Shown: positions 1 to 29,573 of the stretch, piece after piece
Numbering within the stretch: position 1 is the first letter of the stretch
How the letters are laid out: each line of letters opens with the position of its first letter
From: a virus
Length of the DNA stretch: 29,573 bases
Strand: one strand, 5' to 3'
Virus record (IMG/VR): IMGVR_UViG_3300035698_017723
Location: 1 to 29,573 of that record
Translations under genes and position numbers: made by a program
The notes under the pieces: generated by a model
Told to the model about the DNA's origin: nothing
Databases searched by the model: none
What the model saw: only the letters and a program-made list of their open reading frames with translations

Positions 1-1
1 G

Positions 2-20
2 CCACGATCTTTTCTCGTGG
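2..20 (+). other. Hairpin upstream of methyltransferase gene
   Basis: CCACGA (2-7) pairs with TCGTGG (15-20) around a 7-nt loop, about 35 nt before the first gene. No clear T-tract follows on the + strand, so it is not a textbook terminator. It may end the gene lying left of the window or shape the 5' leader of the next one. Confidence 0.4.
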
Positions 21-54
21 GTGCTTATGTTATGTGTAACGACAGGAGATTAAA

Positions 55-579
55 ATGGATAGCCAAAAAATTCTTTATAACAAAACAGGAAATGATGAGG
101 CATATACTCCAGAATATGGAGTAATCCCGATATTGAAGTATATACCAAAAGATTTTATTATTTGGTGTCCTTTTGATAAATTTGATTCTGCATTTGTTAA
201 ATTGATAAGCAAAACTAATAAAGTAATATATACACATATAGAAACAGGACAAGATTTTTTTGAATATGAACCAAATGAACATTGGGATTGTATTATAAGC
301 AACCCTCCATTTAAAAATAAACGAAAGTTTTTTGAAAGAGCATTAAGTTTTAACAAACCATTTGCATTAATAATGACAAATGCTTGGCTAAATGACGCAT
401 ATTCAAAAAAAGTGTTTATGGAAACGAATAAACAAATGCAATTATTGATGTTTGATAAAAGAATAAAATTTAATAATCCTTATGGAAGACCGAATAATAA
501 AATAACTTTTAGCAGTAGTTATTTTTGTTATGACTTTCTTCCAAAAGATTTAATTACAGAAAAACTAAGTTGCACATAA
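55..579 (+). CDS. Phage DNA N6-adenine methyltransferase-like protein
   Basis: This 174-residue protein carries the NPPF motif (residues 83-86, context CIISNPPF), which is the catalytic motif IV of N6-adenine methyltransferases that hold the flipped adenine. The N-terminal YTPEYGVIPIL and the segment KKFFERALSF-like after the motif are typical of short phage adenine methyltransferases. No obvious separate target-recognition domain is seen and the protein is short for a full Dam enzyme. The start is set by an AGGAGA SD 6-7 nt before the ATG. By family it would use S-adenosylmethionine to methylate adenine in DNA, perhaps protecting phage DNA from restriction. A nucleic-acid methyltransferase acting on RNA cannot be excluded. 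Confidence 0.75.
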   Translation: MDSQKILYNKTGNDEAYTPEYGVIPILKYIPKDFIIWCPFDKFDSAFVKLISKTNKVIYTHIETGQDFFEYEPNEHWDCIISNPPFKNKRKFFERALSFNKPFALIMTNAWLNDAYSKKVFMETNKQMQLLMFDKRIKFNNPYGRPNNKITFSSSYFCYDFLPKDLITEKLSCT

Positions 580-626
580 CTGCCAGTATGCTATGCGAGT
601 GAAGCGTGGCATAGATAGGCTGTTAT
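576..626 (+). other. Long imperfect intergenic hairpin
   Basis: ATAAC (576-580) pairs with GTTAT (622-626), GCC (582-584) with GGC (618-620), TAT (587-589) with ATA (615-617), and CTATGC (591-596) with GCATAG (609-614). A 12-nt loop remains. The hairpin begins within the stop codon of the methyltransferase gene and ends just before the SD of the next gene. There is no T-tract, so an mRNA-processing or translation-control element is more likely than a terminator. Confidence 0.5.
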
Positions 627-638
627 GAAGGAGAAATA

Positions 639-773
639 ATGATAGAAGTAGGAGACAAGATAACCTATCAAGATGGTTATATTATACTAATTACAAACAG
701 CGACCAATGCACTCTTGCAAATACAGAATATGAAAATGGTCAAATAAAAAACATTGAAAAAGCAAAATGGTAG
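639..773 (+). CDS. Small hypothetical protein (44 aa)
   Basis: The ATG follows a GAAGGAG SD at good spacing. The product begins MIEVGDKITYQDGYI and resembles a small beta-strand-rich protein with a 'VGDxI' opening. No family is recognised. It lies in the run of small genes after the methyltransferase. Confidence 0.55.
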   Translation: MIEVGDKITYQDGYIILITNSDQCTLANTEYENGQIKNIEKAKW

Positions 774-796
774 GAATAAAAAATAAGGATGATAAT

Positions 797-958
797 ATGT
801 GCGAATTATGTAAAGACAAATTAGCTATTGGAGATGATTTTGGGGATAATACCTGTACTTTTGTTTGCGGATTACAAAAAGACCATCCGGGAAAATGTAG
901 AGAAGTATTTACGTCAGACGGAAGGGAAGACATTGTAATTGAATGGAATAAAAAATAA
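797..958 (+). CDS. Small Cys-containing protein (53 aa)
   Basis: The start at 797 is preferred because an AAGGA SD lies 8 nt upstream; an in-frame ATG at 767 overlaps the previous stop but has a poorer SD. The product starts MCELCKDKL and has four cysteines (CELC, then TC and VC/KC), so one metal-binding knuckle is possible. A segment HPGKCREVF follows. Function unknown. Confidence 0.55.
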   Translation: MCELCKDKLAIGDDFGDNTCTFVCGLQKDHPGKCREVFTSDGREDIVIEWNKK

Positions 959-972
959 ACATAGGAGATAAT

Positions 973-1188
973 ATGGGATTATATGTTGATATTATTAATG
1001 ATGGGACTGGAAATAATCAGATAGCTAATTATGATTATAAGATACTTATTAATGATAAAATCATTGAGAGTGGTAGAATAGAACATTACTACCGAGCTAA
1101 AGGTGCTGTGCAATTAGTTAAAGAAGTTGCGCTTGATGCAGATAGAAAACATCTTGATAAAATTGTCAAGACACTGGAGAAAAAATGA
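973..1188 (+). CDS. Hypothetical protein (71 aa)
   Basis: A strong AGGAGA SD precedes the ATG. The product is a mixed-charge small protein (MGLYVDIINDGTGNN...) with a predicted helical C-terminal half rich in Lys. It overlaps the next gene by ATGA, which suggests translational coupling. No family recognised. Confidence 0.6.
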   Translation: MGLYVDIINDGTGNNQIANYDYKILINDKIIESGRIEHYYRAKGAVQLVKEVALDADRKHLDKIVKTLEKK

Positions 1189-1391
1189 AAAAACAAACTG
1201 AATACATAATTTTCCCACCCGGATATAACTTGCCAATTGCACATTATAACACAATGAAACAGGTAAGAAAAATGTTGAAAAGAAACAGCGACAAATGGAT
1301 TCTTGTAACAAAATGGATACAAACAAAATCTCATAAGTATTCTAGTTCTTGTTGGGCAAAATACTGTAAATACAAAGAAGAATGTGTATAA
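1185..1391 (+). CDS. Hypothetical protein (68 aa)
   Basis: The start codon overlaps the upstream stop (ATGA) and an AGAAAAA purine run lies upstream. The product is basic, Lys- and Trp-containing, and ends with SCWAKYCKYKEECV, which has three cysteines near the C-terminus. Function unknown. Confidence 0.55.
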   Translation: MKKQTEYIIFPPGYNLPIAHYNTMKQVRKMLKRNSDKWILVTKWIQTKSHKYSSSCWAKYCKYKEECV

Positions 1392-1417
1392 CAGACTAAT
1401 ACCGTGGGAGGTAGAGC

Positions 1418-1585
1418 ATGAAACAAACAAAAGAATTTAAAGATAAATGTTATCTTACAATGATACATAAGATAAATTTATTTATAAAAAGTCCTAAGGT
1501 TGCAATTACTGGGTTGTTTATCAGTAGATGCAAAGGCAAAAATAAAGCTACGCTTAACTACACATGCAAACAGGAGGCAATATGA
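1418..1585 (+). CDS. Small basic hypothetical protein (55 aa)
   Basis: The ATG follows GGGAGGTAGAGC, an adequate SD. The product begins MKQTKEFKDKCYLTM, is strongly basic and has a short hydrophobic stretch (VAITGLFI). It overlaps the next gene by four bases (ATGA at 1582). Function unknown. Confidence 0.5.
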   Translation: MKQTKEFKDKCYLTMIHKINLFIKSPKVAITGLFISRCKGKNKATLNYTCKQEAI

Positions 1586-1725
1586 TATATAAAATAGTAA
1601 TTGAAGAACTTCCAATGATAACAGCTGATAGCATAACAGCAGCTACAGTTCAAGCTACAGATATAATAAGTGATATTGCTTATGAAAAAAAATATCAACT
1701 TAAGCTCATAGAGAAAATACCATGA
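1582..1725 (+). CDS. Small hypothetical protein (47 aa)
   Basis: A strong CAGGAGG SD lies 5-6 nt before the ATG. The product (MIYKIVIEELPMITADS...) reads as a small alpha/beta protein with an Ala/Thr-rich middle. ATGA overlaps occur on both sides, so it sits in a translationally coupled string. No family recognised. Confidence 0.55.
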   Translation: MIYKIVIEELPMITADSITAATVQATDIISDIAYEKKYQLKLIEKIP

Positions 1726-1925
1726 TTGGATATAAGGATAAAACATGGTGTCCATATAATGATTGTGAAGCATTTAGTGTTTGTGAACGAGCACTAACTG
1801 AACAAATAAGAAAAGATGCAAAAAAATGGTGGGGTGGGAGCAATAGAGTACCAATAATGCAATTTGCTAAAAGACCTCAATGTTTTGCGATATCAATAGG
1901 AGAACTTAAACCAATTAATACATAA
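1722..1925 (+). CDS. Small Cys-cluster protein (67 aa)
   Basis: The start overlaps the preceding stop (ATGA). The N-terminus contains TWCPYNDCEAFSVCERAL, a C-x5-C-x5-C cluster similar in spirit to the cysteine patches in the small genes at 2848, 3197, 3439, 3708 and 15336. A conserved-looking WWGG follows. Metal or Fe-S binding is plausible but not shown. The stop codon abuts a tRNA-like element. Confidence 0.6.
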   Translation: MIGYKDKTWCPYNDCEAFSVCERALTEQIRKDAKKWWGGSNRVPIMQFAKRPQCFAISIGELKPINT

Positions 1926-1999
1926 GGTGGGAAAGGTTGTAATAACCTTGGTAAATTAGTTGTTTTACGCTAATTGTAGTTCAAATCTACACCCACCTC
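1925..1999 (+). tRNA. tRNA-like element with irregular anticodon arm
   Basis: The acceptor AGGTGGG (1925-1931) pairs fully with CCCACCT (1992-1998). The T-arm is canonical: TGTAG / CTACA around TTCAAAT (1980-1986). In the D-arm position AAGGTT (1933-1938) pairs with AACCTT (1944-1949), but the loop lacks the usual GG. The middle arm can form GTAAA (1951-1955)/TTTAC (1964-1968) with an 8-nt loop, or AATTAG/CTAATT with a 10-nt loop. Overall length (about 75 nt) is right for a tRNA, but the anticodon cannot be assigned. It starts in the stop codon of the preceding gene. Confidence 0.55.
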
Positions 2000-2023
2000 C
2001 ATTATAAACCCACAGGAGGACAC

Positions 2024-2107
2024 ATGACAGGACAAGATTGGATACCTTTTATGATTACCATAATGTTAGTCATTTTCTATTGGTTTAGTTTAGACCATAA
2101 GGAGTAG
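2024..2107 (+). CDS. 27-residue single-pass membrane peptide
   Basis: A perfect-looking CAGGAGG SD lies 6 nt before the ATG. The product (MTGQDWIPFMITIM...) is almost wholly one hydrophobic segment (about residues 7-22) with a short polar C-terminus SLDHKE. It could be a membrane-anchored small phage peptide; no evidence shows it is a holin. Confidence 0.5.
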   Translation: MTGQDWIPFMITIMLVIFYWFSLDHKE

Positions 2108-2112
2108 AAATA

Positions 2113-2481
2113 ATGAAATATATAACAAAGTTTGATCGTGGAGACTATGTATTTGCTATAGTACAAAAAGGCGTATACACAAAAGTTATTTGTGCTTTGT
2201 GTGAAGGAAAAGGAAGAGTTCCATTATCAAATTCACTTCAAACTATGGTATGTCCTCGATGTGGTGGACAAAAAACATTTAATGTTGATGGTAGATTAGT
2301 ATGGAAAGTAGATGAAGGTGGCATAGTAGATAGAACACAAATTATAGATAAACCCAATAATCTTCTTATACAAATTACATTTATTGGTAGTACTCGTTGG
2401 AAATGTGAAAAAGATATATTCTTAACCAGAAAACATGCTCAAGTAGAATGCGACAGGAGGAATGGTGAAAATAATTACTAA
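2113..2481 (+). CDS. DnaJ-type zinc-finger protein, paralogue A (122 aa)
   Basis: CALCEGKGRV and CPRCGGQK (about residues 27-58) form two CxxCxGxG-type knuckles, the zinc-binding pattern of the DnaJ cysteine-rich domain. The protein opens MKYITKFDRGD and closes HAQVECDRRNG. Both ends and the knuckles are repeated in the next gene, so the two are tandem duplicates. It overlaps that gene by 20 nt. It lacks a J domain, so it is not a co-chaperone of the usual type; a small zinc-stabilised adaptor or nucleic-acid binder is possible. Confidence 0.65.
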   Translation: MKYITKFDRGDYVFAIVQKGVYTKVICALCEGKGRVPLSNSLQTMVCPRCGGQKTFNVDGRLVWKVDEGGIVDRTQIIDKPNNLLIQITFIGSTRWKCEKDIFLTRKHAQVECDRRNGENNY

Positions 2482-2845
2482 GTTTGATTTGGGTCAAGAA
2501 ATAAATATAATAGAAAAAAGAAGAACAAGAAATACTTGTCCCCTATGTAGTGGAAAAAAAGTGGTAACGATAATAGAATCTTTAACTTCAATTCGTTGTC
2601 CAAAATGTATGGGGCGAGGTTACACCTTAGACTTCGTTAATACAAAATGGAAAGTTATGGAATATCCAAAAATAATTGAGTATATTCGTGTAGAAAAATT
2701 TATTGATCATGCAAATAGTGATAATAGGACAATATACAAAGCCATGGTACATGATAAAAATTATATGATGGAAGAAAAGAATATGTTTTTAACACTAACA
2801 CAGGCTCAACTTGAATGTGATAGGCGAAACGAAAATGGAGAATAA
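2462..2845 (+). CDS. DnaJ-type zinc-finger protein, paralogue B (127 aa)
   Basis: This protein shares with its upstream neighbour the opening KIITKFDLGQ, the paired knuckles CPLCSGKK and CPKCMGRG (about residues 26-52), and the ending QAQLECDRRN. The SD GACAGGAGG lies inside the 3' end of the upstream gene. Divergence in the middle is high, so the duplication is old. Function unknown. Confidence 0.65.
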   Translation: MVKIITKFDLGQEINIIEKRRTRNTCPLCSGKKVVTIIESLTSIRCPKCMGRGYTLDFVNTKWKVMEYPKIIEYIRVEKFIDHANSDNRTIYKAMVHDKNYMMEEKNMFLTLTQAQLECDRRNENGE

Positions 2846-2847
2846 CC

Positions 2848-2979
2848 ATGAAAGGAATAGCAACATTACCAACTGAAAGCAGAATCCCTTATGATATTTG
2901 CGAAGAATGTGAATTTAAAAAAGATTGCACCATAGCATATACAAATGCTGCATTTGAATGTGATAAGGAAAACAAATAA
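2848..2979 (+). CDS. Small Cys-cluster protein (43 aa)
   Basis: The ATG follows ATGGAGAATAACC. The product contains YDICEECEFKKDCTIAY, a C-x2-C-x5-C cluster plus a later Cys, matching the pattern of other mini-proteins in this block (for example CNLCIHQSIC at 15336). A zinc or Fe-S site is plausible. Confidence 0.55.
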   Translation: MKGIATLPTESRIPYDICEECEFKKDCTIAYTNAAFECDKENK

Positions 2980-3004
2980 AATCTAGTAATCAATAGGAGC
3001 AATT

Positions 3005-3145
3005 ATGGATGTTGAAAAAAAAGACACTGAAGACCTACAAAAGGAAATTGCACGATTAGAAAGTTTAAATGGTACAGCATCAAAAGAACTTTTATGTTTC
3101 TGTTGCATGCACCAAGAGCTTCTTAAGCGTGATGTCATTAAATGA
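3005..3145 (+). CDS. Small hypothetical protein (46 aa)
   Basis: The SD AGGAGC precedes the ATG. The product has a charged helical N-terminal half (DTEDLQKEIARLESL) and then ELLCFCCMHQELL with three cysteines. Function unknown. Confidence 0.5.
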   Translation: MDVEKKDTEDLQKEIARLESLNGTASKELLCFCCMHQELLKRDVIK

Positions 3146-3154
3146 ACAAAATAT

Positions 3155-3184
3155 TATGTAACTAGGCTTCGGTCTAGTTACATA
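3155..3184 (+). other. 13-bp hairpin with UUCG tetraloop
   Basis: TATGTAACTAG (3155-3165) pairs with CTAGTTACATA (3174-3184). The stem continues through a G-T wobble and a C-G pair that closes a TTCG loop (3168-3171). No T-tract follows, and an SD plus ATG begin within 12 nt. It therefore fits an mRNA-stabilising or processing hairpin at the head of the next operon better than a terminator. Confidence 0.6.
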
Positions 3185-3196
3185 TTGAGAGGAATA

Positions 3197-3442
3197 ATGA
3201 GAAAAGCAGATTTTACCCATGTGACTAACATAGGAAAAGCATTGAGTACAACTAAGAGAATATTAGAAAACGATGGATGTTATTGTGTTAATTGTTATCA
3301 TTGTCCTTTTGATGGAACAGAATATTGTGCTAGCGACATGACGATTAATGCAAAATCATTTTTACATTTATTTGATAATCAAAAATATTTTATTTTACAT
3401 GGGATGAAATTTTATGAACAAGATTTTCGAGGTGTAAAATGA
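3197..3442 (+). CDS. Small Cys-cluster protein, first of three tandem genes (81 aa)
   Basis: The start at 3197 has a GAGAGGA SD; a TTG 12 nt upstream is rejected. The middle carries CYCVNCYHCPFDGTEYC (about residues 28-44), with the CxxCP signature shared by the next two genes. The C-terminal half (SFLHLFDNQ...) has the same FxxF-type hydrophobic layout as those genes. It overlaps the next gene by four bases. Possible metal-binding protein, function unknown. Confidence 0.6.
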   Translation: MRKADFTHVTNIGKALSTTKRILENDGCYCVNCYHCPFDGTEYCASDMTINAKSFLHLFDNQKYFILHGMKFYEQDFRGVK

Positions 3443-3711
3443 AATTAAAAGATTTTAATGTTAAAAATCATCCAATTGGAACATATATTTGTACAACTAG
3501 AAGATTATTAGATAAAATGCGAAATAATACACATGTGCGTTGTAATGGAACTTTTATGGATTGTGATATGTGTCCGTTAAAAAGCGTAATATGTCCAAAT
3601 GAAAATAATAAAAGTTTTATACCATATTGGGAAACTTTTTTAAAAATAACCAGTAACATACGTCATATAAAAATAGGTGGTAATACCTTTTATTTTGGGA
3701 AGGAAAGATGA
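3439..3711 (+). CDS. Small Cys-cluster protein, second of three (90 aa)
   Basis: Contains C-x6-C-x2-CP-x6-CP (CNGTFMDCDMCPLKSVICP, about residues 35-53). The C-terminus YWETFLKITSNIRHIKIG aligns with YWKIFIILADNMRSVEIG of the next gene. ATGA overlaps on both sides indicate coupled translation. The conserved four-Cys spacing suggests a zinc or Fe-S site. Confidence 0.6.
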   Translation: MKLKDFNVKNHPIGTYICTTRRLLDKMRNNTHVRCNGTFMDCDMCPLKSVICPNENNKSFIPYWETFLKITSNIRHIKIGGNTFYFGKER

Positions 3712-3968
3712 TATTATCAGATTTTGAAACTCCACTATATCCATTAAAAATGTATGTGAAAATGTCTAGAAAATTAATAGAAATGAAAAGAGCATTACCC
3801 GGTTTTAAGGGTAAATGTCTTAGTACAGGAAGAGAATGTATGCAATGTCCTCTTGTAATAAAAATATGCCCATATACAGAAAAACCCGAAAAATATTGGA
3901 AAATATTCATTATACTAGCGGACAATATGCGTAGTGTAGAAATAGGAAACAGGATGTTTAATTTTTAA
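3708..3968 (+). CDS. Small Cys-cluster protein, third of three (86 aa)
   Basis: Contains CLSTGRECMQCPLVIKICP (about residues 37-55), the same C-x6-C-x2-CP-x5-CP array as the preceding gene, and the same C-terminal YWxxF...N-R-x-x-IG pattern. These two are clear tandem paralogues and the gene at 3197 is a more distant member. Function unknown. Confidence 0.6.
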   Translation: MILSDFETPLYPLKMYVKMSRKLIEMKRALPGFKGKCLSTGRECMQCPLVIKICPYTEKPEKYWKIFIILADNMRSVEIGNRMFNF

Positions 3969-3979
3969 ACGGAGGAATA

Positions 3980-4180
3980 ATGGTTGAACCATTAATAAAA
4001 GTAGGGCATATTATTATGCCAATAGCAAATATTGCATATTTATATAAAATAGCTACTAATACAAATAAAATTTACATAAGAAATATGAATAATTCTGGAG
4101 TAGAAGGTATTTTTGAAAACGAAAAAGAAAGAAACGAATGGTATGATAAATTTACAGATAAGTTTGTAACCAAAATATGA
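3980..4180 (+). CDS. Hypothetical protein (66 aa)
   Basis: A strong ACGGAGG SD precedes the ATG. The product (MVEPLIKVGHIIMP...) looks like a small beta-rich fold with the phrase YIRNMNNSGVEG followed by a charged tail FENEKERNEWYD. No family recognised. About 100 nt without a supported gene follows. Confidence 0.6.
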   Translation: MVEPLIKVGHIIMPIANIAYLYKIATNTNKIYIRNMNNSGVEGIFENEKERNEWYDKFTDKFVTKI

Positions 4181-4284
4181 GTTCTAAGAACAAATAATAC
4201 TTATATGGTCTTTGGATATTACTTTTATATTTAATGCGCTTAGGATTAAGATTTGATATACTCAGAAGGAAATGGAGGAACATT

Positions 4285-4434
4285 ATGCAAGACAAACCAT
4301 CAGTTAAATTTTTAATAGAGGCAGTTGCTGCAACTTGGGTTTCAAATGGACAAAATGAAGAATCCTTTTGGGAAAACTCAGCGGACATCGACAATGCAAT
4401 TACAGATTTAATAAAAAAGAAAGAAAAAAAATAG
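4285..4434 (+). CDS. Small hypothetical protein (49 aa)
   Basis: The start at 4285 is preferred because ATGGAGGA lies 5-8 nt upstream; an in-frame ATG at 4234 has no SD. The product starts MQDKPSVKFLIEAV and ends in a Lys-rich tail. Function unknown. Confidence 0.5.
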   Translation: MQDKPSVKFLIEAVAATWVSNGQNEESFWENSADIDNAITDLIKKKEKK

Positions 4435-4443
4435 GTAGCTATT

Positions 4444-4692
4444 ATGATAAAAAGCGGAAAAATGATTATTTCAAATGAAAAAGGTCATACAAAAGAAGGA
4501 ACATTTACCGATGTAGATGGCTTCCTAATTATTGAATTTGGAAAGAAAGTATATAAATATGTTGAAATAACTAAAGAAAATATTGAAGAGTTATTTGAGC
4601 AACGAAAGATTTTATTCACTGAAGTAAAAAGAGTGAACAAACGAATTATGGTAGCAGAGAATCTGCTAAAATGGTCAAAGAAAGATGCATAA
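4444..4692 (+). CDS. Hypothetical protein (82 aa)
   Basis: The SD is weak (AGGTAGC). The N-terminal half reads as short beta strands (GKMIISNEKGHTKEG...), and the C-terminal half as a charged amphipathic helix (ENIEELFEQRKILFTEVK...). It is the last gene before a structured non-coding stretch. Function unknown. Confidence 0.55.
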   Translation: MIKSGKMIISNEKGHTKEGTFTDVDGFLIIEFGKKVYKYVEITKENIEELFEQRKILFTEVKRVNKRIMVAENLLKWSKKDA

Positions 4693-4732
4693 TATGTTAA
4701 TGCAATTATGTTGTTATTAGTGTATTGTGACA

Positions 4733-4832
4733 GAGGTTGTTATTGAATAAGGAAGACGAAAGCCTCGGCCAGAATGGTAAGAATTTACCAACTTCGCCTC
4801 GTTAGTAGAAATCAATAAGATATAACAACCTC
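4733..4832 (+). ncRNA. Structured non-coding RNA closed by an 11-bp stem
   Basis: GAGGTTGTTAT (4733-4743) pairs perfectly with ATAACAACCTC (4822-4832). An alternative inner pairing TTATTGA/TCAATAA (4740-4746 with 4812-4818) can compete. Inside, TGGTAA (4775-4780) pairs with TTACCA (4785-4790) around GAAT, and CGAA (4757-4760) can pair with TTCG (4793-4796). No credible ORF crosses it and it ends about 10 nt before the SD of the next gene. It could be a regulatory leader, a ribozyme-like element or an independent small RNA; no known family was recognised. Confidence 0.55.
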
Positions 4833-4852
4833 GTATATTTTTAGGAGATAAA

Positions 4853-5167
4853 ATGTTTACATTAAATTTATTATTAGACGAAAAAACATTAGATAAGTTG
4901 ACAATGTTATTATGTCCAGACACACTTGGATTAAAAAACTTAACACTAATTAAATGCAGAACAGCAAAAGATGATAGCAAGGTTTGCTTAGTATGTTGGC
5001 GTAAGGCAATTATGAAACACAATAAAAAAGTTGAGAAAATGGAACTATTGAAAACAAGACAGGAAAAACAAACTGTTCCATCAATAATGGACACAACTGA
5101 ATGGTGTCGACGATGTGGGTGTAATACAGTACATTCAGATGATGCCTGTATAGCCTGTGGCTATTGA
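4853..5167 (+). CDS. Zinc-ribbon protein (104 aa)
   Basis: A TTTAGGAGAT SD precedes the ATG. The C-terminus WCRRCGCNTVHSDDACIACGY (about residues 84-104) has the CxxC...CxxC spacing of a zinc ribbon, and a second CLVCW pair lies in the middle. The N-terminal part (FTLNLLLDEKTLDKL) is helical. A nucleic-acid-binding or adaptor role would be usual for such a ribbon, but the target is unknown. Confidence 0.6.
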   Translation: MFTLNLLLDEKTLDKLTMLLCPDTLGLKNLTLIKCRTAKDDSKVCLVCWRKAIMKHNKKVEKMELLKTRQEKQTVPSIMDTTEWCRRCGCNTVHSDDACIACGY

Positions 5168-5168
5168 T

Positions 5169-5555
5169 ATGGAAACTCTACTTTATGATGCAATAAAAAT
5201 AAACTACATGATGCCCATATCGGGATATTTAGTAGCAACGAAAAACTGGAATGGATATAAACCATTGTATCGTGATTATAGAATACAACAAAATAGAACA
5301 ATGGATGCATTGGGTGGTTTTATATTAGATACAAAAAAAAATACACTTAAGTCAAATTATTTTTATTTATTCACGAAATTTTCTGATGCCAAAAAAGAAA
5401 TGCAATTATGTATCCCGTTACAACCAGCAATGTTTAAGATTGAAATTAAAACAAGTCAAAATGATATGTATAGTGGATTTGTTATGGGGAAAAAATGTTT
5501 AGCAATAAGAACCGTAAAGATTCCTCTTATGCCAATATTATCATTTGATAGGTAG
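5169..5555 (+). CDS. Hypothetical protein (128 aa)
   Basis: The start is uncertain: ATG at 5169 follows the upstream stop at once (TGATATG), and GTG at 5157 is the in-frame alternative. Neither has a good SD, so re-initiation after the zinc-ribbon gene is likely. The product (METLLYDAIKINYMMPISGY...) is Tyr- and Phe-rich with no recognised motif. Confidence 0.5.
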   Translation: METLLYDAIKINYMMPISGYLVATKNWNGYKPLYRDYRIQQNRTMDALGGFILDTKKNTLKSNYFYLFTKFSDAKKEMQLCIPLQPAMFKIEIKTSQNDMYSGFVMGKKCLAIRTVKIPLMPILSFDR

Positions 5556-5560
5556 GTATT

Positions 5561-6028
5561 ATGAAACACAACCCTAGGGAATATGACAAAGAAGTAGTTA
5601 GTTGTATAGTGAAAGGTGTAGCTTATCCAAATGCATATATTAGAACATTCAATAATGATGTTAGGATATCACATAGAGGAAGAGAAGGATATCTTCATTA
5701 TTATTATTGGGTTGATGAAGTATATAATTTTAAGGTTATAAAAATAAGAAAAACCGTACCAATTGTTATTGCGAAAATGATGGCAAATGAAGGTATACCA
5801 GTTTCTCCATATTCATGGAAAAATAGCAGCTATATATCACATGAAGGACATAAACGATACAAAAATATTTTTGATTATAATAAACTCAAATGGACTAAAA
5901 CTCAAATGTTCTTGTATCAATATGATAAATATCCTGTTTATAAAAAAATAAAATTTGTTTTCGTTGATCAAAAAGGAGTTGCATATACAGAATCAATGTT
6001 AATGAAATTATTAAAAAAATATTATTAA
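5561..6028 (+). CDS. Hypothetical protein (155 aa)
   Basis: The ATG follows GATAGGTAGGTATT, a modest SD. The protein is Tyr/Lys-rich, with HYYYWVDEVYNF near residue 47 and a basic C-terminus. No catalytic motif was found. It is the last gene before a palindrome and a new gene cluster. Confidence 0.55.
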   Translation: MKHNPREYDKEVVSCIVKGVAYPNAYIRTFNNDVRISHRGREGYLHYYYWVDEVYNFKVIKIRKTVPIVIAKMMANEGIPVSPYSWKNSSYISHEGHKRYKNIFDYNKLKWTKTQMFLYQYDKYPVYKKIKFVFVDQKGVAYTESMLMKLLKKYY

Positions 6029-6051
6029 TTTCTCACAAAACAATAAGTATG

Positions 6052-6076
6052 CCTTTTTAGTGGCCACTAAGAAAGG
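6052..6076 (+). promoter_or_regulatory. Perfect 14-bp palindrome within a larger inverted repeat
   Basis: TTAGTGGCCACTAA (6057-6070) is a perfect palindrome, extended by CCTTT / AAAGG flanks (6052-6076) with a wobble and one bulge. It lies about 65 nt upstream of the strongly codon-biased gene at 6140. It could be a dimeric repressor operator or an RNA hairpin. The half site AGTGG recurs in the inverted repeat at 10486. Confidence 0.45.
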
Positions 6077-6139
6077 ATAAAAATAGGCGTGTGTGTTAAT
6101 CAAAGACTCATTTCATCAACCAAAATCAGGAGAGAAAAG

Positions 6140-6517
6140 ATGAATTATCAAAAAACAGCAGTTATCGTTAGAGACGCACAAATGTATCGCGAAGTTGTAG
6201 AACTTTTAACTAAAGGTGGATGCAACACTGACAACATCGGTCCAAGTAGAGGACTTTTCGTTATCACAAGCGGTCCAAAATCCGGTCGTGTAGATTACCT
6301 TGCACGCAATCACCCTTGTGTTTATACTTGTATAAAGAAAGCATTAGACAAAGGCTACGACATTGTAATGGGCGAAGATTTCTTAGCAAATCCAAAGCTT
6401 CTAACAGTTTGGAAAAAACCAGTTGCTTTAAAAACTATTATGGTTAATGGCACCAAAGTTTCAGAAGCTACAGTTATCGCTGGTCTTGAAGCATTGTTAG
6501 CAAATATTAAAAAATAA
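6140..6517 (+). CDS. Tandem-family protein 1 of 3, probably highly expressed (125 aa)
   Basis: A strong CAGGAGAG SD precedes the ATG; an in-frame upstream start at 6089 lacks one. The product shares with the next two genes an opening [AI]VIV/AIIC, a REVVELLTKGG helix, a FLxxP...VWKK segment and, with the third, a helical ending LEALLANIKK. Codon use differs clearly from its neighbours: many C-ending codons, fewer A/T-ending ones, as expected for a highly translated gene. No catalytic motif was seen; a small alpha/beta protein made in quantity is inferred. Confidence 0.65.
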   Translation: MNYQKTAVIVRDAQMYREVVELLTKGGCNTDNIGPSRGLFVITSGPKSGRVDYLARNHPCVYTCIKKALDKGYDIVMGEDFLANPKLLTVWKKPVALKTIMVNGTKVSEATVIAGLEALLANIKK

Positions 6518-6520
6518 CTT

Positions 6521-6916
6521 ATGAAACATGCAATCATTTGCGATACCATACATGATTGCAGAGATTTAATGCAATTATTGTATGAAGGTGGCTGTAAATG
6601 GCAAAATGATGAACCGAAAAATAGTCATGAATATGTAACAATTAGACACGTTCATCATAATGGAGACATTACCTATCTTCCAGAAATTTCATTGTATAAG
6701 CAACTTGAATTTGCGCTCAAGAATGGTTTTCAATTAATTACATTTGATAAAATACGAAGTGATATGGGACAACTCCCAGCATGGAAAATAACACCACTTC
6801 GATGTGTAAAAATTGGAAATTGGTCATTATATTCAAAACCACCACTAAGACTTATAGAACCTACGAGCCAAATACCTACGGTCGAAGCGACTACACGTAG
6901 TTGGAGGATACAATGA
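6521..6916 (+). CDS. Tandem-family protein 2 of 3 (131 aa)
   Basis: It starts 3 nt after the previous stop with no SD, so re-initiation is likely. It shares AIICDTIHDCRDLMQLLYEGG, split across the N-terminus, and the PAWKITPLRCVKIG segment with its paralogues. A non-conserved C-terminal extension (about 28 residues, PTVEATTRSWRIQ) replaces the NIKK helix of its neighbours and contains the SD of the next gene. Function unknown. Confidence 0.6.
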   Translation: MKHAIICDTIHDCRDLMQLLYEGGCKWQNDEPKNSHEYVTIRHVHHNGDITYLPEISLYKQLEFALKNGFQLITFDKIRSDMGQLPAWKITPLRCVKIGNWSLYSKPPLRLIEPTSQIPTVEATTRSWRIQ

Positions 6917-7263
6917 ATTATGCAATTATATGCCCAACACGATCAGTAACTAGAAAGGTAATGAAATTATTGTTACGTGGAGGGTTAATGTATAAAGGTA
7001 GAAAGGTGCCCTTAACAACTTCCACCTATAAGTTACGTATTATTACAAAAAATGAAGTAATTGTCCCAAATTCAGATAATCAATATTATCCTTTAATGGT
7101 TAATGCAGAAGGATATGCTTCTACACAATTTCTATTAGCAGAAACATTTCTGCAAGATCCCATGATTATAGAACAATGGAAATTGTCAAAGATAAAAATT
7201 GGTGATATTGAATTAAGTTATGATGACCTCAATGATATCATAACAAATATTAAAAAGGGATAA
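6913..7263 (+). CDS. Tandem-family protein 3 of 3 (116 aa)
   Basis: The ATG overlaps the preceding stop (ATGA) and has a TTGGAGGA SD. AIICPTRSVTRKVMKLLLRGG, read in two parts, parallels the previous two proteins. FLQDPMIIEQWKLSKIKIG and the ending ITNIKKG match protein 1. The gene is AT-rich, unlike protein 1. Function unknown. Confidence 0.6.
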   Translation: MNYAIICPTRSVTRKVMKLLLRGGLMYKGRKVPLTTSTYKLRIITKNEVIVPNSDNQYYPLMVNAEGYASTQFLLAETFLQDPMIIEQWKLSKIKIGDIELSYDDLNDIITNIKKG

Positions 7264-7268
7264 AACCA

Positions 7269-7309
7269 TGTGCGTTGCGCGAGTTCTCCACAATAAATGA
7301 ACTCGCACA
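7269..7309 (+). other. Hairpin downstream of the tandem family
   Basis: GCGAGTTC (7279-7286) pairs with GAACTCGC (7299-7306). TGTG at 7269 can extend the stem with CACA after a 7-nt bulge. Only a weak T-run (CTTTATAT) follows, so it may be a leaky terminator or a processing site before the tRNA-like element at 7318. Confidence 0.45.
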
Positions 7310-7317
7310 CTTTATAT

Positions 7318-7412
7318 GTCCCGGTCGTCTAACGCGGATATCCGTATTCGCTTGAGTAGGACGCCACCTTCGCCGGAGGAAATGTTGGGTTTGAGACCCG
7401 CTCGGGATACCA
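7318..7412 (+). tRNA. Long tRNA-like element with encoded CCA and an inserted hairpin
   Basis: GTCCCGG (7318-7324) pairs over 7 positions (two wobbles) with TCGGGAT (7402-7408), followed by A and an encoded CCA (7410-7412). The T-arm position has GGG/CCC around TTTGAGA (7390-7396), plus one wobble and one mismatch. CGTC (7326-7329) pairs with GACG (7360-7363) as a D-stem. Its loop is swollen by a hairpin GCGGA/TTCGC with loop TATCCGTA. A third arm CCACC/GGAGG (7364-7379) has an A-A mismatch and a 6-nt loop. At 95 nt and clearly GC-richer than its surroundings, it is tRNA-derived, but the anticodon is unclear. Confidence 0.5.
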
Positions 7413-7432
7413 ATTTAACAAAGGAGATACAA

Positions 7433-7654
7433 ATGCCAAAAAAATATACTAAAAGATTAGAAGATGGTTTTAATATGAATAAAGAACCAGAAGATGAAAT
7501 TCATCCACACTTTGTATCGCCTGAATTTACAGTATATGATACAGATCCATATATTCTCATTGCAGAGATAAATGAATTTTTCTCAGAAAACATTGTAATG
7601 GGACGTAGTCAATTTCAAGATATAATAAACAGATTATCTAATAAAGGGGAATAA
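7433..7654 (+). CDS. Hypothetical protein (73 aa)
   Basis: The ATG follows AAAGGAGATACAA. An in-frame extension to 7316 would run through the tRNA-like element and is rejected. The product is acidic (MPKKYTKRLEDGFNMNK...), with an EDEIHPHF phrase and a helical C-terminus (DPYILIAEINEFF). Function unknown. Confidence 0.6.
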   Translation: MPKKYTKRLEDGFNMNKEPEDEIHPHFVSPEFTVYDTDPYILIAEINEFFSENIVMGRSQFQDIINRLSNKGE

Positions 7655-7655
7655 A

Positions 7656-8204
7656 ATGAAAAGAATTAAAGATTTAATTATTGGTGAAAAGTTTTGGACC
7701 CCTGATAGGGGGATTGTTACGAAAATTGAAAATGATAAATTTGAAGCACTTGATGGAGTTTATGGTAAAGATAGTCTATTAAACACCCGTGGACAATTTT
7801 TATATTTCTCACAAGAATGGTGGGAATTAAATAAAAAGTTTTTTGATTATTCAACATTCCATATTGGGGAAACAATATTTACTATATCTGGTATTTTTGA
7901 AAAGATTAGTGAAATTGTAACAAATAATGGGAACATTGAATTATATAACGATAACAAAATGTTTGAGTATATATCGAAAAATACATCAAACTATACATGG
8001 TTCAAAAATATCCAAAACATAAAAGGATGTCATAAGATAAATTTACATCAATTTCTAAACATTTGTTTTGATAATGTCCCACAACAATATATTCAAAATC
8101 ATCCAGATATTAGTGAATTAGCCAATAAGTTAGCTAATTCCAAAAGTACTAAACACTATAGAATGCTCATAGGTAATAAAAATGATAAACATTGCCTTGA
8201 TTAA
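7656..8204 (+). CDS. Hypothetical protein (182 aa)
   Basis: AAAGGGGAATAAA supplies the SD. The N-terminal 50 residues (LIIGEKFWTPDRGIVTKI...) read as a small beta-barrel-like segment. The rest is Asn/Phe-rich and partly helical. No catalytic motif. It overlaps the peptidase gene by 23 nt, so the two are probably co-translated. Confidence 0.6.
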   Translation: MKRIKDLIIGEKFWTPDRGIVTKIENDKFEALDGVYGKDSLLNTRGQFLYFSQEWWELNKKFFDYSTFHIGETIFTISGIFEKISEIVTNNGNIELYNDNKMFEYISKNTSNYTWFKNIQNIKGCHKINLHQFLNICFDNVPQQYIQNHPDISELANKLANSKSTKHYRMLIGNKNDKHCLD

Positions 8205-9081
8205 GGAATTCTTGTGTTTAGAAAAACATACACAGGTAATAGATTTGATTGAGCAAGTAGTAGGAGCGTCTTTAAAACATTTCATTATTATTAAAAATGA
8301 AAAGTCAGTAATTTATATACCTAGAAACATTAAGCAAAAACTACCAGTATTATCAGCACATACAGATACGGTATTCAAAAACAAACCTACACAGCTTTCT
8401 TTACAAATTAAACATGGAATTATGTCTAATAAGAATAAAGAAGGTCTTGGTGCTGATGATAGAGCTGGTTGTTATTTCTTATCTCAAGTTATGAAAAGTA
8501 ATCCAAAAGATTTTATATTTGCTTTTTTTGACGAAGAAGAAAGTGGATGTAAAGGTTCTAGAGATTTTGAGGCCACAGGTATAAAAAATTATGTAAAAGT
8601 ATGGGTTGGATTCGATCGAAAAGGTAATAAGGACATTGCTACATATAGAGTTGATAACAAAACTTTAACAGCAGCAATAGAAGCTGATTATTTTAAGGGA
8701 TTCAAGAAAGAATGGGGCTCATCAACAGACGTCGCAGTACTTGCTCGAGAAACAAAAATAGCATGTATGAATTTTAGTGTAGGTTTTCGTAATGAACATA
8801 CATCTGGCGAAACATTATCATTACAAGTACTAGATAATACATTTAGTTTAATACAACCATTAATTGATTTACCACTAGAACAATATGAACAAGAAGTTGT
8901 ACCAATAACATATTCATATTCAAGAGACAGATCATTGCCATATAGCAATAATTATAGTGAAGTATATTTTACTACATATTATTGTAATAAATGCTATCGT
9001 GAATATGAAATAAATGAAAAATACAAAAATGAATGTTGTGGGCAAGCAATGAAAAGGATAAACCCCGGAGGATACATATGA
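8182..9081 (+). CDS. M20/M28-like zinc metallopeptidase with C-terminal zinc knuckle
   Basis: The metal ligands of the di-zinc aminopeptidase/deacylase fold are visible in order: H60 and D62 (SAHTDTV), D92 or D93 (GLGADDRAG), the E118-E120 triplet (FFDEEESG), D145 (VGFDRKG) and H206 (NEHTSGE). GSSTDVAVL around residue 180 is also typical. A CNKC...ECCG knuckle (268-286) follows the catalytic part. Such enzymes hydrolyse terminal peptide or amide bonds in the cytoplasm. The length (299) is short for M20 and lacks room for a full dimerisation domain. The substrate is unknown; host peptides, peptidoglycan precursors or an amidated metabolite are possible. Confidence 0.75.
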   Translation: MINIALIKEFLCLEKHTQVIDLIEQVVGASLKHFIIIKNEKSVIYIPRNIKQKLPVLSAHTDTVFKNKPTQLSLQIKHGIMSNKNKEGLGADDRAGCYFLSQVMKSNPKDFIFAFFDEEESGCKGSRDFEATGIKNYVKVWVGFDRKGNKDIATYRVDNKTLTAAIEADYFKGFKKEWGSSTDVAVLARETKIACMNFSVGFRNEHTSGETLSLQVLDNTFSLIQPLIDLPLEQYEQEVVPITYSYSRDRSLPYSNNYSEVYFTTYYCNKCYREYEINEKYKNECCGQAMKRINPGGYI

Positions 9082-10469
9082 AAATCAAAGCAGGGAATAT
9101 AATAGAAAGATTAAATGAGAGAAAATATAATGCAGCAAATGGAGCATCTAAGCTATTTAAGGATAAGATACATAAAGCTTATCTTAGAAAAAAGGAAATC
9201 TTTGGTTGGCTATTTGAAGGAAGAGACACAATCGATATTGAACTAAGCAAGGAGCAAATTAGGAAAATCGTAGATAGTCATAAAGATACTGTTTTGATTA
9301 AACATCTTCTTCTTGATATCGGGGATAGCAATAAGCATGATATTTCAAACAATTCATTTATGATTAAGAAAAATCTATATAAAATTAGCAGATACATACC
9401 AAAATATATCAAAGAACTAAATAAAAAAATTGATATACAATATTTTGATTTATTTAAAGAACTCGAAAAACAACATATTGAGTTTATGGAGAATCAAACA
9501 TATGAATCATTTAATAAAATCCAAAACATTAAGGCAAAATTAGACACATTGCCTTGTTACATACCACAACTTAATTTACAACAATACTATTCAGATATTA
9601 AAACAGGTAACGGTATCCTCACATTGTTACCAGAAGATTTAATTACATGTAGTACTAATTCATCATTCTCATCATGTTTAAGAGAATATGGTGAATATCA
9701 TGAAGGAGTATATCAATATGTACTTGATGAATGTAGCTTTATGGCCGTTATTAGACAAAATGATAAAAACATAGGTAGACAATTTATCTTTGTTGACGGA
9801 CTTAATATATCATTTGGAAAAGTTTATGGTCAAATAGACTCTCAAACAAAAGAAAATATTAGAAGCCTAGTATGTACAAAGTTAGCAAAATTTCACAAAA
9901 TTCCAAATACTTGGGAACACGTTTATGAAAACCTGAGTAGTTGCAATATTGTTGGTGCTGGTGGGTCAGTATCAGCAGGTAGATTTGGGTATGTTGATGG
10001 TGCTCAAATTATGAAATCAAGACATAAATCAGAAGGAAAAGATTGGGATTTGGTAAGATTCAATTTCCCCGTACCTATTTATTTCAATGGTAAACAAATG
10101 AAAAGTAGAGCTAAACAATGTACAGAATGCGGTAAGGTAATTGATGGTGATAGTACCGTAGTTGAAGGTAGACGAGTGTGTATTGATTGTTATACCAAAC
10201 TAGCAGGTGCTTGTTCTAATTGTAGCAATAGATATTTTAAGCAAAACATGAAAACGATAGGACCTCACAAGCTCAAACTATGTGAAAAATGTTTTACAAA
10301 TAAATATATAGAATGTGAACAATGCAAGAGCCCTGTGCTTCGTGGAGAAACCATAAGGATGGGTGTTAAAAATGTTTGTTCTAAATGTGCAAAAATAAAA
10401 GAAACACACAAAAAACCATCGATTACCACAGGATATAGATATAGCGAACAAGACATTTTAAACTGGTAA
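9078..10469 (+). CDS. Large protein with C-terminal array of zinc knuckles (463 aa)
   Basis: The ATG at 9078 has a CCGGAGGA SD and overlaps the peptidase stop. Residues 1-340 are unfamiliar, with helical stretches and a patch FSSCLREYGEYHEGVYQY near residue 210. From about 345 to 445 there are repeated CxxC pairs: CTECGK, CIDC, CSNC, CEKC, CEQC, CSKC, with spacing like tandem zinc ribbons or LIM-type fingers. Paired fingers at this density usually mediate nucleic-acid or protein contacts. The gene is followed by an inverted repeat and a new promoter, so it ends a transcription unit. Confidence 0.6.
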   Translation: MKIKAGNIIERLNERKYNAANGASKLFKDKIHKAYLRKKEIFGWLFEGRDTIDIELSKEQIRKIVDSHKDTVLIKHLLLDIGDSNKHDISNNSFMIKKNLYKISRYIPKYIKELNKKIDIQYFDLFKELEKQHIEFMENQTYESFNKIQNIKAKLDTLPCYIPQLNLQQYYSDIKTGNGILTLLPEDLITCSTNSSFSSCLREYGEYHEGVYQYVLDECSFMAVIRQNDKNIGRQFIFVDGLNISFGKVYGQIDSQTKENIRSLVCTKLAKFHKIPNTWEHVYENLSSCNIVGAGGSVSAGRFGYVDGAQIMKSRHKSEGKDWDLVRFNFPVPIYFNGKQMKSRAKQCTECGKVIDGDSTVVEGRRVCIDCYTKLAGACSNCSNRYFKQNMKTIGPHKLKLCEKCFTNKYIECEQCKSPVLRGETIRMGVKNVCSKCAKIKETHKKPSITTGYRYSEQDILNW

Positions 10470-10485
10470 TACGTTTTTATATAAT

Positions 10486-10514
10486 AAGTGGTATTCTATA
10501 TAAGGGTACCACTT
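10486..10514 (+). promoter_or_regulatory. Inverted repeat just upstream of the -35 box
   Basis: AAGTGGTA (10486-10493) is repeated inverted as TACCACTT (10507-10514), 13 nt apart and 4 nt before the TTGACA at 10519. It could be an operator for the promoter or a terminator-type hairpin of the upstream gene, although no T-tract follows. The half site resembles the palindrome at 6057. Confidence 0.5.
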
Positions 10515-10518
10515 TATA

Positions 10519-10546
10519 TTGACAAATAATGACATTTTCATATAAT
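10519..10546 (+). promoter_or_regulatory. Consensus sigma70/sigmaA-type promoter
   Basis: TTGACA (10519-10524) and TATAAT (10541-10546) are both perfect, with a 16-nt spacer. Transcription would start near 10553, driving the replication module from the small gene at 10575 onwards. The ATG at 10545 lies inside the -10 box and so cannot be the start codon of that gene. Confidence 0.8.
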
Positions 10547-10574
10547 GTCAAATCAAAATAAAAAGGAGGTTCAT

Positions 10575-10814
10575 TTGTTACAAATGTATGTTGACGAAAC
10601 TGGTCATTACTACAGACTGAGTTCAACAGGTCCTTGGACTCGAATGGAAGAGGAATCAAAACAAGATACTATGCTTGATGACCTACAAAATGATTGGAAA
10701 AATCAAACTGGAGTACTTATTCCAAAAGAAAAAATCATTTTAATGTTAGAAAGTGCAGAATCTATTAGCGTATCGTATCCAACAATGGAAACGATTGAAA
10801 AGGAGGCAAATTGA
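10575..10814 (+). CDS. Small hypothetical protein at head of replication operon (79 aa)
   Basis: The start is TTG at 10575: AAGGAGG (10563-10569) lies 5 nt upstream, and the in-frame ATG at 10545 falls within the promoter -10 box. The N-terminus LQMYVDETGHYYRLSSTGPW resembles a short beta hairpin, followed by an acidic helical part. It overlaps the next gene (TTGA). As first gene of the replication unit it may be a regulator or accessory factor; this is inference. Confidence 0.6.
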   Translation: MLQMYVDETGHYYRLSSTGPWTRMEEESKQDTMLDDLQNDWKNQTGVLIPKEKIILMLESAESISVSYPTMETIEKEAN

Positions 10815-11536
10815 TTAATGTATTCAAAGATATCGAAGGGGATATAGCTCAAATACACGATAAACCATCGTATAAATGGGTAAATATTACTGGTTCGGTA
10901 AAATCTGGTAAAACTGAATTTTGCGTAGAATTAGCAAAGAAATTAAGAACAGTATACATAGACCTTGAAAAAGGTACAAAAGCATATGTAGGTTCTTTTT
11001 TAGAAGTTGATACATTATCAGATTTACGGTCAAAAATGGCGTTAATTGGAAAGAACATAGAAATTATTAAACCAGATATCATTGTATTAGATCCAATAGA
11101 TAAATTGGCAGACATGATTTCTAAGTGGTATTGTAACGATAAGGGAATAGCTGATTTAAGCGAAATGCCCTTTGGTAAAGGATGGGGAGACACAAGAGAT
11201 ATTATGTTCAATATTATTAATCATTGTTTCTCATTAGCACCATTATTAATTACAATAACACACCTAAAGCTTTCCGCATCTGAAATTGCTACCAGCAATA
11301 TAACATACCTAGACATGGACCTTCCGGGTAAGTCAAAACGTATGGTGCAAGATACAGCAGATGTTCATGCAATCTTTAGAAGACAAAATGATGAAGAAGG
11401 TAAGTCTTATTTAGGGGCTACAGTAGATGCAAGTTCTACATCAGATTTAGCATTTGGTGGCAGTCGTATTAAGGATTTTTATGCTATCAAAACTGCAAAG
11501 GAATTAAGTAATTTAATACTAAAAAGCTTCAAATGA
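10811..11536 (+). CDS. RecA-like (Sak4-type) ATPase
   Basis: Walker A GSVKSGKT (residues 28-35), a hydrophobic Walker B ending in D94 (DIIVLD), and a sensor-type strand LLITITHLK (about 145-153) fit the single-domain RecA/Sak4 ATPases used by phages in single-strand annealing and recombination. Start is TTG at 10811 with AGGAGG 4 nt upstream, overlapping the previous stop. At 241 residues the length fits Sak4. The neighbouring possible SSB, primase-helicase and RuvC-like genes support a role in replication-coupled recombination. A role as a helicase loader cannot be excluded. Confidence 0.75.
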   Translation: MINVFKDIEGDIAQIHDKPSYKWVNITGSVKSGKTEFCVELAKKLRTVYIDLEKGTKAYVGSFLEVDTLSDLRSKMALIGKNIEIIKPDIIVLDPIDKLADMISKWYCNDKGIADLSEMPFGKGWGDTRDIMFNIINHCFSLAPLLITITHLKLSASEIATSNITYLDMDLPGKSKRMVQDTADVHAIFRRQNDEEGKSYLGATVDASSTSDLAFGGSRIKDFYAIKTAKELSNLILKSFK

Positions 11537-12006
11537 AAATTGTCGAAGAAGTGATGCGACAAGAGGGAATCTCTTGGAGAGAAGCATTAGACAGAAAACA
11601 AAAGTACTTATGTACTAAAGCCAAGACTTTAAGATATAGGAGGAAGAATATGGCTATAGGCGCAACAACAGCAGAAAATCCAAAAGGATGGACAAAGGGA
11701 ATTTTAGTAGGCTTTAAGGAATCAAAGGCACAAACACATATTATCGCGAGCTTTCGTTTAGATACAGGCGATTTTTGTAGTATGCCTTTCAAGAACCCAC
11801 TAAAACTTCAAGAATTAAATCCATTAATGATGGCATTTGGCCTTCAGGCTTTTGAAGGAGTAGGAGATATCGTACTTCCAGAAAAAGGTGATGAAGACAT
11901 GATGGGTATGGATAATCCAATTATGATAAATGTAATTTCTAAAGGAGACTTCCTGAATGCTAAAGGTTTCAAAGCCACAGAGAATGGCGATAAGCCACCA
12001 TTCTAA
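11533..12006 (+). CDS. Possible ssDNA-binding protein; two potential starts (157 or 118 aa)
   Basis: The ATG at 11533 overlaps the previous stop (ATGA). A second in-frame ATG at 11650 has a much better SD (AGGAGGA), so a short form starting MAIGATTAENPKGW may be the main or an additional product. The body has beta-type segments (GILVGFKESKAQTHIIASF) and an acidic tail region ending GDKPPF, recalling the acidic PF ends of SSB proteins. Its place between a Sak4-like ATPase and the primase-helicase supports that idea, but no OB-fold motif is certain. Confidence 0.5.
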   Translation: MKIVEEVMRQEGISWREALDRKQKYLCTKAKTLRYRRKNMAIGATTAENPKGWTKGILVGFKESKAQTHIIASFRLDTGDFCSMPFKNPLKLQELNPLMMAFGLQAFEGVGDIVLPEKGDEDMMGMDNPIMINVISKGDFLNAKGFKATENGDKPPF

Positions 12007-13841
12007 TGCCAACTTCACCTGATAAGTATTACCTATACACTCCTACTGTTTCATCTCGTAGGACAATCAGGCAGGCGAACAAAATTCTACCCATAGAAAG
12101 AGAAGCATATTCATCACTTTTTTACTATGGTGCAGAAATGAAAGAATATTATATGTCAGAAAATACCGTAAGTGGTTATAGTGATAAGGTATATGGTGAA
12201 TATTTTATTCTTGACATTGATGATGAAGACGTAGACGCACTGACAATTAGGTGTGAAAGATTTTTTGAAGATATAAAGGACTTGAAATATTATTTATGGT
12301 TCAGCGGTAATAAGGGATTTCATGTATATATTCCAAAGGAATATGTAAATTATCCAATTAACCTAGAAGATAAATGGAATATAGCAAGTCACTTATTTGC
12401 TCAAAAAATTAGAGAATTATATCCTGAAATCAAAGATAGTGTTGATTTAAGTGTATATGATAAGGTAAGAATTTTTAGATTACCATTCTCTATCCATCCT
12501 AAATCTGGACGTAAGAAAGCGTTAATTAAATGGAGCAAGCTTGATGCTGAGTATCCAACACGTAGTTTCATTACGCCTATATTTAGAAAGGAAGAAATTC
12601 TACAAGAAATTCTAAATGGAAAGCCATGCCCTGAAGCACATAGGAAAATGGTTACAATAGAAGAAACTGACATACCAAAACATAAGGAAATTAATATTGA
12701 CACAGGAGTCGTAAAATCTTATGTCGAATATCCCTATGGTGAGAAATTGTGTATCTATAAGATGCTCAATACTTATGATTTAACAGGAATGCGACACAAA
12801 GTTGCATTACGACTACAGTCTTATTGGAAAGAAAAGGGATACAATAAGGAATTTGTATGGAACATGTTAAAAGTTTGGAATGAAAGACTTACAAATCCCA
12901 TGAGTCCAGCAGAGCTCGATAATATAACAAAATTCTATGATCGTGGTTATATTTTTACTTGTAATGATGATATAAAGTCACACTTTTGTATTAAAACATG
13001 CCATTTATATAAATCTAAGGATATTTCTGAAGATTATATATATCAAGGTAATGATTACTTAAGTCGCTATATAGAAGATATGAAAGCAAGTAAAGACAAT
13101 TACATATACATGGAAGATATGTTTCCAGATTGGCCATTAGCCCCAATTAAACCGGGGTACGTGATAGTATTAGCTGGTGGGCCGGGCTCTGGAAAGACAA
13201 CATTTATGTTAAATATGATGAATTCATTTAAGAAACTTAAATGGCTATTTCTATCAATAGAAATGACAGGTGTAGATATTACTGATAAATTTCTAAAAAT
13301 TACAGAAACGAATTGGGATGATGATATATCTATTCAAGCATTCAAGAATTCAATGAACCATATTATAACCATAGATAAACCAAATATTCATATAGAAGAA
13401 ATTAAAGATTATATGAATATGATGAAATCAAAAACTGGCATTAAACCAAATGCTATAGTAATTGATTATCTATCTTTAATAGCTTCAAAAGGACATAATC
13501 AAACAGAACGTGCTATTCACATTAGCAGACTCTTAAAACAGATAGCAAAGGAATTAAGAGTAGTTATATTTGTATTGTCACAAGTACCTAAGGATTTAGC
13601 TGGTGATGGGAACATCCCATTAGGGCTAGATGCACCAAAAGATTCTGGGGAAATAGTGAATATGGCAGATATGTTATGGACTTGCTGGAGGCCAAATCGT
13701 AATAGAGGCGGTGATATAAAAGATGATACAATTAAAATAGGAATACCAAAGAACCGTCATGGTGTTGCTGGCTATTCTATGGAATTTGATTTTATCGGAG
13801 AAAAGTATCAAGTACACAGTAGTGTACCAAAAGGAGAATAA
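12006..13841 (+). CDS. AEP-type primase fused to DnaB-like helicase
   Basis: Residues 1-210 carry the archaeo-eukaryotic primase signature: D70/D72 (FILDIDDED), S100-H106 (SGNKGFH), and R158...S162-x-H164-x-K166 (RLPFSIHPKSG). A linker with C249, C319, C328 and C332 could form a PriL/PriCT-like metal or Fe-S site. Residues 370-611 form a RecA-type SF4 helicase: Walker A GGPGSGKT (391-398), LSIEMT (416-421), Walker B IVIDYLSLI (484-492), LSQVPKD and a PKNRHG arginine-finger-like motif (581-586). The protein would unwind DNA 5'-3' at the fork and lay primers. It overlaps its upstream neighbour by one base. Confidence 0.8.
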   Translation: MPTSPDKYYLYTPTVSSRRTIRQANKILPIEREAYSSLFYYGAEMKEYYMSENTVSGYSDKVYGEYFILDIDDEDVDALTIRCERFFEDIKDLKYYLWFSGNKGFHVYIPKEYVNYPINLEDKWNIASHLFAQKIRELYPEIKDSVDLSVYDKVRIFRLPFSIHPKSGRKKALIKWSKLDAEYPTRSFITPIFRKEEILQEILNGKPCPEAHRKMVTIEETDIPKHKEINIDTGVVKSYVEYPYGEKLCIYKMLNTYDLTGMRHKVALRLQSYWKEKGYNKEFVWNMLKVWNERLTNPMSPAELDNITKFYDRGYIFTCNDDIKSHFCIKTCHLYKSKDISEDYIYQGNDYLSRYIEDMKASKDNYIYMEDMFPDWPLAPIKPGYVIVLAGGPGSGKTTFMLNMMNSFKKLKWLFLSIEMTGVDITDKFLKITETNWDDDISIQAFKNSMNHIITIDKPNIHIEEIKDYMNMMKSKTGIKPNAIVIDYLSLIASKGHNQTERAIHISRLLKQIAKELRVVIFVLSQVPKDLAGDGNIPLGLDAPKDSGEIVNMADMLWTCWRPNRNRGGDIKDDTIKIGIPKNRHGVAGYSMEFDFIGEKYQVHSSVPKGE

Positions 13842-14144
13842 ATGGATTTACCAAAATTTAAACATACATATAGCGTATTGATAGTGGACACAGTTAAAGA
13901 ATTAGAGGTACAAGTCAATCAGAAATTGGAAGAAGAATATCTTTTAGCAGGTGAATTTCGTGTTCATGAAGGTAAATTTTACCAACCGATGATGCATTCT
14001 GTTTTTGTTGGGGAGCCTATAAAACCGGAAACTAGAATGGACAACTTTGATGAAATTAGCCCTACCCCAAAGGTAGGTGAAAAGAAGATGAAAACATCAA
14101 ATGTCGCAGACGCTAGTGCACCAATAACCCCGGATGCCAACTAA
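13842..14144 (+). CDS. Hypothetical protein (100 aa)
   Basis: The ATG abuts the helicase stop and uses an AAAGGAGA SD in that gene's end. The N-terminal half is alpha/beta (HTYSVLIVDTVKELEVQVNQ). The C-terminal third is Pro/Thr/Asp-rich and probably disordered. It overlaps the RuvC-like gene by 11 nt. Function unknown; context suggests a replication accessory role. Confidence 0.55.
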   Translation: MDLPKFKHTYSVLIVDTVKELEVQVNQKLEEEYLLAGEFRVHEGKFYQPMMHSVFVGEPIKPETRMDNFDEISPTPKVGEKKMKTSNVADASAPITPDAN

Positions 14145-14595
14145 TACTGTAGGTATTGACCCGGGACTCAAAGGAGCTATTGCCCTCATTAGAGATAATG
14201 GGGGCATATCACTTGTTGATATACCAACTTACCAGAAACAAAAAAAGAATTGGATACACCTTGAAGAGTTATTCAAAATTCTAGTTGCTTTTAAGCAACA
14301 AAGTGGTAGAGTTGTAATCGAAAAAGTGCATAGCATGCCTAATCAAGGTGTTTCGTCAGTATTCAAATTTGGGAAGGGATATGGAATTCTCTTAGGCATG
14401 TGCACGGCCTTAGGTTTTGATATCTGTCTAGTGCCCCCTAATGTTTGGAAGAAACACTTTGGTTTAGGACGAGATAAAAAACAAAGTATTGATTTAGTAA
14501 ATGAACTTTACGACGTAACCATCAAGCCTTCAAAAGATGGGCAGGCTGAAGCATTACTAATTGCAAGATACGGGAGGGAAAAATGTTTCAAATAA
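14134..14595 (+). CDS. RuvC-like Holliday junction resolvase
   Basis: GIDPGLKGAIAL (residues 7-18) supplies the first catalytic aspartate D9 on strand 1 of the RNase H fold. E63 (VIEKVH) is the second acidic residue, and D135 within KDGQAEALLIA the last. The GVSSVFKFGKGYGILLG segment is a standard part of phage RuvC-like proteins. At 153 residues the length fits. The enzyme would resolve branched DNA before packaging, working with the recombination genes upstream. Confidence 0.8.
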   Translation: MPTNTVGIDPGLKGAIALIRDNGGISLVDIPTYQKQKKNWIHLEELFKILVAFKQQSGRVVIEKVHSMPNQGVSSVFKFGKGYGILLGMCTALGFDICLVPPNVWKKHFGLGRDKKQSIDLVNELYDVTIKPSKDGQAEALLIARYGREKCFK

Positions 14596-14801
14596 TAATA
14601 GATATATTACTTATCATTGTGATAACGTTTGATATTATTTGGTATTTCTATAATAAAGAAAAGCTAAAATTATACCAAATATTAAACAAGGATTATATAA
14701 AACTAAAAGCATCAAATGAAAAAAGAAAAGCACGCGCACGAAAATATTATCTACAACGTAAGGAAAAGTCAAATGAAGATAGACTACCAGACGATATCTG
14801 A
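14583..14801 (+). CDS. Small N-terminally anchored membrane protein (72 aa)
   Basis: A GGGAGG SD lies inside the end of the RuvC-like gene. Residues 2-22 (FQIIIDILLIIVITFDIIW) form one membrane span, followed by a highly basic cytoplasmic tail (KRKARARKYYLQRK). The gene overlaps the ClpP-like gene. It might anchor a DNA or protein partner at the membrane; no family recognised. Confidence 0.55.
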   Translation: MFQIIIDILLIIVITFDIIWYFYNKEKLKLYQILNKDYIKLKASNEKRKARARKYYLQRKEKSNEDRLPDDI

Positions 14802-15300
14802 TATCATAACATTTGATTCAGAAATAAATACACAAAACGTCGCGGAGTTAATTGAAAAATGTCAGATAAAAATTACAACAAAACCAGAACAAAAAATACT
14901 AATTTATTTTAGTACCATTGGTGGTTCATTTTCACATTCAGAACTATTGTTGAAATATTTAAATGATAATATGGATAATATAATAATGTGTGCATTCCAT
15001 AATGTCTCAAGTGCTGGTTTCTATGTATTCTTTAACTTTAAAGGAGAAAAAGATATAGTTGACCATACGTTTTCAATAATGCACTTTGGAGACAGAAATA
15101 CATCATGGAAAGATTTAAGTAACGAAGAAACTTTTGATTTCTTCATGTCTAGCGATATGAGATTAGGAATGGAAGCATCTGTTCTGAAATTATTATCAAA
15201 ATTAAAAATATCTAGAAAGTATATTAAAATGATTCAAAATGGTAAAGATGTCTTTTTTAATACAGAGAATTTAAGAAAATTCCTTGCCAATATTTCATAA
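14773..15300 (+). CDS. ClpP-like serine protease (ClpP/crotonase fold)
   Basis: IYFSTIGGSFSHS (residues 44-56) matches the SxGG strand-turn of ClpP. HNVSSAGFYVFF (76-87) holds the probable nucleophile S79 or S80. SIMHFGD (101-107) holds the catalytic-type H104. The third triad member is not certain. The start at 14773 is chosen for its AAGGAAAA SD; an in-frame ATG at 14716 lies deep in the membrane-protein gene without an SD. Phage ClpP-like proteins often act in head maturation. Here the gene is among replication genes on the early strand, so a regulatory or host-directed role is possible. Confidence 0.7.
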   Translation: MKIDYQTISDIITFDSEINTQNVAELIEKCQIKITTKPEQKILIYFSTIGGSFSHSELLLKYLNDNMDNIIMCAFHNVSSAGFYVFFNFKGEKDIVDHTFSIMHFGDRNTSWKDLSNEETFDFFMSSDMRLGMEASVLKLLSKLKISRKYIKMIQNGKDVFFNTENLRKFLANIS

Positions 15301-15335
15301 TTTTATATACTGGTCTAAGATATCACGGAGGAGAT

Positions 15336-15467
15336 ATGAAGAGTAAATGTAATTTATGTATTCACCAAAGTATTTGTGATATATATGCAAAAAACAAGAA
15401 AATAAACATGGGTAGCATTATGTATTCATGCCCCCTCTACAGAGGAATAGATGAAGATAACGAATAA
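15336..15467 (+). CDS. Small Cys-cluster protein (43 aa)
   Basis: An ACGGAGGAG SD precedes the ATG. CNLCIHQSIC (residues 5-14) and a later SCPLY form a C-x2-C-x5-C plus CP pattern like the mini-proteins at 2848 and 3439. It overlaps the nuclease gene by 17 nt. Its C-x2-C-x5-C also resembles cysteine patches of the nuclease, so a partner role is conceivable but unproven. Confidence 0.6.
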   Translation: MKSKCNLCIHQSICDIYAKNKKINMGSIMYSCPLYRGIDEDNE

Positions 15468-16329
15468 AACAAATCTACCAACTGTAATTTATAACGCTAT
15501 TCAAAGAGGATGGTATAATGATTTAAAGGTCAAGAATGCATTTTCAGCAACTACCTTATTAAAACCCAATAAGCTATATTGGTTATCAAAACAATATGAA
15601 GATGTCTTAGTGGAAGATGCTAGTGACAGAATCTGGGCCCTTATGGGTTCAGCTATGCACAGTGTATTAGAAAAAGGACAAGAAGATGATGCAATTCAAG
15701 AATGTAGGCTCCGTATGGAATTGCCAAGTGGTATTCTTCACGGTAGTTTTGATCATTATCAGAATGGTACTGTTTCTGATTTTAAATTCACTTCTGTTTG
15801 GTCTGTGGTTTATAAGCAAGATAAAATGGAAGAGTGGACACAACAATTAAATTTATATGCATTGTTATTAAGGGATAGTGGATTCACTGTAACTAGTCTA
15901 CAAATTATTGCAATTCTCAGGGATTGGAGTAAGGCGAAGTCTAAATTTACTAGTGGATATCCTAAGGAACAAGTTGTTATTATACCTATTCCATTATGGA
16001 CAAAAGATAAACAACTTGAATATGCAGAATTTAAAATAGCAGAAAAACAATCATATAAGGATATTAATGTAGATGAAATTCCAGAATGTTCAGAGAAAGA
16101 ACGCTGGCAGTCTCCTACAGAATATGCAGTAAAGAAAATTGGTAGAAAATCAGCAATAAAATTGTATACAGATATAGACGAAGCAAGAGCTCATGTTGCA
16201 AACTTAAGCATGGGTAATACCAATCACTACCTAGAAACAAGAGAAGGAAAACCACGACGCTGTGATGATTATTGTCCAGTTTCTAACTTCTGTAATTGGT
16301 ATTCTAATTCTATATTTAATACTAAATAG
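15451..16329 (+). CDS. PD-(D/E)XK nuclease (RecB/Cas4-like)
   Basis: The RecB-family motifs occur in order: G66-x3-H70 (MGSAMH), D101 (GSFDHY), D110-x-K112 (VSDFKFT) and QLNLY (132-136). A C-terminal cluster C271, C275, C281 could join an upstream Cys (for example C85) as a Cas4/AddB-type Fe-S site. At 292 residues it fits phage exonucleases that resect double-strand ends to feed annealing. The Sak4-like ATPase upstream is a likely partner. No CRISPR repeats were seen, so a Cas4 role in adaptation is unsupported. Confidence 0.75.
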   Translation: MKITNKTNLPTVIYNAIQRGWYNDLKVKNAFSATTLLKPNKLYWLSKQYEDVLVEDASDRIWALMGSAMHSVLEKGQEDDAIQECRLRMELPSGILHGSFDHYQNGTVSDFKFTSVWSVVYKQDKMEEWTQQLNLYALLLRDSGFTVTSLQIIAILRDWSKAKSKFTSGYPKEQVVIIPIPLWTKDKQLEYAEFKIAEKQSYKDINVDEIPECSEKERWQSPTEYAVKKIGRKSAIKLYTDIDEARAHVANLSMGNTNHYLETREGKPRRCDDYCPVSNFCNWYSNSIFNTK

Positions 16330-16357
16330 TTCCGAACCCACGGATGACAGCCAAATC

Positions 16358-16395
16358 GGGTGTCTACTCTCATGCTCTTGTAGGCACCCATTTTT
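16358..16395 (+). terminator. Rho-independent terminator after the nuclease gene
   Basis: GGGTGTCTAC (16358-16367) pairs with GTAGGCACCC (16380-16389) through 10 bp with one G-T wobble and a 12-nt loop. ATTTTT follows at once. It would end the replication transcript, or attenuate it, just before the thioredoxin-like gene. Confidence 0.65.
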
Positions 16396-16406
16396 AAAAG
16401 GAGACC

Positions 16407-16643
16407 ATGAAACAAATTACAATAATTACATCGGAGCATTGTGCTCCATGTAAACAAGCAAAAGGATTTTTAAAGTCCTTTTCGATTCCCTTTGCAGAGC
16501 TAGATATAGAACTATTAGATGGAACAGTTAGTAGTATACCAACTATATTTTGTAAGGAAAATACCATTATTAAACATGAATTTACTGGTTTTAGCTTGGC
16601 AATAGGTAATAGAATCAAAAGCTGGTTCGATAAGGAGGATTAA
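16407..16643 (+). CDS. Thioredoxin/glutaredoxin-like protein
   Basis: HCAPC gives the redox pair C12/C15 at the usual place after strand 1, and SSIPT places the cis-proline at P45. The length of 78 residues matches glutaredoxin-type folds. AAAAGGAGACC is the SD. Such phage proteins reduce ribonucleotide reductase or other partners; no reductase gene is in the window. The stop overlaps the start of the next gene. Confidence 0.75.
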   Translation: MKQITIITSEHCAPCKQAKGFLKSFSIPFAELDIELLDGTVSSIPTIFCKENTIIKHEFTGFSLAIGNRIKSWFDKED

Positions 16644-17545
16644 TGTCAAAAATTAAAACTGATATGCCTGAATCATCGCAACATTACATTGTTGGGCAAT
16701 ATCAGGAAAGAGTAACGCAAGCAGAACTTGCTCGTGAACATAATTGTTCTATTAGACAAATAAGAAATATATTATTTAATAATGGACTTTGTTCACATCC
16801 AGAAGGGAGACACAATTCCGAAGTTCACTTTGACAATGTGGATGAAAGTATAGAAAACGTTATGAAGGTATCAAAAGTCAACCCTAAGGAGCAATCTAAA
16901 GAAAATGTACTCATTATACCAGATCTTCATGCACCGTTCATTAGAGACGGTTATTTGGAGTTCTGTAAGAAAATGAAAAAGAAATGGGGAACAACCCAAA
17001 CTTATTTTCTTGGAGACCTGTTAGATAATCATTATATGAGTTTTCATGATTCAGACCCAGATGGATTTTCAGCTAGTGAAGAACTTAATAAAGCTATTTC
17101 TCAATTGAAAGAGTTTCATCAAGCATTCCCTCAAGCTAAGGTAACATTAGGAAATCATGATAGCATACCAAATCGCAAAGCATTCAATGCAGGCATATCT
17201 AACGCATGGGTAAAAACCGTAGAGGAAGTACTTGATTTTTATGGATGGCAATACAATGATGTATTCTGGCATAATAGTATAATGATATGTCATGGACTTG
17301 GTAGAAAAGCTTCAGCTAGAATGAAACAAGACATGGTATCAGTAATACAAGGACACTATCATTCAGAATCATACATTAAGTATCAAGTAGGTACAGATAG
17401 AAAAACATTTGCTATGCAACTAGGTTGTGGATTTGATAACAATTCTTACGCCGCAGCATATTCACGTTGGTTTAGTAGACAACATATAAACGTTGGTATT
17501 CTCGTAGAAGGTAAGTTACCTATTATTGAGTATATGGAACTTTAA
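16643..17545 (+). CDS. Calcineurin-like phosphoesterase with N-terminal HTH
   Basis: Metallophosphoesterase motifs appear in order: D94-x-H96 (IPDLHAPF), G124-D125 (LGDLLDNH), N171-H172-D173 (LGNHDS), H217 (ICHGLG), and H238-x-H240 (GHYHSE). These bind two metal ions. Residues 20-48 (ERVTQAELAREHNCSIRQIRN, read in parts) form a helix-turn-helix of homeodomain-like type. The HTH suggests the enzyme is brought to DNA or RNA. Likely a phosphodiesterase or phosphatase on nucleic-acid ends; the substrate is not shown. Confidence 0.75.
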   Translation: MSKIKTDMPESSQHYIVGQYQERVTQAELAREHNCSIRQIRNILFNNGLCSHPEGRHNSEVHFDNVDESIENVMKVSKVNPKEQSKENVLIIPDLHAPFIRDGYLEFCKKMKKKWGTTQTYFLGDLLDNHYMSFHDSDPDGFSASEELNKAISQLKEFHQAFPQAKVTLGNHDSIPNRKAFNAGISNAWVKTVEEVLDFYGWQYNDVFWHNSIMICHGLGRKASARMKQDMVSVIQGHYHSESYIKYQVGTDRKTFAMQLGCGFDNNSYAAAYSRWFSRQHINVGILVEGKLPIIEYMEL

Positions 17546-17547
17546 CA

Positions 17548-17672
17548 ATATATAGAAAATAAACATATGAGTCCAGAAAAAAGGTTAGTAGTATGATAAA
17601 CAACCCAGTAACCTCGAAAAACACGGTGAAAGCCCAGCTGTTAGGTTTATCCTCATTTTATTTTCTATATAT
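17548..17672 (+). ncRNA. Pseudoknotted non-coding RNA closed by a 16-bp stem
   Basis: The 16-nt arm at 17548-17563 (ATATATAGAAAATAAA) is perfectly complementary to 17657-17672. The stem continues as ATGAG (17567-17571)/CTCAT (17652-17656) after a 3-nt bulge. Inside, AGGTTA (17582-17587) pairs with TAACCT (17609-17614). GATAAAC in that hairpin's loop (17595-17601) can pair with GTTTATC (17645-17651), giving a 7-bp pseudoknot stacked on the outer stem. A conserved-looking CACGGTGAAAGCCCAGCTG core remains. No ORF fits. This compact fold resembles a ribozyme, riboswitch-like or protein-binding RNA, but no known family was matched. Confidence 0.6.
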
Positions 17673-17804
17673 TTTAATTTATAGTAATGATGTCATTGGT
17701 AATGTATACATGTGAGTGTGCACATTCAGTATATTATTCTATAACGCGAACAATTTGTGCGATATAAATTCCTTGATGAGGTTTCGTGGAGTTGTTCAGC
17801 TAAG
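17673..17804 (+). other. Non-coding stretch with small hairpins
   Basis: No gene is supported. ATGTG/CACAT and AATGA/TCATT make short hairpins, and GAACAA (about 17749) is complementary to TTGTTC (about 17791). It lies between the pseudoknotted RNA and two tRNA-like elements, so the whole 17546-17964 interval is an RNA island. An origin of replication cannot be excluded, but no iterons were seen. Confidence 0.4.
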
Positions 17805-17864
17805 AGCATGGGCATTTCTCAGGTGGGAGACTAGGTCGGGTTAGAATCCCGGATTGTCCATGCT
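17805..17864 (+). ncRNA. tRNA-like RNA without an anticodon arm
   Basis: AGCATGGGCA (17805-17814) pairs with TGTCCATGCT (17855-17864) with one G-T wobble. TCTC/GAGA (17817-17830) forms a D-like arm with loop AGGTGG. TCGGG/CCCGG encloses TTAGAAT (17841-17847), a T-loop-like heptamer in which the usual C56 is A. Only CTAGG separates the two arms, so there is no anticodon arm. TTTTATTTT follows, so it may also act as a terminator. A decayed tRNA or a tRNA mimic are both possible. Confidence 0.45.
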
Positions 17865-17872
17865 TTTATTTT

Positions 17873-17945
17873 CGGCCTATAGTGTAATGGTAACACCTTG
17901 GCTCTTAAGGCAAGAATTAGGGTTCGAATCCCTATAGGCCAACCA
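17873..17945 (+). tRNA. tRNA with encoded CCA; anticodon uncertain (Lys-CTT candidate)
   Basis: GGCCTA (17874-17879) pairs with TAGGCC (17935-17940), followed by AA and CCA. Position 1 is C opposite A72. The D-arm GTGT/ACAC with loop AATGGTA is canonical (A14, G18G19, A21). The T-arm TAGGG/CCCTA with TTCGAAT is perfect. The anticodon arm is 18 nt, CTTGG..GCAAG with a G-G mismatch and an 8-nt loop CTCTTAAG. A conventional 7-nt reading gives T33 then CTT (Lys). The variable region is only 3 nt. Confidence 0.75.
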
Positions 17946-17964
17946 ATTTAAAAAAGGAGATATA

Positions 17965-18549
17965 ATGTATCAATTTCTAACAGCAGATTGTCATTTTAAT
18001 CATAAAAATATTATTAAATTTTGTAAACGCCCATTCAAAGATACTGAAACAATGAACAATAAAATGATATATAATATTAACCAAAGATGTATGAAGGGAG
18101 ATGTATTATTTCATTTAGGTGATTTCAAATTTAGCAAAAGTGCTCAAGCAGATATTATACACAAAGACCCTGAATTATTATTGAATCCAAAAATAATACA
18201 CATTAAAGGGAACCATGATAAAAATAATAATATAAAGGGAATGCTAGATTTTGGGTTTATAACATTTGCAAATACAAGATATCTACTATGTCATGTCCCG
18301 CCCCCAGCAGAATCAACTAAGTATAATGTAATAGAACATATGATACCGTATGTAGATTGTGTATTATGTGGGCATGTACATGAAAACTGGCTATATAAAA
18401 TGTACGAAAAACATATCATGAAAAACATTATAATGGATGCAATTCCAGTTATTAATGTTGGGGTAGATGTGTGGAATTTTAGACCAGTTCGTATAGATGA
18501 AGTTCATAGACTGTATCAAAAAATTATGAAAAAAAAAGAGAGCGTTTAA
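17965..18549 (+). CDS. Calcineurin-like metallophosphoesterase (194 aa)
   Basis: D8-x-H10 (TADCHF), G52-D53 (HLGDF), N83-H84-D85 (KGNHD), H110 (LCHVPP) and H137-x-H139 (CGHVHENW) complete the two-metal site. INVGVDVWNFRPVRIDEV near the C-terminus is typical of small phage/bacterial phosphoesterases of this type. AAAAGGAGAT is the SD. It differs from the upstream phosphoesterase in having no HTH. It is the last gene of the rightward block; its stop codon lies in the loop of the terminator. The substrate is unknown. Confidence 0.75.
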   Translation: MYQFLTADCHFNHKNIIKFCKRPFKDTETMNNKMIYNINQRCMKGDVLFHLGDFKFSKSAQADIIHKDPELLLNPKIIHIKGNHDKNNNIKGMLDFGFITFANTRYLLCHVPPPAESTKYNVIEHMIPYVDCVLCGHVHENWLYKMYEKHIMKNIIMDAIPVINVGVDVWNFRPVRIDEVHRLYQKIMKKKESV

Positions 18550-18561
18550 GCTCTCCTTTTT
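18538..18561. terminator. Bidirectional terminator between convergent blocks
   Basis: GAGAGC (18538-18543) and GCTCTC (18550-18555) form a 6-bp stem with loop GTTTAA. Five T follow on the + side, and seven A precede (T7 for - strand transcripts). The rightward gene's stop codon lies in the loop, and the giant leftward gene ends 28 nt away, so the element serves both. Confidence 0.75.
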
Positions 18562-18588
18562 AATAATCCGAGTGAACGCCCGCATTTT

Positions 18589-21500
18589 CTAGTACGGTAC
18601 TTGTAAGTTTGCCAATTTGAGCTCTAGTGCGTTTGTTTGGGGCATTGGTTTATTATATCCTATTGCCATCGCATGATGACTAGGTATTTTATTCTTATCT
18701 AATTGACTTTTGTACCTTGAAATCTTTTTATATGGTAGTCCACTTACTTTTTCGACAATCATACCGGGGTTCTTATATATTCCAACTACGTCACGTCCTA
18801 TTCTTCCAAATGGGAACATTGTCCATACATGATAGTTTGCAAGTCTACTCCAATCATTAGAATATAATGCATTAATTGTTGGACCAATCATCCTAGCTGA
18901 TGGAGGTGTAGCCATCTGTAATGGAGCCATATACCCCGGATAAGCACCAAAGAAAGCACGATCTTTTTCCTTACTATCACCAAACAAGAAGTCAGCAATA
19001 TCTTGGAACCACGCATAAGGTTGCGGGAGTGCTGTTTCAAATAATGAATATGTAAAAGCATTACCTGCTGCTATTGCAAACATATCAATCATGGCCGTTC
19101 TTTTAAACCTTTCAAAATCCACTGACCCCGGTCTATACCCAGCAATCTTAGCATCTCTTAATACATCATTACGAAAACGTACAGAGTTCCATGCCCATAG
19201 TTGGAAACGTGTCATTACTTTACCTAACCCAGTATTAGAAAATAAGGGCCTGAAAGGTGCACTATAAAGAAACTGTGTGGCTTTTACCCCTTTTTTGGCC
19301 ATCTCAATTAGGTATGGATTCGATTTTGGATCATCAACTACGCCGCCAAGGTTCTCGAGAGCTTGCATATAATGAGCAAGGAATGCCTCCCTACGTAGGA
19401 TAGTCTCAGGATGACGCATAAACCAAGATGCTTTTTGAAATACAGTTTTACCAATTTTATATTTTTTAAGAATCTTTGGAATCTCGGCTTTTTTACCGTC
19501 CATAATGGCCGCAGTAAGTTCCTTTAATGCGCCACGTTGCTTAATTAATTTATACGATGGATTAAGTTTTGCTTCTTCCACCATGAATTCTTCCTGAATC
19601 CCCATCTTACGTAACCAACTATTAACATCTTCCCATGTTTTAAAATTACTATCAATAGCTGCTTGTACATGTTTTAAGCTCTTCGCTTTTATTAGATTAG
19701 ATAAGCCAGCGCTTTCAATTGTATGCATAGTGCCACCAAATAAATTATTCATTGATGATTTAGGATGTGCTAGAAGTGTGGCTAGTTGGTATCGAGCTTC
19801 CATGTTAGACCATTGGACAATCTTCTGTGGAGTTATCTCCGTCAATGTACTTAGCTCTTCTGGCATACGTTTATTCTTTTTTAACCCTAGCTTATTGAAT
19901 GCTTTATCTATTATTTCCGCAACGTGGTTATCTCTCCAAGACGAAAAGACTCCCTTCATATGCATCTTTGGATCGTTAGCTATTTCATCAGATATAACAA
20001 TAGGGTTACCAAGTGACGATTGTGTGTAAGCACGTAGCCAATTAGACCAAGCGTTCGCAATTCCCGGATCCCAGCCCTTCATACCATTCTTCTCAAAATT
20101 ATTTATATGTAATTTTGCCATTATTTGTGATATATTATTGTAATAACTAGAGATGATACTTTCACCATAATCACTAATGAAGTCCTCATGATTTAAAGAC
20201 CACCCCGGTGTATGAAATGTTCTTGATAGTTGAGACTTGCTCTTACGTGGATTAGCTATCCACAAACTACGTTCATCACGTGTTTTTTTACTCTCACTAA
20301 TAATATTTAACAATGAGCGTATATGTGTATCGTTCATCAATAAGTCTTCCTGTACCATGTTTTGATAACCACCAACACTACGAGCATAAGACTCAACCAA
20401 TCTCTTTTGTTGAGATGACTTTTGGTCTTTATTTAAATCTGGGTTAGTTTTAACTTTGTAAATTTCGTCACGTATCCATTCTGCTGTTAATAATGGATCG
20501 TTTTTAACATGAGGGTAAAAGAAATCAGGATCAAATTTACCAGTAGTTAGTAATGGCCTCTTCTTAAGTGAGGTTAAGTGAATTTCTAGGGCTTTTTTTT
20601 GTTCCAGATATCCATTACGTAATTTATAATCAGTTTCCTTAGCAGCAGCCTTAGCTATCCTATCTATCTGTAATCCCAGTTCCTGTAGTTCCATTGATCG
20701 AGTCACGACCTCAAGGCCATCCATACCAAGTTTTTCTAATGGTATACTCTTATTATTATGTAAATGGTTAGACGTCCATCCAAAAAATGATTTATTCTTA
20801 TCTTTTGCATGTCTACTAAAATTAATAATTGGTATAGTGGTTCCTTCATGTTCTTTATAGTTCCCATTTGCATTTCTATAATAGAACTTTTTAATGGTTT
20901 TCCCATCACCACTTAACCACGTATGATTTTTTTTAATTTGTTCTATGAATTTAGGTTTAATTTTAGCTATTATTTCCGCACCAGTAAGTATCTCAATTTT
21001 ACCATTACCATGATTAACTTTAAATTTACGTTTATCTTTTATATTTTCCCAATCATGCATCTTCTCTACTTCTTGTCGTCGCATCATATATGTAGCTATA
21101 GTTTCTTTTGTTTTAGATGGACTATATCCTTTAGTAAACATCTTCAGGGCCCTAGGATTAGCCTCTTGTTGTATTCCCATGATTTGCCATAGCTTCGCAA
21201 AATCTGGATTGTCAATAGTATATTTTTCAAATGAATCACTAAAATCTTTTCTAAATATTTCCACTTGTTGGCGAGTATTAATTTTAACTTTTTCAAAGTT
21301 TTCTTGTAAGGTTTCAATCACATTAGTAGGTTTCATTACATTACCAATTACCATGCCATGCTTAGATTGATATGCGCTTTGTGTAGGTTTTAGTTCGATA
21401 CCTTCTTTCATCAACATTTCCCCAACTTTTTTAGGAAACATATAATAGAACCAAGGAGATATTGGCAACCCTTTTGATACATCAAGCTTGTTACCTTTTT

Positions 21501-24500
21501 CTACCCAAGACACCTTTGAATCTAAATCCTTAAACCACATATTGACACCCTTAAAATCCACCATATCCATTTGGTTCATGTCTTTGCCAATTATAGATTT
21601 AAAGAAGTCGTTAATATTGTCTGTCCATGGAGTAACTGGATTTTCATATTTAGTAAGCCACTTATCTAATTCCGTCAACACTGGTTGCCATTTCTTACTA
21701 AGCTTAGTGGGTACATTACCCTCCAATATTCTCCAAGCTCTGTGTTCCATGTATTCTTTGTCTTGGTCAATTAATAATTCCGTTTCTATTACCTTACCCT
21801 CTGGAACATCCTTTAATTTAATCTTTGGAGTTTTAACTGTTTTTATAAAATCATCAACAATCTTAACATCTGTATTGAGGTCAATTTCTTGACGACCTTT
21901 ATTAACACTTGTATACAATTTACCATATTCACCATAGGCTTCTTGTAGGTGTTCGTCTGGAATAGCTGCTGATGTGGGAGCCATACGAGACATCTTGGTT
22001 TTATATGCTTTACCATCTTTAAGTTTACCAGCTGCTTCAATAGCTTCTGGAGACTGGAAAGAACCATATAATATTGAATCGAATAATTCAGAAAAACTTT
22101 TCTTAATCTTCGGGTCAGTAATAGTATCAAACATACTAGCTATTTTAGCATCTAGTTCGTGTGCAGTGTATAGCTTTGCTTCTTTCTCATTATACTTGGA
22201 ATTTAACCAACTACCACTTTTCAGTTTATCTGCATCTTGCATTAATTTGTGTAAGATACTATATTTAACGCCATCTTTTTCTATATAAAGATTAATTTTA
22301 TTTTTATCCATCTGTTTCATTTTATTTTTAATAAGCCTAGCAGATGACATTGTATGTAAATTTTCCGATGTCCAATCCCGAGCCTGCCTTATAACTTCAC
22401 TAATGATGTAATTCCGTTTTTCAGGATTACCAGCATGACGGTATAAGGCTTTCATATCTTCACCATATTTAGATATCCTATCGTATTGCGATATACCTTT
22501 ACCTTTTTTAGTTCTAGTTTTTGCCCATTTATATATTTTTAAAGTCTTAGGGTCTTTCATGTTTGTGGAATTAAGGTATTCTTGATGTACGTCTGGTTCC
22601 CATATACGAGACTTTATAATATCTTTAAATAGTGGCGAGAATGGAATTCTTAATCCATCACTTTTTATTAACTCTTTAAGTTTTAAATAATCCTTATCTG
22701 TTGAAACCTTTATATTAAAATTATTTAATAGTTTTGCAAACTTCTTAAAATCAACCTTATCCAATATATCCACACCCATACGAACATGTTGCATATCTTC
22801 AGCTACTTTCATAAGGAATGTATTCTTAGTTAGGTCAGTATATTTATCCATTGTATTCTTTAACAATGCATGTATGTCGCGACCAGAATACTTTCTACCT
22901 GCTGGGTTACGACCCCATATGAGTTTATTTATAGACCCAATATCTTTATATAACGAGTCACCTTGTAGTATTTTACGAGAATATGGGGCATCAAAAGTAA
23001 ATGATTTACCATCTTTTGTACTACCAGTATATTCAAATAATGTCTTGAATGCGATCTCTTGGAATTGTTCAGCTGTTTTAAGACCAGCTTCGTTCATTGG
23101 GTCGGATGATAATGCGATCTGAGCTCTTGTTGTTTCGAGAAAATGTTGTAAGTTCTTTGCATCAAGTTTTAATTTATAGTTATGCTTAAACCCCTTCTTA
23201 TCCTTAATGTCAAATGAACTTTTCTTAGAGCCACGTAACGTTGAATATGTAGCCAATAGTTTAGCTCTAGTTGTTACGGCTGTACTAAGAACCTCTCTAC
23301 CACGAGCTGCTGCACCAGCCGCTCTAAATCTAGCACCGGGCCCCCATATTGACAATCTACTATTCATATAATCTAAGTAGGCAGGGTCGGACAGTGTATG
23401 TATTTCTCTATATGATCTCTTTAGGGTATCAAATATATCAATTGAATTTTTAGCATCAGTTAGTTTAGCATTTTTAGCAATATATGATTTTTTATTAGTT
23501 TTTACGGAAACTTTTTTAAATATATCTGAAATATTTGGAACTTCTATGTCTACTGGATAAAAATCGTTATCCATACCTCGAATGAATTTTATATTATATG
23601 GTTTTAAAAGATTTTCATATTTTCTAATATCGCTTTCCCATATCCCCCCACCGCCATAGTTAGCCCGTCCATATATTTTCAATAATTCTGATGCTGTATT
23701 TTTTATATTATTATATTTTTCTATATTATTCTTAGAATAAGTAAGTGTAGTTTGTTTTGATATAGGTGTTTGTGGTTTTTCATAATATTCATATGCACTA
23801 TCCCCATATATCTTCATCCAATTGCTTTTTAAACCTTTACCGTGTATCTCTCTGCCACCAAAGAACGTTGTAGCGGTGTCCCCGTCAAGGTCCGCACCAT
23901 CCATAAGTTCCATAGACCTAGGATGTACAAGAATACCATTACCTTCTATACCAGTGAACCCACCAAAATAGAGCACCTGTGCGCCCGATGTTGATGAAAG
24001 TGGTACTCTAACATTCAAAGTTTTAAACAACGCCTTGTAGGGGGTTAATTCTTCGCTAGGAGCATTACCCTCAACCTTACTAACAAACTCTTTCCATACC
24101 TTGCCAAGTTTAATTTTTTTACCATTGAAAGAAACAGTAGAATTTGATGATTCATTATTAAAGAAAACCAATTGGTCAGATTTAATATCACCATACATTT
24201 TATGTAACATAGAACCTTTCTCTATCTTCTGTGATTTATTATCTAATTGATATGTTTCACCATGTTTGCTTTTACGGTTCTGTAATTCGTGTCCATATCT
24301 TACCATGCGCTGTTTATATGTATTACCCGCTTTAGGATTAACACTTCTTGAATATGCGTATTTTTGTAATATAGAATCTATATATGGTTGAGTATACGGA
24401 TGTGTGTACATAGATGAGCCCTGTGTCCATTGAAGTTGTCTTTTTGTAGGATTCCTTAAAATATTTTCTTGTGCTACAAAAGATGTATATTCTTCTGGAG

Positions 24501-27500
24501 ATATATCCCCAGATTGTGCTAGACCTTGCATGTGTATGCTTGTTCTATCTATAAGTTTATTAAGTACCTTGGCTACAAACTTCTCGGCACCATTAGTTCT
24601 TAAAGCAGCGCCTAATTCTACGAGGCCAACATCATCTATATTTTTAATGATATTATCTAACTTTTTACCTTCTACTGGATTAGCAATAAGCTCATAAAGG
24701 TCGCTATTAAGTTTTGCATTACCCTGTACACCTTTACGAGATAGGCTATCATAGATATCTTCTACGATTTTACCATATTCAGTTACTCTTTCTTTTGAAA
24801 ATCCATGTGGGAAGTAGGGCGATACGGTCGTGAATGCTTGTTTAAAGAATCCTGTTTTTGTGCCATCTTTTGATATATCCATATTCTCACCGAGTATGTG
24901 TCTGAAGCTACTAAATTTAACTGCTTCTGGGGCTATGTCTCGTTTTTGTAATATCTTCTCTACTCCACCATTTCTGTCTATAAGATTATATCTACCTTCA
25001 CCTTCTCCACCAACAAATTCTAAATCATAAACTGGCCTTTTACCTAATTGTTTTGTAGATGATACGTATTTAAATCCATCTATATCCATACTGGCCATCC
25101 AATCTGAAAAATCCTTATGAGTTGTGGATGTCATATTTTTTCCTAGTTCGGTTCCAAGTGTGGCATTTCTACCAATTGTATTAGATTTCTCTAGTCCGTG
25201 TTGGGTTTTACCAGATATTCTATTAATAAGATTCACAATCTCTGGCCTTACTGGAAAACTACCATCTGTTGCATGTAAATATTCAGATGCCCTTGAGCCA
25301 GAATGAAGTTTGCTTTGGTCACTATATTTATCAGCATCATTAATATATATAACATTCATGAATGCATCACCATCAGCATCTATCTTTTTATAATCTTTTG
25401 GTATAAGTGATAGGTCACCTTCAAATCCAGCAGACATCAGTATGGATTGTCTTTTATTAAATTTAATAGCACTATCTACCCAGTGACCAGTTTCCATTTC
25501 ATTAATATTTTTATATCCCTGTGTGTTTGCGTCATACAACATATTGGATAACATTTGTTTACGGTATGTATTCCATGTTTCAGTTTTTACTTTTTGGCTT
25601 TGCTTATAAGGCCCCTCTCCTACTTGATCTTCTACAAACATATTAAAATCAAACTTAAACCCTTCCTTTGTTCTATAGTCTTGTTTTTTAGCATAGCGCA
25701 TCATTTTACTAAAACGGTTACTAATCTGTGATTGTGACATGTCTTCAATATCTGGATGAATTGGTATATAATATAAACTATGAGCATCACCACGTCCGCT
25801 ATATGGATATAATCCTTTCTTGCGCATGTTTTCATTAATGAATCTAATCTGTTTTGGATTAGCATTATATATTTTAACTTCTTCTTCACCATGTTTCTTC
25901 GTTACAAATACATGATCTACAACATTTAATATATCTTCTGGGGTATTTGTTTTAATTCCCCTTTTAACTCTTGCTGCTACTATTTCATCGTATAGTTTTT
26001 CTATCTCATATACAGGGCGCTTAGAGTTTCTCTCAACTCCTCCGGGGGTAGTGGCATTACCTTTCTCAAGTCCTATTATTTCTTGTATGCCTCTGTTCTC
26101 ATTAAATCTTGGAGAATAATATTTGGTATGTACTCCTTTCTCTTCAAGGATTCCCTTTTGTGTCCAATATCTACCATTCTCACTCTCTACTTCGAACGGT
26201 TTCTTAATATATCCATCTTTAACAAGAAATTCATTCATGATACTAGCGTAGGGTCTTGTCTCTGATTTACTTTTTTTATTATTTACAGTTGATTCAAATT
26301 GTTCTTGTAGCTTTAGCGCATCATTAAGCATATTAGATTTAAGTTGTTTAGCTGTAAGATTTTTATCTGCATACCATTTTGTGGTATTCCTTTCTATATA
26401 ATCTTTATTACTCTGTCTTAATTTATATAGGTCTTTTATGTCTGGAAAGTGATAATCATTATGTAGTGGATAAGCTTCAGGATTTTCTAATGTAGCCTTA
26501 GTTTTAATACCTTCAACAGTACGAGTATCCCCGCCTTCAAGTGTGTCTTGTTGTGCTCGATGTAGGTCTTTTGTTTCAGTATATAAAGCTTTAGCATCCA
26601 ATAATGGTATATTATATTTCTTCGCTATCATGGATACTAAGGCATTTGTTTCTGCCTGTGAAGCGTAATTATTTTCATATATTTTAATTGCTGATTCTTG
26701 GGCTTTTTTAGATAGATTCTTAAAGTTTTTATGTTGTTTTGGGTCTCTTAATCCAAGCTTAATTGAATCCTGTACTAATTGTGCACCTTTCTTATAATGA
26801 GATGGTTTACTAGTTGATCCAAAATATGCACCAAGAAGATATTCATATACTTGTTCTTCTGTGGTTGCACCTTTCATAGTTGCTGGAAGTCCAGTATATA
26901 GAGATGACGCTACCATCCTTACGGCCTTGTCAGCTTGTGGTCCCCCAACTTCTACGTTGCCTATGGCTCCAAACACCGCACCAGTTGTAGCACCGTGCAT
27001 GAATGAAGATAGCATTTGTTTAACTCCACCTTGCCATGAACTAATTGCGGAAGCTGTACCTAAATGAAAAGCACTCTCAGCTAGAGAAGATGGTACTTCT
27101 CCACTTAAAAAATTAGTTGCTGACCTTACGGCCTTGGCTCCACCTACGGAACCTTTAGCAACTATATGACCAGCTGCTTTCTTAGCACCCTTAGTTAATT
27201 TATTTGATAAATACATAGGTACTGATTGTCCAGCCATCTTTCTTGCATGAACAGCTGCACTAGCTAATCTAGTACTACCTAATAATTTAGCACTTAATCC
27301 TAAAACTCTATGTGGGGTCCACCCAACATAACCACCCAATTGACCAACGCTACGAGCAATACTTTCCCCAGTGCTTTTAGGTTGTTCACCTATATTCATC
27401 GTGGTGAATCCAGATAAATATCCTTCACCAGCAGCCCTAACTGCTTTTAATATATTAAAGGAATTATCAAATTCACTTTCAGCAAATGGTAGATTGTATA

Positions 27501-27636
27501 ATCCAACGTGTTGCTTTAGTGTATTTAATTGTTCAGGAGTAAATGCTCGGGGGGATTGTTTATAATAATTTACGTATTGTTTTGTTTCGTCTTTTGAGTA
27601 TAAGGCTTGTTCTAAATTGATACCGACACTATTCAT
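18589..27636 (-). CDS. Giant virion RNA polymerase-like protein (3015 aa)
   Basis: Residues 1205-1260 match the catalytic double-psi barrel of RNA polymerase beta': R1210-x-P1212, G1218-x-Q1220, I1230-E-G-x-x-I1235, H1238-P1239 and A1248-D-L-D-G-D1253, where the three Asp would hold the catalytic Mg. A possible beta-like barrel lies upstream (DADGD 753-757; K810, H813-G814, K817), and a bridge-helix-like segment at 1443-1465. Residues 1-330 are Gly/Ala-rich with hydrophobic helices (FGAIG, LLGAYFG). The C-terminal part (about 2650-2990) has a hydrophobic region with FQLWAWNSVRFRND and LFETALPQPY. Position at the end of the late-type block suggests a virion protein ejected with the DNA to transcribe early genes. 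Known crAss-like gp66 polymerases are much shorter. The function of residues 1500-2600 is unknown. Confidence 0.7.
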   Translation of the reverse strand: MNSVGINLEQALYSKDETKQYVNYYKQSPRAFTPEQLNTLKQHVGLYNLPFAESEFDNSFNILKAVRAAGEGYLSGFTTMNIGEQPKSTGESIARSVGQLGGYVGWTPHRVLGLSAKLLGSTRLASAAVHARKMAGQSVPMYLSNKLTKGAKKAAGHIVAKGSVGGAKAVRSATNFLSGEVPSSLAESAFHLGTASAISSWQGGVKQMLSSFMHGATTGAVFGAIGNVEVGGPQADKAVRMVASSLYTGLPATMKGATTEEQVYEYLLGAYFGSTSKPSHYKKGAQLVQDSIKLGLRDPKQHKNFKNLSKKAQESAIKIYENNYASQAETNALVSMIAKKYNIPLLDAKALYTETKDLHRAQQDTLEGGDTRTVEGIKTKATLENPEAYPLHNDYHFPDIKDLYKLRQSNKDYIERNTTKWYADKNLTAKQLKSNMLNDALKLQEQFESTVNNKKSKSETRPYASIMNEFLVKDGYIKKPFEVESENGRYWTQKGILEEKGVHTKYYSPRFNENRGIQEIIGLEKGNATTPGGVERNSKRPVYEIEKLYDEIVAARVKRGIKTNTPEDILNVVDHVFVTKKHGEEEVKIYNANPKQIRFINENMRKKGLYPYSGRGDAHSLYYIPIHPDIEDMSQSQISNRFSKMMRYAKKQDYRTKEGFKFDFNMFVEDQVGEGPYKQSQKVKTETWNTYRKQMLSNMLYDANTQGYKNINEMETGHWVDSAIKFNKRQSILMSAGFEGDLSLIPKDYKKIDADGDAFMNVIYINDADKYSDQSKLHSGSRASEYLHATDGSFPVRPEIVNLINRISGKTQHGLEKSNTIGRNATLGTELGKNMTSTTHKDFSDWMASMDIDGFKYVSSTKQLGKRPVYDLEFVGGEGEGRYNLIDRNGGVEKILQKRDIAPEAVKFSSFRHILGENMDISKDGTKTGFFKQAFTTVSPYFPHGFSKERVTEYGKIVEDIYDSLSRKGVQGNAKLNSDLYELIANPVEGKKLDNIIKNIDDVGLVELGAALRTNGAEKFVAKVLNKLIDRTSIHMQGLAQSGDISPEEYTSFVAQENILRNPTKRQLQWTQGSSMYTHPYTQPYIDSILQKYAYSRSVNPKAGNTYKQRMVRYGHELQNRKSKHGETYQLDNKSQKIEKGSMLHKMYGDIKSDQLVFFNNESSNSTVSFNGKKIKLGKVWKEFVSKVEGNAPSEELTPYKALFKTLNVRVPLSSTSGAQVLYFGGFTGIEGNGILVHPRSMELMDGADLDGDTATTFFGGREIHGKGLKSNWMKIYGDSAYEYYEKPQTPISKQTTLTYSKNNIEKYNNIKNTASELLKIYGRANYGGGGIWESDIRKYENLLKPYNIKFIRGMDNDFYPVDIEVPNISDIFKKVSVKTNKKSYIAKNAKLTDAKNSIDIFDTLKRSYREIHTLSDPAYLDYMNSRLSIWGPGARFRAAGAAARGREVLSTAVTTRAKLLATYSTLRGSKKSSFDIKDKKGFKHNYKLKLDAKNLQHFLETTRAQIALSSDPMNEAGLKTAEQFQEIAFKTLFEYTGSTKDGKSFTFDAPYSRKILQGDSLYKDIGSINKLIWGRNPAGRKYSGRDIHALLKNTMDKYTDLTKNTFLMKVAEDMQHVRMGVDILDKVDFKKFAKLLNNFNIKVSTDKDYLKLKELIKSDGLRIPFSPLFKDIIKSRIWEPDVHQEYLNSTNMKDPKTLKIYKWAKTRTKKGKGISQYDRISKYGEDMKALYRHAGNPEKRNYIISEVIRQARDWTSENLHTMSSARLIKNKMKQMDKNKINLYIEKDGVKYSILHKLMQDADKLKSGSWLNSKYNEKEAKLYTAHELDAKIASMFDTITDPKIKKSFSELFDSILYGSFQSPEAIEAAGKLKDGKAYKTKMSRMAPTSAAIPDEHLQEAYGEYGKLYTSVNKGRQEIDLNTDVKIVDDFIKTVKTPKIKLKDVPEGKVIETELLIDQDKEYMEHRAWRILEGNVPTKLSKKWQPVLTELDKWLTKYENPVTPWTDNINDFFKSIIGKDMNQMDMVDFKGVNMWFKDLDSKVSWVEKGNKLDVSKGLPISPWFYYMFPKKVGEMLMKEGIELKPTQSAYQSKHGMVIGNVMKPTNVIETLQENFEKVKINTRQQVEIFRKDFSDSFEKYTIDNPDFAKLWQIMGIQQEANPRALKMFTKGYSPSKTKETIATYMMRRQEVEKMHDWENIKDKRKFKVNHGNGKIEILTGAEIIAKIKPKFIEQIKKNHTWLSGDGKTIKKFYYRNANGNYKEHEGTTIPIINFSRHAKDKNKSFFGWTSNHLHNNKSIPLEKLGMDGLEVVTRSMELQELGLQIDRIAKAAAKETDYKLRNGYLEQKKALEIHLTSLKKRPLLTTGKFDPDFFYPHVKNDPLLTAEWIRDEIYKVKTNPDLNKDQKSSQQKRLVESYARSVGGYQNMVQEDLLMNDTHIRSLLNIISESKKTRDERSLWIANPRKSKSQLSRTFHTPGWSLNHEDFISDYGESIISSYYNNISQIMAKLHINNFEKNGMKGWDPGIANAWSNWLRAYTQSSLGNPIVISDEIANDPKMHMKGVFSSWRDNHVAEIIDKAFNKLGLKKNKRMPEELSTLTEITPQKIVQWSNMEARYQLATLLAHPKSSMNNLFGGTMHTIESAGLSNLIKAKSLKHVQAAIDSNFKTWEDVNSWLRKMGIQEEFMVEEAKLNPSYKLIKQRGALKELTAAIMDGKKAEIPKILKKYKIGKTVFQKASWFMRHPETILRREAFLAHYMQALENLGGVVDDPKSNPYLIEMAKKGVKATQFLYSAPFRPLFSNTGLGKVMTRFQLWAWNSVRFRNDVLRDAKIAGYRPGSVDFERFKRTAMIDMFAIAAGNAFTYSLFETALPQPYAWFQDIADFLFGDSKEKDRAFFGAYPGYMAPLQMATPPSARMIGPTINALYSNDWSRLANYHVWTMFPFGRIGRDVVGIYKNPGMIVEKVSGLPYKKISRYKSQLDKNKIPSHHAMAIGYNKPMPQTNALELKLANLQVPY

Positions 27637-27637
27637 A

Positions 27638-27652
27638 ACACCTCCATGGTGT
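27638..27652 (-). promoter_or_regulatory. Hairpin overlapping the SD of the giant gene
   Basis: On the - strand ACACC and GGTGT pair around ATGGA, so part of the GGAGG SD is in the stem just before the ATG at 27636. This could tune translation of the 3015-residue protein. The stem is only 5 bp. Confidence 0.35.
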
Positions 27653-27653
27653 C

Positions 27654-27679
27654 ATAGCCCAGCAATTAAGCTAGGCTAT
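27654..27679 (-). other. Intergenic hairpin between the two late genes
   Basis: ATAGCC/GGCTAT and AGC/GCT form a 9-bp stem with one mismatch and loop AATTAA. No T-tract follows in the direction of transcription, so a processing or partial-attenuation role is more likely than termination. Confidence 0.4.
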
Positions 27680-27699
27680 TATTTGTAGTATCTTGTATC

Positions 27700-28707
27700 C
27701 TATTGCGTCGGCATCTGAGGCATCTGTGGAAGTGAGCTCATTTGCGTCTGGTCAAGGAATTCTTGATACGGATCATAATTATTCCCTTCTCTACCATATC
27801 CCGCTAGTATGGATGCTAACATGATTGGAGTTATTACCGCTCCGCCCGCTGTTAATCCACCTTGAACTAGTGGGTTCGACAAGGCACCTTGCAATCCTGT
27901 TTTAAGCGATTGACCGGCTGCTCCACCTGTTAAACTACCAAGTGAATTCTTCAATGTCGAATCAGCTAAGATTCTTTCTAATACACCACCTTTAGTGGCG
28001 GTTTGTTTTGCTACATTACCCCAAGCGCCTAAACGCCCACCAGTAACACCAGCATTTGCTCCAAGTGCACCTAATACTCTTTTTGCTCTAGCTGCTTGTC
28101 CAGCAGTAGTTAAATTTTTACCTGCCCATAAAGCTGCTCTACTGAGCTTCCCGCTAGTCCCAATTGATTTCATTGCTCCGGGTACCTTTAATAGTTTATA
28201 TGCTCTTCCAGCTTTTCCTGCTGCTGCTGCTGTTTTACCAAGTTTTGCTGCCCTTGCCGCGGTTATTGCTGCTTTACCACCAGTAGCAAAAGCACCACCG
28301 GGCACAAACATAGAAGCAACCATGCCACCTACGCGACCACCCTTTGCATAACCATTATTTCTACGGTTTTCATACCAAGAGTTTGGAATCATACCAAGTA
28401 ATGCCCCGTCTATAGCACCAATACCAATACCTTGCAAGATGTCGCCAGCAGAAGCTTTAAGGTCTCTTTTTTTACCTTTATCTATATTTAATCCATATTG
28501 TTGTGCTAATGCAATCGTTTCGGATACTTCATTTGAATCCATCTTATGTGGATTCTTATTATATTTTCTAGTTAGCTCGAGGGCTCTTCTTCTGGCTGCC
28601 CTCAATTTACGCGTCATTATATCAGCTTGTACCATTTGGGCATTAAGCTGTGGAGACCCCTGTCGGCTACCCATTAAATTATAACGCGGTGTTTCAGTAT
28701 ATGCCAT
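27700..28707 (-). CDS. Gly/Ala-rich putative internal virion protein (335 aa)
   Basis: The middle third is rich in Gly, Ala and Lys (GGKAAITAARAAKLGKTAAA) with several hydrophobic helices: ILQGIGIGAIDGALLGMI near residue 95 and AVITPIMLASILAGYG near 300. The N-terminus is basic and helical (RKLRAARRRALELTRK). The C-terminus is Gln/Met/Pro-rich. This composition resembles ejection or internal core proteins that insert in the host envelope, and the N-terminus of the giant protein looks similar. An AGGGGG SD precedes the ATG. Function is inferred from composition and position only. Confidence 0.55.
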   Translation of the reverse strand: MAYTETPRYNLMGSRQGSPQLNAQMVQADIMTRKLRAARRRALELTRKYNKNPHKMDSNEVSETIALAQQYGLNIDKGKKRDLKASAGDILQGIGIGAIDGALLGMIPNSWYENRRNNGYAKGGRVGGMVASMFVPGGAFATGGKAAITAARAAKLGKTAAAAGKAGRAYKLLKVPGAMKSIGTSGKLSRAALWAGKNLTTAGQAARAKRVLGALGANAGVTGGRLGAWGNVAKQTATKGGVLERILADSTLKNSLGSLTGGAAGQSLKTGLQGALSNPLVQGGLTAGGAVITPIMLASILAGYGREGNNYDPYQEFLDQTQMSSLPQMPQMPTQ

Positions 28708-28715
28708 TATGCCCC

Positions 28716-29573
28716 CTATTTTAACCTATTGTAATAATCTTGCATTACACCAACACGACTCCCAAGATTACCTTGTACTTTTCCCCAGAAAGAAGGTTTA
28801 TTTTCTTCTGGTTTGTCTACTTCTGGTGTATATAAAAGCTCACCACTTGGATCCCATGGATTAGCACCTTGACCCCAGTTTATGGAGCCAGTTTTTTGAC
28901 TAGCTAAACCTTCATACTTCTCAGACATCTCAGCCGCACTTAATTCTGACCCACTATTAATAAAATCCTGTAACATATCTGAAGAAAATTCCTGTAGCGC
29001 GCCTTGTCTCATTTGTGGTATTTGACCCATTATAGTAGTAAGCGATTTACCACCAAGTTCCTGTAATTGTTCTTCATTTAAGTCTGGATATTTATTTTTA
29101 AGGAACGTTGGAAATGATTTATCACCAGAGAGGAAATCAGCATCAGTCATCCCAAGAAAACTACTAACATTATCAGATAATGTTAAATTATCATTTTCAT
29201 CAAAAGTAAAAGCATCCCCTTCTGCATCATAAAGACTTGATATATATTCACCAATCCCGCCGCCAATATAATCATTAAGTTGATTACTAGATTGAGTCTT
29301 TATTCTGTCACCCTGACTCTGTGTAAATTGAGCCTGTTGGTTCCCAAATACTTCTTGTTCATTTTCAAACGTTGTTTTATCCCTTTCTCGTTGTATTTTG
29401 CCCCTACCATATTGAAGGACATCCATTTCTTTTTCAAACTTTTGTCTGTCATCTTGCATTCGCCGTAGATTTCCTCTTTGTAAAGAATTCTGACCACCTT
29501 GAAATGCTTGACTATCAGCTTGCATTTGCTGTTGATTTCTTCTATCAAAACCCTGAGAGATTAATCTACCTAA
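28716..29573 (-). CDS. Gln-rich putative virion protein, 5' end outside window
   Basis: The frame is open to the window edge: 16 further codons (LGRLISQGFDRRNQQQ) precede the first Met at 29525, so the true start is outside. The N-terminal 100 residues are Gln/Asn/Arg-rich and probably coiled coil (QKFEKEMDVLQYGRGKIQRE). The rest is acidic with short helices (EQLQELGGKSLTTIMGQI). It is separated by 8 nt from the Gly/Ala-rich gene. A structural or ejection-related role is inferred from the block. No enzymatic motif. Confidence 0.55.
   Translation of the reverse strand, partial: LGRLISQGFDRRNQQQMQADSQAFQGGQNSLQRGNLRRMQDDRQKFEKEMDVLQYGRGKIQRERDKTTFENEQEVFGNQQAQFTQSQGDRIKTQSSNQLNDYIGGGIGEYISSLYDAEGDAFTFDENDNLTLSDNVSSFLGMTDADFLSGDKSFPTFLKNKYPDLNEEQLQELGGKSLTTIMGQIPQMRQGALQEFSSDMLQDFINSGSELSAAEMSEKYEGLASQKTGSINWGQGANPWDPSGELLYTPEVDKPEENKPSFWGKVQGNLGSRVGVMQDYYNRLK

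What the first reader, a model, noticed from the sequence alone, without database searches (positions are those of the whole stretch)
23878..24009. RNA polymerase beta'-type catalytic motif inside a 3015-residue phage protein
The stretch from R1210 to D1253 keeps the spacing and key residues of the multisubunit RNA polymerase beta' active-site barrel: RxP, GxQ, EGxxI, HP and ADxDGD. In E. coli beta' the R to first D distance is about 35; here it is 39. The surrounding protein is membrane-active-looking and lies in the late block. This points to a virion-packaged, single-chain polymerase fused to ejection domains, far larger than known crAss-like gp66 enzymes.
Basis: partly seen in the sequence, partly recalled or inferred. 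Interest (0 to 1): 0.92.

Follow-up and report, generated by a model that had tools for sequence, protein, structure and literature searches.

The report
Giant phage protein containing RNA polymerase
A 3,015-residue protein of an uncultured phage contains a cell-type RNA polymerase active site in a single chain, and dozens of related phages (many of about 50 kb) carry the same fusion at the end of their virion genes, which suggests that they inject their own polymerase when they infect.

Summary
It is not chance. Forty-four divergent full-length homologues (2,887-3,591 aa; 20-30% identical) keep R1210, S1217, G1226 and all three aspartates. The R-to-first-D distance is 39 in every motif instance, exactly as in phi14:2 gp66. 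Invariant lysines K817, K862 and K932 align with invariant lysines of the gp66 family. An AlphaFold2 model of residues 580-1700 (pLDDT 78, pTM 0.79) has gp66 (6VR4) as best PDB match (E 3e-9), then QDE-1. Profile comparison with crAss-phage polymerases gives E 4e-5 across both barrels. So this is a single-chain two-barrel RNA polymerase. Its place, last or next to last in the late operon after presumed ejection proteins, mirrors N4 gp52-51-50; packaging and injection are likely but unproven. What is new is the setting: a large, apparently undescribed clade, many genomes about 50-53 kb, P22-like portal in the one checked, no isolate matching among 50,697 records.

The parts
18589..27636 (-). 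gene for the 3,015-aa single-chain two-barrel RNA polymerase with long terminal extensions
   Evidence: ORF; 44 full-length homologues; fold and profile matches
23878..24009 (-). catalytic motif R1210-D1253 (RxP ... HP ... GADLDGD), metal-binding aspartates D1249, D1251, D1253
23851..24324 (-). second (beta'-like) barrel region, about residues 1105-1262; limits approximate
   Evidence: strands of the model, fold match; limits inferred
24832..25374 (-). first (beta-like) barrel region, about residues 755-935, with invariant K817, K833, K862 and K932; limits approximate
   Evidence: invariant lysines; aligned with invariant lysines of the gp66 family; strands in the model; limits inferred
23230..23340 (-). 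candidate bridge helix: long predicted helix at residues 1433-1469 with invariant R1436 and nearly invariant R1447
   Evidence: helix in the model, conservation; assignment inferred
26737..27636 (-). N-terminal region, residues 1-300, Gly/Ala-rich, conserved, possible ejection function
   Evidence: conservation by block, homologues; function inferred
18697..19836 (-). C-terminal region, residues 2601-2980, the most conserved part of the protein, helical, fold unknown
27700..28707 (-). gene for a 335-aa Gly/Ala-rich protein, candidate ejection protein
   Evidence: ORF; genes of roughly similar size precede the polymerase in many relatives; function inferred
28716..29573 (-). gene for a protein of at least 285 aa, cut by the record's end, candidate ejection protein
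   Evidence: function inferred
12006..13841 (+). primase-helicase gene of the convergent replication block, a possible target of the injected polymerase
   Evidence: phrog_19, phrog_16345; role as target inferred

Best explanation
The protein is a phage-encoded, single-chain, DNA-dependent RNA polymerase of the two-barrel (cell-type) kind. A first barrel supplies conserved lysines and a second barrel binds the catalytic metal ions with D1249, D1251 and D1253. It is made late, packaged with the small proteins encoded just upstream, ejected through a short tail with the DNA, and transcribes the first genes without the host polymerase. Shown here by computation: homology, fold and a conserved active site. 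Inferred: catalysis, packaging, ejection and early-gene transcription.
For: Catalytic residues invariant in 45 divergent full-length proteins. Model of residues 580-1700: best PDB match gp66 6VR4, E 3.2e-9; QDE-1 E 8.8e-5 and Z 14.5; gp66 Z 10.8 over 727 residues; P23-45 gp96 Z 9.2. Profile comparison with 11 crAss polymerases, E 4.2e-5 over 342 columns covering both barrels. R-to-D spacing 39 as in gp66. Gene last or next to last in its operon, facing convergent genes, in nearly all relatives whose flanks are held, in one block with TerL, portal and major head protein. phi14:2 gp66 itself sits at such a junction and is annotated as a structural protein by mass spectrometry.
Against: No activity, expression or proteomic data. 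The hhalign probability is only 70% although the E-value is good. No promoter motif found in the early block. The fold of the C-terminal region and the ejection role are unknown; no strong transmembrane segment.
Confidence: 0.82

Rival explanations
1. It is an active two-barrel polymerase that is not injected: made late and kept in the cell, it transcribes phage genes there, like a non-virion polymerase.
For: P23-45 gp64 shows that active two-barrel phage polymerases need not be in the virion (PMC10770324). No proteomic data for this clade.
Against: The gene lies with the virion genes and not with the replication genes. About 1,900 residues besides the catalytic part are kept in all full-length members, the C-terminus best of all, which a free enzyme would not need. 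gp66, the nearest solved relative, is a virion protein (6VR4 title).
Confidence: 0.12
2. It is an ejection protein that keeps a polymerase fold for binding DNA but no longer makes RNA.
For: Much of the chain is not polymerase; no activity has been tested.
Against: The three aspartates, R1210, R1436 and four lysines are invariant at 20-30% overall identity, as expected for a working active site.
Confidence: 0.05
3. The motif is a chance resemblance in an unrelated structural protein.
For: R.P...DxDxD alone occurs in 25 of 2,000 shuffles; no single-sequence match to any known family.
Against: Invariance across the family, fold match at E 3e-9, profile match across both barrels.
Confidence: 0.01

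Closest known systems
phi14:2 gp66, virion RNA polymerase of a crAss-like phage (PDB 6VR4; GenBank Phi14:2_gp077)
   Same: Single chain with both barrels, R-to-D spacing 39, conserved lysines aligned, best fold match, gene at the end of the virion block facing convergent early genes
   Different: 2,180 aa in a 100-kb Crassvirales genome; catalytic motif DFDID instead of DLDGD; similarity detectable only by profile and fold
P23-45 gp96, tape-measure-fused virion RNA polymerase (PDB 8h2m, 8h2n)
   Same: Two-barrel polymerase fused to virion domains in one giant chain, DxDGD motif; Z 9.2 (PMC10770324)
   Different: Tape measure of a long-tailed phage, polymerase at the N-terminus; here a relative has a P22-like portal and the polymerase is in the middle of the chain
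N4 gp50 virion RNA polymerase (Schitoviridae)
   Same: Giant (about 3,500 aa) polymerase chain next to two ejection-protein genes, central catalytic part (PMC12633501)
   Different: The catalytic fold found here is two-barrel, whereas N4 vRNAP is of the T7 type (established knowledge)
QDE-1 and plant RDR2 RNA-silencing polymerases
   Same: Same two-barrel single-chain core, Z 12-14.5
   Different: Cellular eukaryotic enzymes, no virion parts
YonO-like single-chain phage polymerases
   Same: GADFDGD loop; short profile match E 7e-4
   Different: About 900 aa, without long extensions; match limited to 26 columns

Membership tests
Two-barrel (cell-type) RNA polymerases | DxDxD metal-binding motif in the second barrel | tested here: met
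   D1249, D1251, D1253 invariant in 45 of 45
Two-barrel (cell-type) RNA polymerases | conserved lysines of the first barrel | tested here: met
   K817, K862, K932 invariant and aligned by profile with invariant lysines of the gp66 family
Two-barrel (cell-type) RNA polymerases | fold with two double-psi beta-barrels | tested here: met
   predicted model matches 6VR4 (E 3.2e-9) and QDE-1; a prediction, not a solved structure, and the barrels were not traced strand by strand
Two-barrel (cell-type) RNA polymerases | bridge helix and trigger loop | tested here: inconclusive
   long helix 1433-1469 with invariant R1436 is a candidate; not superposed residue by residue
Two-barrel (cell-type) RNA polymerases | RNA synthesis | not testable with these tools
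   needs purified protein
gp66-type crAss phage polymerases | sequence-profile homology across both barrels | tested here: met
   hhalign E 4.2e-5, probability 70%, 342 columns
gp66-type crAss phage polymerases | presence in the virion | not testable with these tools
   no virion data for this clade
Order Crassvirales | crAss-type structural genes and about 100-kb genome | tested here: inconclusive
   relative G004 has 53.4 kb and a portal whose listed best GenBank hits are P22-like, none of the listed rows crAss; crAss structural profiles were not run separately
P23-45 gp96-type fusion | tape-measure protein with metallopeptidase and transmembrane domains | tested here: inconclusive
   no Pfam domain in the protein and no strong transmembrane segment; tail type of the window phage not known
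N4 virion RNA polymerase | T7-type polymerase fold | tested here: not met
   the catalytic part matches two-barrel enzymes
N4 virion RNA polymerase | gene next to two ejection-protein genes | tested here: inconclusive
   two small genes precede it here and in several relatives; their function is not shown
YonO family | profile homology over the whole enzyme | tested here: inconclusive
   only 26 columns aligned, E 7e-4

The most novel reading that the evidence does not exclude
A large clade of uncultured, probably short-tailed phages outside Crassvirales uses the N4 strategy (a giant ejected single-chain polymerase that starts transcription on its own) but built on a cell-type two-barrel enzyme. 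The enzyme would have to unfold, pass a short tail and refold, with its conserved terminal regions forming part of the ejection channel or tethering it at the membrane while transcription helps draw in the genome.
Probability: 0.4. Interest if true: 0.78.

Novelty: new variant of a known kind. Interest (0 to 1): 0.66.

Why it matters
Host-independent early transcription by an injected two-barrel polymerase has been shown in few phages. This family (45 distinct full-length members read here, 166 loci from one scan) suggests that the strategy is common among uncultured phages and joins an N4-like gene layout to a cell-type enzyme. It gives a deep alignment for the evolution of single-chain polymerases, a source of new enzymes to test, and a natural system for asking how so large an enzyme could leave through a phage tail and work inside the cell.

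Tried and rejected
Searches with the protein alone (PHROGs, Pfam, PDB sequences, GenBank phages, two IMG/VR scans) and DNA searches of phages and plasmids found no relative. Relatives came only from a codon-degenerate DGAD[LF]DGD pattern, then from alignments of what it found. The pattern GAD[LF]DGDT returned mostly YonO-like and some cellular-type enzymes. The second DxDGD at D753 was considered as another active site and rejected as not conserved. A profile of 42 sequences still finds no PDB chain by sequence alone. A model of residues 1960-3000 (pLDDT 70) had no significant Foldseek match; its weak rows, several of them membrane proteins, were ignored, and the slower second look (VIA-align) was not run on it, so the fold there is open. 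A repeat search in the early block showed no convincing phage promoter. That the protein is a tape measure was set aside, because a relative's portal is P22-like. Paper searches turned up no description of this clade; most subscription papers and all bioRxiv preprints are outside the library.

Full report
What is there. The window is a whole IMG/VR record of 29,573 bases; no end repeat was looked for here and the late genes are cut at its right end, so it is treated as a fragment. Replication genes (primase-helicase, Sak4-like annealing protein, Holliday junction resolvase, exonuclease) run rightward up to 18.5 kb. On the other strand a 3,015-codon gene faces them, preceded by genes for a 335-aa protein and a protein of at least 285 aa cut by the record's end.

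Is it real. Alone the protein has no relative in PHROGs, Pfam, PDB sequences or GenBank phages. A codon-degenerate pattern for DGAD[LF]DGD found two true homologues, blastp E 1e-32 and 1e-15. Their alignment led to another in a contig filed under a Peregrinibacteria genome, and the conserved C-terminus led to 166 loci, of which 80 were kept. With the window protein this gives 45 distinct full-length sequences. All of them keep the three aspartates; the motif is GGADLDGD in most, DGADLDGD in a few, with rare variants GGADKDGD and GGADLDAD. The distance from the arginine to the first aspartate is 39 in all 53 motif instances and also 39 in phi14:2 gp66; some of the 53 come from overlapping loci of one contig. 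Loci without the motif are fragments that end before it, apart from L166, whose motif is GGADKDGD.

What it is. Residues 580-1700 aligned with 41 homologues gave an AlphaFold2 model of pLDDT 78 and pTM 0.79. [quoted passage not shown] cellular beta' chains come next but are not significant on their own. The second structural look gives QDE-1 Z 14.5, phi14:2 gp66 Z 10.8 over 727 residues, and the polymerases of P23-45-like phages Z 9.2-10.5. Profile-profile comparison with 11 crAss polymerases gives E 4.2e-5 across both barrels, pairing the conserved lysines and the DxDxD motif. The match to YonO-like enzymes covers only the catalytic loop. The library of predicted viral structures holds close matches (TM 0.63, E 2e-42) without names, so proteins of this kind have been deposited but, as far as could be seen here, not recognised.

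How it most likely works. In nearly all relatives whose flanks are held, the gene is last or next to last in its operon and faces convergent genes; genes of roughly 200-440 aa usually precede it. In a 53.4-kb relative the same strand and block hold the large terminase subunit, a P22-like portal and a major head protein. N4 has a similar cassette: its giant virion polymerase lies next to two ejection proteins (PMC12633501). phi14:2 gp66 lies at a comparable junction and is annotated as a structural protein from mass spectrometry. The simplest reading is a packaged enzyme that enters with the DNA and transcribes the first genes. Catalysis, packaging, ejection and promoter use are inferred, not shown.

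The protein is not larger than the known class: crAss polymerase fusions in GenBank reach about 4,946 aa (cr118_1, coordinates; others), and P23-45 gp96 has 5,002 residues (PMC10770324). It has no strong transmembrane segment, and the fold of its C-terminal region remains unknown.

Novelty. The kind is known: single-chain two-barrel phage polymerases, some packaged and some fused to virion proteins. New is this variant: a distinct and well-populated clade, many contigs of about 50-53 kb, a P22-like portal in the one checked, with the polymerase in the middle of a roughly 3,000-residue chain whose C-terminus is its most conserved part. No isolate matched among 50,697 phage records by the queries tried (the hits are only to an inserted domain), and no paper found here describes it.

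Noticed in passing
window 17873-17945 (+): tRNA-like gene (Rfam tRNA 47.8 bits) with an unusual anticodon loop: ARAGORN reads a four-base anticodon ctta; the loop could also be read as TTA, an ochre suppressor. A second degenerate tRNA-like stretch seems to lie just upstream, and a T-arm-like copy at 7387-7432.
   Followed up: partly
L126 residues 876-982 (same gene as L144:7118-16990): This polymerase homologue carries an inserted domain of about 107 residues (phrog_9995, E 8e-29) that also occurs in phiKZ-like and N4-like phages, mostly annotated hypothetical.
   Followed up: no
L006-L122: Over 70 complete YonO-like single-chain polymerases of about 900 aa (LSGADFDGDTV) turned up in one pattern scan of IMG/VR, so that family is widespread too.
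   Followed up: partly
L244, L245, L247 (crAss phages cr118_1, cr60_1, cr56_1): Giant gp66-type polymerase fusions are annotated in GenBank as 'DNA helicase' or 'nuclear pore complex protein-like'; the matched region has the TGSDFDIDK catalytic motif.
   Followed up: no
L148: A 20.8-kb contig with a 3,299-aa homologue is filed under a Candidatus Peregrinibacteria genome; whether this is the host or a binning error is unknown.
   Followed up: no
window 23437-23736 (-), residues 1301-1400: About 100 residues just after the catalytic barrel are missing in most homologues (gap fraction about 0.8), an insertion of this protein and a few others; predicted partly with low confidence.
   Followed up: no
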